Shown here: positions 1 through 64,000 of the stretch, in pieces
Numbering within the stretch: the first letter of the stretch is position 1
How the letters are laid out: every line of letters starts with the position of its first letter
From: a virus
Reading direction: 5' to 3' (one strand)
Length of the DNA stretch: 64,000 nucleotides
Virus record (IMG/VR): IMGVR_UViG_3300035070_002626
Span: 124,001 to 188,000 of that record
Program-made: the position numbers and the translations under genes
The notes under the pieces: generated by a model
What the model was told of the DNA's origin: nothing
The model's database searches: none
The model's input: only the letters and a program-made list of their open reading frames with translations

Positions 1-177
1 TTGAAATGTGCGCAGACCTTTTCCTCGAATCAATGCTCCATAGTTTTTAAGGAAACGGTTGCATTTTGCTTCAGTTGAGAAGCTCCTACTGTATACGTTA
101 ACGACTTCGTCGAGCTGTGCTCCGTCGGGTGCTGTAATAGAAAGACTAAACAACAACATGAATGTAGCGGTTGACAT
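1..177 (-). CDS. Small hypothetical protein, C-terminus cut by window edge
   Basis: An open frame runs from the ATG at 177 to the window edge without a stop, giving 59 visible codons. I do not recognise the protein; it begins MSTATFMLLFSLSI and then becomes polar and basic. The start is well supported: a near-perfect Shine-Dalgarno (AGGAGG) lies 5-6 nt upstream, and a TTGACA/TATATT promoter lies just beyond. The N-terminal hydrophobic stretch is short, so I cannot tell a membrane anchor from the core of a soluble protein. It diverges from the lipase gene. Confidence 0.6.
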   Translation of the reverse strand, partial: MSTATFMLLFSLSITAPDGAQLDEVVNVYSRSFSTEAKCNRFLKNYGALIRGKGLRTFQ

Positions 178-209
178 GATTACCTCCTGATTATATTAAC
201 TACACCACT

Positions 210-237
210 AATATAGCATATATCAAAATATTGTCAA
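210..237 (-). promoter_or_regulatory. Sigma-70-like early promoter with extended -10
   Basis: Minus-strand TTGACA (237-232) and TATATT (215-210) are separated by 16 bp, with TGC directly before the -10 box. It reads into the small gene that starts at 177. Confidence 0.7.
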
Positions 238-274
238 CCGAATTATGTCTTATGGATGTTACTGAAAGGTATAC

Positions 275-282
275 GATAAATA
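275..282 (+). promoter_or_regulatory. T4-like late promoter motif GATAAATA
   Basis: GATAAATA matches the T4 late consensus at seven of eight positions. It predicts transcription starting near 288, about 22 nt before the TTG start of the lipase gene, with an AGGAG ribosome site in between. Confidence 0.55.
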
Positions 283-309
283 ATATAATAACAATATAGG
301 AGTTTTATT

Positions 310-1104
310 TTGAGTACCCCATCGAGTATTAATGCATTGCATTGCAAACAACGTAGTTTGTTAATGGCTAAGTTGTCTCGTATTTCTTACTTTGATGTAA
401 AAACAGCAACCAAGGAAGCAAGAAAATTGGGGTTTACTACAGTAGAGTTTTACGATAAAGACGGAGCACAAGCATATCGCTTTATGAATAAAACGGACCT
501 GGTTATTGCATGCCGAGGTACACAACCCAGCGAGTTTAATGATATCAAAGCAGACTTAAAAGCAATGCCGGTTCTTGCAGAAACAGTTAGCAGGGTGCAC
601 AGAGGATTTAAAAAGGAAGTCGACGACCTTTGGCCAATGATACAAGAAGATTTGTTGCGCAAAACAAATTTAGACAAAACTCTTTGGTTCTGTGGACATA
701 GTTTGGGAGCAGCAATGGCTACTATCATGGCTAGCCGTTGTGTGCACAATATAGAACTAAATGATCCAGCCGAACTACACACATTTGGTAGCCCGCGAGT
801 AGGCTGGCGCAAGTATGTTAAGAGTCTAGGTGTAGTACATCATCGCTGGAAGAACAATAATGACATTGTCACTACTGTTCCTCTTGCTATTATGGGATAT
901 GTGCATCATGGTAATCTATATTATCTCAATGCCTACGGACGAGTGCGTACACCCACTGGATGGCAATTAATCAAAGACAAATGGCGTGGCATTTGCATGG
1001 GTCTAAAACAAGGTAAAATAGACAACTTTAGTGATCATTCGATTGATGAGTACGTCAAATACATACAACGCCATATTGAATGGTTACCAAATAAAAATGA
1101 TTAA
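310..1104 (+). CDS. Class 3 lipase-like alpha/beta hydrolase
   Basis: This 264-residue protein has the nucleophile elbow GHSLG at residues 129-133 (Ser131). Asp185 in NNNDIVTTVP and His243 in SDHS complete a plausible triad in the order expected for the fungal-type lipase 3 family. GTQPSEFND near residue 70 would be the oxyanion region. The substrate is probably a lipid or other ester. The chosen start is TTG at 310, because AGGAG at 298-302 sits 7-8 nt upstream; ATG at 364 is the alternative. There is no signal peptide, so it would act in the cytoplasm or reach the membrane after holin action. A role in lysis or membrane breakdown is inferred. The gene is isolated on the plus strand, and its stop overlaps the convergent gene at 1101. 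Confidence 0.8.
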   Translation: MSTPSSINALHCKQRSLLMAKLSRISYFDVKTATKEARKLGFTTVEFYDKDGAQAYRFMNKTDLVIACRGTQPSEFNDIKADLKAMPVLAETVSRVHRGFKKEVDDLWPMIQEDLLRKTNLDKTLWFCGHSLGAAMATIMASRCVHNIELNDPAELHTFGSPRVGWRKYVKSLGVVHHRWKNNNDIVTTVPLAIMGYVHHGNLYYLNAYGRVRTPTGWQLIKDKWRGICMGLKQGKIDNFSDHSIDEYVKYIQRHIEWLPNKND

Positions 1105-1280
1105 GATTCAGCTTTAACTGCTAACTTTGCAATTCTGTAACTCAGTCTAGCAGCATTACGGCGAGCAGATCGATATTCTTCTGCAGGACGGATACCACCT
1201 TTTGACCGTGCATACCCGTGCATAAAATCTCCTACTTTAGTAAATTTATCTTTGTGAATGTGTCCAGTACCTTTGTACAT
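1101..1280 (-). CDS. Small basic hypothetical protein (59 aa)
   Basis: ATG at 1280 is preceded by GGAGAC, and the frame closes with TAA at 1101-1103, overlapping the end of the convergent lipase gene. The product is strongly basic, with arginine and alanine clusters (RSARRNAARLSYR) near the C-terminus, suggesting nucleic-acid or membrane-surface contact. I do not recognise a family. It lies 22 bp downstream of the UV endonuclease gene on the same strand and is probably co-transcribed with it. Confidence 0.65.
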   Translation of the reverse strand: MYKGTGHIHKDKFTKVGDFMHGYARSKGGIRPAEEYRSARRNAARLSYRIAKLAVKAES

Positions 1281-1302
1281 GTTAGTCTCCTTTGATTAAA
1301 TT

Positions 1303-2343
1303 TTAAGCAACTAGTTTTTCTTCGTTGTTGCTGTAATAATGTTGTAACAACATTGCGCTTGCTAGATTTTTGCACTTTGCTTCTACCATAATGTCTGCCC
1401 AGTGCCAGTGTGACAATACATAATCATTCAATGCATCATTAGGAAGGTAATCACTATGTGCTCGTAGCTTACCTCGGGCAATACCACTTTCCATCAGTGC
1501 TGCACGATCAGGGCGTGTGTGGGTATCAAGTGGCAGTAAGATTTGTTCTTGGCTTTGGCTGTAATGCATGGCTGGTCGCTCGCCACGCCAGCTGTCTACA
1601 ATGCGTTTAATACGGTCATCGTTGGCTTCAATGTACGAACCTTCACGTACCCAATGGTGATGTACATCTAGCACCAAAGCGAGATCGTTTGCAAGCTCAA
1701 GACTGTCGTCGATTCCCCATCTGTTTTCGTCGTTTTCGATTGTAATAGTGTTTCTGGCTTCCGGCGTGAAGCGTTTAATTGCGTCTTTGATACCGGCTGG
1801 ACCTTGTCGGCCTGAGATGTGTACGTTGCACTTGAAGTCTTGGAACTTCTTGCCGTAACCCATCCACCGTATGAGAGTGGCGTGATATTCAAATTCTTCT
1901 ATGCTCCGTTCTACAATTTCAGGATTATCACTTGCAAGCACAACAAATTGTCCTGGGTGCATGGATAGTCTAACATCAAGTGCTCGTGCTGTGTCACCTA
2001 CCATGCCATAGTGTTTTTCACCGTATGCAATCACATCTGGACGTTGCCAGAAGTAGCGCCATTCTGGGTGAGTAGCACAAGGAAGCTGGTTACTACCAAT
2101 TCGTACCATGCGTAACTCTGCAGGGAGGCTACCAACATACTCAACCAATCGTTTTGCTGCGGCAGCATTGTGAATCATTATATCCCACAAACGCTCTTCT
2201 GCTACTTCACGTGTTTGTCTGCCTAACCAAGTAACTGTTGTGCTGCGCTCCGTTAACGGGCGTTGCAATTCTTCAAGGATCTTTTTCTTTTGTGTTTGAT
2301 CTTCGTGCAAATACTTGCAAGCAAAGCCTATACGAGCAACCAT
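1303..2343 (-). CDS. uvsE: UV damage endonuclease, UvdE/UvsE family
   Basis: The 346-residue protein has the UVDE TIM-barrel signature: VRIGSNQLPCATHPEW at 80-95, SMHPGQFVVL at 127-136, TIENDE at 201-206, LDVHHHWV at 225-232 and MHYSQS at 259-264. His129, Glu203, Asp226, His229/230 and His260 fit the metal-binding positions of the family. The enzyme nicks DNA 5' to UV photoproducts, ATP-independently, to start repair. Length and motifs are intact. UV repair enzymes of this kind fit a phage living in sunlit water. The start is the ATG at 2343 next to an AGGAGG-type site; the gene follows the 2352-2915 gene by 8 bp. Confidence 0.93.
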   Translation of the reverse strand: MVARIGFACKYLHEDQTQKKKILEELQRPLTERSTTVTWLGRQTREVAEERLWDIMIHNAAAAKRLVEYVGSLPAELRMVRIGSNQLPCATHPEWRYFWQRPDVIAYGEKHYGMVGDTARALDVRLSMHPGQFVVLASDNPEIVERSIEEFEYHATLIRWMGYGKKFQDFKCNVHISGRQGPAGIKDAIKRFTPEARNTITIENDENRWGIDDSLELANDLALVLDVHHHWVREGSYIEANDDRIKRIVDSWRGERPAMHYSQSQEQILLPLDTHTRPDRAALMESGIARGKLRAHSDYLPNDALNDYVLSHWHWADIMVEAKCKNLASAMLLQHYYSNNEEKLVA

Positions 2344-2351
2344 GGAACCTC

Positions 2352-2915
2352 CTAGGTATCTATGTCTAAGTTACCTAATAATTGTAACACATTCTCGTAA
2401 GTATCGCAAGAGATATTTTCCATATTTGCAAAAGATTTAGCCAGATCTTCTAGATGATCAATCACAACCCAGGTAGTGTCTGCGTTGTTTTTAATTACTC
2501 CGCTGGCTGCCGCCTGGTAATTCTTTTTAAGATGTCTAGCAGTTGGATCAGTGTCTGTTATTTCTTGCAAGTCAAATCCTAGCAATAGCACCAAGTCGCT
2601 TTTGCTAACAAGATGCATAGCAACAATATCTTCTTGGTTGTCGAACTCTGTTGGAAATTTCCCATCAAACACATTTACACCAGGAGGTCTTTCTAATGCT
2701 GCATAACTCTGTTGTGGTATGTAAAAGTTACATACGCCATGGAAGGCACGTTTAATTAGCTCACGTGCCTTTTCGTCATTGGCGCACAATACATTAGCAG
2801 TATTGTATAACCGCCAGGTTTTCCAGCTTCCCCAGGTGTTGCCAATGGCTTTTAGCTGCTCTGGTTTTGCTTTGTCATCTTTGTATTCTGCTGATATTAC
2901 CCAACTAACTTGCAT
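2352..2915 (-). CDS. Conserved phage hypothetical protein
   Basis: A 187-residue protein starting MQVSWVISAEYKDD. The start at 2915 is chosen because it overlaps the stop of the upstream gene as TAATG; the longer frame would extend eight codons into that gene. Motifs such as GNTWGSWKTWR and LVLLLGFDL recall conserved unknown proteins of T4-like marine phages (from memory). No catalytic motif, signal peptide or membrane segment is seen. Its translation is probably coupled to the structural gene upstream. Confidence 0.7.
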   Translation of the reverse strand: MQVSWVISAEYKDDKAKPEQLKAIGNTWGSWKTWRLYNTANVLCANDEKARELIKRAFHGVCNFYIPQQSYAALERPPGVNVFDGKFPTEFDNQEDIVAMHLVSKSDLVLLLGFDLQEITDTDPTARHLKKNYQAAASGVIKNNADTTWVVIDHLEDLAKSFANMENISCDTYENVLQLLGNLDIDT

Positions 2916-3937
2916 TATGCTGATTTCAACTCCGTCCATCTAAATGCACCCAAACATAACCAGGCGAACGGTGCGCCTTGTTTATAGTTAGCATTAAACA
3001 CTAGATCACCTTTTGCACCTTCGTACCCAGGAGTTTCCGGCGATGTAGAAATTTTATTGCGACCAATTTGTAATTGTTTGACCCAAGTTAGTCCATCTTT
3101 GTTGATTGTTAATTGCTGTTGATTGTTGGTTACCAGGCTTAGGTTATGTGGTTTTGCTGTACCAATCTGCCCAGTATTTGCACTGTGCTTGCCTACTTCG
3201 ATGTTTACTTCGTTGTCCCATATGCTTAGTGCACTGGTGGGATTTGGAGTGTTAATACCCACTCTATGGTTCTTTACACTAAGATAAGTGTTTACTTGCA
3301 AATCATCAAGTTTGCCAACTTCGGTAATGTTGGTACGTTTAACGTGCGAACTAAGAGTGCCGTTATCAACTAGCAACTCGCCGCCGACGCTTAGTTGTTG
3401 TAAATCAATGCCATTTTGCATGCGTTCAAAAAGTGTGTCACTCATAGTTTCAACAAAATCATGTTTAAGTTTGTCTAGCGCATTTTTTTCAATAGTTTCG
3501 GCAAGTTCTACAAAACTTCTGTTGTTTACGTTGATGCGACCCTTGATTGCTAAATCGCCATCAATTGTAAGTGACCCGTGCATGTATGCATCTTGGGCAA
3601 TATCTAGTTCGCCTACGTCAATGCTGTCTGCACTTAGATGTTTTCTTACAACAACTAAACCATCTTCGACTGTGAGCTCTCCGTTAATGTCTTTAGTAAG
3701 TATACCTGCATTTTCAATAACTACTTCACGCAATACATCTTTGATGTTTTCTTGTCGAATTGTTTTGGTAATTCGATCACTCATTTCACGAGCAATGTGT
3801 GTTTGGATTTTTGCTAACCATTGTTCATCGAACAACAAGTTTTCAATAGTGTCCTCAACTAATTGTTCAACTGCTTGGTCAACAGACTGCTTGAGTTGAA
3901 CTTCAATTAAACTGTTGATTGCATTTTGGTCAATCAT
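2915..3937 (-). CDS. Putative tail-fibre or baseplate structural protein
   Basis: The 340-residue protein has a charged, probably coiled-coil N-terminus (residues about 1-75). A beta-rich middle of repeated hexapeptide-like strands follows (GELDIAQDAYMHGSLTIDGDLAIKG), then a C-terminal region of short tail-protein type ending GAFRWTELKSA. Such coiled-coil plus beta-repeat architecture is typical of trimeric phage fibres. The start has a GGAGAG ribosome site. It overlaps the amidinotransferase stop by 8 nt, so a virion gene is translationally tied to metabolic genes. The function is inferred from architecture only. Confidence 0.55.
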   Translation of the reverse strand: MIDQNAINSLIEVQLKQSVDQAVEQLVEDTIENLLFDEQWLAKIQTHIAREMSDRITKTIRQENIKDVLREVVIENAGILTKDINGELTVEDGLVVVRKHLSADSIDVGELDIAQDAYMHGSLTIDGDLAIKGRINVNNRSFVELAETIEKNALDKLKHDFVETMSDTLFERMQNGIDLQQLSVGGELLVDNGTLSSHVKRTNITEVGKLDDLQVNTYLSVKNHRVGINTPNPTSALSIWDNEVNIEVGKHSANTGQIGTAKPHNLSLVTNNQQQLTINKDGLTWVKQLQIGRNKISTSPETPGYEGAKGDLVFNANYKQGAPFAWLCLGAFRWTELKSA

Positions 3938-4850
3938 TTTCTCTCCAAGTGTCTAGTGTCACACAATGATGTCCGCCGCCTAGTGTTCTACTGTGTCGTA
4001 GGGTATGTGGTATAACTGTGAACTTGTGTTTCTCTAATGTATTTATAAGTTCAGTCTGGGCAGCATCCATTATTACGGTATCGCTATTAACGGCCAACAT
4101 GTTAAGACCAATCCACTTGCTAGCATATGGATATTCATGAAAGCTTTGTGGAACCATGTCGTTGACCCAAATAATGTCCCAATTTCTGATACTTGGTGGC
4201 AAATTATCCTTTGACTTTATGCGAGGCTGATTGCAAACCACGAGTCCTTCACGCAGCGGAACAATAGTACTGTCGATGTGTACACCAGCGTAGAAATTAA
4301 CTTTTTCAATGTTGATGTGCGAAAAGCGATCACACAACCAATCGTATGCAGATCTATTACCTGACTCGCTTTCAAGGTAAATCCAGGTATCACCTAGCCT
4401 GCATATGTTTGCAGCATCTAATGTCATGCCTTCGTTCCTTGGCATGTGAACAACAGTGTTATCACTTAGCATCGGGAGGTAACATTGTTCCTCAAGATCT
4501 CTACAAGGGTACATCATTGCTGGATCGAGTATCTTGTCTCCAGCAATTAGAAATCTATCACGTGGGCAATAATTATACATACCCCCTATTTCTTGAAAAT
4601 CAAGATCAGTTGGGCGATTAACCTTTACACTCTCGCCTTCAAGTAATTTAGTAAGAGCATCCAAATCTTCGTTTGCTTCATCAATGATCCAGCCTGGTAC
4701 TGCTCCACCAGGAACTGGAGTTTCTTTCCATAGTGTTTTTTCACTTTCGTTGGCAAACACTGGATCATCACTGGGCCAGTTAGCATGTGTAGCCACACCA
4801 ACATAGATCTCTCTTAATTGATCCCACTCATTGTAACTGTGAATTTTCAT
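3930..4850 (-). CDS. Amidinotransferase (glycine/inosamine-phosphate amidinotransferase family)
   Basis: The 306-residue protein matches the pentein-fold amidinotransferases, which move an amidino group from arginine to an acceptor amine. Visible family motifs are YNYCPRDRFLIAGD at 92-105, LDAAN at 144-148, GVHIDSTIVPL at 189-199 (His191, Asp193) and GGGHHCVTLD at 291-300 with the nucleophilic cysteine Cys296. All expected active-site residues appear present. It is somewhat shorter than mitochondrial AGAT but close to streptomycin-pathway enzymes. It sits between a 2OG oxygenase and a structural gene with ATG/stop overlaps, so it is part of one operon. The acceptor is unknown; guanidinylation of a sugar, nucleotide or amino acid is possible. 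Confidence 0.85.
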   Translation of the reverse strand: MKIHSYNEWDQLREIYVGVATHANWPSDDPVFANESEKTLWKETPVPGGAVPGWIIDEANEDLDALTKLLEGESVKVNRPTDLDFQEIGGMYNYCPRDRFLIAGDKILDPAMMYPCRDLEEQCYLPMLSDNTVVHMPRNEGMTLDAANICRLGDTWIYLESESGNRSAYDWLCDRFSHINIEKVNFYAGVHIDSTIVPLREGLVVCNQPRIKSKDNLPPSIRNWDIIWVNDMVPQSFHEYPYASKWIGLNMLAVNSDTVIMDAAQTELINTLEKHKFTVIPHTLRHSRTLGGGHHCVTLDTWREND

Positions 4851-5374
4851 TCTATAACTCCAGTTATTTGCAAACTGTATCTGTGCGTTTTACCAACGTT
4901 AGCAGCTAGGTGTTCAGTGTCATTTTGCCATATAAAATAATCACCAGCGTGCCATTTTGTTTGTGGTTCACCATCTATTTCAAACACGTGTCCACTTTCC
5001 CAGTCTTTCATAAAGAAGATTGCTCTATGTATAGTATCAGCATCATTGATATTGTGATACTTGATAAAACGTGCATAAGTGTCACTGTGTGTAGGGAGAC
5101 AGCAACCAGGTCCCATGCGGTATACACTCCAAGAAAAGTGTTTCCATGGTAATACAGTTTGAATTTTATCCATCCATTTGGGTGCAGGATTACGCATGTC
5201 ATACATGTCGCCTGTAAACTTGGTTTGTGTATAACCTAACTCTCTCCACTCAGCCAAGCTTACAGGATCATTGAAAGGCTCGTTGCTATAAGGCAAGTCT
5301 TCAAATGCATTTTGCCAGACTGGTGCTGTGCTGCCCTGCCACCACTTTTTACTAGGCTTGTCTTGTGTTTCCAT
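4847..5374 (-). CDS. 2-oxoglutarate/Fe(II)-dependent oxygenase-like protein
   Basis: The 175-residue protein fits the double-stranded beta-helix oxygenase fold. His96 and Asp98 (PTHSDT) plus His155 (DTEHLA) form the likely iron triad. Arg165 in THRYSLQ is placed to bind 2-oxoglutarate. The pattern resembles aspartyl/asparaginyl hydroxylase-like enzymes common in marine phages. The gene overlaps the dehydrogenase upstream and the amidinotransferase downstream, suggesting the three act together. The substrate is unknown; it could be a small molecule or a protein side chain. Confidence 0.75.
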   Translation of the reverse strand: METQDKPSKKWWQGSTAPVWQNAFEDLPYSNEPFNDPVSLAEWRELGYTQTKFTGDMYDMRNPAPKWMDKIQTVLPWKHFSWSVYRMGPGCCLPTHSDTYARFIKYHNINDADTIHRAIFFMKDWESGHVFEIDGEPQTKWHAGDYFIWQNDTEHLAANVGKTHRYSLQITGVIE

Positions 5375-6584
5375 AATGTACTACTTCTATATCTTTCATT
5401 GTTTTAGGCAAGCGTCTCCATGGATCAACCACTGTGCTTCCACTAGGAAGCGGGCAATAGAAACTGTCGTCGCGAACATCACCGGTATAGCCGTATGTAA
5501 TGAATCTATTGTGTGCCATAAGCACTACACTTGCTTCATCAATACTTTCAACTACGTTGGTTTGATCATCAGCAAGTGGGTCTAAGTAAACCACACTATG
5601 CCCGAGTTCTTCTACATACCATCCAATTAATGTGCTGTAACTGCCAATACAAAACGGAACATCGGGTTTATAAGCTTTACCGTGAATTACAATTGGGCGA
5701 CCTTTACTGTGTTCAACTAAAAAATGTGCTAGATTTTTTGCTTGTACTTCCCTGGCACCCATGATTGTGTTAAACATATCATACCCAACATCATACTCTT
5801 CGGCCAGCCAACGCAGTGCAATATTATCACGTGGATGACATGCACCTGCATCCCCCATGCCTGCTGTCATGTATTTAGGACCCATGATACGCATTGTACT
5901 TTGTGCCAGTGCATCAGTAACAACATCAACATCAATGTTGCCAATTTTCATTGCAAAGTCTTGAATCATGTTAACCAAGCCAACTTTTGCACTAATAAAT
6001 GTGTTGTAGAAGATTTTAATTGCTTCGCACTCGTCCCATGTGCCTGTAACATATCTTGGATTATTCAGCATAAGTGGGCGATACAAATTAATAAGATCTC
6101 TCATCTCACTTGGGTCACCTGTTTCGGTGCCAATCATAACCATTTCTGGATTAGCAAAATCCCACTTAACACTACCCATTGCAATCAGATATGGATTGTA
6201 CAAGAATTGGTGGTTGCTGTCCAGCAAACTATAAAACTCACGGCGTGTTGTGCCCGGTAGTACTGTCGAAATAAGAACAACACGTTTTGGTTCTGTAGCA
6301 TGCTCGTTTACTAAACGGATAGCATCTTTAACGGCATCGTGGCCAAAGTCTTTTGGCTCCATGTGTGCACTGGGCGTACTACCATCGTACCCTTCTGCAT
6401 GTGGAGTTTGTACAGCAATAAAAATCCAATCGCTGTTGGTAATCATTTCTTCAGGGGTATTACAAACTTTTACCCTGTCGCTTGTGCGTGGGTAAATATC
6501 ATAACCACACACGTTATACTTTTCTGCCATTACTTCCGCACAATCGAGCCCAAGTTTGCCGAGCCCAATAAATCCAATATTCAT
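5352..6584 (-). CDS. UDP-glucose/GDP-mannose dehydrogenase family protein
   Basis: The 410-residue protein starts with a Rossmann motif (GFIGLGKLG). It contains ISTVLPGTT at 105-113, the substrate helix EAIKIFYNTFISAKVGLVNMI at about 187-207 (an invariant Glu-Lys-Asn set), and the catalytic cysteine Cys249 in GACHPRDN. These enzymes oxidise UDP-hexoses (or GDP-mannose) twice with NAD to the uronate. The length is close to the family norm. It is the first gene of a minus-strand operon that continues into oxygenase and amidinotransferase genes and diverges by only 19 bp from the gene at 6604. The likely role is supplying a modified sugar nucleotide for glycan decoration. Confidence 0.85.
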   Translation of the reverse strand: MNIGFIGLGKLGLDCAEVMAEKYNVCGYDIYPRTSDRVKVCNTPEEMITNSDWIFIAVQTPHAEGYDGSTPSAHMEPKDFGHDAVKDAIRLVNEHATEPKRVVLISTVLPGTTRREFYSLLDSNHQFLYNPYLIAMGSVKWDFANPEMVMIGTETGDPSEMRDLINLYRPLMLNNPRYVTGTWDECEAIKIFYNTFISAKVGLVNMIQDFAMKIGNIDVDVVTDALAQSTMRIMGPKYMTAGMGDAGACHPRDNIALRWLAEEYDVGYDMFNTIMGAREVQAKNLAHFLVEHSKGRPIVIHGKAYKPDVPFCIGSYSTLIGWYVEELGHSVVYLDPLADDQTNVVESIDEASVVLMAHNRFITYGYTGDVRDDSFYCPLPSGSTVVDPWRRLPKTMKDIEVVHYGNTRQA

Positions 6585-6603
6585 AATTAAGGTACCTTCC
6601 TAG

Positions 6604-7806
6604 ATGTCTATCCCTACTAATAATTTATACGATTTTGTCCACCAGGTGTTAGAAAGTAAGTTCTTTCTTCGCTACTTTTATCCCTGGGGAGAAAAAGATA
6701 TAGAAAATATAATCGAACACCCTAACAACAAGTTCAGTGCAGATATTGCCAAGACACTAATTGCTGCTAATTTAAATCCTGTACGGTATAGCCCAGTGAT
6801 ATTATGCCACGACCAAGAGCCGTTAGACTTTGATTTATATAGTGATCATATGCTGAAACTACTAGAGGACGACGATATACAACCATTGGTTAAGTACGGG
6901 GTTAAAGATTTGAATCTAAGATGGCGTTTTCCAAGAAGTAGTACTAATACTTGGATATTATTACATAGCGAATTAAATAGCGATCAAGTACAAAAATATA
7001 ATTATACAGGATTATTTAAATGTGCATACTGGTGGAGTCATGCGTTAATTGCCCGAGATTGGTATAGATTTGCACAGCATGACCAACAGCTCAACCAAAT
7101 CTTACCTAAAATTGCTAACTGGCTAGTTTATGCCAGGGCTACATCTGGAAAACGTGAGTACCGACAAGGTTTTCTAGAAAAGCTCAAAACTGTAAAGAAT
7201 GTGCAGTTCGGCAGTATCGACACAAGTAAAGTAGTTAGTAGTAATAGCAGTGCCGAGTACGAATGGAAAGACTATACACAAACAAATTGCAGTATTATAT
7301 TGGAAACTGTGTACGACGATCGCATACACTTAACCGAAAAGACACTGCGGCCAATTGCTTGCGGGCACCCTTTTATGATTCTTAGCGGTCCAGGGACATT
7401 AGCGTATTTGCGCAAGATGGGATTTAATACGTTTAGCCCACTTATTGACGAAAGTTACGATCTCGAAACAGATCCAGCTAAACGTATGCAAATGGTACTA
7501 GAAGAAATGCATAGGATCAACAACCTAAGCGACAGGTATCAACGATATATCTGGAAAGAATGTCAGGCAATAACCACATACAACAAGAATTATTTCTTTA
7601 GTAAAAAGTTTCAACAGAAGGTGGTTGCCGAACTAACAGACAATGTAAAGGCTGTTGGCATGCCAGCAGTTGACTGGAAACTTGTACAAAAATATCATCT
7701 AATGAGGGATACTAAAGAACGGCGTACTGCACCTGATAGAGTACCAACTATAAAATTGATAAAGCATTTACGCAGTGGCGGCACGATTGACAATTTTGTT
7801 ATATAA
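6604..7806 (+). CDS. Glycosyltransferase-like protein
   Basis: The 400-residue protein carries a C-terminal block HLTEKTLRPIACGHPFMIL followed by GFNTFSPLIDESYD (about residues 239-292). I associate this block with putative exostosin-like or GT-B-like transferases found repeatedly in marine phage genomes. No N-terminal signal or membrane helix is seen. It diverges from the UDP-sugar dehydrogenase gene and converges on the sulfotransferase gene, so all three may act on the same glycan. The family assignment is from memory of the motif and is moderate. Confidence 0.55.
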   Translation: MSIPTNNLYDFVHQVLESKFFLRYFYPWGEKDIENIIEHPNNKFSADIAKTLIAANLNPVRYSPVILCHDQEPLDFDLYSDHMLKLLEDDDIQPLVKYGVKDLNLRWRFPRSSTNTWILLHSELNSDQVQKYNYTGLFKCAYWWSHALIARDWYRFAQHDQQLNQILPKIANWLVYARATSGKREYRQGFLEKLKTVKNVQFGSIDTSKVVSSNSSAEYEWKDYTQTNCSIILETVYDDRIHLTEKTLRPIACGHPFMILSGPGTLAYLRKMGFNTFSPLIDESYDLETDPAKRMQMVLEEMHRINNLSDRYQRYIWKECQAITTYNKNYFFSKKFQQKVVAELTDNVKAVGMPAVDWKLVQKYHLMRDTKERRTAPDRVPTIKLIKHLRSGGTIDNFVI

Positions 7807-8394
7807 TTTTACATCCTTGGCAAGATAGTTATGAATCCATGCTTCGTTTTTAGTAAACCAGGCGTTATACTGTTCAGTAAACTCATCTGTGTACTTGGTG
7901 CGATTTTCGTGCATCCAAGGCAGATCAACTCTGCTGATTGTACTAAGATGTCGATGTAGGTCTCGCATTTGCCCAGTATGATAGTAATGATCAACTTTAA
8001 CTGGTGCTCTTTTAATAAACACATGTTGAGGTACAAAATGAGTTAATAGCTCTTCGTGCCGCTTAACTGGATTTTGTTTTATCAACAATTCTCCTATACT
8101 ATCAACAGTGTGTTCATAATGGAAGCGTTGTCCTAGGCCGTACGCAAACGCACTTTTTAATCTGCCGTATGGGTCACGTAATACTGTAAACTTAAAAGGG
8201 TCTTGTATGCGATAACTTTGTTCTTGTGTTTTAATTTTTCGTGCCCAATGAAGAACTGTAGTACTAACATTTTTAGGAATATTAACAAAATAAAAGTTTT
8301 CAACTCTGGGATATTCAGGCCAGCAGTAATAATCTATCACTGTGGGTTGCCAGAATTTATCCTTAATAAATAGTTTTTTTATGCCACTGAACAT
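7768..8394 (-). CDS. Sulfotransferase family protein
   Basis: The 208-residue protein has a 5'-phosphosulfate-binding loop variant IPKNVSTT at 39-46. It also has the 3'-phosphate motif VLRDPYGRLKSAF at 71-83, both typical of PAPS-dependent sulfotransferases of the carbohydrate (HNK-1/Sulfotransfer_2) type. It would transfer sulfate to a glycan or lipid. It is slightly short for the family. It overlaps the convergent gene by 39 nt and starts where the holin-like gene ends. Its acceptor is unknown. Confidence 0.7.
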   Translation of the reverse strand: MFSGIKKLFIKDKFWQPTVIDYYCWPEYPRVENFYFVNIPKNVSTTVLHWARKIKTQEQSYRIQDPFKFTVLRDPYGRLKSAFAYGLGQRFHYEHTVDSIGELLIKQNPVKRHEELLTHFVPQHVFIKRAPVKVDHYYHTGQMRDLHRHLSTISRVDLPWMHENRTKYTDEFTEQYNAWFTKNEAWIHNYLAKDVKLYNKIVNRAATA

Positions 8395-8714
8395 TACTTT
8401 TTGCTAGTGCCAGTATACAACCCAAACCATGCAGCACCTGCGCCAACAACAATACTAATTAAACCTGATTGTTCCATACTTGGATCTGCTAGGTTCATGT
8501 ACCAAATAACACATTTGTATAGTAGAATAATATAAACAGTTAAGAACAAACGTGGGAAAATTCTCCAAGCATCAACTGCTTTTGCTAAATGAATAAGTTT
8601 GGCATATGGATTAGGGCCCATATCTCTTACACTTGTATCTACTTCTAAATCTAATCTGACTTTGCGTGTTGTGCTGTCTTCTGTAGCAACAACAGTATCA
8701 TTATATTCTTCCAT
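8394..8714 (-). CDS. Small two-helix membrane protein, holin-like
   Basis: A 106-residue protein with a polar N-terminus and two hydrophobic segments, roughly residues 54-75 (RLFLTVYIILLYKCVIW) and 85-103 (SGLISIVVGAGAAWFGLY), and a basic tail. This resembles a conserved putative holin or membrane protein of T4-like cyanophages that I recall. ATG at 8714 is preferred over 8720 because AGGAG then lies 7 nt away. A CTAAATA late motif precedes it, back to back with the late motif of the plus-strand holin-like pair. Confidence 0.6.
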   Translation of the reverse strand: MEEYNDTVVATEDSTTRKVRLDLEVDTSVRDMGPNPYAKLIHLAKAVDAWRIFPRLFLTVYIILLYKCVIWYMNLADPSMEQSGLISIVVGAGAAWFGLYTGTSKK

Positions 8715-8733
8715 TGGCATTCTCCTATAATAA

Positions 8734-8740
8734 TATTTAG
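8734..8740 (-). promoter_or_regulatory. Late promoter motif CTAAATA
   Basis: Minus-strand CTAAATATT lies about 20 nt upstream of the holin-like gene start and is followed by AGGAG. It is divergent to the motif at 8753-8759. Confidence 0.45.
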
Positions 8741-8752
8741 TTTATTAACGTA

Positions 8753-8759
8753 CTAAATA
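8753..8759 (+). promoter_or_regulatory. Late promoter motif CTAAATA
   Basis: Plus-strand ACTAAATAC lies 20 nt before the ATG at 8780, with an AAAGGGGC ribosome site between. It serves the tandem small membrane-protein genes. Confidence 0.45.
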
Positions 8760-8779
8760 CTACCGTAAAGGGGCACACA

Positions 8780-9061
8780 ATGGATAGCATGTTTAAATTA
8801 ATACAAGATGTAGGCTTTCCGATTGCAGCGGCGGGCGCATCTGGGTACTTGGTTTTCCTTACAATTAAATTCATTCTCGACGGAGTTACTGGTAGTGTAC
8901 AAACATTAGCAAACATTATTAAGCAATTAGACAACCGTGTGCAAACAATGAACAACGATCTTGTCAAGATCGACGCACTGATGAGTCATACATTAGGAGT
9001 AAGACCTAATGTTGATAGAATTGCTGCCAACGAAGGTAAAGAAGATGCACGAAGGGATTAA
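8780..9061 (+). CDS. Holin-like membrane/coiled-coil protein 1
   Basis: A 93-residue protein: a short amphipathic start, one hydrophobic helix (about 12-34, GFPIAAAGASGYLVFLTIKF), then a helical polar region of coiled-coil type (TLANIIKQLDNRVQTMNNDL). This layout resembles BhlA/UviB-type holin-like proteins. It is a paralogue in design of the next gene, which starts 2 nt after its stop. A good ribosome site (AAAGGGGC) supports the start. A role in lysis or envelope disturbance is inferred. Confidence 0.6.
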   Translation: MDSMFKLIQDVGFPIAAAGASGYLVFLTIKFILDGVTGSVQTLANIIKQLDNRVQTMNNDLVKIDALMSHTLGVRPNVDRIAANEGKEDARRD

Positions 9062-9063
9062 TA

Positions 9064-9381
9064 ATGAACAATTTTGCTGATTGGGTCAACCAATATGGTT
9101 TTCCAATTGTTGCCGCAGTCGGGCTAGGCTATTTTATCTATTATATATGGGTGTGGGCAACCACAAAAGTTAAACCTGTAATAAGTGCAGCTATGGGAGA
9201 TTTGATTGCATTAGTTGATAGAATTAGAATGTTAGACAACGATATGATACGATTAAACAGCAAGTTGTCAATGGTGCTAGAACATCAAAGTAAAATAGAC
9301 AAAAAGCGTAGAGAAGAACTAGAAGAAATAGTAGCAAGATACCAGAGTAAAAGCGAATCATTTAACAGCACTGGCAAATAA
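9064..9381 (+). CDS. Holin-like membrane/coiled-coil protein 2
   Basis: A 105-residue protein with the same plan as its upstream neighbour: one hydrophobic helix (residues 10-32, QYGFPIVAAVGLGYFIYYIW), then a long charged helix (DRIRMLDNDMIRLNSKLSMV...KKRREELEEI). The shared GFPI-A-GYF core and DRxxxLDNDMxRL pattern suggest tandem duplication. GAAGGGA precedes the ATG. The two may form a hetero-oligomeric pore. Confidence 0.6.
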   Translation: MNNFADWVNQYGFPIVAAVGLGYFIYYIWVWATTKVKPVISAAMGDLIALVDRIRMLDNDMIRLNSKLSMVLEHQSKIDKKRREELEEIVARYQSKSESFNSTGK

Positions 9382-9386
9382 TATAC

Positions 9387-9674
9387 ATGAGGTACTATTT
9401 AGGACAATGTGAATATAAATGGACTCATTCATTTACTCACATGGAAGAATACTGGATACGCAGTAAACTAGGTGACGAACTTTACGAAATTATAGAATTA
9501 AATAATTGGAAGTGGAGTTTAATACATTCAAGTAGTACACATCTACCTGGTGATACATATTGTCGTTGTGATATATATGTTGTCAGCGATGATGATGAAC
9601 GAGATACGTATTTTTTGTTAAGATATCCTGATGTAATATCAACACCACAAGAAGACTTTTTAATTAAAATCTAA
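9387..9674 (+). CDS. Hypothetical protein (95 aa)
   Basis: A small, tryptophan- and tyrosine-rich soluble protein (MRYYLGQCEYKWTHSF) without signal, membrane segment or recognised motif. It follows the second holin-like gene by 5 nt on the plus strand and is the last gene of that short operon. It converges on the adenylate cyclase gene. No strong ribosome site is visible. Confidence 0.55.
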   Translation: MRYYLGQCEYKWTHSFTHMEEYWIRSKLGDELYEIIELNNWKWSLIHSSSTHLPGDTYCRCDIYVVSDDDERDTYFLLRYPDVISTPQEDFLIKI

Positions 9675-9680
9675 ACTGTG

Positions 9681-11720
9681 TTACTTTGTCTGTGCTATGA
9701 AAACGCCATTCCAGTCTGAAGGAAGGTCTTGTGTTTTCATATACTCGCATCTTTCAATCCACATGTCGTAATATTTTTCCATTTGATGATCAAAGTGGTC
9801 ATGTAACAAGCGACATTTATCAATAGCATCATCGAATCTCTGCGCACGATAATCTTCGTGCATTTGTATGTGTTTCTTCTGCGCATTACGCCATGCCGGG
9901 GCAGTATTGTCGAGAACTGTGTAGATAGTTAATCCAACTGATTTACCTTTTACTTGTAAATCATCTACTTTAAGATAGAAGAAGTCATCCTTTGTTGCTG
10001 CGTATGTTGTTTCGCCTACAAGTAACAGGCATCCGTATTCTTTACACTTGCTTTCTACTCTTGCTGCGGTGCTCACAGCGTCTCCAAGGACATCATATGA
10101 ATGACGTTTAGTACTTCCCATCTCACCAAGGTATCCCAACCCCGTGTTGATGCCAGCGCCCATACCAACAGCAGGACGGCCATCAGGTATAATAACTTCT
10201 TCATTAAACTTCTCCACTGCACGAAGCATGTCTAAGCCACACTGTACGGCGGTCTTAGCATGTTTAGCGTCATCTATAGGCGCATTATGTATGTGCATAC
10301 TAGCATCGCCGATGTATTTAATTATCATTCCGTCCGCATCAAGCACAGGTTGTGTAATGCTGTCCATGTAGCCGTTCATAATAGTTGTCAGACCTTTTAC
10401 ATCATCACCAAAACTTTCACCCAATGGAGTAAAGCCACGCAAGTCACTAAACACAATAGAGACTTCTTTCTTTTGCCCGTCTTTAATTAGACTTGGATTT
10501 TCTTGTAGCAGTTTAACCACTGTAGGCGATGCGTATCCAGCAAACTGTTTCTTGATTGCTTGTTTCTCTAAAAACTCTTGTACAAACTTAATGCCATATA
10601 CTTGCAATGCTATTATAATAAACACTATAACAGGTGCTGTAACGTCTAAAAGAAACTTATCAGTTGCGTATGCGTATATGCTGTAAGGTATAACTCCGAC
10701 TATCATTGTAACAGTTGTAGCAAGCCCAACCCACATCCAACGACTTAATAATATAAGCAATAATCCGCCTACTACTAGTGCAACAAGCTCTGCTGTTGGT
10801 GCCCAATTGGGACGTTGTATGTTTGTACCAGCAAACATAGTGCCTAGTACTGCGGCTTGTGTAGTGCCTGCATACTGCGCTCCCAGTGCCGTGGGAACAG
10901 GGTTAGCAATGCCTGCGGCAGTAACGTCTACAATAACTACTGCACCTCCTAGATCATTAGGTAAGTCTGCAACACTTACATTCTTGCTACGTTGACTCCA
11001 ATCAATCCACACTCTACCCTCGCTGTCTGTAGGAATAACACCAAACTTTGGTATGCGCATTTTTTCTATACCAAACTGATTTAGTTTAATTTGAAAGTTG
11101 GGATCACCTGCAATGACTCGTAATGTCTCGAGCGCCAAGCTTGGATATAATGTGCCGTTTACAACAGCAACAGTTGGCATACGACGAACCACACCATCTA
11201 TCTCTGGTTCAGTGCTTACAATACCTGCACCCACTGAATTGTTTTCAAGTTCTGATATATTAGCAATAATACCACCATATGGCAAGATACGATCTAAGTA
11301 CTGAGGTTGGATAATTGCTGCGCCCGGATTAATTGGTTCGTTTACAGTTTTGTTACTAGGACGGCTAGCAAGTATAACCGGATAGTCTAACATAGTATCA
11401 GCTAGGTATGCATCTCCACCTAGTCTATCCTCTTCAGGCATCATTACATTCCACACAACCAATCCAGCACCTCTGTCGTACAAGTCTACAATAATGTCTG
11501 CGTATATGTCTCGGGGGAAAGGATACTGTCCGTACAGTTCTAGTGCTGCTTCGTCTATCTCTGCAACATAGATATTATTCTCTACTGCTGGTTGATTTAC
11601 AATAAGCTGATCAAAATAATTTAATTTAATACTTTGTATAAAGTTATTAGGTACTGCAAATGCATACACTAATGCAGCCAGTGTAATCAATGCCCACCAA
11701 GGAGATAATAATCGTTTCAT
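9681..11720 (-). CDS. CHASE2-domain class III adenylate cyclase
   Basis: A 679-residue membrane signalling enzyme. An N-terminal helix (about 7-24) is followed by an extracytoplasmic CHASE2 sensor domain (about 30-305). Three helices follow (about 311-328, 331-350 and 358-376), then a cytoplasmic class III cyclase domain (about 415-605). Metal-binding Asp426 (FSDLRGF) and Asp472 (YIGDASM) are present. The ATP-selecting pair Lys468 and Asp543 is intact, pointing to cAMP rather than cGMP. Arg554 (TAARVES) is kept, but the usual transition-state Asn is Ser550 (GDAVSTAAR). The gene overlaps the 115-aa gene and is the last of the curli operon. It may sense envelope change and raise cAMP during infection. 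Activity is uncertain because of Ser550. Confidence 0.9.
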   Translation of the reverse strand: MKRLLSPWWALITLAALVYAFAVPNNFIQSIKLNYFDQLIVNQPAVENNIYVAEIDEAALELYGQYPFPRDIYADIIVDLYDRGAGLVVWNVMMPEEDRLGGDAYLADTMLDYPVILASRPSNKTVNEPINPGAAIIQPQYLDRILPYGGIIANISELENNSVGAGIVSTEPEIDGVVRRMPTVAVVNGTLYPSLALETLRVIAGDPNFQIKLNQFGIEKMRIPKFGVIPTDSEGRVWIDWSQRSKNVSVADLPNDLGGAVVIVDVTAAGIANPVPTALGAQYAGTTQAAVLGTMFAGTNIQRPNWAPTAELVALVVGGLLLILLSRWMWVGLATTVTMIVGVIPYSIYAYATDKFLLDVTAPVIVFIIIALQVYGIKFVQEFLEKQAIKKQFAGYASPTVVKLLQENPSLIKDGQKKEVSIVFSDLRGFTPLGESFGDDVKGLTTIMNGYMDSITQPVLDADGMIIKYIGDASMHIHNAPIDDAKHAKTAVQCGLDMLRAVEKFNEEVIIPDGRPAVGMGAGINTGLGYLGEMGSTKRHSYDVLGDAVSTAARVESKCKEYGCLLLVGETTYAATKDDFFYLKVDDLQVKGKSVGLTIYTVLDNTAPAWRNAQKKHIQMHEDYRAQRFDDAIDKCRLLHDHFDHQMEKYYDMWIERCEYMKTQDLPSDWNGVFIAQTK

Positions 11721-12049
11721 GTTTTCTTTCCCATTAGTTTTGCTCGCATTGCATCTAGCTCTGCATTTCGCTGTTGTTCTTCTACGCTGGTTTGATTGGA
11801 CGAGATTTGTACTCTGGGTTTGGTACGCCTGGTTTGTACTGTACTACTGGATTGTACTTTATTTTTTGTTTGTTGTTGAACCCGCGATGGCGATGAATTT
11901 CCAATTTCTTGTCGAAGTTGTTCAATTCGGTATTTGATGTCTTGGGTTGCACTTCCGTCATACTTTTTACTTGCTGAATTTCTAAGTTGCTGATCAACTA
12001 ATTGGTTGATATTCTTACTAAAGTATTTATTTAGGACCCATTTAATCAT
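11717..12049 (-). CDS. Hypothetical Gln/Ser-rich protein between curlin and cyclase genes
   Basis: The product is 110 residues from the ATG at 12049; a GTG at 12064 would add five. It is soluble, Gln/Ser/Lys-rich and low in complexity, with a predicted helical start (MIKWVLNKYFSKNINQLVDQQL) and a basic end (MRAKLMGKK). No family is recognised. A hairpin at 12061-12083 separates it from the curlin gene, and it overlaps the cyclase start by 4 nt, so it is coupled to the cyclase. Confidence 0.5.
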   Translation of the reverse strand: MIKWVLNKYFSKNINQLVDQQLRNSASKKYDGSATQDIKYRIEQLRQEIGNSSPSRVQQQTKNKVQSSSTVQTRRTKPRVQISSNQTSVEEQQRNAELDAMRAKLMGKKT

Positions 12050-12060
12050 AGTGGTATTTA

Positions 12061-12083
12061 ACACTATTGTGACCTAATAGTGT
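12061..12083 (-). terminator. Hairpin after the curlin gene
   Basis: A perfect 8-bp inverted repeat (ACACTATT / AATAGTGT, 7-nt loop) begins 3 nt after the curlin stop. It is followed by TAAATA rather than a clean T-run, so it may be a weak terminator, an mRNA 3'-end stabiliser or a processing site. Confidence 0.45.
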
Positions 12084-12086
12084 ATT

Positions 12087-13268
12087 TTAGTATTGCGATA
12101 CACTCATGCTGCATCCGCCTGGATTAACACATGTACTTGTTATTGAGTATGACTTTGCTGTACCACTGTATTGTTCTAAACTAAAGTTGTATGCTGGTCC
12201 GTTCACACTAGATAAATTTACAGTTGCACTGTGTCCGCCACTGCCATGTTGTAGTATATCAACCAAGTTACTGTCGCCTGTTAAGTCAAGGTCAAGGCTT
12301 ACAGTGTCACTGTTTCCTAGTTGCGCTGCTTCAACATTGTTATAGTCTCCGTCTACGTCAACATTCATTGTATGAGCACCGTTTTTACGTTGTGACAATT
12401 CTACATCATTATAGTCACCTTCAATGCTTGTGGTCATTTCATGTGATGCCCAACAACAGTTCTCGGCTTGGTCAGTTTGTGCTGAATGGTATGTGTTATT
12501 GTTGCCGGTAATAGTTACATATGCGTCGTGGTCACCGGCTTCTGTTGTATCAGTATAACCATCTAATTGTTTACCTTGCCATACTTTTATATTGTTGTCA
12601 TCACCGATTAATATTAGTCTACTGAAGTTGCTTTCGCCGTTGCCACCTTGATAACTATCCACTGTGTTGTCATTGCCCGTGATTGCTGCTTCTGTTTGTT
12701 CGTATTGTGATCCATTTTGTGTTACTGTGACTGTATTCCTGTCGCCAGTGATGGGTGTATCATTGTAGCCATACACCATATGATTATTACCGTCTTGATC
12801 TACAGTTATAGAGTTGCCATCACCGTCTGCTTTGACGTATGCTAGGTTGTTATCACCGTCTTGTGTAATGGTTGCAGTTTGATCAGTATCACCACCATCT
12901 CCTAGTCCTGCGTAGGCTAAATTAGAGTCGCCAGTTTGTGTAATATCAATTCTGCAGTTGCTACCATAACAATGTGAATACGCTTCGTTATCATCGCCTG
13001 TTTGTGTTGTGTTGTTTATTCCATTATCTGCGCTCATGTACACACCTATTAGATTGATATCTCCTGTTTGAGTGTATGTAGTGCTTGCATTGTTGCCACT
13101 AATAGTCGCTTTGCCATTGGTAGGCCATCCATCACTAACAACATTGTCAGTGCCATCTTGTGTAATAGTTAAGTCAGTGTTGTTGCCAACTTGGTTGATA
13201 TAGATTTCATTTGCATAACAGATTTGGCTAAAAAAACAAGTTATTATTGTTGCAATTATTAATTTCAT
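12087..13268 (-). CDS. csgA: Curlin-repeat amyloid-like secreted protein
   Basis: A 393-residue protein with a signal peptide (cleavage after CYA, about residue 19). A long run of curlin-type repeats follows, with cores such as ITQTGDSNLAY, ITQDGDNNLAY, VDQDGNNHMVY and VTQNGSQ spaced about 20-25 residues apart. The Gln-x-Gly-x-x-Asn pattern is that of CsgA/CsgB subunits, which form cross-beta amyloid outside the cell after export through CsgG. It is 2-3 times longer than E. coli CsgA. It also has cysteines (SHCYGSNC, ENCCWAS, CVNPGGC), which are unusual for curlins and could form disulfides. It is encoded with CsgF, CsgG, FecR and a second curlin-like protein. Confidence 0.85.
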   Translation of the reverse strand: MKLIIATIITCFFSQICYANEIYINQVGNNTDLTITQDGTDNVVSDGWPTNGKATISGNNASTTYTQTGDINLIGVYMSADNGINNTTQTGDDNEAYSHCYGSNCRIDITQTGDSNLAYAGLGDGGDTDQTATITQDGDNNLAYVKADGDGNSITVDQDGNNHMVYGYNDTPITGDRNTVTVTQNGSQYEQTEAAITGNDNTVDSYQGGNGESNFSRLILIGDDNNIKVWQGKQLDGYTDTTEAGDHDAYVTITGNNNTYHSAQTDQAENCCWASHEMTTSIEGDYNDVELSQRKNGAHTMNVDVDGDYNNVEAAQLGNSDTVSLDLDLTGDSNLVDILQHGSGGHSATVNLSSVNGPAYNFSLEQYSGTAKSYSITSTCVNPGGCSMSVSQY

Positions 13269-14395
13269 TATTGCCTCTGATTTATATCTATAGTGTTGTT
13301 ACCAGCACCTAATAGGTAATCATATACCACTTCGTCACCTTGTTGAATATTAATACGATACCCATATTCTTGCGATAACGTCAATCTCAAATAATTATTT
13401 ACATCTACACTGGTTCTTTGTACAACCCAATCATCATTTCCTATTTGTAGCGAGATTCGTGTTGTTTCGTCGTATCCGCCGAGCTGTTGTTCAAAAAACT
13501 GCGAGTTTTGTGTTTTAAGTTCGTCTCTAAACAATGCTGCAAGAGCTAAATTTAATTGATCTATCATGTCGACTAGTAGTTCACCTAAGTAATAGTCCAC
13601 ATTATGATCTAAATCTGTTATCCAAATATCTTTAATGCTTTCTACTAACACATCTTCGTCGAGTTCATCAAACTCTAGTGCATCGATGTCAAGAAACTCA
13701 AACATTTTTCGTGTACGTTTGCGTATTTGATCTTCTTCATCTGCTATAACTGTTCGCTTGCGTAGTATTAACAAGTTGTTGATTTGGTCTTCGTTTACAC
13801 TAATAATTACCGGCTTGCTTGGAAGTTTTCCACTGTGTGAAACTTGTGTTGCTTGAAATGCTTGATTCATTACAACAAAACCTTCGTCTGTTTCTACTTT
13901 GATTTCGCCTGTTACACAATAACCTGCACTATCACAGCTAGGCAATAGAGTAACCATTGAGCCACCAATTTCATCTACAACCATAATAAAGTCTGTACCA
14001 CGCACAGAGATAGTTGCACTTGGTGTGCGCACTCTTACGTTTTGTCTTGAGTTTTTAGCAATTTGTCCACTGGCATAACGAACAGTTCCTAAGGCAGCTC
14101 GCATGTCCAAACTGCCTTTGCCTGTGTTAGGGTCGTATACAAAGTCGTCAATTACTAGTATACTATTGTCAATAACATCTACTCTGGTATCGTCAATAAA
14201 ATCTAAACGCATTTTACCACGTTTGGTTCTGGCAGTATCCATTGATTCCAGCAGAGTGCCTTTTTCGCTGCCGACTACATTGCTCTCACGCACAATTTCG
14301 CCAGACCCATCAAGTTCAGTCACTGTGCCAATACTAGCACTCGTTTGCGAGACTGTAACTAAGAGGCTGATAATTGCAAAAGCGAATATTTTCAT
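13268..14395 (-). CDS. FecR-domain periplasmic protein
   Basis: A 375-residue protein with a signal peptide (cleavage about residue 20, QTSA|SIG). A FecR domain follows at about 35-190: RTKRGKMRLDF, a GSLDMRAALGTVRY strand and VRTPSATISVRGTDF, a hallmark of the family. The C-terminal half is helical and acidic with no known motif. FecR domains sense or bind ligands in the periplasm and occur next to secreted repeat proteins. The gene lies between the two curlin genes, sharing a start/stop overlap with the downstream curlin. Its role in curlin export or adhesion is inferred. Confidence 0.85.
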   Translation of the reverse strand: MKIFAFAIISLLVTVSQTSASIGTVTELDGSGEIVRESNVVGSEKGTLLESMDTARTKRGKMRLDFIDDTRVDVIDNSILVIDDFVYDPNTGKGSLDMRAALGTVRYASGQIAKNSRQNVRVRTPSATISVRGTDFIMVVDEIGGSMVTLLPSCDSAGYCVTGEIKVETDEGFVVMNQAFQATQVSHSGKLPSKPVIISVNEDQINNLLILRKRTVIADEEDQIRKRTRKMFEFLDIDALEFDELDEDVLVESIKDIWITDLDHNVDYYLGELLVDMIDQLNLALAALFRDELKTQNSQFFEQQLGGYDETTRISLQIGNDDWVVQRTSVDVNNYLRLTLSQEYGYRINIQQGDEVVYDYLLGAGNNTIDINQRQ

Positions 14396-14396
14396 A

Positions 14397-15116
14397 TTAA
14401 TCGCTTTGCGTTATATCTACGTCTTGACTGTCGCCGTTAAATGTTGCATCAATTGTGCTACCGTCCACACCACTTTGTGTGATGTTGTACGTGCTGCCGC
14501 CTCCGGTGATGTTCAAATTAACAGTATGCCCATCCAAGCTTGCACCGCCGCTGGTATTGATAGTAATTGCATTGCCTTCGTCGCTAGCAGCACTTGTAGT
14601 TGCCAATGACGATGAATTATCTGCGACTATCGAAATTCTACTGTCAACCCCGTTTACTGTTAAGTTAGTAATATTGTTATCACCGTCCATATCAAAAGTA
14701 ATAATGCCGCCGCTTGCGTCTGCTGATTCACCAATATTAAATGTATATGTGTTATCGTCGCCGTCACCATCAATATCTAATTTTACAGTTTCACAGTTAC
14801 CTGCACCTGCTGTTCCTAAACTAGCACAATTTAGTGTTACATCATTCGAGTCTCCAAAAAAGTCCCAAGTACCTGTGTAATTTGCTCCGTTGATTATAGC
14901 ATCAATGGTGTTAGTGTTACCTGTTTGGGTAATACTAAACGTCATATCGTCGCCGTTGATTGTAAAATTGGTCGCCTGTTGGCCAATTTCGTTGTCAGTG
15001 CCATCTTGTACCAAGTCTAGATCTAAGTTATCCCCAACTTGGGTAATGTAAATATCATTTGCCAGTGAGGTACTGGATATAAACAACAAAGATAATACAT
15101 ATAAAAGTTTTTTCAT
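14397..15116 (-). CDS. Second curlin-like secreted protein
   Basis: A 239-residue protein with a signal peptide ending near SLA|NDIYITQVGDN (residue 19). The motif DIYITQVGDN closely parallels NEIYINQVGNN at the mature start of the larger curlin. Repeats are looser than in the 393-aa protein (ITQTGNTNTID, DMDGDNNITN, ITQSGVDGS). It could be the nucleator (CsgB-like) or a minor subunit. It is Asp/Asn/Gly/Thr-rich and almost without lysine or arginine. It lies directly downstream of csgG with an AGGAG site 10 nt from the ATG. Confidence 0.75.
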   Translation of the reverse strand: MKKLLYVLSLLFISSTSLANDIYITQVGDNLDLDLVQDGTDNEIGQQATNFTINGDDMTFSITQTGNTNTIDAIINGANYTGTWDFFGDSNDVTLNCASLGTAGAGNCETVKLDIDGDGDDNTYTFNIGESADASGGIITFDMDGDNNITNLTVNGVDSRISIVADNSSSLATTSAASDEGNAITINTSGGASLDGHTVNLNITGGGSTYNITQSGVDGSTIDATFNGDSQDVDITQSD

Positions 15117-15151
15117 GTTCTGTTTGCTCCTAAGGCTTTACGCCTTTATTT

Positions 15152-15967
15152 TTATTTTTTAAATTTCCACATATTGCGCTTCTTACCCTCGAAAACCATT
15201 TCAATCACACCTTGCTCTATTGCTGCTCTTACTGCATAGTTAACTGGCTCATTAACACTATAACCAGTTTCGGCTTCTACAAGTTTTGTTCCTAAGTCGA
15301 AAAACTTAAAAATATCTGCACCCGATCTATAGCTTGCAATAGTCTTCTCAGTTGCTATGCTCATTAATACTTTACCAGTGCTAACGCTAACTAAACGCAT
15401 TACAACAGTTACAGTGTCTACTCTGTATTCTGTTTGCACACCGATACCTAAGTATCTTGCTCCTGCGCCTCCTACTGCTGTGTTGCTGTCATACCCAACA
15501 ATTCCCCCTTCAAGTATAAGCCCTGCAAACAACATTGGCTTCAACGGTGTAGGGCCGTTTGGAAGTTCTTTTTCGTACACTTCCCTCGTACTACGAATAA
15601 GTTGACGTTCTTTAATCAAATTATCCATACCTACACGCTCTACCACTTCAAACCAAACGCCATTACCTACATCTTGGAGTGCTTTAATAACCCATACTTC
15701 TGATCCTTGGGTTACTGCGCTCGACAAGTTGGCGATATTATCCGCCGGCTTACGCTGTCCTGTTGCATCTCTGAAACCGTAAACAGCGATTGTAATCTTT
15801 GGTCCATCTATTGCGGGGACCGCCGCAAGCCTATCTTCAATTGGACTAACTTGTACTATAGGAGATGTTTTACTATCTTCTAGAACTTGAAGGCTTTTGT
15901 TAGTTGCGCAGCCTTGTAATATTAGTACACTAAATCCAATTAGTAAAAACGTTTTTATCAGTTTCAT
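15152..15967 (-). CDS. csgG: CsgG curli secretion channel lipoprotein
   Basis: The 271-residue protein has a lipobox LQGC with the acylated cysteine at residue 20. It shows the CsgG fold: ITIAVYGFRDATGQRKP (55-75), a RQLIRSTRE segment, GGIVGYDSNTAVGGAGARYLGIG (the first transmembrane beta-hairpin) and VVMRLVSVSTGKVL. CsgG forms a nonameric outer-membrane pore that exports curlins. The length matches E. coli CsgG (277). The order csgF-csgG with adjoining coordinates is as in bacterial curli loci. This is the clearest evidence that the phage carries a type VIII secretion channel. Confidence 0.95.
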   Translation of the reverse strand: MKLIKTFLLIGFSVLILQGCATNKSLQVLEDSKTSPIVQVSPIEDRLAAVPAIDGPKITIAVYGFRDATGQRKPADNIANLSSAVTQGSEVWVIKALQDVGNGVWFEVVERVGMDNLIKERQLIRSTREVYEKELPNGPTPLKPMLFAGLILEGGIVGYDSNTAVGGAGARYLGIGVQTEYRVDTVTVVMRLVSVSTGKVLMSIATEKTIASYRSGADIFKFFDLGTKLVEAETGYSVNEPVNYAVRAAIEQGVIEMVFEGKKRNMWKFKK

Positions 15968-16425
15968 TAGAAGTTAAACTCCCCGCCGCCGGGTATGCTA
16001 ATTTCTGTAGTTGTACCATCGTCGTCGACAATTGTTAACGTGATAGTTCCTGTTGTTGCGTCTTTAACCCAGGTTATATTTGCTCCTTCAATATCTGCTG
16101 TGCCTGTATTTGCACATGAGTCTCCGCAATTAGCAAACATAGCGTCTACCATTTGCTTACTTAGGTTAGCGTAGATTCTTGATTCCACGTTTCTAAGAAA
16201 CTTGTTTAGTGTTGTATTTTCAAGCTCGCGCTCTAAACGTGATGCCTCTGCCTCTGCCTTCTTTCGCAAGTCTTCACTGCGATTATGTTGTAACTGTTCT
16301 ACACTTAATACATGCGTAGAATATCCGTTTCCAAAATGAAACGCTGGAGATTTAAACCCCCAAACAAGATCAGCATTTGCTGACCCTGCAATTAACAGTA
16401 ATAAAACAGTGTATAAATTTTTCAT
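15967..16425 (-). CDS. csgF: CsgF curli assembly factor
   Basis: The 152-residue protein has a signal peptide (1-18) and a mature N-terminus DLVWGFKSPAFHFGNGY. This matches the CsgF segment that plugs the CsgG channel (aromatic-Asn-Pro-Phe-Gly pattern). A helix follows (LRKKAEAEASRLERELENTTLNKFL), then a C-terminal beta region (GTADIEGANITWVKDATTGTITLTIVD). CsgF couples the pore to nucleation outside the cell. ATG at 16425 is preferred to GTG at 16431 because GAGG lies 6 nt upstream. It is the first gene after a perfect late promoter. Confidence 0.9.
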   Translation of the reverse strand: MKNLYTVLLLLIAGSANADLVWGFKSPAFHFGNGYSTHVLSVEQLQHNRSEDLRKKAEAEASRLERELENTTLNKFLRNVESRIYANLSKQMVDAMFANCGDSCANTGTADIEGANITWVKDATTGTITLTIVDDDGTTTEISIPGGGEFNF

Positions 16426-16442
16426 GGTCACCCTCTTATATG

Positions 16443-16450
16443 TATTTATA
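16443..16450 (-). promoter_or_regulatory. T4 late promoter TATAAATA driving the curli operon
   Basis: A perfect TATAAATA, predicting a transcript that begins about 12 nt before the csgF ATG with the GAGGG ribosome site at its very 5' end. The six genes downstream to 9681 lie on this strand with small gaps. Confidence 0.75.
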
Positions 16451-16528
16451 GGACCATTTAAAATCTTTAACTGTGTTACTAATTTATTTATTATGCCTAG
16501 TGTAAATATTTTTACACCTATATAATAA

Positions 16529-16536
16529 AATAAATA
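16529..16536 (+). promoter_or_regulatory. Late promoter motif AATAAATA at the Fis-like gene
   Basis: AATAAATA ends 5 nt before the ATG at 16542. With T4 geometry (motif from -13 to -6) the ATG would be +1, predicting a leaderless message. Confidence 0.5.
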
Positions 16537-16541
16537 TTATT

Positions 16542-16769
16542 ATGACCGAGCAAGACGTATTTTTTAACACATTTGATGAGATGTGGACCGAGAAGGAAAT
16601 ACAACATGTTTATGCAGAAAATCTCAACGAACAGTTGGAAACTCTTGAACTAAATTGTATTGAAACTGCACTGCAAGCACACAACGGTAATCGCACAAAA
16701 GCGGCCCAGTTGTTAAACATAGGCCGCACTTGTCTGCTTGCTAAAATGAAAAAATATAATCTAGTCTAA
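16542..16769 (+). CDS. Fis-type helix-turn-helix regulator
   Basis: A 75-residue protein whose C-terminal half (42-73) matches the Fis/NtrC C-terminal DNA-binding domain: ETALQAHNGNRTKAAQLLNIGRTCLLAKMKKYNL. That comprises helix, GNRTKAA turn helix, LLNIGR and recognition helix. The N-terminus is acidic and probably dimerising. It diverges from the curli operon with about 110 bp between, so control of that promoter or of late genes is plausible. There is no Shine-Dalgarno. It converges on the phosphoesterase gene with a 9-nt overlap. Confidence 0.8.
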   Translation: MTEQDVFFNTFDEMWTEKEIQHVYAENLNEQLETLELNCIETALQAHNGNRTKAAQLLNIGRTCLLAKMKKYNLV

Positions 16770-17288
16770 ATGTTTCATTAATTCGTCAATGTTAACTGGT
16801 GTATAGTCAGTATGTTCTACGCACACACACCTATATGGCCCTTCCGGGCTTGGATTACTATGAATATGCCCGTGTATATTAAGTATAGACTGTTTGCTAA
16901 ATCTACTCTTTTGGGCTATTGTATCAGGATGCTGCGAAGTGTGCGATAGTAACAACTTAGGAAAGTTTACTTCCCACATCATAATATGTTCAAAATACGG
17001 TAAAAGAGTTTTAGGGTTGTCTCGATTGCCAATGACTAGACGTTTCTTTCCAGGTAACTTAGCAAAGTTAGCAGCTAGCCATTCAGACTGATTTTCGCCG
17101 CACACTACATCTCCCAGGTGGTATACAATGTCGTCGACTTTGACAGTATCGGCCCAGTTGTCCAACATTGCTTCGTTCATCTGCTTTACTGAATCAAAAG
17201 ACCTTATCAACGAACCAGAGGCATCAAAAAATCCTAGAAGAGGTTCGTCGTTAAAATGTGTATCACTGATTACCCATGTATCGGACAT
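16761..17288 (-). CDS. Calcineurin-like metallophosphoesterase
   Basis: The 175-residue protein has the full metallophosphoesterase set: DTH (Asp9, His11), GD (Asp60), GNRD (Asn88), His116 in LSHT and GHIH (140-143). Such phage enzymes hydrolyse phosphodiesters or phosphomonoesters; a 2',3'-cAMP or nucleotide substrate is possible. It is near the short end of the family. It ends against the Fis-like gene and is preceded by the tRNA pair on the same strand. Confidence 0.85.
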   Translation of the reverse strand: MSDTWVISDTHFNDEPLLGFFDASGSLIRSFDSVKQMNEAMLDNWADTVKVDDIVYHLGDVVCGENQSEWLAANFAKLPGKKRLVIGNRDNPKTLLPYFEHIMMWEVNFPKLLLSHTSQHPDTIAQKSRFSKQSILNIHGHIHSNPSPEGPYRCVCVEHTDYTPVNIDELMKHLD

Positions 17289-17307
17289 ATAGCTTACTTT
17301 TCTAATT

Positions 17308-17391
17308 TGGTACTCGCACCCGGACTCGAACCGGGACGCCCTACGGCCACAGATTTTAAGTCTGTTATGTCTACCATTCCATCATGCGAGC
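17308..17391 (-). tRNA. tRNA-Leu (UAA), CCA encoded
   Basis: 84 nt on the minus strand. The 5' GCTCGCA pairs with TGCGAGT, there is a variable arm, the T-loop region reads GGTTCGAGTCC, and the anticodon loop CTTAAAA gives UAA. The CCA end is encoded. It lies 2 bp downstream of the CAU tRNA. Confidence 0.93.
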
Positions 17392-17393
17392 GT

Positions 17394-17470
17394 TGGTGCT
17401 CCCGGTAGGACTCGAACCTACGACCGACCCGTTATGAGCGGGGCGCTCTAACCAACTGAGCTACAGGAGC
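17394..17470 (-). tRNA. tRNA with CAU anticodon (probably elongator Met)
   Basis: 77 nt with acceptor GCTCCTG pairing CGGGAGC (one wobble), D-arm GTAGCTCAGTTGGTTAGAGC, anticodon loop CTCATAA (CAU), T-arm GTAGGTTCGAGTCCTAC and an encoded CCA. It lacks initiator features. The D-arm resembles elongator tRNA-Met, but an Ile tRNA with lysidine cannot be excluded. Confidence 0.9.
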
Positions 17471-17481
17471 GGTAATGTTTT

Positions 17482-17616
17482 TTATCGATAATCTTTGATG
17501 TTGTAGGCGTCTTTATATGCACGATCCATATCTTTGCCTCCATGATTATAACCAACAATATAACCGATAATAACACCGCAGATTGCAATGCACAATGAGA
17601 TCATAATAACTTCCAT
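17482..17616 (-). CDS. Small membrane peptide (44 aa)
   Basis: ATG at 17616 follows the upstream stop by 3 nt, with GGAGG (inside the upstream coding end) as ribosome site. The product has one hydrophobic helix (EVIMISLCIAICGVIIGYIV, residues 2-21) and a polar charged tail (GGKDMDRAYKDAY). It is translationally coupled to the 88-aa gene. Function unknown. Confidence 0.6.
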   Translation of the reverse strand: MEVIMISLCIAICGVIIGYIVGYNHGGKDMDRAYKDAYNIKDYR

Positions 17617-17619
17617 GGC

Positions 17620-17886
17620 TTAAGCCTCCATTCCGTCAAACATTTCGTATTCACGTTCACTTGCTGCTTCTTCGCTGCGTTGAGCAATCATGTTTCCTAC
17701 GATTTCGTCAAACGCTTCGTAAAACAATTCTTCGCTTGCAAAATCGCCACGGCATGCAGTGTACGCATCAGCATCAACAAAGTTCCAATTGATGCTGTAA
17801 TCTTCATTGAGATTTTCGGCACGATCTGCTACAGCTTCGACTACATTACGGAGTGTGATATAATTTTGCATGTTGTACACTTTCAT
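17620..17886 (-). CDS. Acidic hypothetical protein (88 aa)
   Basis: A small acidic protein (MKVYNMQNYITLRNVVEAVADRA...) lacking known motifs. It resembles small early-region unknowns of T4-like marine phages. It is the first gene behind a strong early-type promoter (17906-17934) and heads the path that leads through the 44-aa membrane peptide to the two tRNAs. Confidence 0.65.
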   Translation of the reverse strand: MKVYNMQNYITLRNVVEAVADRAENLNEDYSINWNFVDADAYTACRGDFASEELFYEAFDEIVGNMIAQRSEEAASEREYEMFDGMEA

Positions 17887-17905
17887 TGTTGCTTTCTATA
17901 CATAC

Positions 17906-17934
17906 TTTATAGCATATACAAATATAATTGTCAA
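17906..17934 (-). promoter_or_regulatory. Sigma-70-like early promoter with extended -10
   Basis: TTGACA (17934-17929), 17-bp spacer ending TATGC, TATAAA (17911-17906). It starts the 88-aa gene and, by position, probably the tRNA transcript. Confidence 0.75.
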
Positions 17935-17957
17935 CCGGAATATGTGTTTTATTCAAT

Positions 17958-18089
17958 TTATTTTTTTGTAAGTTCTACAAATCTATCTGCAATTTCACGC
18001 ATTTGTTTTGCATTCAAGTTTGCTGTACCCATCGATTCTACAGTACGAGCAATATCGTGTAATTTAATTGCAATTTCGCTGTCCGTCAT
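17958..18089 (-). CDS. Small helical hypothetical protein (43 aa)
   Basis: ATG at 18089 overlaps the 3' end of the preceding gene, and the frame ends TAA at 17958. The product (MTDSEIAIKLHDIARTVES...) is predicted helical and soluble, with alternating hydrophobic positions. No family is recognised. It is probably coupled to the 93-aa gene upstream. Confidence 0.6.
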   Translation of the reverse strand: MTDSEIAIKLHDIARTVESMGTANLNAKQMREIADRFVELTKK

Positions 18090-18090
18090 G

Positions 18091-18372
18091 CTACTTTTTC
18101 TTTTCTAATTTTTTAATACGTGTTTCTAGTTCGTCTATCTTTTTAGTTACATGTGGATACTTTTTACGCCATGCATCTTCGGGTTGTTGCAACCAAGTCC
18201 ATCCCCAACGGTGCACCAAATAATTTAATGTACGATTAAACCAACTGTATGCCCATAATCCAAGACGAGTGCCTTGGAAGTATGCTAAAAATGCAGCTCC
18301 AAATAAACTCCCTGCAAGTGCAGTGTAAATCCATAGCCTGTCGCTGGCCATTCTTTCTAACATTTCCCACAT
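18091..18372 (-). CDS. Membrane-anchored coiled-coil protein (93 aa)
   Basis: The N-terminal half has one or two hydrophobic stretches (RLWIYTALAGSLFGAAFLAYF, about 12-32). A tryptophan-rich segment and a strongly charged C-terminal coiled coil (KKIDELETRIKKLEKKK, 76-93) follow. This fits a small inner-membrane accessory protein. No known family. It starts 9 bp after the 115-aa gene. Confidence 0.6.
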   Translation of the reverse strand: MWEMLERMASDRLWIYTALAGSLFGAAFLAYFQGTRLGLWAYSWFNRTLNYLVHRWGWTWLQQPEDAWRKKYPHVTKKIDELETRIKKLEKKK

Positions 18373-18381
18373 TATAATTTC

Positions 18382-18729
18382 CTACTTGTAAACCACAGGG
18401 TCCCAGTCAGATACATCTGTGTCTTTGTATTTAACAATTCTGTCTAACATTACATCATAAAAACTATCCAACTGTTTGCCCCATTTACCTTTAAGGTGCT
18501 CGAGTGCTTGTTCACAAAAATTAAAGTCAGGCTTTTTGTAATTTTCAACTAGTTTGGTGTGTAAATTTGTCACACGTTCTAATTCTGCAATCTCAGTAAC
18601 CGGAATGTCTTCTATTACGCAATATGCAGTTACAACTGGTGAATCGCCTATTTTCATATCGTCAAGTGGTAAAATTGTATATTTGCTTTTCATATTGGTT
18701 GCAATTTCGTCGCCGAAAATAATGTGCAT
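18382..18729 (-). CDS. Conserved phage hypothetical protein (115 aa)
   Basis: Starts at the ATG at 18729 with AGGAGACACC upstream; the longer frame lacks a ribosome site. The protein (MHIIFGDEIATNMKSKYTIL...) resembles a conserved unknown protein of T4-like cyanophages. No motifs or membrane segments are visible. Confidence 0.65.
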   Translation of the reverse strand: MHIIFGDEIATNMKSKYTILPLDDMKIGDSPVVTAYCVIEDIPVTEIAELERVTNLHTKLVENYKKPDFNFCEQALEHLKGKWGKQLDSFYDVMLDRIVKYKDTDVSDWDPVVYK

Positions 18730-18758
18730 TGGTGTCTCCTTGTGTAAGTAATTATGCA

Positions 18759-19553
18759 ATGAAAATACACTTTGATTTAATTTCTGATCTTCACGTAGAT
18801 ACGTGGGAAGAACCGTTTAGTTGGGAAGGCAAAGCTACTAGCTTGTATGCTGTAGTTGCCGGTGATATTAGTAGAGAGCGCAGTGACATTAGACCTGTGC
18901 TCAAAGAGCTATCATCTCATTATAAACTTGTCATATTCGTCGACGGCAATGATGAACATAGATGGGAGTTAGAAAACCTAGGACAAAGTTACGAATCTCT
19001 ACGCCATGAAGTTGCTGGCATTGGTAATGTTGTTTGGTTGCAAGATAATTCTGTAGTAGTCGATGGTGTTGCATTTGTAGGCGTTAATGGCTGGACAGGT
19101 TTTGATTTTGATTGCGACCTTTCTTATCAAGACAGTAAACGCTGGTTAGAAGAAAGATACGGTGTTAGTATGTATGCTGGGCAACAAATCGAAGCACTAT
19201 CATTAAGTGATGCTGGATTCTTATGCAAAACAGTTAGTAAACTACAGACACACCACGATGTTAGAAAAATAGTATTAATTACACATTATGTACCCAATGT
19301 GCGGTTAATCGAACACGATGTTGAGCTAGAAGGTACTCATGCATTAAACTGCACTGGTAATAGCATGTTATCTCGTTGCCTTGACGAAGACCATGAAAAT
19401 AAAGTTCATACATGGTGTTTTGGACATTATCACAGTGATGTTGATACAACCATTGATAACATAAGATATGTAAATAATTGCAGAGGAAGCAATGGCACCA
19501 ATTGGTGCAAAGCCGTGTACTATCCCAAACGCATCGAAATTGATATCAGTTAG
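18759..19553 (+). CDS. Metallophosphoesterase
   Basis: The 264-residue protein shows the phosphoesterase signatures: SDLH (Asp10, His12), AGDIS, DGNDEH, ITHYVP and FGHYHSD. ATG at 18759 is chosen because the protein then starts MKIHFDLISDLH, as in relatives; a GTG 30 nt upstream is possible. No Shine-Dalgarno is visible. Unlike its neighbours it is on the plus strand. The substrate is unknown; it is not closely similar to the 16761 phosphoesterase. Confidence 0.8.
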   Translation: MKIHFDLISDLHVDTWEEPFSWEGKATSLYAVVAGDISRERSDIRPVLKELSSHYKLVIFVDGNDEHRWELENLGQSYESLRHEVAGIGNVVWLQDNSVVVDGVAFVGVNGWTGFDFDCDLSYQDSKRWLEERYGVSMYAGQQIEALSLSDAGFLCKTVSKLQTHHDVRKIVLITHYVPNVRLIEHDVELEGTHALNCTGNSMLSRCLDEDHENKVHTWCFGHYHSDVDTTIDNIRYVNNCRGSNGTNWCKAVYYPKRIEIDIS

Positions 19554-19554
19554 A

Positions 19555-19860
19555 TTAACTTTCGGGCTCGATTTTAACTTGCAACGGATATCCATTAGCA
19601 CGGGCAAGTAGAGTAACTTCAATTCCTTTTTGTTCAGCCATTTCGTACGGCATAACTGCTACCACAGCTGATCCCGTTTCGTGCACGTTGAGTGTTAAAT
19701 TTTCCGCAGTTGCTTCGGTATAATTGAAAATATCAACTAGTGTGTGGATAACAAACTCATGTGAAGTTTGGTTGTCGTTAATGTAGATCAACTTAAACAA
19801 CGTTGGTTCTTTAAGAAAAATGTTTGTTTGCACTTTATTTTTTGTTTCGGTTTGGCTCAT
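19555..19860 (-). CDS. clpS: ClpS-like N-degron adaptor
   Basis: The 101-residue protein aligns with ClpS throughout: KLIYINDNQTSHEFVIHTLVDIF, then LNVHETGSAVVAV, then YPLQVKIEPE. The N-end-rule pocket residues Asn28, Asp29 and His60 are retained. The gatekeeper Met of E. coli ClpS (in TPMEFV) is His34 (TSHEFV), which could change degron choice. ClpS delivers N-degron substrates to ClpAP. ATG at 19860 is chosen; a long leader carrying a 10-bp hairpin lies upstream. It is next to Hsp20 and near ClpX, forming a protein quality-control group. Confidence 0.9.
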   Translation of the reverse strand: MSQTETKNKVQTNIFLKEPTLFKLIYINDNQTSHEFVIHTLVDIFNYTEATAENLTLNVHETGSAVVAVMPYEMAEQKGIEVTLLARANGYPLQVKIEPES

Positions 19861-19883
19861 AACAATCCTTATTCTTTTATAGT

Positions 19884-19912
19884 GTATGCAGAGCAATAGC
19901 CACTCTGCATAC
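19884..19912 (-). promoter_or_regulatory. Perfect 10-bp hairpin between hsp20 and clpS
   Basis: GTATGCAGAG and CTCTGCATAC flank a 9-nt loop. It lacks a T-run on either side, and the motif TATAAAAATA lies just upstream on the minus strand. It may be a 5' stabilising structure, a processing site or a weak terminator of hsp20. Confidence 0.5.
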
Positions 19913-19937
19913 TATTTTTATATACTTATCTTAGGAG

Positions 19938-20381
19938 TTAGGTTTCAACTGTTATGTCGATAACTTTTGGCTTCATTACTTCTGGAATAAGTCGCTCAAG
20001 GTCAATCTTGAGAATTCCATCTTTCAATGTTGCTGCTTTAACTTCTACGTAGTCTGCTAAGTTGAATGTGCGTACAAAAGGTCTAGTACTAATGCCCTTG
20101 TGCAGGAATTCACACTCATCGTCAGAATCTGTTTTTCCTGTAACTGTTAGTACCCCTTCTTTCAGCTCAACATTGATGTCCGCCATTTGAAAACCAGCTA
20201 CTGCCAGTCTGATGCGATAAGTTTCTTCTCCTGTGCGAAGAATATCATATGGGGGATAATTTTGCACAGCACCATTGGCTGTTGCTCTGTCAATGTTGTT
20301 AGTGATACGATCAAAAAGTTGATCAAATCCAACTGCGTTGCGATAAAATGGGGTGAGGTCTAGTGAGGTAAGTCTTGTCAT
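19938..20381 (-). CDS. Hsp20 small heat-shock protein (IbpA-like)
   Basis: A 147-residue alpha-crystallin-domain chaperone. The N-terminus RLTSLDLTPFYRNAVGFDQLFDRI is IbpA/HspH-like. The core YRIRLAVAGFQMADINVELKEGVLTVTGKT is the alpha-crystallin domain, and GILKIDLERLIPE supplies the C-terminal IxI/V-type anchoring region. Small Hsps hold unfolding proteins. T4-like marine phages commonly carry one. It is preceded by a perfect late motif and a 5' hairpin. Confidence 0.93.
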   Translation of the reverse strand: MTRLTSLDLTPFYRNAVGFDQLFDRITNNIDRATANGAVQNYPPYDILRTGEETYRIRLAVAGFQMADINVELKEGVLTVTGKTDSDDECEFLHKGISTRPFVRTFNLADYVEVKAATLKDGILKIDLERLIPEVMKPKVIDITVET

Positions 20382-20413
20382 TTTGTTTCTCCTTTATAAA
20401 AGCAAGATTTAAA

Positions 20414-20442
20414 ATTGTAGGTCCTGTTTAGCAACCTACAAT
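20414..20442 (-). promoter_or_regulatory. 5'-terminal hairpin of the hsp20 leader
   Basis: A 9-bp perfect inverted repeat (ATTGTAGGT / ACCTACAAT, 11-nt loop). T4 geometry from the adjacent TATAAATA puts transcription start inside the first arm, leaving a 6-bp stem at the very 5' end of the message. Confidence 0.5.
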
Positions 20443-20444
20443 AT

Positions 20445-20452
20445 TATTTATA
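20445..20452 (-). promoter_or_regulatory. T4 late promoter TATAAATA for hsp20
   Basis: Perfect match on the minus strand, about 60-70 nt upstream of the hsp20 ATG, which has an AGGAG site. Confidence 0.7.
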
Positions 20453-20484
20453 CACGATACAACCAACAATGTCAATATATCAAT

Positions 20485-22872
20485 TTACCATTTAATGCTA
20501 TATGATACTTCGGCTACGTTATTGCCTGTTTGGCTCATTGCTGCACCTAGTGTTATGTCGCCATTGTTGTATGCAGTAGTGTATTCAATTCTAGCATATG
20601 CATTTATATCTGATGGCATACCAAATTGTTGCTGTGTGTACTGTGTTGTTCCGTTGCTGTCAATACTAGTAGGAATACTTGTGCTAACGTTACCGCTGAG
20701 TGCAACTGGGTGTATACCTGCAAACGCTTGTAACCCACCGTCAGTATAGCTTGCTTCGGCCCACACTCCTGTTTGTGTCGAAACATTTGTAACCAATCCA
20801 GGTGTGATGTCTGTGCTCACATGCATTACGCTACCTGTGAATGCAAACTTGTCTTTAGCATAACTTGCAACGTTGTCGATAACTGTGCTACTCTTAACAT
20901 CGCCCCAAACCCCATTAAAATCTAACCAAGGATTGTTTTTCATATTTGTTGCATAGACACTGTAATCAAAGTTACCTACACTATACATACTATGCCCAAG
21001 TGATATTTCATTGGAATCAAGATTGAATCTAATTGTTGTATCGCTGTTTCCAAACGATACACTGCCATTATTTTGTAATGTGTTGTACATTGTGGTATTA
21101 CTGTTTACTGTAGATTGACTTAGATCAACTGTATAGCCTCGACCAATGGTGTCAGTTGCTACGCCGGATACTTCGCCAATGTTTAGTCCAGTGATGTTGC
21201 CACTTAGTGACGATCCGTTTAGTGACAATCCTCCCAATGGATTAAATGCCGATTTGATGTCGATGATATTGCCGCCTGCATATGTTGTGCCACTGGCTAT
21301 TAGTGCTTGTGTTGCATCGGCATCACTTAAATAATTCCACTCATCTTGCAACATGCTTTTAGCTGTGCCTGCTGCAATGGTTGATCCATCTATTTGGCTC
21401 ATAAACACAGCCATTTGTCTATCTGATCCGTTCATAAATGGTATGTATGTTACAAGATAATCATTACCATCGTCGCCTTTAAACACATTAACTGTGTTAC
21501 CACTACTGTTAGCACTACCACCATATGTATTTGTTGAATCAGTGATAAAATTTGTTAATGTGTTCTGATGTGCAGCAACATATTTGTTGTCTGATGTTTT
21601 AATCAAGAACTGATGGCTGTCATTAGCTCCACCAAAGTCTCCGCCAGACACTAGAATATCTTCTTTTCCGTCGCCATTAATATCGAAAAATTTGGGCTGG
21701 TATGTACTGTGACTGTTAGTGTTATATCCACTTAGAATGCTACTCGTAACATCGCTAAAGTCCCCAGTGCCGTTGTTTTGTAAAAACTGTATGTCACTAA
21801 ATTCTCGGAACACATCTGATGAACGAGCAAACACCATAACATCGTCGATGTTATCTTCGTTGAAATCGTAGTTAACTACACGCACCTGGTGATCAGTTCC
21901 AGTTACATTTGAACTTGCTGGCAAGTCTTTAACAAATGTGTATTCTACAACAGCTTCACCCTCTCGCGCATCCCAACCTTGCGGATTAGTAAAATCTACA
22001 CTGTACATCTTGGTTAAATTAGCACTGCTACATCCAGCTACGTTAAGATACGACAATGGGCAAGAAGCATCAGTTATAATGATTTCGTTGTTGCCGCCAT
22101 CTCCTAAGAAATTACCAATAGTTACACCTGAACCACCACTGCGAAGATGTCCGCTGTTATTCCATGGATCTATATATGTAGTAAACCCATCAATTGTATT
22201 GTTAAGAGCAATTGTTGTGTTTGGTCCATAATCTGTCATGATAATATCATCGTATGTGTCGTTGTTCAAGTCGCCGACATCACTATCATGTGACCATATA
22301 CCTACAGTGGGAATTGAAATTTTGGCAAAATTACTACCGTCATTACGAAATACATTTGCTGGACCATACACAACATTGTTATCGGTGCTGTGGCTTACAA
22401 ACATGTCATTTCGGCCTGTCTTAAAAAAGTCTGTAAACTCAATATCAGGCTCAGTGCCTAAGATTATATTATCATCACCGGAAAACCATTGAGATGTTTT
22501 ATCAACCAAACTGCCGTTTTCAAAACTCATTATGTTTATTCGACTGCTCACCCAATTGTTATAATCATTTGTTGCTGTCTGTCTACCAGCAAACACAATA
22601 TCGTCACTAGCTCCGTCTCCATCCAAATCGCTGATGTAGGAGTCGTATACAGAATATACACTAGTAGCACCGCCTGCTAGTGGATCAATGGTTCCTTGGT
22701 ATGTTGGAAGAGCATACAACCAAGCAATTGGACTAGGCGAAGGACTGCCCGGATTACTAGGAGTTGCCCCTGCTTGTGTTGCAGGCTGTCCGCCTCCACC
22801 TCCACCACCACATGCACTAAGAGCAGTGGTTGCTAGCAGGGCTGCTACAAGTTTAGGTCTTGCGTGTTGCAT
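20485..22872 (-). CDS. FG-GAP repeat lipoprotein with probable beta-barrel end
   Basis: A 795-residue protein with a signal peptide and lipobox LSAC (Cys21), followed by a poly-glycine and Ser/Pro linker. It has FG-GAP/VCBS calcium-loop repeats: DLDGDGASDDIVF, DLNNDTYDDIIM, DFNEDNIDDVMVF and DINGDGKEDILV. The last 200 residues alternate in beta pattern and end in YSIKW, an aromatic C-terminus typical of outer-membrane barrels or autotransporters. FG-GAP propellers bind ligands or surfaces. Expression from a sigma-70-type promoter suggests early surface display on the infected host. It is encoded between Hsp20 and ClpX. Confidence 0.8.
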   Translation of the reverse strand: MQHARPKLVAALLATTALSACGGGGGGGQPATQAGATPSNPGSPSPSPIAWLYALPTYQGTIDPLAGGATSVYSVYDSYISDLDGDGASDDIVFAGRQTATNDYNNWVSSRINIMSFENGSLVDKTSQWFSGDDNIILGTEPDIEFTDFFKTGRNDMFVSHSTDNNVVYGPANVFRNDGSNFAKISIPTVGIWSHDSDVGDLNNDTYDDIIMTDYGPNTTIALNNTIDGFTTYIDPWNNSGHLRSGGSGVTIGNFLGDGGNNEIIITDASCPLSYLNVAGCSSANLTKMYSVDFTNPQGWDAREGEAVVEYTFVKDLPASSNVTGTDHQVRVVNYDFNEDNIDDVMVFARSSDVFREFSDIQFLQNNGTGDFSDVTSSILSGYNTNSHSTYQPKFFDINGDGKEDILVSGGDFGGANDSHQFLIKTSDNKYVAAHQNTLTNFITDSTNTYGGSANSSGNTVNVFKGDDGNDYLVTYIPFMNGSDRQMAVFMSQIDGSTIAAGTAKSMLQDEWNYLSDADATQALIASGTTYAGGNIIDIKSAFNPLGGLSLNGSSLSGNITGLNIGEVSGVATDTIGRGYTVDLSQSTVNSNTTMYNTLQNNGSVSFGNSDTTIRFNLDSNEISLGHSMYSVGNFDYSVYATNMKNNPWLDFNGVWGDVKSSTVIDNVASYAKDKFAFTGSVMHVSTDITPGLVTNVSTQTGVWAEASYTDGGLQAFAGIHPVALSGNVSTSIPTSIDSNGTTQYTQQQFGMPSDINAYARIEYTTAYNNGDITLGAAMSQTGNNVAEVSYSIKW

Positions 22873-22899
22873 TAATGTCTCTCCTTAACTATTACATTA

Positions 22900-22927
22900 A
22901 GTATAACATCTCGTGCAGCAAAGTCAA
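22900..22927 (-). promoter_or_regulatory. Sigma-70-like promoter for the FG-GAP lipoprotein
   Basis: TTGACT (22927-22922), 16-bp spacer ending ATGT (TGn extended -10), TATACT (22905-22900). Confidence 0.7.
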
Positions 22928-22940
22928 CCGTTTTCTAGTG

Positions 22941-24152
22941 TTAGGCTGCTATTTTTTGTGGATTGTTTACTAACTCGGGTGTAATTTCAACTTGAGTTAT
23001 TTTACTGTTAGCATACTCTTTAAGACTGTACATATGCGGCATTAGAATTCTTTCCAATTCAGCTTGCAAACTACGTGCACCTGTTTTGCGTTTATGTGCA
23101 TGTTGTGCAATCTCACGCAATGCATCTACACTAAATGTTAATGCAACACCATCAGTTTCAAACAAGTATGTGTATTGTGCTACTAAACTGTTGCGTATCT
23201 CTGTGAGTACATATACTAGCTGATCTTCGGTTAATTGCTCAAGAGCTACATTGGTCGGAAAACGTCCTACAAATTCCGGAATTAATCCAAATTTTACCAG
23301 ATCGTCGGGCTCAATATCTCCTAGGCTACCAGGTGTGTTGTCTTTGATTGTAACACCAAAGCCGATACCCGAGTCAGACGATGCTCTACGTTTTACTACA
23401 TCTTCGAGTCCAACAAACGCTCCGCCTGCAATAAACAATATATTTTTAGTGTCTATTTCGATCATTTCCGCTTGTGGGTTTTTCCTACCGACATTGCCAG
23501 CTGGTACACGACAAATTGTGCCTTCTACTAGTTTAAGCAATGCTTGCTGCACACCTTCGCCACTAACATCGCGAGTGATCGACGAACTTTCACTTTTACG
23601 TGATATCTTGTCAACTTCGTCTAAAAACACAATACCTCTTTGTGCTTTTTCAACATCCCCGTCTGCTGAGTTTAGCAACTTACCGATTAATGTTTCGACA
23701 TCGTCCCCAACATACCCAGCTTCGGTAATAGAAGTTGCATCCGCAATTGCAAATGGCACATCTAAAAATCGTGCTACACTTTTTGCTAACAATGTCTTAC
23801 CGCAGCCCGTTGGCCCAAGCAATAGTATATTGGCTTTGTCTAATTCTATCTCTGTTGATGTATTATTAATTCTTTTGTAATGATTAGCAACTGCTACCGA
23901 AAGCACAACTTTTGCCATTTCTTGACCAATCACGTATTTGTCAAGGAATTCTTTTAGCTCGACAGGGTCTATGTCATTGACATTATTTGCATGTACTGTA
24001 TTACTTGCTAGCTCTTGTAGTAAGTCTCCACATAGATCCACACATTCATTGCAGATAGCAACATTGTCGCCAACTATGAGCTTTGTTACACTGTTTTTAT
24101 CCTTATTACAAAAATTACATTTTTCGTATGCTAACATGGTATCCTCGGTCAT
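22941..24152 (-). CDS. clpX: ClpX ATPase
   Basis: A 403-residue, essentially full-length ClpX. It has an N-terminal zinc domain (Cys12, 15, 34, 37), Walker A GPTGCGKT (113-120) and Walker B IVFLDEVD. It also has the GYVG pore loop (147-150) and the ClpP-binding IGF loop (263-265, SGIGFG). The sensor-2 RKTGARSLQAELE completes the set. All functional elements are kept, so it should unfold substrates and dock on ClpP. Start: ATG at 24152 directly follows the upstream TAA; ATG at 24137 with GAGG before it is an alternative. Together with ClpS and Hsp20 it suggests control of host proteolysis. Confidence 0.96.
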   Translation of the reverse strand: MTEDTMLAYEKCNFCNKDKNSVTKLIVGDNVAICNECVDLCGDLLQELASNTVHANNVNDIDPVELKEFLDKYVIGQEMAKVVLSVAVANHYKRINNTSTEIELDKANILLLGPTGCGKTLLAKSVARFLDVPFAIADATSITEAGYVGDDVETLIGKLLNSADGDVEKAQRGIVFLDEVDKISRKSESSSITRDVSGEGVQQALLKLVEGTICRVPAGNVGRKNPQAEMIEIDTKNILFIAGGAFVGLEDVVKRRASSDSGIGFGVTIKDNTPGSLGDIEPDDLVKFGLIPEFVGRFPTNVALEQLTEDQLVYVLTEIRNSLVAQYTYLFETDGVALTFSVDALREIAQHAHKRKTGARSLQAELERILMPHMYSLKEYANSKITQVEITPELVNNPQKIAA

Positions 24153-26939
24153 TTAAATTCCCTGGTCTCTAAGTTGCTGTTCAAGTTGACTGCGTTCTAC
24201 GTCATTTAATAATTCTGGATCATATTCGCCAGAACCAAGTTTTTCAATCAAGTGCTTAATATATTCATCATTGTATGCGTATGTGTCTGAATTGTTTTTG
24301 TCAATTTCAATCCAGGTAGTGCCGTTCCATTTAAATACTTTAGTCGGGAGATAGTCAACCCTAATGTAAATATCGCCCTTGACTGCTCTGTCAGGAAACA
24401 CTGTACCAAATTCCACTGTGGTGTAGTTTGTTTCAATTTCATTGTCACTTAGTTCTAAGTACTGTGCCCAAGGTAATACGTCTATTTGTTTCTGAGAAAA
24501 TTTTTGTTCTTGCTCTTTAAGTGTTAAATCTGGATTAAGTCGTTTCCAGATACGTTTAGCCTGTTTTTCATCGTCATCGCCCTCAACTACTATAATGTCA
24601 TCAGTTCTTTCATCCTCATAGTCGGCTGCTTTATATCCTGCTATAGCCTCGTCTGGCAGAGGAGGTGGAGTGGGTAGTTCAAATTCTATTGTAGGCGGAA
24701 CATTATCAGCAACCAATTGGGCTCTTGCTGCTTCATAATCTTTGCGTTCTTCTTCTGCTAATTCGTCTGCGCTCACATCTTCAAATTTAAGTTCAACTTC
24801 TTCTTCCTTGTACTCAGGAAAAACAATGCGCTCAACGTGAACTGCTATTTTTTTAGGAGATTGATCAAGCGAATCACCTTCGTCTCTATTCTCTCCAGTC
24901 TCTCCTCTAACTGATTCAATTTGTACTGCAGAGTTGCCGCTGTGGGAGGTTTCTTTTGTATCTTTTTGCGATTCATCTTTTCTTTGAATTTTGATACTAT
25001 CTTCTGGCACGGTATTAGCCGTTTGTATTTCTTCATTTGCGGTGTTTTCCTTGGGTATTTCGTTGACAACTGGCAATGCAGTCAACCTGTCTTTTTGTCT
25101 CCAGCTAAAAGTTTCTGTTGCAGCTAACAACATCATAATTGCAAGTGGATCGAATACAAAAACAATTAAGATAATAACCCATCTAACAGCAGATTCTAAC
25201 ACATTACTATTAGTGTCCTCGCCGTAGATTAATTGTGCAATATACTTGATTGGTCCTACTTCTGCTTCTAGTTTGCGAACTTCAGATTCAAGTGCAAACT
25301 TGTTTTCAATTATAAAATCAATTTCACTGTTTGCAACTCTAATACGTTCTTGTTGTTCATCAATTAATGTGTCAAGATCAACATCATCGCCTACTTGTAT
25401 TTGCGCTCTTAAACGTTCAATAACAGCTTGGCTGTTTGCAATCTCTTCTTCTGCTACTGCACGTATTCTAGAAATCTCTGCTCTGGCAATTTCAATTCTA
25501 GGGTCTTCTTTATTGCGCAGTTCAGTGATGGTGTCCTGTGCTGTTTTACGTGCTACTCGATTGTCGGGAATCTCCACATTCAACACATTGTCAATTTTTT
25601 CTTGAATACTACTACGTTGAGATTCTAATCCAGCAACTGCATCTGTCCGTATACGGTCAATGGTGTCTAGCAATGCTTGCTTGCGCTGTTGTACGCTTTC
25701 GATTTGTGAGCCACGTATGTTGTTTACTAATTTAGTTAAACGATCACGTTCTGCTTCTACATTTGCCTGAGCAGCATTGCGTATTTCACTTGATTGTTCT
25801 TGCAAATTGTTGATAAGCTCGCTTAAACGTTCACGCTCTGTTGCTACTACTGTCTGTGCTTGCTCTTTGAAAGATGTTTCTTGTCCTTGAAGTTCGGCAA
25901 TACGAGAACGTTGAGACTCTACCCAAGATGCTAACGCTCTGCGTGTGTTACCGCCAAACAAGCCGTCACTGGTTACGCCGATAACTGCCTGACCTTCTTG
26001 TATTTTAGCACGTTCTGTACTTTGTAATTTGTTTGTAACTAATATTATTTGTTGTTCAACTGCGCTAATTTGTTCTTGCAGTGTATTTACAGCACTATAG
26101 TCAGGTGTCAGTTCAGCAATGCGAGTTTCTAATACAGAAATTTGTTCTTTTAAAGTTGATAATGCACTCAAATCTGGTACTAGTTTACCGATACGTGCTT
26201 CATAGTCTACTACTTGGTTGTTAAGTGTTGCTAAGTCTACATCTAGTTGTGTAATTTGCTCTAGGTAAGGTTGTATTTGTTGTTCAACACTTGCAACACT
26301 AGCACCTTCCAGTGAATTTCTAAAGTTACTAACTACATTGTTTAGTCGTGATAGTTCTGTATCTAAACTAATAATTTCATCTTCGTATACTGCTACACGA
26401 TTTAATAGTGTGTTTTCCTGTGCTGTAATAATAGCTTGTTGTTCGTCAATACTAGGTTGACGTCTAGTATATGCGCTGTTAATACGTTCCTGTTCTCTAT
26501 CAATCTTAGATTGAATGCCTAAATCTTGTTTGTCAGCATCAGTTTCGCCTTTGGCAATACGTGCTTCTGCTCTGGCAATAATGTCTTGTTGACGAATTAT
26601 TTCTTCGTCCATACGCACAAGTTGTGCCGCCTGTTCTTCTGCTGCACTGGTTTGTTCGATGTGTGCTTTGCTTAAAAAACCAAAAATGCCCATGCTTGTA
26701 ATAAACATAAGAACAAGGACAGCAGGTACCATATAAAATTTCATTATATAGCTAGCACGTTGCCAATTCTGGTGTAACCATACCGTAACTGTAAGTTTTG
26801 CAACCTCTAACACACTTCCCATCACAACAATAGGAATAATAGCAGATGCAAAGATTGCAGCCAAGCCGACGATACTGTAATAAGCAGCAATAGCACTTAA
26901 ACTAAGTGCAACGAAGAGAACTAAGAGAGCCATAAACAT
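24153..26939 (-). CDS. Large membrane coiled-coil protein with peptidoglycan-binding-like segment
   Basis: A 928-residue protein. Hydrophobic segments lie at about 3-22, 25-50 and 71-88. A 480-residue coiled coil follows with an embedded motif at 315-345 (AVIGVTSDGLFGGNTRRALASWV) resembling peptidoglycan-binding domain 1 (DGxFGxxTxxAL). Another membrane segment lies at 587-607 (WVIILIVFVFDPLAIMMLL), then an acidic, low-complexity tail with a C-terminal folded part. The flanking sequences (FGFLSKAH, EVGPIKYIA) recall a conserved, uncharacterised protein of T4-like marine phages, but the coiled coil seems much longer here. ClpX follows immediately. Confidence 0.75.
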   Translation of the reverse strand: MFMALLVLFVALSLSAIAAYYSIVGLAAIFASAIIPIVVMGSVLEVAKLTVTVWLHQNWQRASYIMKFYMVPAVLVLMFITSMGIFGFLSKAHIEQTSAAEEQAAQLVRMDEEIIRQQDIIARAEARIAKGETDADKQDLGIQSKIDREQERINSAYTRRQPSIDEQQAIITAQENTLLNRVAVYEDEIISLDTELSRLNNVVSNFRNSLEGASVASVEQQIQPYLEQITQLDVDLATLNNQVVDYEARIGKLVPDLSALSTLKEQISVLETRIAELTPDYSAVNTLQEQISAVEQQIILVTNKLQSTERAKIQEGQAVIGVTSDGLFGGNTRRALASWVESQRSRIAELQGQETSFKEQAQTVVATERERLSELINNLQEQSSEIRNAAQANVEAERDRLTKLVNNIRGSQIESVQQRKQALLDTIDRIRTDAVAGLESQRSSIQEKIDNVLNVEIPDNRVARKTAQDTITELRNKEDPRIEIARAEISRIRAVAEEEIANSQAVIERLRAQIQVGDDVDLDTLIDEQQERIRVANSEIDFIIENKFALESEVRKLEAEVGPIKYIAQLIYGEDTNSNVLESAVRWVIILIVFVFDPLAIMMLLAATETFSWRQKDRLTALPVVNEIPKENTANEEIQTANTVPEDSIKIQRKDESQKDTKETSHSGNSAVQIESVRGETGENRDEGDSLDQSPKKIAVHVERIVFPEYKEEEVELKFEDVSADELAEEERKDYEAARAQLVADNVPPTIEFELPTPPPLPDEAIAGYKAADYEDERTDDIIVVEGDDDEKQAKRIWKRLNPDLTLKEQEQKFSQKQIDVLPWAQYLELSDNEIETNYTTVEFGTVFPDRAVKGDIYIRVDYLPTKVFKWNGTTWIEIDKNNSDTYAYNDEYIKHLIEKLGSGEYDPELLNDVERSQLEQQLRDQGI

Positions 26940-26974
26940 AACGTATTACTTATACTTTTGTGCGAATGATATTG

Positions 26975-26981
26975 TATTTAC
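26975..26981 (-). promoter_or_regulatory. Possible late promoter GTAAATA
   Basis: GTAAATAC begins in the stop codon of the 99-aa gene, about 36 nt before the 928-aa gene. It is a degenerate match. Confidence 0.35.
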
Positions 26982-27280
26982 TATGTCTTTGTAAAGTATC
27001 GTTGATATATGTTTTCCAATCCTGCTTTATCTGGGTGTTTTCTTATCCACATACCAGTTGCTGGATCAAAATGTTTTTTAAAAAAGTTGTCCATTTTACG
27101 ATTGCCTGTGGCCACGCTGGTATCAACTGCATAAGACATTTCGTCAAACAACGCATCAGACATAATCGAATCATTCTTGTACTCGTATGCATACGCTGCA
27201 ACTGATAATCTTATGCGCCGTCTAATCTCAGCTTCTACTGTAGATCGATCAATCTGTTGCATCGGCAACATTTGTAGCAA
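26981..27280 (-). CDS. Hypothetical protein, resembles ligase domain Ia fold
   Basis: Up to 99 residues; starts further in (MLPM or MQQI) are possible. The segment RLSVAAYAYEYKNDSIMSDALFDEM looks like the Tyr-Asp-rich Ia motif of NAD-dependent DNA ligases (Y-x-D-x-P-x-x-SDxxYDxL). The adenylation domain is absent. It overlaps the end of the 46-aa membrane peptide gene. It is either an orphan domain or chance similarity. Confidence 0.55.
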   Translation of the reverse strand: MLQMLPMQQIDRSTVEAEIRRRIRLSVAAYAYEYKNDSIMSDALFDEMSYAVDTSVATGNRKMDNFFKKHFDPATGMWIRKHPDKAGLENIYQRYFTKT

Positions 27281-27389
27281 TAGTATGTACTACGTGCTGA
27301 CTTGTATCTACTATATCTGTTATTGACGCACCTGTGTATAAACTATACCCAATAATGCCGCATACAACAAAAATTGCTGGTTTAATCAT
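27249..27389 (-). CDS. Small exported or membrane peptide (46 aa)
   Basis: The upstream extension of this frame is the promoter itself, so ATG at 27389 with GGATC-type upstream sequence is used. The product has one hydrophobic N-terminal helix (IKPAIFVVCGIIGYSLYTGA) and a polar tail. It is the first gene after a good early-type promoter and overlaps the 99-aa gene. Confidence 0.5.
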   Translation of the reverse strand: MIKPAIFVVCGIIGYSLYTGASITDIVDTSQHVVHTIATNVADATD

Positions 27390-27416
27390 AGTGATGATCC
27401 TTTTAAAACACAATAC

Positions 27417-27445
27417 AATATAACATTTATGTGTATTAATGTCAA
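27417..27445 (-). promoter_or_regulatory. Sigma-70-like early promoter
   Basis: TTGACA (27445-27440), 17-bp spacer ending ATGT, TATATT (27422-27417). It drives the 46-aa and 99-aa genes and perhaps the 928-aa gene. Confidence 0.7.
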
Positions 27446-27448
27446 CCA

Positions 27449-29545
27449 CTATTTTACAATTATAGCACTTGCTTCGGCTTCGGTATATTGTGACGAACTG
27501 AGTGCACCCGGATTAGGCGGAGGTGTTAGATCTAGTGCGCCGTCTTGTTGCAAATGTGCCGCATCTAAGTTGTCGGTGTTGCGTGATTCTCTCATTGCTG
27601 CAATTGCAGCTTGCCCGCCAAGTGAATCAATGTTCATTATTCTTTCGAGGTACTCACTTGCGCCGCCGCTGGATGTATCTAATGCATACACTGGCAGACT
27701 GCTACTTAATGATATAGCATTGTTTTCACTTGGCACCAACGCCGAAACTGTCATATCCATTTTTGCACGAATTAACTTTTCTCGTGCTAATTGTTCTTGT
27801 ACACGCTTGAAATTTGCTTGTACCGTTTGTGCTGTTGTATTACCAGAATAAACACTTTGCATAAGTGACACAGCGGCAGTAATAACGGCTGTGTATGCAT
27901 CAGCAAATGAACTATACGTTCCAGCGCCATATACTCCTACTGGTATAACCCAATTTGGTCCACTAACATATGTGCCGTCTATTAAGTATTCAAGAACAAC
28001 CAACACTCCGGTAGTAGCACTGCTTGAACCATCGTCCTTGTAAAATACATCAAGATCACCGTTGGCGTTCATTGTGGTTAATAAGTCGTAATTTTGTTGC
28101 AACGGTGCTGCGCTATTATAACCCGCAGCATACCCAATACAGTCAGCAATTGTAAAATTAGCACTTGGCCCGGTTGCAAGTTGTATATTGCTTTGCACTC
28201 CGTAGTAGTCTTGCCAATACCCAGCAACACCTGCTGGCACATAAGTTGTTAAATTTTGTATGTCAGGTAAATCTTTCATAGTTTCAAGATTACTAGCAGC
28301 ATTAGTAAATGTAGCAATGCCTGATGCTTCAATGCCTTTAATCTGTCCTAGGCTCAACGACAATGCACCATTGGCAACTGCTATGTTGTCTGGAACCATT
28401 CCGCTCAACCTAGCGCCTAAATCATTAAACATAGGATTAACACTTCCGCCACTATCTACATAGATGGCCCTGGTACCAAGTTTGCCTGTGCGTACCGGTG
28501 CTGTTAATGTCTGAAAACTTGTTGGAAACAGTTTTGTAGGATCAAACAAATCACTACCAGCGACAACAGATGCTTGGGTGCATTGTAGGATAGCTTTAAC
28601 TTGAGATACATCAGCTATTGACAATGTTGCAAATGCTATATAGATTTGCTCTTGAATACCCTGTGGTAAGCCTGCACCAACTCTAGCAAGATTGTTTAAA
28701 TCAAGTCCAAGACTGCCTAACAATATGTTTGTTGTTGGAACTGGGCTTGCACCTAGTGTTGCAGCAAGCCTTGGGTTTAGTACTACTTTAGATAACTGTG
28801 CGTACATAGGTCCTAATGTACCTGCGTCCAGCATGTTGCTCAACATCTGCCCTGGGCTTCCCAAGTTTGGCAATGCTGCAAAGTTAATAACTGTACCAAG
28901 CAATGCACAATCAGCACCAAATGCTGTGCCAGCTAAATTGACTCCGCTTAGTGCACCACTTGCAACATTGTCCATTCCGGCAAACGTGCCGCCTGTAAAA
29001 GCATTTGCACTATTGTTAGCAGCATTAATGTATTGGTTGCTGTTTTGCACAAAAGAAATTGAACCAGTTAATGCTGTGGCAAACTTTCTAGCATCGCCTT
29101 CGATTTCACTGCCGTTGATTGCACCGCCTAGTACACTAGCACTTTCGGTGCGACCAAATGTTAACACACTATCAACACTATCGTCGGTGTGCATTACTGT
29201 ATACGCATTGCCGGAGTATAAATCAAAAGGTGCTGAAAACACGTTGTCGCCGAGGCCATTGGTCATACTACTAAATTCGTTTATATATGTATTGGCTAGG
29301 TTTGCCACCTTGGCTGTTACATCATACAATACGCTCTGAATGCTTTGTATTTGTACAGTGTAGTAATTCATACTATACAAAGTTGGATTGCCAGTTAAAC
29401 CTGTTGTACTATCAACTAAGTTTAACGTTACCCCGGCGTTACTAGCTATCGGCTTAGCACCAATAGTTGGATCACTGCCGTTAGCAAGCATACTCGCACC
29501 TGCTGTTAATGTCATTGAGGTAACTGTCATATCACATTGCGCCAA
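27449..29545 (-). CDS. Large putative virion structural protein
   Basis: A 698-residue, Ala/Ser/Asn/Gly-rich, almost charge-balanced protein without signal peptide. It starts MAQCDMTVTSMTLTAGASM and contains long beta- or helix-forming repetitive stretches. It overlaps the PAAR tip gene, so it shares that transcript from the late promoter at 29849. It is probably a baseplate or tail protein that works with the PAAR tip, or an effector delivered under it. I recognise no domain. Confidence 0.65.
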   Translation of the reverse strand: MAQCDMTVTSMTLTAGASMLANGSDPTIGAKPIASNAGVTLNLVDSTTGLTGNPTLYSMNYYTVQIQSIQSVLYDVTAKVANLANTYINEFSSMTNGLGDNVFSAPFDLYSGNAYTVMHTDDSVDSVLTFGRTESASVLGGAINGSEIEGDARKFATALTGSISFVQNSNQYINAANNSANAFTGGTFAGMDNVASGALSGVNLAGTAFGADCALLGTVINFAALPNLGSPGQMLSNMLDAGTLGPMYAQLSKVVLNPRLAATLGASPVPTTNILLGSLGLDLNNLARVGAGLPQGIQEQIYIAFATLSIADVSQVKAILQCTQASVVAGSDLFDPTKLFPTSFQTLTAPVRTGKLGTRAIYVDSGGSVNPMFNDLGARLSGMVPDNIAVANGALSLSLGQIKGIEASGIATFTNAASNLETMKDLPDIQNLTTYVPAGVAGYWQDYYGVQSNIQLATGPSANFTIADCIGYAAGYNSAAPLQQNYDLLTTMNANGDLDVFYKDDGSSSATTGVLVVLEYLIDGTYVSGPNWVIPVGVYGAGTYSSFADAYTAVITAAVSLMQSVYSGNTTAQTVQANFKRVQEQLAREKLIRAKMDMTVSALVPSENNAISLSSSLPVYALDTSSGGASEYLERIMNIDSLGGQAAIAAMRESRNTDNLDAAHLQQDGALDLTPPPNPGALSSSQYTEAEASAIIVK

Positions 29546-29825
29546 TTATTACATCTGGACTACCCTGTGTACGAATATCAAAACACGTATCGATATTGCC
29601 AACAAAATTAATTGTTTGAAATTCTGCTAAAACACTGGGTGAGCCTAGTGAGGTTTTTGCAACACAATGTTTAGCACAAGGGCCAGGACCGCAGCATGGA
29701 TGCGGACTAACTGGTGTAAATTCAAGACACGCTGGTTGACCATTGATTAGTACACTCAGTGCACCTGGTCCTGTTGCAATGCCTCCCATGCTGTTTGCGT
29801 CACCTATTCTTACTGCCTGTGGCAT
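29532..29825 (-). CDS. PAAR-domain tail spike tip protein
   Basis: The 97-residue protein shows the PAAR pattern: an early VRIGDANSMGG, then GALSVLINGQPAC and CFDIRTQGSPDVIIGA at the end. A Cys/His-rich stretch (HPCCGPGPCAKHC) could bind the tip metal. PAAR proteins sharpen the central tail spike (gp5/VgrG-like). ATG at 29825 is chosen because GAGG lies 6 nt upstream; frames starting 29831 or 29837 add a few residues. Confidence 0.85.
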   Translation of the reverse strand: MPQAVRIGDANSMGGIATGPGALSVLINGQPACLEFTPVSPHPCCGPGPCAKHCVAKTSLGSPSVLAEFQTINFVGNIDTCFDIRTQGSPDVIIGAM

Positions 29826-29848
29826 ATTCATCCTCACTATTACAACAG

Positions 29849-29856
29849 TATTTATG
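29849..29856 (-). promoter_or_regulatory. Late promoter CATAAATA
   Basis: CATAAATAC lies 24 nt before the PAAR ATG, with a predicted 18-nt leader that carries GTGAGG. Confidence 0.65.
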
Positions 29857-29864
29857 GTGACTTT

Positions 29865-30155
29865 TTAGGCTGGTACAATACCCGAAGTGGTTGCCAAATA
29901 TTGTTTAGCAATATCTGCTTCTGTTTTTGCAACACAACTCACAGCATGTGCTTGCAATATAAACTTTCCTTCAGGATTTACGCCGAACATAAACGGTGCT
30001 AGTCCCAATCCTTGCTGTTGCGCAATCAAGCACATTGGCTTTTTTAAAGTGTAAGATGTAGCACTTTCGGCATCTAACCGTGCTACTAATTCTTCACCTG
30101 ATGATAACTTAAAAGAAACTGTGTCTCCAGTTTTATACGGTGTTTCGATGATCAT
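29865..30155 (-). CDS. Conserved small phage protein, Sm-like barrel pattern
   Basis: A 96-residue protein beginning IETPYKTGDTVSFKLSSGEELVARLD. It has the strand pattern of small Sm/SH3-like barrels (G-D-x-V-x-hydrophobic, then S-G-E-E-hydrophobic). The C-terminus ILQAHAVSCVAKTEADIAKQYLATTSG is helical. Similar proteins occur in T4-like marine phages as unknowns. Its ATG overlaps the stop of the 29-aa basic peptide. Confidence 0.65.
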   Translation of the reverse strand: MIIETPYKTGDTVSFKLSSGEELVARLDAESATSYTLKKPMCLIAQQQGLGLAPFMFGVNPEGKFILQAHAVSCVAKTEADIAKQYLATTSGIVPA

Positions 30156-30241
30156 TTTTTTCTCGTTTTTCCAATTTTAGTTGCTTTTTTTGCAGCGGCT
30201 TTCATTTTAGTTTTAGTTGCTCGTGGTTTGCGTAATGCCAT
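30152..30241 (-). CDS. Very basic 29-residue peptide
   Basis: ATG at 30241 overlaps the glutaredoxin stop (TAATG), and its TGA overlaps the next ATG (ATGA), so it sits in a fully coupled chain. About half the residues are Lys or Arg (MALRKPRATKTKMKAAAKK...), a histone-tail-like composition suited to DNA or RNA binding. It is too short for family assignment. The tight coupling on both sides is the main evidence that it is real. Confidence 0.6.
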   Translation of the reverse strand: MALRKPRATKTKMKAAAKKATKIGKTRKK

Positions 30242-30495
30242 TATAACGAATGTTCTCCTGTGCCAGTATAATTTGTTTCTTCCAAATATTGCGGGAAGTC
30301 CGACCATCCGCCAATCTTTGTTCCGTTTACTTTAATTTGCGGAAAGGTGCGAGCTCCTGGAAACTTTTCGAGTACCTCGTCACGAGTAAAGTCTATATCT
30401 AGTTGATAGTACTTGTACTCAAGTTGTCGTTGTTCGCACAATGCCTTTGCTCTATCACAAAACGGGCATTGTGCTTTACCATATATTTCGATCAT
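30241..30495 (-). CDS. nrdC: Glutaredoxin
   Basis: The 84-residue protein has the redox motif CPFC (Cys10, Cys13), the cis-proline segment ARTFPQIKVNG and the GGWSDF glutathione-site loop. It reduces the ribonucleotide reductase C-terminal cysteines. ATG overlaps the nrdB stop, matching its role as electron donor. Confidence 0.92.
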   Translation of the reverse strand: MIEIYGKAQCPFCDRAKALCEQRQLEYKYYQLDIDFTRDEVLEKFPGARTFPQIKVNGTKIGGWSDFPQYLEETNYTGTGEHSL

Positions 30496-31622
30496 AACGA
30501 GAACCCCTTAAAAGTGTCTGTACCAACGTCTTGTTTTGTACCGCCGCTTACATAACTTGTAATTTCAGTTTCTTGCGGTGCCACTTGTACTTCAGCACCG
30601 CTGATCCATTTTTGTGTCCACGGCAATGGATTTGCTTGTGGTGTTTGATATGGACTTTTTAGATTTACATTGGTCATTCGACGTGCACAAATCCATTCAA
30701 TGTATTCACCTAGTAGCTGTGCGTTAAGACCAATCATTGATCCATCTTTAAATAGATAATCAGCCCAAGCTTTTTCCTGATCCACAGCGTCAACAAACAT
30801 TTGAATACATGCTTCTTCTGTTTCTTCGGCAATTTTTACGTAATCAGGATCGTCTTTTTTGAGAATCTTTAGCAACATTTGTGTGCTTGCTAAATGCAAG
30901 TTTTCATCCCGTGCAATTAACTTGATAATCTTTGCATTGCCTTCCATTTGCTTCATTTCTGCAAATGCCCAGCTACATGCAAAGCTCACGTAGAAACGCA
31001 CACCTTCGAGGATGTTAACACTCATCAATGTAAGCCACAGTAGCTTCTTTAGTTCATAAAGATCAACTGTAATCTTCTTACCATTGACTGTATGCGTACC
31101 TTCGCCGAGCAACTTGTACCAACGTGTAGTTTCAATAAGGCCATCATAGTACTTAGAGATATCCCCAGCACAGTCTGCAATCTCTTCGATGTCCATCATC
31201 TCATCAAAGATTTTGCTAGGATTATTGTATACATTCCGAATAATATGTGTATAGCTGCGACTGTGGATAGTTTCACTGAATGTCCACGTTTGAATCCAGT
31301 TTTCAATCTCAGGTAAACTTACAATAGGAGCAAATGCTTCTACCGGAGCACGACCTTGTACACTGTCTAGTAGGATCTGACGCTTCAAGTTTGATGTAAA
31401 GATATGACGTTCGTGTTCACTAAGAGCTTTAAAGTCTTTGCTGTCTTTGGTTACATCAACTTCTTCAGGACGCCAAAAGAATCCTAATTGTTTGTCCGTA
31501 AGTCCATCAAAACTTTTGTACTTTAGCGTATCATAACGCTGAATCGTAGGCCCGCCTGTTGGATCTAGAAATGCTAATACTTTTGTATGGTCTGCTTTGT
31601 TCTCAGTGTTAAAAACGCTCAT
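30492..31622 (-). CDS. nrdB: Class Ia ribonucleotide reductase beta subunit
   Basis: A 376-residue NrdB, close to the E. coli type. Iron ligands Asp86, Glu117 and His120 are present with the radical Tyr124 (SETIHSRSYTHIIRN), and the second half ligands lie in ARDENLHL. The length and C-terminal tail (GTDTFKGFSL) needed for NrdA docking are intact. It has its own promoter downstream of nrdA and is followed by glutaredoxin. Confidence 0.96.
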   Translation of the reverse strand: MSVFNTENKADHTKVLAFLDPTGGPTIQRYDTLKYKSFDGLTDKQLGFFWRPEEVDVTKDSKDFKALSEHERHIFTSNLKRQILLDSVQGRAPVEAFAPIVSLPEIENWIQTWTFSETIHSRSYTHIIRNVYNNPSKIFDEMMDIEEIADCAGDISKYYDGLIETTRWYKLLGEGTHTVNGKKITVDLYELKKLLWLTLMSVNILEGVRFYVSFACSWAFAEMKQMEGNAKIIKLIARDENLHLASTQMLLKILKKDDPDYVKIAEETEEACIQMFVDAVDQEKAWADYLFKDGSMIGLNAQLLGEYIEWICARRMTNVNLKSPYQTPQANPLPWTQKWISGAEVQVAPQETEITSYVSGGTKQDVGTDTFKGFSL

Positions 31623-31655
31623 ATAATTTTTACCTATTCATCGTGTGTGTGTATT

Positions 31656-31684
31656 AATATAACATGCTACAGATAGCATGTCAA
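31656..31684 (-). promoter_or_regulatory. Early promoter of nrdB with palindromic spacer
   Basis: TTGACA (31684-31679), TATATT (31661-31656), 17-bp spacer. A perfect palindrome, ACATGCTA-TCTG-TAGCATGT (31662-31681), fills the spacer and could be an operator or an nrdA 3' hairpin. Confidence 0.7.
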
Positions 31685-31692
31685 GTATTAGA

Positions 31693-33990
31693 TTAGATGG
31701 TGCAGCTTTCGCAATCTTCGTCATCAACTTCTGCAATTGCAAGTTCGCCCATCATTTTGTCAACATCAACTTCGCCCTGTCCGTCATTGGTGTTAAAATA
31801 ATACAATTGCTTGCCACCATATTTGTAAAACATTAATAGATGCTGCAACATCAAGCTCATTGGGATCTTTTCGTCTTCAAAGTGCACAGGATTATAACTT
31901 GTGTTTACGCTAATGCCCTGGTCAATGTACTTCTGTAGTACTGCCATAATCTTTAGGTAACCTTCGGGTGACTGTTGATCCCAAAGCAAATCATATTTGT
32001 TTTTCAAACGCTTGAACTCTGGTACAACTTGCTTGAGAACGCCGTGCTTTGATTGCTTCACACTAATCAATGAGCGTGGAGGTTCAATCCCGTTAGTTGC
32101 GTTTGCAATCTGCGCACTTGTTTCACTTGGCATAAGTGCCATTAGTGTGCTGTTACGGATGCCTGTTGCTTTAAGTTGCTCACGCAGTCCTGTCCAGTCC
32201 ATACGCTCAACATGTGGTACTAGTTCATCTAAGTCCTTCTTGTATGTTTGGTTAGGCGTAATACCGTGTCCATACTTTGTTTCCATGTTGCCACTTGGTG
32301 CGCCGAACTCTGTTGCTAGATCAGCACTTGCTTTGATTAAGTAGTAGGACCAGGCTTCTGCCCATTCATCTACAAGTGCAAGTCCTTCCGGTGTAATGTT
32401 TTGGTATGATAAGTCATTCTTAGCCAACCAATATGCAAAGTTAATAATGCCAACGCCTAGTGGACGGCGCTTCTCTGTGCTCAACTGTGCAGCTAGAATA
32501 GGATAGTTTTGGTAGCTTAGTAGTGCATCTAGTCCACGTACTGCTAGACGACACACACGCTCAAAGTCTGCTGGAGTACGAATGTTGCCCCAGTTAATTG
32601 CACTGAGTGTACATAAGCTGATTTCACCTTCTGGATCGTTTAGATCTTTGAGCGGCTTAGTTGGTAGATCAATCTCTGCACACAGGTTGCTCTGTTTGAT
32701 AGGCGCAACGTCAGGAAGAAATGCACCATGCTCGTTGGCGTTGTCTACATTCTGCAAGTAAATACGTCCTGTGTTCTTGCGCTCTTCCATAAACGAACCA
32801 AACAACTCGCTTGCTGGCAAAGTTTTCTTGCGCAGTCTTGTATTGCGCTCAGCACGTTCATATAGGTCGCGAAACTTGGCTTGATCTGCAAAGAAAGCAT
32901 CATACAATCCTGGCACATCTGCAGGCGAGAACAAAGTTATGTTGCCGCCAGTGATTAATCGCTCGTACATCAATTTATTAAACTGTACACCATAGTCCAT
33001 GTGGCGCACACGGTTTTCTTCTGTGCCTTTGTTGTTCTTCAGCACCAACATTTCTTCTGCTTCTAGATGCCAAATTGGATAATAGATAGTTGCTGCTCCG
33101 CCACGCACACCACCTTGACTACAACTCTTTACTGCACTTTGAAAATGCTTGTAAAAAGGAATAATGCCTGTGTGATAAGCGTCACCTTTGCGGATTGGGG
33201 AACCAATTGCACGGATACTTCCTCCACCAATACCAATACCTGCTTTTTGACTTACATATTTAACCACACTAGCGGCGGTAGCGTTAATGCTATCCAAACT
33301 ATCGTCAGTCTCAATAAGAACGCAGCTTGAGAACTGTCTTTGCGGAGTTCGTACGCCAGCCATAACAGGAGTAGGCAAACTAATATCGTGTAAACTAATG
33401 GCATCATAGTACTCCTTTACCCATCTTAGTCGTGTGTCAGTAGGGTAGTCTTGGAATAAACTTGCTGCAATAAGAATATAACACATTTGTGGAGTTTCAA
33501 ATATTTCTCCAGTTACTCTGTTTTGACATAGATACTTGCCACGCAACTGTTCCATAGCAACATATGTTAGGTTTTCGTCACGTTCGTGCCTGATAAACGT
33601 GTTGATTTTATCCCAATCGTCATCGGTATACTTAGTAATAAGTTCTGAATCGTAAAACCCTGCTTGTGTATTTTTGATTACCAATTCTTTTACATGACAT
33701 GGATCAAATCCCCCATACACTTCTTTGCGTAGTGCATAGTTTACAAGTCTGCCGCCAACATATTGATAGTTAGGAGTCTGCTCATTGATGAGATCTGCTG
33801 CGGCCTTGATAAGTGTTTCTTGAATTTCTTTACTAGTAATACCATTATAAAATTGTATTTGGCTTTTAAGTTCTACCTCGCTAGGACTAACTCCGGTGAT
33901 ATCTTCACATGCATAAAACACAACCTTGTGTAGTTTATCAATGTCTAGAAATTCTTTAGTACCGTCACGTTTTAAAACTTGAATGCTCAT
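31693..33990 (-). CDS. nrdA: Class Ia ribonucleotide reductase alpha subunit
   Basis: The 765-residue protein starts MSIQVLKRDGTKEFLD (ATG at 33990). It has an N-terminal ATP-cone (about 1-90), then the catalytic barrel with PTPVMAGVRTPQRQFSSCV. NLCAEIDLPTKP and LMALMPSETSAQIANATNGIEPP follow, and the redox tail CESC (Cys pair near the end) closes it. It converts NDPs to dNDPs with NrdB. All key motifs are intact and the size is normal. The gene is separated from nrdB by 70 bp containing a promoter. Confidence 0.96.
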   Translation of the reverse strand: MSIQVLKRDGTKEFLDIDKLHKVVFYACEDITGVSPSEVELKSQIQFYNGITSKEIQETLIKAAADLINEQTPNYQYVGGRLVNYALRKEVYGGFDPCHVKELVIKNTQAGFYDSELITKYTDDDWDKINTFIRHERDENLTYVAMEQLRGKYLCQNRVTGEIFETPQMCYILIAASLFQDYPTDTRLRWVKEYYDAISLHDISLPTPVMAGVRTPQRQFSSCVLIETDDSLDSINATAASVVKYVSQKAGIGIGGGSIRAIGSPIRKGDAYHTGIIPFYKHFQSAVKSCSQGGVRGGAATIYYPIWHLEAEEMLVLKNNKGTEENRVRHMDYGVQFNKLMYERLITGGNITLFSPADVPGLYDAFFADQAKFRDLYERAERNTRLRKKTLPASELFGSFMEERKNTGRIYLQNVDNANEHGAFLPDVAPIKQSNLCAEIDLPTKPLKDLNDPEGEISLCTLSAINWGNIRTPADFERVCRLAVRGLDALLSYQNYPILAAQLSTEKRRPLGVGIINFAYWLAKNDLSYQNITPEGLALVDEWAEAWSYYLIKASADLATEFGAPSGNMETKYGHGITPNQTYKKDLDELVPHVERMDWTGLREQLKATGIRNSTLMALMPSETSAQIANATNGIEPPRSLISVKQSKHGVLKQVVPEFKRLKNKYDLLWDQQSPEGYLKIMAVLQKYIDQGISVNTSYNPVHFEDEKIPMSLMLQHLLMFYKYGGKQLYYFNTNDGQGEVDVDKMMGELAIAEVDDEDCESCTI

Positions 33991-34003
33991 ATTAAATTTT
34001 TCC

Positions 34004-34438
34004 TTATCGTATGTTGTGTGCAAACATGGCAGAATCCATGCTACTGTGTATATTCGTTTGTTCTACTGAACTGATATTTAACACTCGAGACACATCCCAA
34101 TTCAATATATATTTCCCTTGGTTGACCGACACTATATAAGAACCATCTGTTGTTTCTTGTATGCACAAGTCATTGATATTCTTGTTGTCTAGCATTAGGA
34201 TAGTGTAACTGATGCCTAGACATTTTGCAAGTTCGCAGTATATATCATCAGCAAGCAAGTCCCAAGGATTTGGCCATTCTTGCGGCAATGTCCAATGTAA
34301 GTATCGTAATTTAGTTGGGCATTTCTGCCACCAAGTATGTATTAAAGAAATCACTATGTCGAGATTTTCTTCGTGTTTGCATTGTTCGCGGAGGAGATTC
34401 CATGCGATTAGTTGCTGCTCAGGACGGTGTTCCCACAT
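34004..34438 (-). CDS. Hypothetical protein (144 aa)
   Basis: A soluble Trp-rich protein (MWEHRPEQQLIAWNLLREQC...) with no motif I can name. It lies between the tailspike and nrdA on the same strand with gaps of 5 and 13 bp, so it is co-transcribed from the tailspike promoter. It could be a chaperone for the tailspike or a regulator. The function is unknown. Confidence 0.6.
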   Translation of the reverse strand: MWEHRPEQQLIAWNLLREQCKHEENLDIVISLIHTWWQKCPTKLRYLHWTLPQEWPNPWDLLADDIYCELAKCLGISYTILMLDNKNINDLCIQETTDGSYIVSVNQGKYILNWDVSRVLNISSVEQTNIHSSMDSAMFAHNIR

Positions 34439-34443
34439 GTATT

Positions 34444-36024
34444 TTAAGTGCCAAGATGCTCGAGTGAATATTTAAATGTGCCAGAGGCAGTTGATGTGTA
34501 GCGTACACTAATTGTACTACCACTTTGTATTACGTCAAGCACAATCGCACTTGGATTGTCTTCGGTGTATTCGTCAACGTAACTTAGTGTGCCTGCGCTA
34601 TCGTCACTGTCTTGTGCTACAACTCTAAGAGAGCCAAAACGTATAACATTAGTCAGCGGGTCTTTGAATTGGTACATACAATCAAACGCAGCGGCATCTT
34701 CTGTGGTAACAGTAAAGATTACAGTTGGCGATCCTTGTACAGTAAGTTCTGTACTCACTCCGGCAAGCTTATGATATGTACCAAATTCAATCTCTTCGCC
34801 ATTAACAAGAGCATAACATGCTTTATTGTTTAAATCAATTCTTGCTTGTGTTAGTGCATCAGCATCACTGCGATCAAACATGTCACCGACACTAACGTTG
34901 TTATCACCATTGATATCAATAACAGTTGATGCTGGATTTCCTGCACCTAAAAAATCGTTAGCAACATCAAGAAAAATATTGTACGCACTAACGTTTTGAG
35001 ATACTGCACCAATGATAATACCTTCTTTAGCAACATCATCAAACAAGTTTTGCACAATTCGTACACCTTGCGGGCCACCATTTACTGGGGTACCGTCGCC
35101 AAGCAATACTCCTTGGTACAATGTGTTAAACCGCGAGTTTTGCACAGTTACACCTTGGATATTTTCGTCAGTGTTAAGCCCGTAAGTTAGCCCAGTGAAC
35201 TTACAATTGTTAAACTCGATTTGTTTTGTTGTATTTGCAACTGTGCCGTCGAAGCGCACGGCAGCAATGTTAGCACTTGCATTAGTTAATGTTGCTTGTA
35301 CCAATGGGCCAATAAAATTAACATTATTAAATGAAACTTGCTCTGCACGATCAACTAAAACTAGATCAACACTATCAACGCTCTTGAATGTCATTCCTGA
35401 AATTTCAATGTTACTCGGTGGTGTAGCACCGTTGTTGCCAATATTAACTCCAGTTTGTTGCAAACTATCAGCTGTGCGCATAACATAAGTGCTGCCGCCG
35501 TTCATCTCAATTGTTGAACTGTTGCTGCCTTCGCCGTACAATTGTGCAAATGGCGGAACATTAATTGTAGAGGTTACTTTGTAAGTGCCTGCTGGAAAAA
35601 ACAAACTGCGGCGCACTGTTGTGTTTGTTTCTCTACAAAACAATTGATATAACGCCCTATTAATAGCAGCGGTATCATCAGTTACACCGTCTCCAGTTGC
35701 ACCAAAGTCAAGCACACTTGCATAGTTGTCCAGTTTTGCTTGTATAGTTTGTGTTACTGCATCATCCGCACTGGCACCAGTTTGCACTGTGTATCCTGCA
35801 TGCTGACCTTTGTACACGTAGCTAGTTGCAAGGTTTAAAATATCACTGTACTGTGTGAGAATTTCAGTGTTACCGACTGTAGGAGCACCTTCAGCAACAG
35901 TGCCATTGCCAATATAAAGCTGGCGGCTATCAATTACCCAGCCAAACTCTGCGCCTGCTAATTGAGGTAAATTTTCACTAAGACCTTTACGGTTTGTAAT
36001 GCGTGATACTTGAACTATTGCCAT
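34444..36024 (-). CDS. Beta-helix tailspike (pectate-lyase-3-like)
   Basis: A 526-residue protein. The N-terminus (AQLAGAEFGWVIDSRQLYIGNGT, about 22-45) resembles the virion-binding start of many marine phage fibres and the Mtd N-terminal domain. Residues about 105-165 (VLDFGATGDGVTDDTAAINRAL, then FFPAGTYKVTSTI) are the classic start of a right-handed parallel beta-helix of pectate-lyase type. A beta-sandwich-like C-terminus follows. It is probably the receptor-binding tailspike. A late-type motif precedes it with a CGGAG ribosome site. Confidence 0.85.
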   Translation of the reverse strand: MAIVQVSRITNRKGLSENLPQLAGAEFGWVIDSRQLYIGNGTVAEGAPTVGNTEILTQYSDILNLATSYVYKGQHAGYTVQTGASADDAVTQTIQAKLDNYASVLDFGATGDGVTDDTAAINRALYQLFCRETNTTVRRSLFFPAGTYKVTSTINVPPFAQLYGEGSNSSTIEMNGGSTYVMRTADSLQQTGVNIGNNGATPPSNIEISGMTFKSVDSVDLVLVDRAEQVSFNNVNFIGPLVQATLTNASANIAAVRFDGTVANTTKQIEFNNCKFTGLTYGLNTDENIQGVTVQNSRFNTLYQGVLLGDGTPVNGGPQGVRIVQNLFDDVAKEGIIIGAVSQNVSAYNIFLDVANDFLGAGNPASTVIDINGDNNVSVGDMFDRSDADALTQARIDLNNKACYALVNGEEIEFGTYHKLAGVSTELTVQGSPTVIFTVTTEDAAAFDCMYQFKDPLTNVIRFGSLRVVAQDSDDSAGTLSYVDEYTEDNPSAIVLDVIQSGSTISVRYTSTASGTFKYSLEHLGT

Positions 36025-36051
36025 ATTGTGTTAAACTCCGGAATCTAAGTG

Positions 36052-36058
36052 TATTTAC
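36052..36058 (-). promoter_or_regulatory. Late promoter-like GTAAATA
   Basis: GTAAATAC lies about 28 nt before the tailspike ATG. It matches six of seven core positions. Confidence 0.45.
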
Positions 36059-36063
36059 CTATA

Positions 36064-36768
36064 CTATGCATGTTTCTCGTAATATGCATATACCCTGTTG
36101 TACCATTCGTTGCGCCATTCATCATATTCATCTGGCCATACATCAAATTGCTGATATGTTTCGCCGCCTAAGATCATGCCGTCATCACCGCGACTACACA
36201 TAAAGATATGCCCTTCGCGAATGTTTGTGCCGTAAATTTCGTTGTGTGCTTCTGCGTATGCTACTAGCTGTAAGAAGTAGTTCTGTACATACTCTAGCTT
36301 TTTAGGTTTGTTGGTCTGTTTAAAGTCCATAATGCACGGCTGTCCTTTGTACTGGCCTACTAGGTCAGTTGTGCCTGCGTACATCTGCGGAACATAAAGT
36401 GCAACCTCGCTACCCCAAATTTCATCAACATCTACCAGAGCATTGTCACGTACTTGTGTTGCCATTGCATGTGCTTTTTTAGCAAACGGATTACTACCCG
36501 GAGTAGGCCATTCGCCAAACTCAACATAGTCCTCAAGATACTTGTGCATACGTGTGCCAACGCCAGCAGCTTCAGTTACAACTTCCTGTGCTTTCTTCTC
36601 GCCCACACGTTTTCGCCAGGCAACAAGACCAGACTTATCGCTTGTAGCATCAAGAATAGTCGTAACACTTGCAACAGCACCGCCATCAGGTGTCATGTAC
36701 TTGCGTTTACCATCTATCTGTTTACGGGAAATGGGTGTATAATCGTACTTGGGTTTAATTAATGTCAT
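36064..36768 (-). CDS. PD-(D/E)XK nuclease, MGME1/RecB-like
   Basis: The 234-residue protein has the RecB-type nuclease order: GTRMHKYLE (His75), AGTTDLVG (Asp135), IMDFKQT (Asp148, Lys150) and QLVAYA (Gln167). It is similar in size and order to the mitochondrial MGME1-type ssDNA exonucleases and to phage recombination exonucleases. It likely processes ends during replication or recombination. Its ATG follows the promoter -10 by only 6 nt with no Shine-Dalgarno. Confidence 0.85.
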   Translation of the reverse strand: MTLIKPKYDYTPISRKQIDGKRKYMTPDGGAVASVTTILDATSDKSGLVAWRKRVGEKKAQEVVTEAAGVGTRMHKYLEDYVEFGEWPTPGSNPFAKKAHAMATQVRDNALVDVDEIWGSEVALYVPQMYAGTTDLVGQYKGQPCIMDFKQTNKPKKLEYVQNYFLQLVAYAEAHNEIYGTNIREGHIFMCSRGDDGMILGGETYQQFDVWPDEYDEWRNEWYNRVYAYYEKHA

Positions 36769-36774
36769 ACTACT

Positions 36775-36803
36775 AATGTAGCATACTATTAATTGCTTGT
36801 CAA
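36775..36803 (-). promoter_or_regulatory. Early promoter, predicted leaderless
   Basis: TTGACA (36803-36798), 17-bp spacer ending TATGC, TACATT (36780-36775). The nuclease ATG starts 7 nt downstream of the -10. Confidence 0.65.
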
Positions 36804-37144
36804 GTTAAATCGTTGGCCGAATCAGCCATATCTGCAACTGTGTCTCTTGCTTGATCAACTGTCATAGTATCGTCAACTTCTATGTTAGCACCGCCGCTGA
36901 GTATAACTTCATCGTCAGTTACATTAACGATAACATTTTTCAACGGATCATGCCCTGCCAAGTTGCGAAGTTGTTTATCGGTTATGGCTACACCCATGTT
37001 GTGTGCCATGCTTAAAAAAGCATCAATGGGCACTGCTTTTTCACTGTCAGCGTCATCAGTTCGTCCCAGCAAGTATTCAGCAAGTGCCATAAGTTCCTGG
37101 GGCGATGGGTGGTCAACTGATTCTCTGAACTCGCGAAATCGCAT
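36800..37144 (-). CDS. Hypothetical acidic protein (114 aa)
   Basis: A soluble, acidic protein starting MRFREFRESVDHPSPQELMALAEYLL. The MRFxEF start recalls other short proteins in the T4-like assembly region. A two-part fold is likely, helical then beta (VIVNVTDDEVILSGGANIEVDD). It starts 1 bp after the end of the neighbouring gene, so it is co-translated with it. Confidence 0.6.
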   Translation of the reverse strand: MRFREFRESVDHPSPQELMALAEYLLGRTDDADSEKAVPIDAFLSMAHNMGVAITDKQLRNLAGHDPLKNVIVNVTDDEVILSGGANIEVDDTMTVDQARDTVADMADSANDLT

Positions 37145-37145
37145 A

Positions 37146-38198
37146 TTATCTACGAGCTCTTCCTAGACTGCCCATTTCTGGTTCTTCAACATCAACGTCT
37201 ATGTCTACATCAACATCGTCAACTTCAGCATCTACATCCATATCTGCATCAAAGCCAACTTCTTCTTCGGCACCGGGGACTACTGGTTCTTGACCAGTAA
37301 GTGTGCCTTGTGCACTTTCAACACCAAGTTTAGCAGCTTGTACTGCATCAACTAGTGCAGCTAGTGCTGCACTGGCTTCGTTGTTAAATGCTTGTGCTTC
37401 ATTTGTACCAACTGTGCTTGCAATACTAGTGCTCAACGCAGGCAAATCTTTAAATTGCATAGCAGTCACATCTTCTAGCATGCTTTGCATTCTGTCGACC
37501 ATATCCTGTGCAGCTAAAACAACTTGAGCTTGCTGTACTTCGTCTTCAGTTAAGTAACGACCATCCATTGTTACTGTGGTTCCTTCGTTGCGTAGCTTGT
37601 TTAGCACGGCGCCAGCAACACGCTGTCCTGCTGCTTTTGATCCATACTTCTTAGCAGCATTTTTAGCAATTTTAGCAAAATTCTTACCTGGTTTACCAAT
37701 GTCTTTGCCAGCGGCTGCCTTTTTAGCAGAGTAGTCATCTTTGGCTTCGGTTGTAGCAAGCATGCCCGCTAGCTGATCAGCTACTGCCTTGTCTGGACCA
37801 GCAACGGCTGTGCCTGCTAGTGCTTTTGTTAGCGATTGAGGATTTGTATTAAGTTTTTTAGCAAGTGCATTTTGTTCTGCTGGACTGATTGTTTGTTGAC
37901 TTTTGATTTTATCTAAGCTTTGCTTGACCATTGGATCTGCCATAGTGTTTTCGTCCATTGACAATCTGGCACTAAGTCCACGTTCCATGACCAGTAGTTT
38001 TAAGTACCCGGCATCTTTTTCACTAGTGTGCAACTTGCTGGTATTACGGTGCTCGCTCATTAAACTGCGAACTTTTTTCAGCATGCCTTTGGCTTTTTCT
38101 GGAGCCAATGTAGTGAAGTCAACTTTGTTGTGAAAATAACTTTCCATAACTTTTTGTGACTGTTTAGTTTGTGACGATTCCAGGTCAAATAGTTTCAT
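37146..38198 (-). CDS. Putative virion assembly or internal head protein
   Basis: A 350-residue, Ala/Lys/Gln-rich helical protein (MKLFDLESSQTKQSQKVMESYF). Its very acidic, low-complexity end consists of alternating Asp/Val/Glu (DVDIDVDVEEPEMG). Helical proteins with charged repetitive ends are typical of scaffold or core proteins. ATG at 38198 with AAAGGAT upstream is preferred to the longer frame. A GCTAAATA motif in the preceding gene would start its transcript. No family is certain. Confidence 0.6.
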   Translation of the reverse strand: MKLFDLESSQTKQSQKVMESYFHNKVDFTTLAPEKAKGMLKKVRSLMSEHRNTSKLHTSEKDAGYLKLLVMERGLSARLSMDENTMADPMVKQSLDKIKSQQTISPAEQNALAKKLNTNPQSLTKALAGTAVAGPDKAVADQLAGMLATTEAKDDYSAKKAAAGKDIGKPGKNFAKIAKNAAKKYGSKAAGQRVAGAVLNKLRNEGTTVTMDGRYLTEDEVQQAQVVLAAQDMVDRMQSMLEDVTAMQFKDLPALSTSIASTVGTNEAQAFNNEASAALAALVDAVQAAKLGVESAQGTLTGQEPVVPGAEEEVGFDADMDVDAEVDDVDVDIDVDVEEPEMGSLGRARR

Positions 38199-38679
38199 TA
38201 TCAAATCCTTTTTGCTGACAGTATTTAGCAATGTTTATATATTTATCAATGTATTTCTGTAATATGTGATAACGATTCTTAGTATCATCTAACCTGTCAA
38301 TTGTGATATTTCTTTGTGTTTCGGTGATTTTACTACTGTTGATAAAACAGCGATAGTGCATCATTTCGCTTTGACGTCTAACTAATTCGTTTTCATGTTT
38401 AATTAATTGCTGCGCATCTGTTAATTTGCAATTTTTATCGTAAATGCACCAGGCAAGTGCAATTCTACTCGAGCTCACTGTTGTGATCAATTGGTTCTTT
38501 TTATAAATGTTGTATGAATGATTTTCTGTTTTAACAATTTGATAGTACTTGAATGCAGAAATACTATCACCACTTCTGGTAATAGCATTGTTGTTTTCTA
38601 ATAAATTTTCTTTTAAAATATCTGTTAATTTATTAACAGCTTTAGTTATGTACCGATGACGTATGTTATCAATAACCAT
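38185..38679 (-). CDS. Hypothetical helical protein (164 aa)
   Basis: A basic, Asn/Lys/Ile-rich protein, mostly helical (YITKAVNKLTDILKENLLENNNA...). A central segment (SIDAFKYYQIV, YNIYKKNQLITTV) looks beta-rich. Similar proteins near the scaffold-like gene are known to me from marine T4-like phages only as unknowns. It overlaps genes on both sides. Confidence 0.6.
   Translation of the reverse strand: MVIDNIRHRYITKAVNKLTDILKENLLENNNAITRSGDSISAFKYYQIVKTENHSYNIYKKNQLITTVSSSRIALAWCIYDKNCKLTDAQQLIKHENELVRRQSEMMHYRCFINSSKITETQRNITIDRLDDTKNRYHILQKYIDKYINIAKYCQQKGFDNETI
38222..38229 (-). promoter_or_regulatory. Late promoter motif GCTAAATA
   Basis: GCTAAATAC lies inside the 164-aa gene, 24 nt before the ATG at 38198. 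Confidence 0.4.
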
Positions 38680-38912
38680 CCGACTACTCCAATGAGAGTT
38701 GCAATTATACCAGCTCCCCAGCTGATTAGTTGGTCATTGCGGCGTTGGGTCATCGCTGCTACCATATCGTGCACTTCCTTGATCAACATCTCGAGTTGAT
38801 CAACTTTACTATTTACCGAAATGATCTGATGAGACATTAATTTATATCTCTCAGCACATAAGTCGACGTGCGCTTCTAAGCTTTTCTTTTCAATGGGAGT
38901 AGTGTCATTCAT
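38646..38912 (-). CDS. Small tail-anchored membrane protein (88 aa)
   Basis: A charged helical N-terminal part with coiled-coil character (HQIISVNSKVDQLEMLIKEV) and a C-terminal transmembrane helix (residues 64-86, SWGAGIIATLIGVVGWLLI). The N-out/C-in or tail-anchored plan resembles hemolysin XhlA-like or lysis accessory proteins. It follows a late motif with a GAGGC ribosome site and overlaps the next gene by 34 nt. Confidence 0.6.
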   Translation of the reverse strand: MNDTTPIEKKSLEAHVDLCAERYKLMSHQIISVNSKVDQLEMLIKEVHDMVAAMTQRRNDQLISWGAGIIATLIGVVGWLLITYVIGT

Positions 38913-38940
38913 AGTAGCCTCTAATATATTTTGTTGTAAA

Positions 38941-38948
38941 TATTTATC
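38941..38948 (-). promoter_or_regulatory. Late promoter GATAAATA
   Basis: GATAAATA lies about 29 nt upstream of the 88-aa membrane protein ATG. Confidence 0.6.
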
Positions 38949-38957
38949 AATTACAAG

Positions 38958-39401
38958 TTATTTTAAAGTTACCACTTTGAATTTAATATTAGATTTAGCG
39001 CCGTGTGTAATCAAGTAAGGAAATAAAAATCCTTCTTTATAGTGTTCTGTAAGCCCTACTATCATTGGAACACCGTGCATGTCGTTTTTTAGTAAGCCAA
39101 GTTCATCTTCACCGTCGTCGAATATACCAAGTTGTTCAACACAAAACGAAAGTTTCCAGTATTTGCTTTTCCCTAGAGTGGTACAAACTGGATATGTGAT
39201 GTCAATTGCTTGTGTTTTTAGTCCAACACACTGCAATATGGTTTCCCAATTGCGTTGTTGATTTCTACTGAAATTCCACTCATCAATTGTACTAATAGAT
39301 GTACCGACTTTGTTTATAATAGGTGTATCTTGTAGTTTTCGATGACTTGTTGTGCCGGTGCAAGTGCAGTCAAATACTGTTACTATTTCAATTAATTGCA
39401 T
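38958..39401 (-). CDS. Hypothetical protein (147 aa)
   Basis: Starts at ATG 39401 (a TTG two codons upstream is the alternative). The soluble, beta-rich protein (MQLIEIVTVFDCTCTGTTSHRKL) has no known motif. It lies directly downstream of a strong terminator, and no promoter of either class is clear in the 40-bp gap, so readthrough may supply it. Confidence 0.55.
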   Translation of the reverse strand: MQLIEIVTVFDCTCTGTTSHRKLQDTPIINKVGTSISTIDEWNFSRNQQRNWETILQCVGLKTQAIDITYPVCTTLGKSKYWKLSFCVEQLGIFDDGEDELGLLKNDMHGVPMIVGLTEHYKEGFLFPYLITHGAKSNIKFKVVTLK

Positions 39402-39444
39402 GTCCAAAGTCCAATACTACAAGCTGGTAATATTACTTAGCCAC

Positions 39445-39476
39445 AAAAAAACCCTAGTTACAAAAACCAGGGTTTT
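39445..39476 (-). terminator. Rho-independent terminator
   Basis: Minus-strand AAAACCCT and AGGGTTTT form an 8-bp stem, extendable through a G-U pair and GTT/AAC to 12 bp with a 5-nt loop. A run of seven Ts follows. It ends the 85-aa small virion gene. Confidence 0.85.
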
Positions 39477-39500
39477 AATGAATAAACTTAAATTAAGTTA

Positions 39501-39758
39501 TTATGCAGATGGGTTAGCGAATGTTGCTACTAGTGAGATACCAGTGACTGCTTCTGCGCCACCCGGGCCGCCTTGTACAGCAACGTGGTTGCCGTCTGCA
39601 ACACCTTCAACAGCGGCAATTGTGCCACCATATGTTGTTGTGATTGCTGTGCAAGCGGCTGCTACTGTGATATCTCCAGTTGCTACTGCATAGATGTAAG
39701 TTGTTGGACCAAGACCTTGGCCTTGCTTAACTGTTGCGTTTGTTGAAATTTCAGCCAT
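39501..39758 (-). CDS. Small Ala/Gly/Thr-rich protein, probable abundant virion component
   Basis: An 85-residue protein (MAEISTNATVKQGQGLGPTTY) dominated by Ala, Thr, Val and Gly in beta-strand-like alternation, with almost no basic residues. The start is the ATG at 39758, with AGGAG upstream. It has its own late motif and its own strong terminator, a single-gene unit suggesting high expression. A head decoration or fibre-type protein is likely. Confidence 0.6.
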   Translation of the reverse strand: MAEISTNATVKQGQGLGPTTYIYAVATGDITVAAACTAITTTYGGTIAAVEGVADGNHVAVQGGPGGAEAVTGISLVATFANPSA

Positions 39759-39803
39759 TTTATTTCTCCTAAATAATGGTTGGAACAATACTGTCCCTAC
39801 TTT

Positions 39804-39810
39804 TATTTAG
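39804..39810 (-). promoter_or_regulatory. Late promoter motif CTAAATA
   Basis: CTAAATAAAAG lies 46 nt before the ATG at 39758, with a 40-nt leader carrying TTTAGGAG. Confidence 0.45.
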
Positions 39811-39815
39811 CACGT

Positions 39816-40748
39816 TTACGAGATATCGAGTGTTCTCAGTCTTTCATAGCTTTCGTTCTGAAATCCACGTTCACGCATTTGTAGCATGAGTCGATCTACA
39901 ATAACTTTCCTGTCCTGCGGCTTTGTACGATCCCAATTTCCAATTTGTCTACGCATTTGTATCAGTGGAGCTGGTAGATAATCTTGCATTTCTCGTTGTA
40001 ACATCAACATCAAATAATTATAATCGCCAGCATTATATTTGTTTTTTGCTATTGCTCTTAGATTACGCTTTAACCGCAACTCTGGCACACTCACTTGCAC
40101 ATCTTGTACAATTTGATCGTCGAAGCGGTCTGGGTCAACCATAATAGTTAACACATTGTAAAGGTCTGGCTGGCTGGTACGAAACCCATCAAAGTTTTGT
40201 AATCTCATAATTTGTGCAGCTTGTTGTGCTGCATAAGTAGGGTCGCTTTGTGCAAAAATCTGCAATGCCAATAACTGTTCGAACATCAGTTCAGCAACCT
40301 TGCTCATTTTAAGACCAGTTAGTTGCTTCATTTGTCGCCACATGCGACTTTCACTGAGCTCGTGAAATATGCTTGTCTGCTCAACTGCAAATTCTTTGTT
40401 AGGAGTCTTGAAATCTTTTTTACGCATCACAGTTTTAGCAATCAAATCTAGTTCTTGGTTTGCACTATCCCACACAAGTGCAAACGGCACATTAATATCC
40501 GATGATAAATCTTTCAGCACCGCTTGTGCATCTGGTCCTAGTTGTGCAATCGGCTTGGCATACTTTTGAAATTCTTTTTTAAATAGTATTGCCAGCTCTT
40601 GTATTGTGATTTGCCGCACGTTGCGTTCATCATTTACACGATCTAGAAAGTGTCTTGTAAACTCAACATCGATTCCTACTTGGGCAAACACTTTATCAAG
40701 TGCTTTTTCTAGTGCATCAAGTTGTATTTGTGTTACTGGCTGATCCAT
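39816..40748 (-). CDS. Conserved phage protein, possible RelE/Barnase-like N-domain
   Basis: A 310-residue protein. Its first 125 residues (VGIDVEFTRHFLDRVNDERNVRQITIQEL...DLIAKTVMRKKDF) have the His-x-x-x-Arg and K-T-x-M-R pattern of phage-borne RelE/Barnase/EndoU-like domains. The rest is helical, Gln/Arg/Met-rich and perhaps structural. It follows the nucleotidyltransferase-like gene with a TAATG overlap. Toxin-like RNase activity is only a possibility. I recall the N-domain as conserved in marine T4-like phages. Confidence 0.6.
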   Translation of the reverse strand: MDQPVTQIQLDALEKALDKVFAQVGIDVEFTRHFLDRVNDERNVRQITIQELAILFKKEFQKYAKPIAQLGPDAQAVLKDLSSDINVPFALVWDSANQELDLIAKTVMRKKDFKTPNKEFAVEQTSIFHELSESRMWRQMKQLTGLKMSKVAELMFEQLLALQIFAQSDPTYAAQQAAQIMRLQNFDGFRTSQPDLYNVLTIMVDPDRFDDQIVQDVQVSVPELRLKRNLRAIAKNKYNAGDYNYLMLMLQREMQDYLPAPLIQMRRQIGNWDRTKPQDRKVIVDRLMLQMRERGFQNESYERLRTLDIS

Positions 40749-42628
40749 TAGTTTTGCCCTGGATTATTTTGTGCAAAGTTAGCTTGCGAAAATCTCATAC
40801 GATCCACAAACTTCATTCCTGCCCCTACATATCCTTCATGACCGGGTTCGCCTGCAATGTCGGCTTTTACATCTTGGTCTTGTGCATCCAACTGTCGTAC
40901 CAAGTCATTTTTAAGTTGACTGATATTTAAAAATCCACTGAACAATGCCGCAACTGCGCTTTTATTTTGATTCATCCAGTCAATGATACGAGCTGCCTTG
41001 GTCGGCTGTTTTTGTTCAATCCAGGGACCAAAGTCTTTGATCATGTTTTTATAATTGCCGCTGCGCACTTTACTGTTGATATATTGCTTTATTAATGCTG
41101 GTGTGTTTGTTATCTTTCTGCTGCGCAGCTCACCTGGGGCAAAAAATGCATCAATTTCGGGTGCATAGTTGTTGTAAATATTTTCCACTTGTGCAATTAA
41201 ATCTGCATTTAATTCAATTTTACTACCAGTGTCTTTCATAGTTGGGTCGAGTATGAGAACACCCGGTGCTTTGTTTAATACTGCACTGGTAATAGGAGTT
41301 GCAGGACCGCCAGGGCCGTCAATTGATGTGTGTACTGCAACACCTGCTTCACTATTACCAACTGCCTTTCCAATTGGTGTGTTTGCACCAACACGATATG
41401 TAACAGTGTTAGGAGTAAAAACATACATACCATCTTCCAGTGGAGGAGTATCGCTGTACAACAAATCACCTTGCACATATCCGCGGAAGTCTTTGGGCAC
41501 TGTGCGACTTAGCAACGGAAACAATTTAGCATACACTGCAATTAGATCTGTTCTATCACCTTTGCGCATACTCATAATACGTTCAATATCTTTTGGAGAC
41601 TTGGCTAGGCCGTTGTAGCCTTTTGCAAGGAACCCTGACTTATCAGTAAGCACAAAGTCTCCTGTGCTGTCTCTACCAAATATAACTGCTGGCTTACCGT
41701 CCCATTTAATAGTGTTTGTTTTAGCAGGTTCTGCGGCAGCACGTTTGAGACCTGCAAGTGCTTGTGTAAGACCTTTACTACCGTAATCAAAGATTAAGTC
41801 TTCAGGGTGTTCAATTCGCACACCTTCGGTTAGTTTGTAAGGTGTGTATGGATTTTCAGTGATGACTTCCATGCCCTGATATACAATTCTATCACGCAAC
41901 CGTGCAAGCCAAGCAGTTCCAGATTCGTTTACTTCTTCAAAAGTAAACCCTTCTCGTTCAGCGTAGCCGCGGAAATCATCTAGTTTAGCATCACGTTGCT
42001 TGTCTGATTTAAGTTGAGCCATAATAGATTCTACACTAGCTAGGTCATCTCTGTTTGCATTTTTATTTAATAACAGTGTGGCAATTTTATCTGGGTCATC
42101 AGTTATAAATGCATTGTCTTCCCTGCGGTACAATCCCGAATTTTGATTAAGTTTAAGCCCTGCCGCTTTTGCAATACTATTAATGAGTACATTTCGTGTT
42201 GCACCCTTGTATTCACTGTTGGGATCACTGCGCAGTATAAACTTGCTAAACGCTGGCTTTTGCACAAACATAAAGTCAGTTTGCACATATCCGCGGTCTT
42301 CTCGTCCTGTGATAGGTGTTTTAAAATGCACACTAATGCCGCTTTTCTTTGTCCACTCTATTGGATCAAAACCGTGACTGGTTGCCCATTGTGTTAACCT
42401 GTTACTGAGTTCTTCTTTGCTCATAACTGTGCTGTCAACTGCAAGGTCTAAATCACCAGACGTTGGTTTTTGTCCTGTGCTTCCCAGCATGTTGTCCATG
42501 AGGGGCAGGCCAGTTAGTTGTTCAAGCCAGGCCACAGTTGACTTAACATCAGTTTGGTTAATGCGCTGTGTAGCACTTGCACCATCAGAATCTTTAAAAA
42601 CGTTGCCGCCTTCTTTGAGAAGTTTCAT
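40748..42628 (-). CDS. Nucleotidyltransferase-like multidomain protein
   Basis: A 626-residue protein with an N-terminal pol-beta-type nucleotidyltransferase motif: GS at 49-50 followed by SGDLDLAVD at 57-65 (Asp59, Asp61). A further candidate acidic residue lies downstream (VQTDFMFV). The middle (about 235-460, EHPEDLIFDYGSKGL, TIKWDGKPAVIFGR) looks like a ligase or nucleotidyltransferase with a Lys motif (KWDGKP resembles K-x-D-G of ATP ligases). It may be an AMP- or nucleotide-transferring enzyme. It lies among virion genes. The exact activity is unknown. Confidence 0.65.
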   Translation of the reverse strand: MKLLKEGGNVFKDSDGASATQRINQTDVKSTVAWLEQLTGLPLMDNMLGSTGQKPTSGDLDLAVDSTVMSKEELSNRLTQWATSHGFDPIEWTKKSGISVHFKTPITGREDRGYVQTDFMFVQKPAFSKFILRSDPNSEYKGATRNVLINSIAKAAGLKLNQNSGLYRREDNAFITDDPDKIATLLLNKNANRDDLASVESIMAQLKSDKQRDAKLDDFRGYAEREGFTFEEVNESGTAWLARLRDRIVYQGMEVITENPYTPYKLTEGVRIEHPEDLIFDYGSKGLTQALAGLKRAAAEPAKTNTIKWDGKPAVIFGRDSTGDFVLTDKSGFLAKGYNGLAKSPKDIERIMSMRKGDRTDLIAVYAKLFPLLSRTVPKDFRGYVQGDLLYSDTPPLEDGMYVFTPNTVTYRVGANTPIGKAVGNSEAGVAVHTSIDGPGGPATPITSAVLNKAPGVLILDPTMKDTGSKIELNADLIAQVENIYNNYAPEIDAFFAPGELRSRKITNTPALIKQYINSKVRSGNYKNMIKDFGPWIEQKQPTKAARIIDWMNQNKSAVAALFSGFLNISQLKNDLVRQLDAQDQDVKADIAGEPGHEGYVGAGMKFVDRMRFSQANFAQNNPGQN

Positions 42629-42637
42629 GCTTTTACC

Positions 42638-43180
42638 TTATTTGTTTTTTTCAGCCGCAGCAACTTTTGCTGCCAGTGCCGGATATCTCGGATCGGTTGG
42701 TAGTATTCCACCAATTGCAGGAAGCTTGGATTGCTTGGTTGCTTTGGCTTTTTGTCCCGGTACCGGTGTCGGGGCAACTGGTGTTGACTTTGCAATTCCT
42801 GTAGCAATGCTGCTAGGGCGTTTTTTCTTTTGTCTAGCAATGCTTTTTGCAATAGCAGCTTTTTCAACTTTTTCTTGGCGTGCTTTTTCTAACTTTTCTG
42901 GGTCCATGCCTTGTTTTTTCATTAGCTGCGATTTACGTGCTGCCTGTTCTATTTCTTTTTGGTTAGCATCCCATGTTGCTTGAGGATCAGCTGCTGATTT
43001 CTTTACACTAGGCTTAGATGGATCATAGTCTTGTATTTTTTTGCCAAGATTACTAAGTTTATCTAAACCTGTAGCAACACCAGAAACAGCTTTCCCGGCT
43101 TTTTTAAAAAATTCAATTTCAGATACTTTTTCAAGTTCTGCTAATAGATTTTCTTGTATTAGTTGTGCTTTACTTTTCAT
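42638..43180 (-). CDS. Lys/Ala-rich helical protein, putative assembly protein
   Basis: A 180-residue, very Lys/Ala/Pro-rich protein (MKSKAQLIQENLLAELEKVSE...). A helical charged middle (KLEKARQEKVEKAAIAKSIARQKKK) and a Pro-rich linker are followed by TDPRYPALAAKVAAAEKNK. The composition suggests a scaffold, an internal DNA-binding head protein or a tail chaperone. It lies 9 bp upstream of the nucleotidyltransferase gene. Confidence 0.55.
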   Translation of the reverse strand: MKSKAQLIQENLLAELEKVSEIEFFKKAGKAVSGVATGLDKLSNLGKKIQDYDPSKPSVKKSAADPQATWDANQKEIEQAARKSQLMKKQGMDPEKLEKARQEKVEKAAIAKSIARQKKKRPSSIATGIAKSTPVAPTPVPGQKAKATKQSKLPAIGGILPTDPRYPALAAKVAAAEKNK

Positions 43181-43430
43181 TTGTACGCCTTACCGATCTA
43201 GAAAACTTGCCAGGATCTCGTGCTCGGATGGCATTTAACAATTTGCGTTGTAAATTTTCAGCTTGCTCAGCAGTGTATAATTCTTCAATTTGTTCCATCA
43301 GGCGCACTGCGCTAGCAATAACATTACTAGCACGACTCTCGACAACATATTCACGTTCTTCGAGTTGTTTATAACGCTCATTGTAAATGCCATCTAGCTC
43401 TTCAAAGATGCTGCGAGTCTTTTTTTGCAT
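43170..43430 (-). CDS. Small helical charged protein (86 aa)
   Basis: An almost fully helical, charged protein (MQKKTRSIFEELDGIYNERYKQLEE...). It overlaps the next gene by 11 nt and is first after a late motif. It is similar in size and composition to conserved unknowns of marine T4-like phages. Confidence 0.6.
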   Translation of the reverse strand: MQKKTRSIFEELDGIYNERYKQLEEREYVVESRASNVIASAVRLMEQIEELYTAEQAENLQRKLLNAIRARDPGKFSRSVRRTNEK

Positions 43431-43451
43431 GACTTTGTTTGTCCTTTTTAG

Positions 43452-43459
43452 TATTTATG
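43452..43459 (-). promoter_or_regulatory. Late promoter CATAAATA
   Basis: CATAAATAC lies 22 nt before the ATG at 43430, with an AAAAGGAC site between. Confidence 0.6.
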
Positions 43460-44045
43460 TATATTTAAAAAGTTGTTGGTTTTCTGTTTCCCAGACTGCT
43501 TCGCTAAACCTTTTTAGTGTCCACATATTTTTTTCATACAGGTAACTGTTTTTTTCTTTCCAGATTTCCCATTGAGCATTATTTGTATCAAATAATTCGT
43601 GATCGCCTTCGATTAAATCAATTAATTCTATACTTTTGCACCCTGAGCGGGCTTTAATTATTTTTGGTATAGCATATGTTTTTGCTAATTCTCTTATTTT
43701 ATCTATCGATTCTGGTGTAGTATCTTCCGTCCAATTTGGATGTAGAAACTTATAACATCTTAAAAATATTATATACCGACTGTAGATGTTCTCTGTAGTA
43801 ATGATTAATTTTTCGTCAAAAAGATCAAGTGGCACGTCTTCGATGTGTGTATGATACCAAACGCCTGGTTTGGTTGTACGGTAGCCTTCGTGAAAAAGTT
43901 CAATGGTTTTAAGGTCTTGGTGCTCATAACTATCTACACTGCCGTCCAGTCTGGGGTTCCATTTGATTTGCTGATTGTTTAAAATAGTAGTAACAATTCC
44001 GCCGCATGCAAAATCAGTGGCTATTAAAATATTTGGTAATTTCAT
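43455..44045 (-). CDS. Hypothetical protein following a radical SAM gene (196 aa)
   Basis: A soluble protein starting MKLPNILIATDFACGGIVTTILN. It overlaps the radical SAM gene by 32 nt, indicating tight coupling. The Asp-Phe-Ala-Cys-Gly-Gly start looks like a nucleotide- or phosphate-binding loop but fits no family I know. It could be a partner or substrate-binding protein of the radical SAM enzyme. Confidence 0.6.
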   Translation of the reverse strand: MKLPNILIATDFACGGIVTTILNNQQIKWNPRLDGSVDSYEHQDLKTIELFHEGYRTTKPGVWYHTHIEDVPLDLFDEKLIITTENIYSRYIIFLRCYKFLHPNWTEDTTPESIDKIRELAKTYAIPKIIKARSGCKSIELIDLIEGDHELFDTNNAQWEIWKEKNSYLYEKNMWTLKRFSEAVWETENQQLFKYT

Positions 44046-45090
44046 GGAAGGTTGTATCCCATTGCAGATTTCGCCATTTGTCTAATGTGTTTGCCCAATT
44101 AATTGCTGATTCGTGCTCAGTATACGGATACTGACTTAACATGATGGATATTTCATGCTCACTTCCGTACCTTTCTTTTATCTTTTTTCGCAGTGCAGTT
44201 GGTGTTTTTTCAATTCCTATAGTACCGTGGCACGGGTGTATATTAAAATCACTAGGATCACCAAATCTATTTGTCGGCATTGTATCCCTGTGCCACTCTT
44301 TTATTTTATCATAGTAAAAGACGTTGAAAGGATTTAACGTATGTTCTATGCCAAACATAACATTTCCCGGACATTCCGCTACGGCTTTACTAACCAGCTT
44401 TTCAACTGTTGAAAATTTTGCTGGCCAACGCAAATATTCAAATTGTTTGCCTACTCCGTCGATACTACCAATCCATTTAACTAATTTAAAACGTTGCCAC
44501 TGTGCTAGTGTTTTATCCGAAGGATACAATGTGTAATTGCTGGTATACTGTATTGTGATGTCTTGTGGGTTGTTAACAAGTTCTAGTATTCGTAAATGAG
44601 TATTATTCATTAATGGTTCGCCGCCACCAAACTTGATATACCTAAGGTTTGTAGTATCCAGTGTTTCGAACCAACTTACTAGTTTGTCGTCGGTGTTTGT
44701 GCCTTTTCGATCCAACACTTTAATGTTCTCTACGCCATTTCGAACGTTTTCGTCTTGCCAGAAACTGCTACTATTGCTATCACAACTAGCACAAGCAAGA
44801 TTGCATTGCTTGGTAACTGCGATAGTGAGCATCTGCAACCCATCATTGTCTGTCATTAAATCAAAACCAGCTTGCCTGTAGCTGATTTGTTTTTGTTGTT
44901 CTTGATGTATGCAAAGACTGCAAGTTTTTGTTAAATCACCCGAGTTCCACTTTTCTCTCAACTGAGGCAAGGTTGAAAGATCGTGTACACTCTCATTGTG
45001 CGAGAAATAACAACACGGACTGACAGTAAAATCTCCGCCAAGGTTGTTGATTGCAAGTGCACTGCTCAGATGTCTACAAAATTGGGTCAT
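44014..45090 (-). CDS. Radical SAM enzyme with N-terminal cysteine motif
   Basis: The 358-residue protein has the radical SAM cluster motif CNLACASC (Cys96, 100, 103), the SAM-binding GGGEPL, and the downstream strands of a partial TIM barrel. The N-terminus carries CCYFSH (26-31) and CSLC (57-60), which could bind an auxiliary cluster, as in twitch/SPASM-type enzymes but at the opposite end. The substrate is unknown. It is the last-but-one gene of the primase-helicase operon. Confidence 0.85.
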   Translation of the reverse strand: MTQFCRHLSSALAINNLGGDFTVSPCCYFSHNESVHDLSTLPQLREKWNSGDLTKTCSLCIHQEQQKQISYRQAGFDLMTDNDGLQMLTIAVTKQCNLACASCDSNSSSFWQDENVRNGVENIKVLDRKGTNTDDKLVSWFETLDTTNLRYIKFGGGEPLMNNTHLRILELVNNPQDITIQYTSNYTLYPSDKTLAQWQRFKLVKWIGSIDGVGKQFEYLRWPAKFSTVEKLVSKAVAECPGNVMFGIEHTLNPFNVFYYDKIKEWHRDTMPTNRFGDPSDFNIHPCHGTIGIEKTPTALRKKIKERYGSEHEISIMLSQYPYTEHESAINWANTLDKWRNLQWDTTFHEITKYFNSH

Positions 45091-46493
45091 CCGTTTTGTT
45101 TAATTCCTGCCAGCATTTGTTTGAGCTTGCTGCTCTGTACATCGGCTACTACCTTGGGAGCATCCTGCGGCATGCTGTCAGTTACATCTTTTTGTACCAT
45201 TTGACTTTTAGCTTTAATGCCTGCTAATATAGTGCTGCCTTGTGTTCCTGCACCTGATGCTGCTTCATCATCATCCAATCCAGTGATCCTCAGACTTTCC
45301 ATGTCAAACTCCAAGTCAATCTTTTGCCCAACACCACTACTGCTTCTAGTTTTCATTGCTTGTATTTGATAGCGCCCACGTTCTTTCATTGCTCTACTTG
45401 TAAAAATACCAAACACATTGTCTGCTGTGTTAATCTTACTAATACCACCCGAAATATGCGAATGATCAAATTCAATTTCCTCAACAGCACTTCTGTTCAA
45501 CTGACTTGCTGTAACAAATAATATGTTTAATTCACGTGCCAAGTTGCGCAGTTCTTCACTTACATACTTGTCTTTCACAAACAAATCATTTGGACTAACT
45601 TTTGCACTCACTGGCATAAGCAAGTCCAGGTAGTCAACCAACATAAAGTCAATATCTTTGCCTTGTTTAATACTAAGTTCTTTTACAAATGCACGAATAT
45701 CGTTAACAGTGCTTTGTGCTGGCATGTATTTAATCTGCAGATTACCTGCTTTTTTGCCTGCCATCTTGACTTTCATTTCAACAGTGTCAATATCTTTAAA
45801 CAACTGTTTGCTGGGTGTTCCAGTTAACATACTATCAAGTCGCATGGCTGTCAAGCCCTCACTAAGCTCCAATGTAATGTAAGTCCCATTGAGCCCAGCT
45901 TCCATCCAATTAACTGCCAAGTTTTGCATAAACAAACTCTTGCCCGATCCTGATCCGCCTGCAAAAATTTGTAGTTCGCCTCTATTAAAGCCGCCATACA
46001 ACAGCTTGTCCAAGTTTTTCCAGCCTGTGCTGTTCTGTCCATTGTTGTCTTTAAGTGCCGACAGCCTGGCTTTGGGATCTTCAAAGTAATTTGTTCCCAA
46101 GTCTTTTGTTAAACTTATCTGCACAGCATCTTTGATTAGTTTTTCAACAGGCGAGTACTCGCCTTTTTCCAACAAGTCTGCACTTTGTAAAATTGCACGT
46201 TCAAGTTCTTGCCTGCGAGTAAAGCTTTCAAACTCGCCTAAAAACCAATCAGTGTGCCCACTGTTGAGATCGGGTATCTCCTGTAAATCAACACCGGTAA
46301 CTGCCTTTACTTGCATACGGTCCGGAAGTGTTTTGTGCTCATTTGCATGGTCATAGATAAACTCAGCAGCTTCACGCAGATCTTTATCAAAATTTTCTTT
46401 GTTGAAAATGTTTTGTACACGCAAGTAACTTTGTGCATCTTGCATTGCCATTTCTAAGAATAATTTTTGTACTTCATATGTATATTCAGTCAT
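45087..46493 (-). CDS. 41: Replicative DnaB-like helicase (T4 gp41)
   Basis: A 468-residue protein. The N-terminal helical domain (1-145) is followed by a RecA-type core. It has Walker A GGSGSGKS (179-186), a Walker B strand ending DFMLVDYLDLL and ASQLNRSAVEE. The ring-forming late motifs SRAMKERGRYQIQAMKTRSSSG complete the core. It unwinds the lagging strand with the primase. The operon order primase-SGNH-SGNH-helicase interposes two hydrolase genes between the normal partners. Confidence 0.93.
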   Translation of the reverse strand: MTEYTYEVQKLFLEMAMQDAQSYLRVQNIFNKENFDKDLREAAEFIYDHANEHKTLPDRMQVKAVTGVDLQEIPDLNSGHTDWFLGEFESFTRRQELERAILQSADLLEKGEYSPVEKLIKDAVQISLTKDLGTNYFEDPKARLSALKDNNGQNSTGWKNLDKLLYGGFNRGELQIFAGGSGSGKSLFMQNLAVNWMEAGLNGTYITLELSEGLTAMRLDSMLTGTPSKQLFKDIDTVEMKVKMAGKKAGNLQIKYMPAQSTVNDIRAFVKELSIKQGKDIDFMLVDYLDLLMPVSAKVSPNDLFVKDKYVSEELRNLARELNILFVTASQLNRSAVEEIEFDHSHISGGISKINTADNVFGIFTSRAMKERGRYQIQAMKTRSSSGVGQKIDLEFDMESLRITGLDDDEAASGAGTQGSTILAGIKAKSQMVQKDVTDSMPQDAPKVVADVQSSKLKQMLAGIKQNG

Positions 46494-47155
46494 ACTTTTA
46501 ATTTATTCCTTATTTGGTCAGCTACGTGTTTATGTGTTAGCGGCCCTGGATGTGATCCGTCCTCGGCTACGTCAAGTTTGTTTTTGTACATGCTATCCCA
46601 AGGATCGATCCACAAATCCCAATCTACCAATTCCATGTTGTTTTGCATTTGTTCAACAAATCTATCATGGTCACTGCTAGCATCCTGCACTAGTTTATTC
46701 ATCCAGTCTATGCTGTCGCTCCAGCTAATCAATCCGTTAACAAACAACAGTTTTACATTGTGACTGCTTGCTTGATCTTGTAATATACGGCAAAAGTCTA
46801 TTAGTTGCATTATATTACCATAATCGTGATTGAGCAACTGATATTGGACAATAAACTTGTCATTAGTTGATATTGCATCTTGAGTCGATCCAAAATAGAT
46901 ACCTCGGTCTGGTGCTGGGTAAACCCAATGCCGATGGACAGAACTCCATTGTACAATATATATATCAGCTAAGTTGTCAACAATTGCTTTGCTTGTGTGT
47001 AAAAATATTTTCAAGTTACTTGCGCCACCGCTAGCATCATTGATATGATCAGTTGCAATCAAGTTAGGATATATTCTAGCATCGGCTTTTTCGTTTGTAA
47101 AGCCAGCACCTTGGGTGATACTACATCCATTAAAATAGAACTTCATACTAGCCAT
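46490..47155 (-). CDS. SGNH-type hydrolase
   Basis: The 221-residue protein has block I GCSITQG (Ser near residue 12), an internal NG segment and the C-terminal SHPGPLTH block, with Asp and His in DGSHPG. It lacks a signal peptide. SGNH enzymes de-esterify acyl groups from glycans, lipids or proteins. It overlaps the helicase gene by 4 nt. The substrate is unknown. Confidence 0.65.
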   Translation of the reverse strand: MASMKFYFNGCSITQGAGFTNEKADARIYPNLIATDHINDASGGASNLKIFLHTSKAIVDNLADIYIVQWSSVHRHWVYPAPDRGIYFGSTQDAISTNDKFIVQYQLLNHDYGNIMQLIDFCRILQDQASSHNVKLLFVNGLISWSDSIDWMNKLVQDASSDHDRFVEQMQNNMELVDWDLWIDPWDSMYKNKLDVAEDGSHPGPLTHKHVADQIRNKLKV

Positions 47156-47838
47156 CCTAGTTTTTGCATTGTAGGTTTTGCTGTAATATTAAAATAATGC
47201 TTGTTGCCAGCAGCACCATGATGCCCAAACCAGCCATATGTATCATAATCTACTGGTTCATTTATATGTAAGTTTACACTGTAGTATGTGTTTTTGCAAG
47301 TCTGAAATTGCGGTTTTTTTGTCTTTTTGATCAGAGTTTTTATTGTAGGCCAACTTGACTTTTCCATAAAAGGAGTAGACATAACACAAAACATAACTTT
47401 ATCTAATAGAACATCCAATAACAATAATTCTTTTAACGCAGTAGCTTCGGCCCAACTATTGTCCCATCTGTCGATATTTTCTTTTTCAGTTTGGTGCGTT
47501 GGTATTTGCAACAAGCCTGTGTGACACAACTCGGGCTGTGTGTACTGTTGTTGCATAGCATGATTGTAAACTGTATAATGCTGCATCTTACCGGCTTCTC
47601 CTGCAAAGTGTGTAATTCGTCCCATTGGTGGCACTGCAACAATAATAAAATCATCACGGCTGATATCAGTATGTAGAATTGTATGAGAAATACTTTCAAT
47701 GTTATTTCCGGGCCAACTATGGTTGTGTATTTCATCAACTGGCAACAACCCTGCGCAAAGAGCCCACCAACTATCTTGTGGATCAACACAAAAGTTGGGT
47801 GTAGTGTAGCTGTCACCAAACACATAAAGCTTACTCAT
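47143..47838 (-). CDS. SGNH-like hydrolase 2
   Basis: The 231-residue protein has a clear nucleophile block VFGDSYTTP (Ser10) and HSWPGNNIESI, which fits the Gly/Asn oxyanion region. The C-terminus (GWFGHHGAAGNKHYF) contains histidines where the Asp/His block should be, but DxxH is not obvious. It may be a divergent or inactive member. It overlaps the primase end by 8 nt. Confidence 0.6.
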   Translation of the reverse strand: MSKLYVFGDSYTTPNFCVDPQDSWWALCAGLLPVDEIHNHSWPGNNIESISHTILHTDISRDDFIIVAVPPMGRITHFAGEAGKMQHYTVYNHAMQQQYTQPELCHTGLLQIPTHQTEKENIDRWDNSWAEATALKELLLLDVLLDKVMFCVMSTPFMEKSSWPTIKTLIKKTKKPQFQTCKNTYYSVNLHINEPVDYDTYGWFGHHGAAGNKHYFNITAKPTMQKLGWLV

Positions 47839-48808
47839 TTAGTTTCCTTTGCAGTCTTTTCTTAAACATTTCAATTTTAATCTTGCTCGATTCGGCATGT
47901 TTGTGTATTTGTAGTAGTGTATTTACTACTCCATATTTCACAACTGCATCATTTACGTCTTTAACATCATCTGGCCATTCGGGTATGCTTACTTCAAACT
48001 TGTATTCAACTGCTGCGTCTATAATACTTAATCCTGCTTTGTCTTGGTCAGGAACAACAATGATCCTACGCTTCAGCTGTTTTAGTAATTGTGCTTGCTG
48101 TGGGCTAATAGTATCATGCATGACTGCCAAGCCACTAATGCTTAATGCATCAAAAATCCCTTCAGTGACAATTGCACTAGTCCAGTCTGCTTTTTGCAAG
48201 TCATACCCAAACACATACCCGGGTTGCTGGCTGTTAATAAACTTAGGTGTACGATTGTCCAAGTACCTCGAAGTATGTCCAACGATTCTATTTTTGTATG
48301 TGTATGGAACCACTATCCTATCTCGTATTCCACGTTTCTTGTCAACTAAAAACGGGTATTCTAACACTATTCTCCGACTTGCTAGATAGTCTGAATATCG
48401 TTGATGATCTGCATTGCCGGGATCAATTACTTCAACACCGTCCGGTACTTCAGTTTCATTGAACGCCACGTCTACATGGCGTATTTGATTGCGCTCTGCT
48501 GTTAAGTCTAGCAGACTCTTGCGTTTAAGACTTTCTAAATTAAGACGTTCAACATCAACACTGTCCACACCAAGCCATTCTAGAAAGCGTCTAGCTTTAT
48601 AACTCACCGGCCTACCTGGAGTAAAGCTAGCAGTAAATCCGCAATTAAAGCAATGATAACTCCATTCATCGTCCTGTTGCCGTAGCCCGCCACGACTTCG
48701 TCGATCCGTTGATTCACCGTTGTGAATGCAACACGGAGCATTAAAACTAATCCATCCAGAACTAGTTACTTTATGCTTTGTAGGCAGATAGCTGAGTATG
48801 TCTAACAT
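47831..48808 (-). CDS. 61: DNA primase (T4 gp61-like)
   Basis: The 325-residue protein has an N-terminal zinc ribbon (Cys26/27, His29, Cys53, Cys56). A TOPRIM core shows the catalytic glutamate in VTEGIFDALS and the metal motif VPDQDKAG. It makes RNA primers for lagging-strand synthesis with the DnaB-like helicase in the same operon. The ATG is preceded by a promoter with almost no leader and no Shine-Dalgarno. Confidence 0.93.
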   Translation of the reverse strand: MLDILSYLPTKHKVTSSGWISFNAPCCIHNGESTDRRSRGGLRQQDDEWSYHCFNCGFTASFTPGRPVSYKARRFLEWLGVDSVDVERLNLESLKRKSLLDLTAERNQIRHVDVAFNETEVPDGVEVIDPGNADHQRYSDYLASRRIVLEYPFLVDKKRGIRDRIVVPYTYKNRIVGHTSRYLDNRTPKFINSQQPGYVFGYDLQKADWTSAIVTEGIFDALSISGLAVMHDTISPQQAQLLKQLKRRIIVVPDQDKAGLSIIDAAVEYKFEVSIPEWPDDVKDVNDAVVKYGVVNTLLQIHKHAESSKIKIEMFKKRLQRKLNE

Positions 48809-49551
48809 TATGCTATTATATTAGCATACTTTATGTGTTCGATCAAGTGTTTTGATATAATTTCATGCCCTTTTTCATTCGGGTGCCCTTTTGCAGCAAA
48901 AAGTCCAACTGATAATTCTTTCTGTTTAGATTGAAGGATCCCCCGCCAATTCATTCCAGGATAAAGTAACGTAGATGATTGTGTTTTCCAATTATTTTCC
49001 AGCACACTAAACTGTAATAATTTTGCACCAGATTTGTTAGCAAAATGATCAAACAAATTAATTGTTTGACGAAAATTGTATTCGCTCCAGCTTCGATGAT
49101 AGCTCATTCCTAGCCATAATTTTTGTAGCTTAAACCAGTTATCATCAATATCAGGATTGGGTTGTGTTAACCAAGTTCCGTGCATGTGACGATTCCATGG
49201 AGGATCTTTACTGCTCACTTCGTGCAACGGATTAAACCAACTTTGTCTGCTACTATCAGTTAATCCTACTAGCCACAACGAATCCTGTAGATCTTGGTTG
49301 TTATTATTTAACAACCAATCCACTGTCCAACGCATGCTTTCGAGGCTGCTACCAGGAAATGCTAGGTTTTCTAATTTAACACCGTAATGATTAGCAACAA
49401 GCCCGGCGTAACAATGATCTAACCGATATTTTGTATTTTCAGTATAATGATCAAGTATTCCTTTATCTGGATGTGCACTGAATTGCGGATCCAATAGTTC
49501 GTCACCATAAGTCCAGCTATCGCCAAATGCTATAATTCGTTTAATAGCCAT
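48808..49551 (-). CDS. SGNH hydrolase 3
   Basis: The 247-residue protein has FGDSWTYGDEL (Ser12), a FPGSSLESM oxyanion block (Gly), a conserved Asn segment (WLVGLTDSS), and GHPNEKGHEII carrying the catalytic His. It is the most complete SGNH enzyme of the three here. It shares a TAATG overlap with the primase gene. The deacylation substrate is unknown. Confidence 0.75.
   Translation of the reverse strand: MAIKRIIAFGDSWTYGDELLDPQFSAHPDKGILDHYTENTKYRLDHCYAGLVANHYGVKLENLAFPGSSLESMRWTVDWLLNNNNQDLQDSLWLVGLTDSSRQSWFNPLHEVSSKDPPWNRHMHGTWLTQPNPDIDDNWFKLQKLWLGMSYHRSWSEYNFRQTINLFDHFANKSGAKLLQFSVLENNWKTQSSTLLYPGMNWRGILQSKQKELSVGLFAAKGHPNEKGHEIISKHLIEHIKYANIIA
48818..48846 (-). promoter_or_regulatory. 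Early promoter of the primase gene with palindrome
   Basis: TTGATC (48846-48841), 17-bp spacer ending TATGC, TAATAT (48823-48818). A perfect 7-bp palindrome TATGCTA/TAGCATA (48809-48828) covers the -10 and the start codon region. Confidence 0.6.
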
Positions 49552-49561
49552 GTAGTACCTT

Positions 49562-50557
49562 TTATCTATAGAGAATTTGAGTAATTTTTCCGCTGTTTAA
49601 TTTTACTTCTGGTACTGTTATATATCCTTGCCCGGTGGTAACCAACGAAATACTTGATACTGCATTAGCTGCAACTGTAGCTGTAGCTGTTGCGCCTGTT
49701 CCTCGGCCACCTTCGATGTCAACATTAGGATTACCAGTACCATACCATTCAACACCGCCGCCATTTAATGAAATGTTACTAACACGCCCGTCAGCAACTT
49801 CTGCAACTGCACTTGCACTATACCCATATTGGTTAATTTCAAAACGCACCCAATTGTGTGTGCCATCAACGTTGATGTAATCACGTGTGTCTTGATTGCT
49901 GTACACTGTTTGTGATCCGATATCATACCACGGCCCGAGTTGCGAATCACTGCCTTGTGCTTTTACATTACCAGTAAAGTTGTCAAAGTCAAGTTGAAAA
50001 GTTGTCAATGTATTGTCTGCTGTGTATGCTATACTGCTATAATTTCTATCATTGTTTGCTGCTGGTGTATTTTGCTTCAATGGTGAAGGTACTTCGAGTA
50101 TTGCACTCTCTACATAGTTTGGATAAACACTGTCAACAATATCCACTTGTCCTCTACCACTAGAATACGCATCAGTAAAGACTGCTTCAAACAATTCGCC
50201 ACTTGCTCTTTCCAAACTCCAGCTAGCAGTCTGAGCTTCAATACTACTCAACAATTCGTGTGATAAAACCACTTTGGCACGACCATATGCTGCTGACAAT
50301 ATGTCCAAGTCCTTAACAGCCAGTAATTCCTCGCCGTCGGTGCTCATCATTCTGAATGTGATCGTGCTACCTGAAATGTTTACAGGCTTTTGATCTTGGT
50401 TGATAAATTCAAAAAGAATAACATTATCAACTCCTAGGTTCACTTTAAGTTTCTTTGCATACACCGGTTGCCATCTCCTTTGAAAATACGCACCACTGGT
50501 GTCGACTAATAACACCTGTTGCTTTTGTTGATATAAATACACAGTGGTAGAATACAT
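49562..50557 (-). CDS. Structural protein, fibre- or adhesin-like
   Basis: A 331-residue protein with beta-rich, repetitive sequence and no signal peptide. Its C-terminal segments (GGRGTGATATATVAANAVSSI, then VPEVKLNSGKI) are typical of conserved virion proteins in marine T4-like phages. It is preceded by a perfect-core CATAAATA and TTGGAG ribosome site. It is probably a tail or head fibre component. Confidence 0.6.
   Translation of the reverse strand: MYSTTVYLYQQKQQVLLVDTSGAYFQRRWQPVYAKKLKVNLGVDNVILFEFINQDQKPVNISGSTITFRMMSTDGEELLAVKDLDILSAAYGRAKVVLSHELLSSIEAQTASWSLERASGELFEAVFTDAYSSGRGQVDIVDSVYPNYVESAILEVPSPLKQNTPAANNDRNYSSIAYTADNTLTTFQLDFDNFTGNVKAQGSDSQLGPWYDIGSQTVYSNQDTRDYINVDGTHNWVRFEINQYGYSASAVAEVADGRVSNISLNGGGVEWYGTGNPNVDIEGGRGTGATATATVAANAVSSISLVTTGQGYITVPEVKLNSGKITQILYR
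50532..50539 (+). promoter_or_regulatory. T4 late promoter TATAAATA for the 125-aa gene
   Basis: A perfect match lies 45 nt before the ATG at 50585 and within the 5' coding end of the divergent structural gene. Confidence 0.6.
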
Positions 50558-50579
50558 TAATTATAACTCCAATACAAGG

Positions 50580-50587
50580 TATTTATG
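50580..50587 (-). promoter_or_regulatory. Late promoter CATAAATA
   Basis: CATAAATACC lies 23 nt upstream of the structural gene ATG (50557). It overlaps the start codon of the divergent gene. Confidence 0.6.
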
Positions 50588-50962
50588 GGCGTAGAACTCT
50601 TCCAAAAGATCGCTGAGCGATATCCATTTATTACGTTTTGTACATATGCAAAGAACGAATATGTCGGCGTGGTTCAAAATCGAGATGATCAAGTTACAAC
50701 TATATACGATTTTGGTAGCATAGTAAACGATCAACAAAAACGAGATTTTATCGAACTAGCATCGCAGTGGTGGTGGGAAAGTAATCGCAGTATACCTATC
50801 AACATTTTTCTCAAAAATGATTGGGATCAATTTAGGCCTTATCTCAGAACATTTATCAACAAGGACTTGGATATATTGCTTGGGCCTGCAACAAGTTTAG
50901 CAGAACTGTCACGTAAGAAAATTAAACGCCGTAGTATTACTCTTGTTCGCAGAGTAGATTAA
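50585..50962 (+). CDS. Conserved phage hypothetical protein (125 aa)
   Basis: A soluble protein (MGVELFQKIAERYPFITFCTYAKNEYVGVVQNRDD...) with a C-terminal basic region (LSRKKIKRRSITLVRRV). It resembles a conserved unknown of T4-like cyanophages. It is one of few plus-strand genes in this part, behind a perfect late promoter, and overlaps the convergent polymerase-like gene by 26 nt. Confidence 0.65.
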   Translation: MGVELFQKIAERYPFITFCTYAKNEYVGVVQNRDDQVTTIYDFGSIVNDQQKRDFIELASQWWWESNRSIPINIFLKNDWDQFRPYLRTFINKDLDILLGPATSLAELSRKKIKRRSITLVRRVD

Positions 50963-51500
50963 GATGCAATGCTACTAGTGTTGCATAGCTAACAGCATGT
51001 GATTTCTTAAACACAAACCCATCACTACTATCACCATCCCACACACTAGCAAACACTTCATCCCATGGCTTGTTTTTCAGGTGTGCTTTACCGGGTCGAA
51101 TAATAGATATAAATGCAGCCATACGCTGTATGTTGTCTGGGCGCATTTCATTGAGTAGTTGTGTATAGTTACCTACATGCACTAGCTTTTGTGCAAGCTC
51201 GTTGTTAGTCCACATCAAGTCCCATTGGGGTTCTTTTGCTAACAATTCGTCATAGTGCTGCTGATCTCGTATTGATGTGTACACACTCATGTTAAGAAAG
51301 TCTAGTTTAAAGTATCCACGACTTTCAGCTTCGTCGTATGTTATACTAGCACAATTGTTTTTTGCATCATACGGAACAGGCGTAACATATACACCGGAGT
51401 TATGACGTCGACCTTGTTCGTTTTGCCTAGCAGAAGTACATTGAATTAAATCAATGATTGCTTGCCTGTCAGCAAAGTCAATGTCGACGTCTGCACTCAT
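50937..51500 (-). CDS. Miniature C-family DNA polymerase-like protein
   Basis: The 187-residue protein retains scattered signatures of the bacterial Pol III alpha palm. DVDIDFADR (4-12) matches the catalytic D-x-D region, and GYFKLDFLNMSVYTSI (62-77) matches the GLxKFDFLGLxxLT region, with Asp67 at the third aspartate. AAFISIIRPG (128-137) and FKKSHAVSYATL (164-175) match later motifs. The family is normally about 1,100 residues. The start is the ATGA overlap with the membrane-protein gene. It is either a shrunken polymerase or a repurposed palm. Confidence 0.65.
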   Translation of the reverse strand: MSADVDIDFADRQAIIDLIQCTSARQNEQGRRHNSGVYVTPVPYDAKNNCASITYDEAESRGYFKLDFLNMSVYTSIRDQQHYDELLAKEPQWDLMWTNNELAQKLVHVGNYTQLLNEMRPDNIQRMAAFISIIRPGKAHLKNKPWDEVFASVWDGDSSDGFVFKKSHAVSYATLVALHLNLLCEQE

Positions 51501-51751
51501 ACTAAGTCGCGAATAAACGAAGTAATATTTGCCACCAAAAACAACCCTGCTGCATATGTAAACCATTGCCCAAGATTAACTGCTGGCAGCTCTGCAACAT
51601 AAATTGCTTCGCCGAGCACAACACCGCCGTTGTACAGTGCATAACATGCACCTAGATATGCAGCTACTTTTATTACACTAAGATAAAACTTTTTGTCTTT
51701 ATGCTTAGGTTTTACTTGAACTTGTGAAATCTTTGGTCGAGTTAGTCCCAT
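51497..51751 (-). CDS. Two-helix small membrane protein (84 aa)
   Basis: A basic cytoplasmic start (MGLTRPKISQVQVKPKHKDKK), then hydrophobic segments at about 23-45 and 61-81. It is first in a transcript from a strong early-type promoter and is followed with an ATGA overlap by the polymerase-like gene. A membrane anchor for replication proteins is a guess. Confidence 0.6.
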   Translation of the reverse strand: MGLTRPKISQVQVKPKHKDKKFYLSVIKVAAYLGACYALYNGGVVLGEAIYVAELPAVNLGQWFTYAAGLFLVANITSFIRDLV

Positions 51752-51774
51752 TGGTATCTCCTTTTGTTGCTTTA

Positions 51775-51803
51775 CTTATAACACATGTAATACAACTTGT
51801 CAA
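51775..51803 (-). promoter_or_regulatory. Sigma-70-like early promoter
   Basis: TTGACA (51803-51798), 17-bp spacer ending TGTGT, TATAAG (51780-51775). Confidence 0.7.
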
Positions 51804-51806
51804 CCT

Positions 51807-52508
51807 TTACCAGCCTGCTTTTTTAAGTATTTCTTCTGCATACGCTTTGTCATCTGGATAATCTTTAAACTTTTTCTGCCAGAAGTCTGGATCAATCCAA
51901 GGCCACACTATCTTAATCTGATCACCGTTCATGTTTTCAAGATAGTCTTGCCCAGACTTGCTGTTAAACAATAACCACGGACTAATGCGCCCAGTTGATA
52001 TTGCAAATGCTACAGTGTTTTCGTTTCCATATCGTAAAAAGTCGTGTGCTGGATTGCCAGTTTTGTCACTCCATTTCATGCTGTACTTGATACCACGCTC
52101 AAGTGCATCTTGAAGTGCTTCACGTTTTATATATTGTTGCAAGTATTCATCATACAATGCTTCTTTACACCAGTGATCTATCTTTTTATTATTTGAAAGC
52201 AACCAGTTTAAAAACTTGGGCACATTTATAGCATTAATGGCTTGGCAATATCTTCCCCATGTTACAAACGCTTTGTAGTACGGACTTTTAGCAAAATCTG
52301 CAAATGTTTTTATTTTAGCACTGCCTTGTGTTGTTTCATAGAAACGCAAATAGGCTTGTAAACCTATTTGTACACCTACTTCTTTTTCTTCTTGAAATCT
52401 CTTTTTTGGTTCACACAGATGAACAGACAAACTGTTTTCACGTTTGAACTCACGCTTGCAATATTTGCAAACATAGACTTCACTTTTTGTCTGCGGTGCC
52501 GCTGTCAC
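51807..52508 (-). CDS. Zinc-finger phage protein of unknown role
   Basis: A 233-residue protein with a C2H2-type finger near the start (YVCKYCKREFKRENSLSVHLC). A long helical, Trp/Tyr-rich domain follows (SPYYKAFVTWGRYCQAINAI, ISPWLLFNSKSG). Similar proteins occur in marine T4-like phages beside clamp-loader genes. It may be a DNA-binding factor in replication or late transcription. It overlaps the clamp-loader-like gene by 29 nt. Confidence 0.65.
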   Translation of the reverse strand: MTAAPQTKSEVYVCKYCKREFKRENSLSVHLCEPKKRFQEEKEVGVQIGLQAYLRFYETTQGSAKIKTFADFAKSPYYKAFVTWGRYCQAINAINVPKFLNWLLSNNKKIDHWCKEALYDEYLQQYIKREALQDALERGIKYSMKWSDKTGNPAHDFLRYGNENTVAFAISTGRISPWLLFNSKSGQDYLENMNGDQIKIVWPWIDPDFWQKKFKDYPDDKAYAEEILKKAGW

Positions 52509-52929
52509 GCATGAATTCCTTTAGCTCTTTGTTGGTTATTAACTTACTTAGTAAGTCAATTTCATCTGCTTTCATTGCTGGATACAACTCCATCAGCGTT
52601 TTCTTTGCTATGTTGTTGCCTTTGTCTTTTTTCTTAGGTGCAATCCACTGATGCCTGTGATTTCCCATACCCGGACTAACACTTGTTGCACACAACCATT
52701 GTAGTTTTGGATGCTTGTTGATATCAAAGAAATGCTTGTTAAAACGCTCGTTGCAGGATATCAAATAATATTCTTGTAGTTCGCTGCTTCCTTGCACACT
52801 GCTTCCCCAGCGTATCATAAGATAGTTTGAAAACTTTTTACGCTCTTCGTCAGTGAGACTGTCATAAAAGTCTCGATCTTTACTATCAAAGCAACGCATT
52901 TCGTTTGCTATGTTAAGCTTGTCACTCAT
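52480..52929 (-). CDS. 62: Probable clamp-loader small subunit (gp62-like)
   Basis: A 149-residue helical protein (FYDSLTDEERKKFSNYLMIRWGSSVQGSS...). Marine T4-like relatives of this sequence are, as I recall, annotated as DNA polymerase clamp loader subunit A. It has no ATPase motif, as expected for gp62, and the C-terminal lysine-rich helix is consistent. It overlaps the gene above by 1 nt and the zinc-finger gene below. Confidence rests mainly on memory. Confidence 0.5.
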   Translation of the reverse strand: MSDKLNIANEMRCFDSKDRDFYDSLTDEERKKFSNYLMIRWGSSVQGSSELQEYYLISCNERFNKHFFDINKHPKLQWLCATSVSPGMGNHRHQWIAPKKKDKGNNIAKKTLMELYPAMKADEIDLLSKLITNKELKEFMRDSGTADKK

Positions 52930-53429
52930 TAAAATGCCTGCGTGATGTCAACAATTTCACAGTTCCTAGAGATATCTTTAACAAAGTATACACAACGGGG
53001 ATTAGGGCTGTCGTCAATTGGCACTGCCAACATCTGTCCGTTCTTCAACTTTGGCACATACCAAGTTACATCTTGATACACATCAACAATCTCAATGTTT
53101 AGGTAAGTAGGAGCAAAACTAGTCAACGGATTAAATTCAAAGACCTTGAATCCCCTGTCGTTGATACTAGTAAGTGCTAACATTTCTAAGTCGCCCACAT
53201 CTGGCTCTCCAATCAACACTTGCCAGTCAATGGGCATTTTCATAGTAGTGTTACCAATTTTAAGCACTAGTGCTGGACTATTAAACGTTTCTAGGAAAAT
53301 CAACGGAATGTAAAAATGATCTGCGTTTGCTGGATCGCTGTTATCAAAGATTGCAAAACGCATATCGTCGATTTCTTCTGGCAATGCATCCAACTCGAAT
53401 ACAGTATTATCTAGTGTTAATATTTTCAT
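52929..53429 (-). CDS. Conserved phage hypothetical protein (166 aa)
   Basis: A beta-rich soluble protein (MKILTLDNTVFELDALPEEIDDMRFAIFD...), with LIFLETFNSPALVLKIGN and KLKNGQMLAVPIDD segments that I associate with a conserved unknown protein in T4-like marine phages. It is the first gene behind an early-type promoter. No catalytic motif is seen. Confidence 0.65.
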   Translation of the reverse strand: MKILTLDNTVFELDALPEEIDDMRFAIFDNSDPANADHFYIPLIFLETFNSPALVLKIGNTTMKMPIDWQVLIGEPDVGDLEMLALTSINDRGFKVFEFNPLTSFAPTYLNIEIVDVYQDVTWYVPKLKNGQMLAVPIDDSPNPRCVYFVKDISRNCEIVDITQAF

Positions 53430-53474
53430 AGTTTTTTACATTCTCTATTATTGGTATTTAAATTTTATGTTACT

Positions 53475-53503
53475 AGTATACACGGTGTTATTAACATTGT
53501 CAA
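53475..53503 (-). promoter_or_regulatory. Sigma-70-like early promoter
   Basis: TTGACA (53503-53498), 17-bp spacer, TATACT (53480-53475). It reads into the 166-aa and clamp-loader-like genes. Confidence 0.7.
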
Positions 53504-54162
53504 TCATCCCGGATGAATCCTAGTAGTTTTTTAAAAGAGTCCAAGTCCTTGTACTCAAGTGTTGTTTGCTTCCATTGTCCGTATAATGTCTTTATTGCAT
53601 TCAGTTCATCTATGCTCGGTGTACGGCCAATTATAGTGCATGTTTTTATGAATTCTACTTTAAAATCTTTCCAATCTCCTAAAAAGTTTTTTAATTGAAT
53701 TTTATGCACATCGGTGTTACGAAGCATTTCTTGCCCGTTTTGAAACCAGTTTGCCTGTAGCGAACTATCTTTGTATAGTGCATTCATATACGCCCATTCA
53801 AAGTGATCGCCTGTGTCTATGTAAAAATTGTAGACTTCATCATCTTTCCCTGCCAAATCGTATAGGTTTGTGTGCGAATGACTATTAGTTACAGGATGCC
53901 CAAATACAATGTATACAGCATCAGACAGCAAGGTAGGGTCATGCACTACACGATCTACAGAAAATTCAAAGTCGCACCAGTTTCGGGTATTAAAAGATTT
54001 ATTAATCACAGATGTATAATCTAAAATTTTAAGCTTGTTGCTAGCTGTTAACTCAATATCATCGGGCATTGAATAACAATGTGCATTATCTAATAGGTTC
54101 AAGCATCTAGAAAAAAAATTACCACAAGCCCCAGGCAAAAATGCTATCGACACATATTTCAT
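53500..54162 (-). CDS. Hypothetical protein with loop resembling sulfotransferase start
   Basis: A 220-residue protein starting MKYVSIAFLPGACGNFFSRCLN. The Leu-Pro-Gly-Ala-Cys-Gly-Asn loop after a first strand resembles PAPS- or nucleotide-binding loops. No clear 3' phosphate motif is found, so a sulfotransferase is only possible. It is weakly related in this start region to the 43455 protein. It lies 6 bp after uvsW. Confidence 0.5.
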   Translation of the reverse strand: MKYVSIAFLPGACGNFFSRCLNLLDNAHCYSMPDDIELTASNKLKILDYTSVINKSFNTRNWCDFEFSVDRVVHDPTLLSDAVYIVFGHPVTNSHSHTNLYDLAGKDDEVYNFYIDTGDHFEWAYMNALYKDSSLQANWFQNGQEMLRNTDVHKIQLKNFLGDWKDFKVEFIKTCTIIGRTPSIDELNAIKTLYGQWKQTTLEYKDLDSFKKLLGFIRDD

Positions 54163-54168
54163 TTGGCT

Positions 54169-55632
54169 TCACTCATTCCACTTTAACTTTTCTACAGTAA
54201 ATGGATAGTTTGCTTCTTTGTAAAATTGTTTACGTTTAGTTAAATGCCTTTTGGCAAATCTACAAGTTGACGTTATATCCCAAATTTGCACATGGTCTTT
54301 GTCTTCTGCTTTTCGAATACCACGGCCAATACTTTGTATAACCCTTACAAAACTTTTACCTGGCTCTAGTAGTACAAGATTAAAAATACGTGGTAAATTA
54401 ATACCCACAGCCGCAACACCGTATGTTGCAATAATAATTTTACCAGTTGATGTGGCTATTTCATCATACTCGTCTTGGCGTTCTTTGGATTTGGTTGCAC
54501 CACTTACAAATACAGCGTTGTCTCCTAGTCTGCTTAACAGTTCTTGTCCTGCTGATATTCTGTCTACTAGCACAAGAGTATTACCGGTTTTGTTTACTTC
54601 CAAAACTACTCCGGAGATTGTGTCTAGTCTGCCCTTGTCTTCAAACAGATATTTTAGTTCACTTTGATAGTTTGTAAACTCAGCATTGTCTACTAGCTGC
54701 ACCACATTCACGTGGCAGTTTGCAAGTACACCTTTTTCCTGTAGCTCACTGGCTGCAAGTTGATTGATCACTGGGCCCAGCCCAACGTGCAGTGCTTGAA
54801 ATTCAAATTGTTCTTTGGGCACTGTGCCTGTTAGTCCCCAGCGCAGCGGTATCTGGCTCATTACGCCGGTTAGCAGTGTTTTTAGTGCATCTGCTTTTGC
54901 CATGTGCACTTCGTCAACAATAACAGCCACAACGTCCTCTAAGAACTCGTGTATTGTAATATCTACTTTATGATTCTTGGTATTCTTTAGCAACACGTTT
55001 AAACTTTGCCATGTGCAAATTGTGTGCTTGTGTCCAAATTCTTTTCTGTCACCATAAAACACACCTACATCTAATTGCATGTTTATGTAATCTGCTTCAG
55101 TCTGTGTTACCAGACTTTTGTTTGGAACAATAATAATACTACGCCCGTAATTTTCAACACGTTCGCTCAGTGCCGCAGTCATGATAGTCTTGCCTGCACC
55201 TGTTGCAATTTCTTGTATGCACTGAGGATTTTCTAAAAATCGATTTACAATTTCAACTTGATAGTCACGCAGTTTAACTGACTGCCCAACTGCTGGATGA
55301 TTCTTTGGCCAAAGTATATCAGCATACGATTCTTCAGTTACTGGCTCGAACTTGAATGTGGTTTGATATTCTCTATTGTCTTGGACTTCGATGTCGTAGT
55401 TAAAGTCTTCGAGTATAGGAATAATGTCAGGTAGCAGGTTTAAATATGTACTGCCGCCCATTTGAAAGTATGCAACTTTGCCGTCCCAGCGGCCTAACCG
55501 AACTGCTGGCAAGTATCTTGCATGTGGCACATCATACTTAAAAGTATTAACCAGCTTCTTGCGAACATCCAGTTCTAAGCCAGTGATTTTTAAGTTAACT
55601 TCATCATTTATTACTAGTGTTGCTGTTCTCAT
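54169..55632 (-). CDS. uvsW: UvsW ATP-dependent recombination helicase
   Basis: The 487-residue superfamily 2 helicase has an N-terminal domain as in T4 UvsW (PAVRLGRWDGKV). Walker A ATGAGKT (143-149), DEVH (240-243), LTGTVPKEQ and the late motif QSIGRGIRKAEDKD follow. UvsW resolves R-loops, stalled forks and recombination intermediates and moves T4 from origin to recombination replication. The length is typical. The ATG directly follows the promoter -10. Confidence 0.95.
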   Translation of the reverse strand: MRTATLVINDEVNLKITGLELDVRKKLVNTFKYDVPHARYLPAVRLGRWDGKVAYFQMGGSTYLNLLPDIIPILEDFNYDIEVQDNREYQTTFKFEPVTEESYADILWPKNHPAVGQSVKLRDYQVEIVNRFLENPQCIQEIATGAGKTIMTAALSERVENYGRSIIIVPNKSLVTQTEADYINMQLDVGVFYGDRKEFGHKHTICTWQSLNVLLKNTKNHKVDITIHEFLEDVVAVIVDEVHMAKADALKTLLTGVMSQIPLRWGLTGTVPKEQFEFQALHVGLGPVINQLAASELQEKGVLANCHVNVVQLVDNAEFTNYQSELKYLFEDKGRLDTISGVVLEVNKTGNTLVLVDRISAGQELLSRLGDNAVFVSGATKSKERQDEYDEIATSTGKIIIATYGVAAVGINLPRIFNLVLLEPGKSFVRVIQSIGRGIRKAEDKDHVQIWDITSTCRFAKRHLTKRKQFYKEANYPFTVEKLKWNE

Positions 55633-55637
55633 AATGT

Positions 55638-55666
55638 ATTATACCACATTTTTTCCATATAGTCAA
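55638..55666 (-). promoter_or_regulatory. Early promoter with perfect -10, predicted leaderless uvsW
   Basis: TTGACT (55666-55661), 17-bp spacer ending TGTGG, TATAAT (55643-55638). Only 5 nt separate the -10 from the ATG. Confidence 0.75.
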
Positions 55667-55676
55667 GATATATCGG

Positions 55677-56549
55677 TTAATAAACAAATACTGATTGTAT
55701 GTTGTTGTAGTTTTTTAAGTTGTCTAAAACTAATTGTTTGTCGTCATACCTTAACTGTGCTATTTTAATATGCCCAGTGGTTAGCTCAGGGTCGCCCCAA
55801 CGGTAGCCCTTATCATTGAAGTACGCTGCATTAGCATCATAAAATTCTTTACATTTATGAATAAAAAAGTTGTCAGTGTTATCATAAAAACCAACTTGAA
55901 AGTCTACGCTGTAGTGCAAATTTGGAACAAAATCATGATGGTGGTCGTCGTCATCAATTGCTAGTGCGTCCAAAGGCTTACCGACATCGGCATACAGAGT
56001 GTACATCCCGCCGAAGTCAACAGTGTTTACAAATAACTTATAATCCTCTTCAGTAAAACGTTCAGTCTTTGGCAAATCAAAGTACACCACTCTAAGTTTT
56101 GGATCAAGCCGTGCATGCCCTTCGCAACGATGTACAGTTTGATTGATGTGGCTGAGGCACTGTCGTAATTGATTTCCCTGTTCAGTCTGAAAAATAGGAT
56201 TAGTTTGCCAAGTATCTAATTGTCCATGATGCAACTCAAATACACTGTGCAGGTAATTCAAGGTATCTTGATCGTTAATGTCAGAAATATTTCTAGTAAA
56301 CATACCCGGGTGTATATTATTACAGGTGTTGATATTTTGATTTAAAAAATCAACTGTATACTGTGCATTCCATTGATCATTGAGATTGTACAATGCCCAA
56401 GGTTCACTGATGTTATCCTGGCGTTGTTGTGCATGTAAGAATCTATCAATCCATTTTGACAGAAAACTACTAGAGATTAAATCAAAGTTCAGATCATAAG
56501 TATCTTGATGATTGTCTTTTTTACTAAGTCTAACAGTTATGTTCTTCAT
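55677..56549 (-). CDS. Hypothetical protein (290 aa)
   Basis: ATG at 56549 is used because further upstream codons run through the terminator-like hairpin. The protein (MKNITVRLSKKDNHQDTYDL) has a His/Asp-rich stretch (DDDDHHHDF, about 200-208) that could bind metal. The last part (LRYDDKQLVLDNLKNYNNIQSVFVY) is alpha/beta. Similar proteins are scattered in marine phages, to my memory without function. Confidence 0.6.
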   Translation of the reverse strand: MKNITVRLSKKDNHQDTYDLNFDLISSSFLSKWIDRFLHAQQRQDNISEPWALYNLNDQWNAQYTVDFLNQNINTCNNIHPGMFTRNISDINDQDTLNYLHSVFELHHGQLDTWQTNPIFQTEQGNQLRQCLSHINQTVHRCEGHARLDPKLRVVYFDLPKTERFTEEDYKLFVNTVDFGGMYTLYADVGKPLDALAIDDDDHHHDFVPNLHYSVDFQVGFYDNTDNFFIHKCKEFYDANAAYFNDKGYRWGDPELTTGHIKIAQLRYDDKQLVLDNLKNYNNIQSVFVY

Positions 56550-56573
56550 ATAATCTCGTTTTTCTTTTAAAAG

Positions 56574-56603
56574 GGCGGGCAGTGCATGATGCAACTGCCC
56601 GCC
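56574..56603 (-). terminator. GC-rich terminator-like hairpin
   Basis: A perfect 10-bp stem GGCGGGCAGT/ACTGCCCGCC with a 10-nt loop, followed on the minus strand by CTTTT. It is a strong outlier in this AT-rich sequence. Confidence 0.7.
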
Positions 56604-56610
56604 AAGTGCT

Positions 56611-56642
56611 AGATCGCCTAGGAGCTAGATATCTGGCGATCT
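56611..56642 (-). terminator. Second hairpin directly after the AAA+ gene stop
   Basis: An 8-bp stem AGATCGCC/GGCGATCT with a 16-nt loop. It begins 3 nt after the stop of the AAA+ gene and precedes the GC-rich hairpin by 7 nt, forming a tandem structure. Confidence 0.55.
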
Positions 56643-56645
56643 ACT

Positions 56646-57461
56646 TCACCTACGGCGCATAACAGTGTTCTCTGCAAGTTCTTTCCAATTCGGAGATACC
56701 TTTGTAAGATCAGCTATTTTGAGTGCCATACGTAAACTCATTTCACGTAATGTTTCTTTTTTGTCGTTCATAAAGCCAAGTATTGCGTTTTCTTGTTCTT
56801 TAGATATATCGTACCCATTAAACAGTTCGCCTGTGTTGCAAATTTGTTTGATGCGCAGATATTTGTCACGCATTGTATCTAGTGTAAGATCTAGATAGTG
56901 GCAACGGCTTTGCAATGCTTCGAGGTGATCCTGCATTTTTTTGCTGCGAATGTTTTCAAACTTAACGTTGGTAATAAAAATAACACCGCCTTTGAATTCA
57001 AACTTGTTTGGAATACCTTCTGCACGAAGTTTTGCACTATCTGCATTCCAATGCAGTACACGCTTCTTACCACTGTCCAGTGCAGCTTTTAGGATGTTGA
57101 GACTGAGCTCATCCATTAGCACACTGTCACAGTCATCAAATACCAGCACATGATTCTTGTCTGCGTGTTCATATAATTTGGCATACAATCCTAGTGCAGT
57201 CATTGCACCTTTAACTACTTCATATTTGATACTGCGCCCAGCAATAGCATCCATCATCGAACTTTTGTCTAGTTCTTTTTCAACACCGTATGATTTACCC
57301 ACACCCGGAGGTCCAGTTACAATCATTGCACGAACATCGCCTGCGATAACCGCTTTGGTCATATCGTGTAAGATATCAAATCGAGTTTCGATGCGTTTCA
57401 TTACTGCATCATCAGATTCAAATTTAATTGTTTCTGCTTGTTTTTGCTTTAGTTTAGGCAT
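56646..57461 (-). CDS. AAA+ ATPase
   Basis: The 271-residue protein has Walker A GPPGVGKS (50-57), Walker B VLVFDDCDS (105-113), a sensor-1 strand VIFITNVKF and an arginine in SRCHYLDL. It does not match the T4 gp44 clamp-loader start or length (about 320 aa), so I do not call it that. It resembles a single-domain ATPase found in large marine phages. It may help replication or DNA remodelling. It is behind an excellent early-type promoter and ahead of a double hairpin. Confidence 0.75.
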   Translation of the reverse strand: MPKLKQKQAETIKFESDDAVMKRIETRFDILHDMTKAVIAGDVRAMIVTGPPGVGKSYGVEKELDKSSMMDAIAGRSIKYEVVKGAMTALGLYAKLYEHADKNHVLVFDDCDSVLMDELSLNILKAALDSGKKRVLHWNADSAKLRAEGIPNKFEFKGGVIFITNVKFENIRSKKMQDHLEALQSRCHYLDLTLDTMRDKYLRIKQICNTGELFNGYDISKEQENAILGFMNDKKETLREMSLRMALKIADLTKVSPNWKELAENTVMRRR

Positions 57462-57504
57462 TTCTAGCTCCTTACAGTGTTTGCTTTTTTAGCTTATGTA
57501 TAAC

Positions 57505-57533
57505 ATTATAAGATAGTTTTATTGTGCTGTCAA
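57505..57533 (-). promoter_or_regulatory. Sigma-70-like early promoter of the AAA+ gene
   Basis: TTGACA (57533-57528), 17-bp spacer, TATAAT (57510-57505). This is a near-consensus promoter but lacks the TGn extension. Confidence 0.75.
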
Positions 57534-57537
57534 CCTT

Positions 57538-57633
57538 TTAGTTAACAATATAGCAAATAATTCCAACAAGTGCAATTAAAGACATAACATCGGAAGTAAA
57601 TTGAATTGCTAAATTTTTAAATAAACTCGTCAT
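57538..57633 (-). CDS. Membrane micropeptide (31 aa)
   Basis: ATG at 57633 lies immediately at the end of the AT-hook-like gene (overlapping AAATGA). The product (MTSLFKNLAIQFTSDVMSLIALV...) has one hydrophobic helix at the C-terminal end. A coding role is supported by coupling to the upstream gene and by its exact fit before the next promoter. Confidence 0.45.
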   Translation of the reverse strand: MTSLFKNLAIQFTSDVMSLIALVGIICYIVN

Positions 57634-57798
57634 TTTTTACCTTTAGGGCCAGGATTTGCTTTTGGCCGACCTCGCTTGCGTTGCCACGGATTTATCAAAA
57701 GTTCTTCAGTGCGAGCATTGGGTTCACACACTGTGATTTCGTTGCCCTTGGCTAGCCATTCGTCAATGACCTCTTGCGGAGTGGGTTCATGATTTGAC
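57631..57798 (-). CDS. Small AT-hook-like protein with TTG start (55 aa)
   Basis: The frame begins at TTG (57798) with AAGGAAAATATA upstream and stops at TGA (57631), overlapping the next ATG. The product starts MSNHEPTPQEVIDEWLAKGNE and ends PWQRKRGRPKANPGPKGKK. The Arg-Gly-Arg-Pro core is an AT-hook, suggesting minor-groove DNA binding. The open frame, ribosome site and overlap together support it. Confidence 0.55.
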
Positions 57799-57824
57799 AA
57801 TATATTTTCCTTTCTTTTTTTATC

Positions 57825-57917
57825 TTATACAATAATCATTGCTATTGCAATTATAGGAATTACAATAAATGCAACAGTTAGCGATATGTGTATGATTTGC
57901 CATATAACTTTATTCAT
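57825..57917 (-). CDS. Membrane micropeptide (30 aa)
   Basis: ATG at 57917 lies 5 nt after the stop of the 76-aa gene. The product (MNKVIWQIIHISLTVAFIVI...) is almost wholly hydrophobic, a single membrane helix. Coupling supports it, but the low complexity calls for caution. Confidence 0.45.
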   Translation of the reverse strand: MNKVIWQIIHISLTVAFIVIPIIAIAMIIV

Positions 57918-57922
57918 CTGTG

Positions 57923-58153
57923 TTAACTCTTTTTGCATTTCATAATCATGTCATGTGCATCAGTGTATGTACTCATATCATTGACTAGTGCATCAATACT
58001 GTCAAGTATAACCAACTCAACTAGTACAGCAACTTCGTCCCTTTGCTTAGGTGGTAATGTAACAACCCAATCAAGTAGATCGCTTTCTTTATCTACAGAC
58101 CAAATTTTATCTAGTAGATTTTTTTGATATTGTGATAATCCATCATTTAGCAT
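57923..58153 (-). CDS. Small conserved phage protein (76 aa)
   Basis: The start is ATG 58153, overlapping the upstream stop by 11 nt; codons further upstream lie in the preceding gene. The helical acidic protein (MLNDGLSQYQKNLLDKIWSVD...) resembles a small protein common in T4-like marine phages (LPPKQRDEVAVLVELVILDSIDAL pattern). It has no known function. Confidence 0.6.
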   Translation of the reverse strand: MLNDGLSQYQKNLLDKIWSVDKESDLLDWVVTLPPKQRDEVAVLVELVILDSIDALVNDMSTYTDAHDMIMKCKKS

Positions 58154-58310
58154 TATTGCGTTCCTTGAACATACGCTTGAGTACATATTTGTGTTTGTTA
58201 AAGTAATAGGTGTCGTCGTAACAAACTAACTCGTTGGTCCAGTTGTAAATTTCATCTTTGTGTTCAAACCACTTGTCTTGACAAAATTTCCTAAACTTTG
58301 AAATTTGCAT
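58143..58310 (-). CDS. Small basic aromatic protein (55 aa)
   Basis: ATG at 58310 lies near an AGGAGTGTACAA site. The frame ends TGA at 58143, inside the next gene. The product (MQISKFRKFCQDKWFEHKDEIYNW...) is rich in Lys, Phe, Tyr and Trp and probably binds nucleic acid or protein. It is the first gene of the micro-gene run from an early-type promoter. Confidence 0.6.
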   Translation of the reverse strand: MQISKFRKFCQDKWFEHKDEIYNWTNELVCYDDTYYFNKHKYVLKRMFKERNNAK

Positions 58311-58338
58311 ATTTGTACACTCCTGCGTTTATAGTAGT

Positions 58339-58367
58339 ATACTAGCACAGTGCAACAGCAATGTCAA
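58339..58367 (-). promoter_or_regulatory. Early promoter of the micro-gene run
   Basis: TTGACA (58367-58362), 17-bp spacer ending TGTGC, TAGTAT (58344-58339). It directly follows the terminator at 58369-58394. Confidence 0.65.
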
Positions 58368-58368
58368 G

Positions 58369-58394
58369 AAAAAAGCACCCGCAAAGGTGCTTTT
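58369..58394 (-). terminator. Rho-independent terminator
   Basis: Minus-strand AAAAGCACC/GGTGCTTTT, a 9-bp stem with a 6-nt loop and T-run. It ends the putative structural gene at 58417. Confidence 0.85.
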
Positions 58395-58416
58395 AACTTA
58401 GTTTATGTGTTATTCT

Positions 58417-59004
58417 TTACCAAGCGGACCATTTTGCTGGGCATCTGGCTGAGCACGTAAATACATCGCCTGCTTCTAGCCCAAAGAACCAACCAAGGTA
58501 TGTTGGAGCATCGCTAGGTCCTGTTGGTATATACCCTTCTGCAATCACTGGGGCAGATCCATTAATTAAAATGTTGCTTCTATCTGCAAAGTAATCATTT
58601 GGATCATCATCAGAAGTAAGTGTAGCATAACCCGGCCATGGATACGGTTTTAAAAACCCTGCGCCTACTAGATTAAAGCTCTCAGTGATACCTTTACTGC
58701 CTAATGATGCATCTTCGCTGTTTACTCCATCTGTGCTAAACCACAATGATCCGAGATTTAACGAACCCGAATTAACTGTTACACTTAATGTGTGTTCATG
58801 TAACGCACCGTCATCGTCATCTTCAAATGTCCAGGTTCCGATTAACTCGAAGCCTTCCTCATCATCTGGGCCCGGGCCAGCCCATACGCCATCTCTGGTA
58901 ACCGGAGTCACTGCACCTGTTTGCACTTCTGCGCCGTCCCAGAGGATGGTTAAATCTGCTGTTGATACACTTGTACCTAACAATTTTACTGTTCTTAATG
59001 CCAT
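58417..59004 (-). CDS. Putative virion protein (195 aa)
   Basis: A beta-rich, acidic protein (MALRTVKLLGTSVSTADLTILWDGAEVQTG...) with a Gly/Asp/Thr-rich body and a C-terminus ending in aromatic and cysteine residues (DVFTCSARCPAKWSAW). It has its own late motif, an AGGAAATAAAT ribosome site and its own terminator, which suggests a highly expressed late protein. Head decoration or fibre tip is possible. Confidence 0.55.
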   Translation of the reverse strand: MALRTVKLLGTSVSTADLTILWDGAEVQTGAVTPVTRDGVWAGPGPDDEEGFELIGTWTFEDDDDGALHEHTLSVTVNSGSLNLGSLWFSTDGVNSEDASLGSKGITESFNLVGAGFLKPYPWPGYATLTSDDDPNDYFADRSNILINGSAPVIAEGYIPTGPSDAPTYLGWFFGLEAGDVFTCSARCPAKWSAW

Positions 59005-59136
59005 ATTTATTTCCTAAACTTGTTTTACCTAGCCCGCAGTATTAGGCAGGCCGCTGTAGTGCGTAGCCTTGCCCGGTAATTGTACTAACACTACCCAACT
59101 GCGGCCGTTGTAGTGTTTGTGTTATTATAATTGTAT
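59005..59136 (-). other. GC-rich 5' leader of the 195-aa gene
   Basis: The 132-bp gap is GC-richer than its surroundings. On the minus strand one frame reads TLQRPQLGSVSTITGQGYALQ and then stops. This looks like the end of a structural protein rather than a new gene. It may be a structured leader or a remnant of a duplicated virion gene. Confidence 0.3.
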
Positions 59137-59140
59137 TTAG
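59134..59140 (-). promoter_or_regulatory. Late promoter motif CTAAATA
   Basis: GCTAAATAC overlaps the stop of the glycosyltransferase gene, giving a leader of about 125 nt to the gene at 59004. Confidence 0.4.
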
Positions 59141-59892
59141 CACCAATGTTGAGATATTATATTATCTTTAACTTCATGCGGTTTTGGATTTCCGTGAAAT
59201 ATTAGCACACTTGCTTCTGGCGGCACAACACTTGCAGCACCAGGGTCCTTATGTTTTCTATATCGAAAATCATATCCACCTTGCATTACTTGCCATCGAT
59301 AACTGAGAATCTGATCAGAATTATAAAACGCAACATTGTTTTTTACTTTTTCAAAAATGTAGTCTTGGTCTCCGTGCCACGGGCATCTTGGATTATTAAT
59401 AATCGAGTTTGGATCGAATTCATTGTATACATGTGCATAGTCCTTTGGATCAAACCACATTACACTACTGTTGATTGCCCATTTGCTACTTTTCATAAGA
59501 TATTTAAAATCTCGTGCGGCCCAAAATTTATCTTTGTTAACTTGCCACAACCAATCGATATTCCCTACAATGACAGTATCAAGATCAAAGTACAGCATTT
59601 TTCCTTGATCTTTTAAACAGTTTTGTGTGTTAAAGAGTTGTATCTTGTACCACCAACTGCGCTTAGGCCCCCTAACACCATCCCATTCTTCTAGTGCATG
59701 CTTGATGTAAGGTGCAGGTACGTGACGTGTACTTTCTGTGTACACATGCATTCTAACACTGGGTGTTAGGTTGCGGCATAGACTATTATAAAGTCTATCT
59801 ACATATGTCCAGTCATACAGTGTGTCATGTATTAAACATGCACAATCTATCACATCATCCACTCCAGTGAGTCGCTTAATCTTTTTAGCCAT
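59137..59892 (-). CDS. Nucleotide-sugar glycosyltransferase (DxD)
   Basis: The 251-residue protein has a GT-A type metal motif YFDLDTVIVGNID (DLD at 103-105), WAINSSVMWF and HGDQDYIFE. A C-terminal FHGNPKPHE completes it, the pattern of GT8-like and related transferases. It transfers a sugar from UDP-sugar. It overlaps the upstream GT-like gene by 43 nt. Confidence 0.8.
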   Translation of the reverse strand: MAKKIKRLTGVDDVIDCACLIHDTLYDWTYVDRLYNSLCRNLTPSVRMHVYTESTRHVPAPYIKHALEEWDGVRGPKRSWWYKIQLFNTQNCLKDQGKMLYFDLDTVIVGNIDWLWQVNKDKFWAARDFKYLMKSSKWAINSSVMWFDPKDYAHVYNEFDPNSIINNPRCPWHGDQDYIFEKVKNNVAFYNSDQILSYRWQVMQGGYDFRYRKHKDPGAASVVPPEASVLIFHGNPKPHEVKDNIISQHWC

Positions 59893-60725
59893 AATCCTTG
59901 TTCTATTTCTGGCACAGTGTATTCAGTGTGGCATATTTCTACAAACCATTGTTCTCTGTCCACTGGCTTAGGGTGTTCAATATTCTCCAAGTGTGTACTA
60001 ACTGGATGTGCAAGACTGCTCGAATTGGTTAGCACATTTGCGCCAGCAATTGCTGCACTAATGCCAGGGCCGCTACAGTGATTTACTACTGCATGATATC
60101 CGTAGTCAATGTTGTATTTGTCATAAGTGTCGTCCACTCGTATAGGTTGTTCCATTGTGCAGTTAGCAAAGTTTTCCAACATAAATCGATGTGGGGGGAT
60201 AAATGCAGGACTGCGTGGATGCGGCCTAACTACTATTGGCCGGTCTGTATACTTGCGTAGATGGGCAATAGTCTCTCTAGTCCAAGTTGGAAGATCGGGC
60301 ATGTTTTCCCATTGCAAACTTTTACGATGCTGCAATGCTATCAAAATACCATCACTTTGTTGTGATAACTTGCTTAGTTTTAATCCCAGGGCAGCTGGCC
60401 TATCCCAGTCTAAATTTTGTTGATGTCCGTAATAGCCAGTGGCATTGATATTGTTAATTGCTATCTTCCATGTTACCTCACGATCGAGTGCCCCAACATC
60501 AATCACAATAACTGGTTTGTTTTGGCTGCGATAATGGTCGTATACTTGTTTGTTCTTTGCCATACGCCCATTCCACAGTACACTCCATATTACAACAGCA
60601 TCACAATCTAAACTATTTTCAACTGGCGTTATACCTGCTGCTCTACAACTACTGAGAAATGCTTCCAGCACTGTAGAGCTGTTCAGTGCACACTGTTCTG
60701 GATAATATGCTATGTTAATGATCAT
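59850..60725 (-). CDS. Capsule-type glycosyltransferase-like protein A
   Basis: A 291-residue protein. It shares with the 62204 and 63136 proteins the plan: an ILIALQHRKSLQW strand, a RPIVVRPHPRSP basic phosphate-binding motif, then HCSGPGISAAIAGANVL, matching the GT-B donor-site Ser/Gly loop, and a C-terminal HTEYTVPEIEQG. These fit the capsule/Kdo-transferase-like GT-B fold. It overlaps the 60742 gene region start in opposite orientation. Confidence 0.6.
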   Translation of the reverse strand: MIINIAYYPEQCALNSSTVLEAFLSSCRAAGITPVENSLDCDAVVIWSVLWNGRMAKNKQVYDHYRSQNKPVIVIDVGALDREVTWKIAINNINATGYYGHQQNLDWDRPAALGLKLSKLSQQSDGILIALQHRKSLQWENMPDLPTWTRETIAHLRKYTDRPIVVRPHPRSPAFIPPHRFMLENFANCTMEQPIRVDDTYDKYNIDYGYHAVVNHCSGPGISAAIAGANVLTNSSSLAHPVSTHLENIEHPKPVDREQWFVEICHTEYTVPEIEQGLWLKRLSDSLEWMM

Positions 60726-60728
60726 GGT

Positions 60729-60736
60729 TATAAATA
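60729..60736 (+). promoter_or_regulatory. T4 late promoter TATAAATA next to the start codon
   Basis: A perfect motif ends 5 nt before the ATG at 60742, predicting a leaderless transcript in T4 geometry. Confidence 0.5.
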
Positions 60737-60741
60737 CTCGT

Positions 60742-61572
60742 ATGAAACGTTATACAGTAGTTACCACATTTCATCAGGAGGGCTTGGAATTGTACGGCCA
60801 GCGGATGATTGATTCATTTGAGCAGCATTGGCCCGACAGTGTCGATATGATTGTTTACACAGAAAATTGCACTCCAAGAATAACCAAGAAAAATATACGT
60901 TGTGTTGATCTACTTAGTGTTAGCAGCGAGTGCAAAAGTTTTGTTGAAAGACACAAAAACAACCCGGAAGCACACGGTGGATTAGGTCCTCACAATCAAG
61001 GGGAATGGAGTGAACGCAAGCACTTTAAATGGCAAGGTGTGAGATTTTGTTACAAAGTATTTGCAGTACACCACGCAGTAAACACGGTTGACAGCGATTG
61101 GATTATTTGGTTAGACGCAGACAGTCACACCCATAGCCCATTAAGTGTTGAATTTTTAGACAGCATTAGCCCAGATGATTTTATTGCAACCCACCTGGGA
61201 CGGACTGATAGATACCACAGCGAATGCGGATGGGTAGGGTACAATCGTCAACACCCATTGGGCATTGAGTTTGTTAATGACTTTGCCGGAATGTACATCA
61301 ACGACACCATGTTCAATGAACGTGAATGGCATGATAGTTACTTGTTTGATGTGCAGAGAAAACATTATCGAGATAGCAAAGGTGTAAGCTTTTATGATCT
61401 CAATCCCGAACCTGATACCAAGGGACTAGCAGGGCACCCGTTTATTAACAGCAAGCTAGGAATGTATTTGGATCACATGAAAGGTGATCGCAAACAACGT
61501 GGACACAGTAAAGCAAAAGAAGTTAGACTGCACAGCGACCACCCGTACTGGAAGAAGATTTTAAATGTATGA
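60742..61572 (+). CDS. Glycosyltransferase with DAD motif
   Basis: The 276-residue protein starts MKRYTVVTTFHQEGLELYGQR. A DxD metal site lies in IIWLDADSHTH (125-127), followed by HLGRTDRYHSECGWVGYN. This is a GT-A transferase, related in style to galactosyl- and fucosyl-transferring phage enzymes. The start is set by the motif and the late promoter; in-frame ATGs slightly upstream lack ribosome sites too. The FkbM methyltransferase gene overlaps its end by 8 nt. Confidence 0.7.
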   Translation: MKRYTVVTTFHQEGLELYGQRMIDSFEQHWPDSVDMIVYTENCTPRITKKNIRCVDLLSVSSECKSFVERHKNNPEAHGGLGPHNQGEWSERKHFKWQGVRFCYKVFAVHHAVNTVDSDWIIWLDADSHTHSPLSVEFLDSISPDDFIATHLGRTDRYHSECGWVGYNRQHPLGIEFVNDFAGMYINDTMFNEREWHDSYLFDVQRKHYRDSKGVSFYDLNPEPDTKGLAGHPFINSKLGMYLDHMKGDRKQRGHSKAKEVRLHSDHPYWKKILNV

Positions 61573-62215
61573 AAAACACAGCTGGTGGTTTCCAGACCAA
61601 GATACACACTTTGTAGAAATGCTGGATAAGAATATACACAAAGGTTTTGAGCCAGTGTATCAAGAACCTGTGCGCAATAAAAGTTTACGATATGTAAAGC
61701 AAAAAAGTGTTGCACTTGATATTGGGGCAAACATTGGCTTGTGGAGTAGGGACCTTGCACTGCATTTTACAAAAGTTATTGCATTTGAACCAGTAAGCGA
61801 CTTTCGTGATTGTTTGATTAAAAATGTTGTTAACGGCAATATAGACATTCGACCTTATGCACTAGGGCCAGAAGACACAACCATTGACATGGTTGTTACC
61901 GAAGGTAACACTGGCCACAGTCATGTTGACAACAATACAATTGGCAGCGGATCCATTGACATGCGCAAGTTGGATAGTTTGAAATTTGATGCTGTTGATT
62001 ATATTAAAATTGACTGTGAAGGATATGAGCTATCCATACTACAAGGTGCAGAGCAAACTATTAAACATCATCAACCTGTGATTGTAGTTGAACAAAAACT
62101 ACACAAAGATACCGGCATAACCAAAGAAACACAATATGGCAGTGTTGAATTACTAAAAAGTTGGGGCATGATTGAACTGGCCAGAGTGAGAAACGACTGT
62201 ATACTAGGCTGGTAA
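61565..62215 (+). CDS. FkbM family methyltransferase
   Basis: The 216-residue protein has SAM motif I DIGANIG (52-58), the FEP motif (IAFEPVSDF) and the FkbM hallmark YIKIDCEGYELSILQGAE (about 148-165). FkbM enzymes O-methylate sugars. It follows the glycosyltransferase with an 8-nt overlap, so it likely methylates the same glycan. It converges on the minus-strand GT genes. Confidence 0.85.
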   Translation: MYEKHSWWFPDQDTHFVEMLDKNIHKGFEPVYQEPVRNKSLRYVKQKSVALDIGANIGLWSRDLALHFTKVIAFEPVSDFRDCLIKNVVNGNIDIRPYALGPEDTTIDMVVTEGNTGHSHVDNNTIGSGSIDMRKLDSLKFDAVDYIKIDCEGYELSILQGAEQTIKHHQPVIVVEQKLHKDTGITKETQYGSVELLKSWGMIELARVRNDCILGW

Positions 62216-63139
62216 GTGCGGTTCAAAGTGTCGATATATTTCACCATTTTGACTTTGTGCAATAGTCCAATGTGCTTGACATAAATTATTCAACCACTGT
62301 TCTCTGTCCGGCATTTGAGGATTGTTAATATTTCTAGTATTATGATTTGCAACGTCCCAAGTAACTGCACTTTCTTCATTGATAAATGTTGGTACACCTT
62401 CCAATACACTCAATACACTGCTCGAGCTGTTGTAAAATACCGCAGCCCTGGCGCCCTTAACATCTTGTTGAAGTGTGCGCTTGGTACTATCAACAATGTC
62501 AACGTGTTGTTGTCGGCCGATTAATTCTGCCCATGGTTTGTCCATAGTACCTGGATGTGGGCGTATTTTAATAACAGTGCCAACTTGACTGCGTATAATT
62601 TTTAATGTTTTTTGTAGCCAAGCTATTTGGTCAAATCCTTTAGCATTCCAGCCGTTATCACGCTGCAAGCATAATAAAATATGATCACCATAATTTTTCC
62701 ACGGCTTTAATTCAAGTCCTAATGTATCACGCACCATATGCCAGTGATTATGATTGCTGTTACTGTTAGCATATTCACCTTCGTTGTAAAACACACTGTC
62801 AAGGCTGTAACGCAACCACATGTTTTCGTGCTCATTGTGAAACTTAAAGCAACTTCCATCAATGCTCATAACTCTGCCGCCAATTGCCTTTTGATGATTA
62901 ATAATAGCTTCTCTATGATAAATGTGCGGACCACTATAGCTCATACCGACCCACCCAATGATTACTGCTAGTTTTGCACGATGTAATTGCCGATCACGCA
63001 AATTTTCATCAACCAACACACGGGCACCACATTGTCTTGCGCCGTCTGCAAATGCTCGCATGATCTGTACTTTAATATTATGATTGCGAATCTTCGGAAG
63101 ACTGCTCAAGTACACAACAACATCATAATCCCACGTCAT
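62204..63139 (-). CDS. Capsule-type glycosyltransferase-like protein B
   Basis: A 311-residue paralogue of the 59850 and 63136 proteins. It has LLCLQRDNGWNAKGFDQIAWL, IKIRPHPGTMDKPW (the basic His-Pro motif), AAVFYNSSSSVLSVLEGVPTFI and CQAHWTIAQSQNGEI. It fits a GT-B fold like capsule or Kdo transferases. Its ATG overlaps the stop of the 63136 gene (TGATG-type). Confidence 0.6.
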   Translation of the reverse strand: MTWDYDVVVYLSSLPKIRNHNIKVQIMRAFADGARQCGARVLVDENLRDRQLHRAKLAVIIGWVGMSYSGPHIYHREAIINHQKAIGGRVMSIDGSCFKFHNEHENMWLRYSLDSVFYNEGEYANSNSNHNHWHMVRDTLGLELKPWKNYGDHILLCLQRDNGWNAKGFDQIAWLQKTLKIIRSQVGTVIKIRPHPGTMDKPWAELIGRQQHVDIVDSTKRTLQQDVKGARAAVFYNSSSSVLSVLEGVPTFINEESAVTWDVANHNTRNINNPQMPDREQWLNNLCQAHWTIAQSQNGEIYRHFEPHLPA

Positions 63140-63990
63140 CTGCTGTAGTTCTCCTGCAAAATATGCCAGGCGGTGCCTTCCTGCATTTCTTTAGGTGTAA
63201 ATTGATTGTATGCTAAATTGCAACAAAGATTTCTAACTTCGGGTATAGACGGCATGTAAGGAGTTGCAATTTTCTTTAAGTCTGTGTTAGCCAATGGCTG
63301 CGCTGCATTTGGTCCCATTGTGAACACAGGCTTTCCAAATATCAATGCTTCTACCGCAGCAATACTGTTGTAAGTTACCAAACAGTGCACATCTTGAGAT
63401 AGTGCCATTTCCATTGTGTCCACATTAACACGAGCATGTCGGCTTTGTTTTTCCCTGACTACAATAGGCCTGTCAGTGTGCTGTTTAATTTCGTTGATTG
63501 TTGTTTCTACCCATTCTGTTAAATCTACACCCCAATAAGACAGTGCTTTTTGACTAGGAGGACACAGCAAGATATTTCTCCCTGGAAGATGTCTGTTAAT
63601 TGTAACACCTGTTTTGAGAAATCTATCATCTTGGCACTGTTGGTATAATGGTGCACTATATTGCAATGCATTTTTAGTAATTCGGTGATATTTTTTATGC
63701 TTGCCGTTGCCAAAATAGCCAGTGTCAATGTAATAAAAATCTCGCTTTTCTTCTAAGCATCTATGTATTACTTTCTTTTTAGCAATACCTCTTACTACAA
63801 CCGGCACTGACAAATCAGTTAATTCTACGTGCTTGCTTGCTCCAAACACTCCGTTGGACCCTAATAAAAAACTCTCTACTATTACATCCAACTTTGATTC
63901 TCCTTTTGGTTGAGTAACGCCAGCATCAACAATGCCCATACAGCCCGGGGTATTATGAGATTGTATTATACGTTCAATGATGTTGTCCAT
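63136..63990 (-). CDS. Capsule-type glycosyltransferase-like protein C
   Basis: A 284-residue protein with the same order of motifs: ILLCPPSQKALSYWG, RPIVVREKQSRHARVN, VTYNSIAAVEALIFGKPVF, then CNLAYNQFTPKEMQEG. ATG at 63990 is 10 nt from the window end, so a longer upstream start cannot be excluded. Together with protein B it forms a coupled pair acting on the same glycan. Confidence 0.6.
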   Translation of the reverse strand: MDNIIERIIQSHNTPGCMGIVDAGVTQPKGESKLDVIVESFLLGSNGVFGASKHVELTDLSVPVVVRGIAKKKVIHRCLEEKRDFYYIDTGYFGNGKHKKYHRITKNALQYSAPLYQQCQDDRFLKTGVTINRHLPGRNILLCPPSQKALSYWGVDLTEWVETTINEIKQHTDRPIVVREKQSRHARVNVDTMEMALSQDVHCLVTYNSIAAVEALIFGKPVFTMGPNAAQPLANTDLKKIATPYMPSIPEVRNLCCNLAYNQFTPKEMQEGTAWHILQENYSR

Positions 63991-64000
63991 ACTGTCTTCG

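Follow-up and report, generated by a model that had tools for sequence, protein, structure and literature searches.

Phage-borne curli modules have been described from pelagiphages of two families, in which csgF and csgG are accompanied by a curlin gene, a FecR gene, a second curlin gene and an adenylate cyclase gene (Wittmers et al. 2022, PMC9599517). Podoviruses are among the carriers, and expression of the pelagiphage module was detected in ocean metatranscriptomes (PMC9599517). 'Sibling capture' had been proposed by Zaragoza-Solas et al. 2020 (PMC7029224), and lysis timing, aggregation and exclusion have already been put forward as possible roles (PMC7029224, PMC9004378, PMC9599517). On the cellular side, biofilm formation by Burkholderia contaminans requires an operon that combines FecR with a CHASE2 kinase (PMC5192318).

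Here, a locus of this kind was analysed in a window of 64,000 nucleotides (124001-188000) from a marine jumbo phage, whose virus record comprises 299,910 bases. The initial annotation had regarded the full gene set as new; this can no longer be maintained, as the same set is found in HTVC008M and Melnitz and was described in 2022 (PMC9599517). As far as we could find, what is new is the presence of the curli module in a PA5oct/Atu_ph07-like lineage, as well as two elements for which no earlier description was found, namely a pair of small membrane proteins as module component and a dedicated regulator together with its operator. The features of the locus, in window positions, are the following:

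8752..8760, plus strand: ACTAAATAC, late-promoter-like element of the TM pair, 28 bases upstream of the start
8780..9061, plus strand: TM1, 93 aa, single N-terminal transmembrane segment and charged helix (phrog_18771)
9064..9381, plus strand: TM2, 105 aa, TM1 paralogue, one transmembrane segment and charged helix (phrog_18771; weak holin phrog_4898, 0.005)
9681..11720, minus strand: CHASE2 class III nucleotide cyclase, 679 aa (Pfam; active-site residues)
11717..12049, minus strand: small gene, 110 aa from ATG, no Pfam family, close relatives only
12087..13268, minus strand: second curlin-repeat protein, 393 aa, signal peptide (Curlin_rpt 2.5e-25)
13268..14395, minus strand: secreted FecR-domain protein, 375 aa, signal peptide, without anti-sigma domain (Pfam; AlphaFold)
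14397..15116, minus strand: first curlin-like protein, 239 aa, signal peptide (family-level Curlin_rpt; all-beta model)
15152..15967, minus strand: CsgG, outer-membrane curli pore lipoprotein, 271 aa (Pfam 1e-49; structure alignment)
15967..16425, minus strand: CsgF, 152 aa from ATG, signal peptide (Pfam 1.6e-12)
16443..16450, minus strand: TATAAATA, T4-type late promoter element of csgF (sense-bias scan)
16484..16492, minus strand: AATAAATAA, second late-promoter-like element, adjoining the operator
16500..16517, no strand: GTGTAAATATTTTTACAC, palindromic operator between csgF and the HTH_8 gene, beside the late promoters
16529..16536, plus strand: AATAAATA, late-promoter-like element of the HTH gene
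16542..16769, plus strand: HTH_8 regulator of the Fis type, 75 aa, present once in the genome (Pfam 9.4e-14)

Transcription on the minus strand thus runs from csgF over csgG, the curlin-like gene, the FecR-domain gene, the curlin-repeat gene and the small gene to the CHASE2 cyclase gene, with the HTH_8 gene diverging. All genes named in the initial annotation were recovered on the strands given there, by Pfam, homology or structure (the small gene excepted), while the extent proposed for the locus, 9681-16769, proved too narrow, as the TM pair at 8780-9381 also belongs to it. A single late transcript had been assumed as well. Successive genes from csgF to the cyclase are spaced by -1, 35, 1, -1, 37 and -4 bases, and this operon-like arrangement agrees with the assumption, as does the late-type promoter; that there is only one transcript is less certain in view of GTTAAATAC, located directly before the small gene. 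A short perfect hairpin at window positions 15132-15146, between csgG and the first curlin gene, is possibly a processing or attenuation point. A terminator scan gave nothing clearly above chance.

The gene order csgF-csgG-curlin-FecR-curlin-cyclase is identical in HTVC008M and four Melnitz phages, and modules of this type have a wide distribution in the ocean. Scanning IMG/VR with a FecR profile yielded at least 534 relatives, and in the 80 loci examined, the search of related phage contigs suggested by the initial annotation gave the same order as the rule, with the cyclase inverted in a few loci and the curli genes missing from hardly any. Since the module is conserved as a unit, it is probably also selected as one. 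The small 110-aa gene, for which Pfam gave no family match, was found solely in the close relatives L018, L084 and L085 and was therefore ruled out as a common part of the module. Five cellular MAG contigs likewise carry the phage curli module (L086, L087, L088, L089 and L091, with L087 from Rhodobacteraceae Water_Bin34), and these are probably virus contigs mis-binned with cells.

The description of the genome as pelagimyophage-like did not stand up, as its terminase is nearest to PA5oct/Atu_ph07 jumbo phages: it is 52% identical to that of PA5oct/Paride-type Pseudomonas jumbo phages and near Phosso and Atu_ph07, all of them at the top of 2,554 matching records. An origin from the Kyanoviridae pelagimyophages was rejected because the terminase is not closest to HTVC008M or Melnitz. 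UvsX, gp32-like, clamp-loader and sheath families point to a T4-related phage, and a DNA-level search of 24 kb of the window against phage records returned no match. As carriers are found in the Kyanoviridae (HTVC008M, Melnitz), among podoviruses and in the lineage of the window, the module has probably been transferred between phage lineages.

Regarding the curli proteins themselves, CsgF (E 1.6e-12) and CsgG (E 1e-49) are both recognized by Pfam, and CsgG carries a lipobox (LQGC) and was aligned over its full length to E. coli CsgG structures. Signal peptides are visible in CsgF, both curlins and the FecR-domain protein. The presence of two curlins with signal peptides could be confirmed, for the second one directly by Pfam (Curlin_rpt E 2.5e-25, four stretches) and for the first one at family level. 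Taken alone, the latter gives a non-significant Pfam match (0.2), and 31 of the 54 members of its family match Curlin_rpt (best 6e-10). Its AlphaFold model is all beta (pLDDT 81.5), and a fold search of this model against the PDB gave nothing reliable. For the gate protein CsgE, no PF10627 match was obtained in the 299,910-base record, itself possibly incomplete; CsgE is likewise missing in other phage curli modules (PMC9599517). All phage proteins form one clade in a CsgG tree as opposed to five alphaproteobacterial CsgG sequences. Structure alignment places Ala and Leu of the window CsgG at the positions of Tyr and Phe in E. coli CsgG, which we take to be the pore constriction residues, and with Ala and Leu at the constriction the phage pore may be wider.

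The FecR-domain protein (Pfam 2.6e-7) begins with a signal peptide and has no further transmembrane segment, and its AlphaFold model resembles the periplasmic domains of FecR/PupR (4m0n, 6ovk; probability 1.00). A cytoplasmic anti-sigma domain is absent, and no sigma factor gene is present among the module genes. In the cyclase, Pfam identified CHASE2 (3.9e-30) and a class III cyclase domain (1.3e-18). The active-site residues D426, K468, D472, D543 and R554 are present, with Ser550 where cellular relatives have Asn. As this catalytic Asn is replaced by Ser in 43 of 58 phage cyclases, that of the window included, cyclase activity has to be regarded as uncertain. Behind a common CHASE2 domain, the catalytic domain occurs in two versions, YDVLGDAVSTAAR and YSVIGDAVNLAAR (window 9681-11720; L003, L029 and L074 among others). 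A cAMP receptor encoded by the phage itself was also considered and rejected, as no cNMP-binding domain was found in the phage record.

Cellular relatives of FecR were followed in about 75 loci on genome contigs. A CHASE2-type cyclase is located within 9 kb of FecR in 18 of them, often at less than 500 bases and in some cases at only tens of bases, and no csgF or csgG adjoins FecR in these loci. CsgF was found in none of the 20 FecR-bearing genomes checked, most of which possess the FecR-cyclase pair, and five alphaproteobacterial curli loci contained neither FecR nor cyclase nor TM pair. These neighbourhoods mark FecR and CHASE2 cyclase as a cellular signalling pair in its own right that is not tied to curli, which weakens the view of FecR as an 'iron regulator'. 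Since FecR-cyclase pairs and curli operons occur apart in cells, the phage module seems to have been put together from two cellular systems and not copied from a single operon. Separate occurrence of the genes in relatives, which by the initial annotation would have refuted its proposal, is hence seen for these cellular genes, while in phages the unit is kept.

The TM pair lies outside the interval of the initial annotation, on the opposite strand and convergent with the cyclase gene, and consists of paralogues of 93 and 105 codons. TM1, with the conserved C-terminus RIAANEGKxDARRD, is the best-conserved gene: identity to Melnitz reaches 75.6%, whereas cyclase, CsgG and second curlin come to 53%, 47% and 33%, respectively. 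Other phages carry the pair either directly before csgF (31 complete-set loci) or, like the window, past the cyclase. A TM1-anchored scan yielded 76 new loci, 68 of them with curli-module genes, and the remaining 8 lie on contigs that stop no more than about 1.4 kb downstream of TM1. Moreover, the pair is present in 6 of 50,697 phage records, exactly the module carriers, and hardly any of the complete phage curli loci seen is without it. Directly before csgF, Wittmers et al. 2022 reported a 'histidine kinase' gene, in some cases two (PMC9599517). Judging by position, these may be the TM pair, which gives no match to a kinase family or domain and is too short for a kinase. A search with TM1 of 372 alphaproteobacterial genomes, run without a positive control, gave no match.

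A late-type promoter had been noted ahead of csgF, and TATAAATA is indeed located at 16443-16450 on the minus strand. Rarity of TATAAATA in itself was rejected as an argument, as the 8-mer occurs 5 times in the window with 5.9 occurrences expected by chance. NATAAATA, in contrast, is found upstream of phage genes in sense orientation in 23 of 180 cases versus 4 in antisense orientation and, because of this bias, can be taken to act as a real T4-type late-promoter signal in the phage. A csgF leader resembling GAGCGTGAGGGCGTTCGCAACGGAG just before the start is common to L009, L010, L011, L016, L019 and L047, all without an HTH gene, and looks like a hairpin leader RNA.

The diverging Fis-type regulator was corroborated by an HTH_8 match (E 9.4e-14; 16542-16769, plus strand). 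Its putative operator GTGTAAATATTTTTACAC is a single site in 299,910 bases, with none in a reversed control, and chance would give 0.04 sites per window if up to 2 mismatches are allowed. The operator was found within about 90 bases of the HTH gene start in 15 of the 17 HTH-bearing loci among the 80 FecR-anchored ones. One further match occurred elsewhere in these 80 loci, and there were 0 in the 889,510 bases of the 63 loci without an HTH gene. An HTH-anchored scan placed the operator upstream for 43 of 55 distinct proteins versus 0.07% in shuffles, and in 42 cases TAAATA follows at a spacing of 0 (14) or 6-9 bases (28). The half-site varies with the recognition helix, GTGTAAA going with GRT/GRV and GTGTTAA with KRT, or, at spacing 0, CTGTAAA with IKRET and CGTAAA with SREN; L005/L335 is an exception, combining a KRET helix with GTGTAAA. 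As the pattern was composed once these loci had been viewed, and as their sequences are related, the fit is somewhat circular. We infer that the HTH_8 protein binds the palindrome. The regulator was found in no phage record of the collection searched, and the text of Wittmers et al. 2022 makes no mention of HTH or Fis (PMC9599517).

HTH-anchored loci without curli genes number 19 (18 plus L284, whose sole 'cyclase' match is a short false one), and 12 of these 19 share the flank of the window with its ClpS-like and small heat-shock-like genes. Where enough sequence is available, the curli-less loci carry a divergent gene for an unrelated secreted protein, followed by genes for a second, larger secreted protein and for a coiled-coil protein with a TM segment. 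This alternative cassette, divergent from the HTH gene, is seen in L261, L263, L288, L296, L300, L306, L307, L312, L318 and L323; its first protein has a signal peptide, 300-430 aa, an Asp/Thr/Ser-rich N-terminus and a hydrophobic C-terminus. Pfam gave nothing informative for the alternative secreted proteins. Regulator and late promoter appear to serve either curli or the other secreted cassette, and alternative secreted proteins in the same slot fit a surface or envelope role. It is a plausible idea, if somewhat short of probable, that marine jumbo phages keep a late 'infected-cell surface' slot for one of two interchangeable cassettes, curli-FecR-cyclase or secreted proteins with a TM coiled-coil protein, under the control of a Fis-type regulator and of an operator that precedes a T4-type late promoter by 0 or 6-9 bases. 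The TM pair would be obligatory in the curli version and possibly the inner-membrane part of a trans-envelope machine. Such a cassette swap in one regulated slot suggests surface remodelling of infected cells as a regular late task of these phages. Near the slot in the curli-less jumbo phage contig L300, positions 4996-5676 encode a ferredoxin-dependent bilin reductase (E 2.7e-16), and a haem-oxygenase-like gene was recognized there by eye.

The sequences show directly which genes are present, that they are conserved as a unit, that the locus has late-promoter elements, and that it has an operator which goes with the HTH_8 gene. As for function, we lean, with a confidence just under even, towards a late envelope cassette of a T4-related jumbo phage, in which curlins are exported to the surface of the infected cell, FecR-CHASE2 reads the envelope or curlin state and an HTH_8 switch sets the level. 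The core would be a curli-type export system (CsgG pore, CsgF) for two curlin-like proteins, complemented by a FecR-CHASE2 cyclase sensor pair of cellular type and the phage-specific TM pair. Curlins would exit by Sec and then CsgG/F, with amyloid being built on the infected cell. Periplasmic FecR would read the envelope state or unexported curlin and signal to CHASE2, and the cyclase would set cAMP for a receptor that is placed in the host because the phage yielded no cNMP-binding protein of its own. By binding the palindrome beside the late promoters, the HTH_8 protein would tune both divergent genes. The surface amyloid might lead to superinfection exclusion or to the holding of neighbouring hosts. 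Several observations count against this reading: no clumping was seen in Melnitz-infected cells (PMC9004378), CsgE is absent, the cyclase Asn is changed to Ser, and the TM pair has no role in the model.

The main rival to this surface cassette is lysis timing, with CsgG pore and TM pair forming a holin-like gated permeability system which triggers or tunes lysis, and curlins gating or plugging the pore. Its appeal lies in the TM pair, which is nearly obligate, short and built of one transmembrane segment and a charged helix, with weak similarity to the holin family phrog_4898 (0.003-0.005), in the predicted late expression, and in the change from Tyr/Phe to Ala/Leu at the CsgG constriction, which may widen the pore; a lysis role of CsgG was proposed by Buchholz et al. 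2022 (PMC9004378). Nevertheless, the holin similarity is marginal, and CsgF, two curlins, FecR and the cyclase are not needed for lysis, so that we consider this reading unlikely, if still to be reckoned with. Uptake of nutrients or cofactors for the infected cell through the pore, with FecR as iron sensor, has been suggested before (PMC7029224, PMC9599517), but leaves the conserved curlins unexplained, and FecR, which carries a signal peptide but lacks an anti-sigma domain, has no TonB partner in the set; we regard it as improbable. Equally improbable is that the FecR-CHASE2-cyclase is the point of the module, raising cAMP to reprogramme the host with the curli genes as cargo: FecR-cyclase pairs do stand alone in cells, but in the phages it is the curli genes that are kept at nearly every locus, while the cyclase is inverted in a few loci and altered in its active site in most. 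Returning to the envelope cassette, the TM pair and the regulator with its clear operator offer handles for testing, and the TM pair is also carried by HTVC008M and Melnitz, which are culturable.

Compared with known systems, the phage FecR shares its periplasmic FecR-domain fold with FecR/PupR anti-sigma regulators, unlike which it has no cytoplasmic anti-sigma domain and no sigma factor in the set. CsgG, CsgF and curlin repeats are common to bacterial csg operons, the alphaproteobacterial ones also sharing the order csgF-csgG-curlins, whereas the phage module lacks a CsgE match, includes FecR, cyclase and TM pair, and has a CsgG in a clade of its own. The secreted FecR-domain protein beside a CHASE2 sensor resembles bacterial FecR-CHASE2 pairs such as Burkholderia BiofilmReg (PMC5192318); in contrast to the latter, the phage version has no LysM domain, uses a cyclase in place of a histidine kinase and is joined to a curli operon. 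Closest is the module of Wittmers et al. 2022 and of HTVC008M and Melnitz, with the same genes in the same order, no CsgE and, in HTVC008M and Melnitz, the TM pair. The window differs from the Wittmers module by belonging to a jumbo PA5oct/Atu_ph07-like lineage, by its divergent HTH_8 gene with operator, by the extra small gene and by a TM pair that is located at the cyclase end on the other strand.
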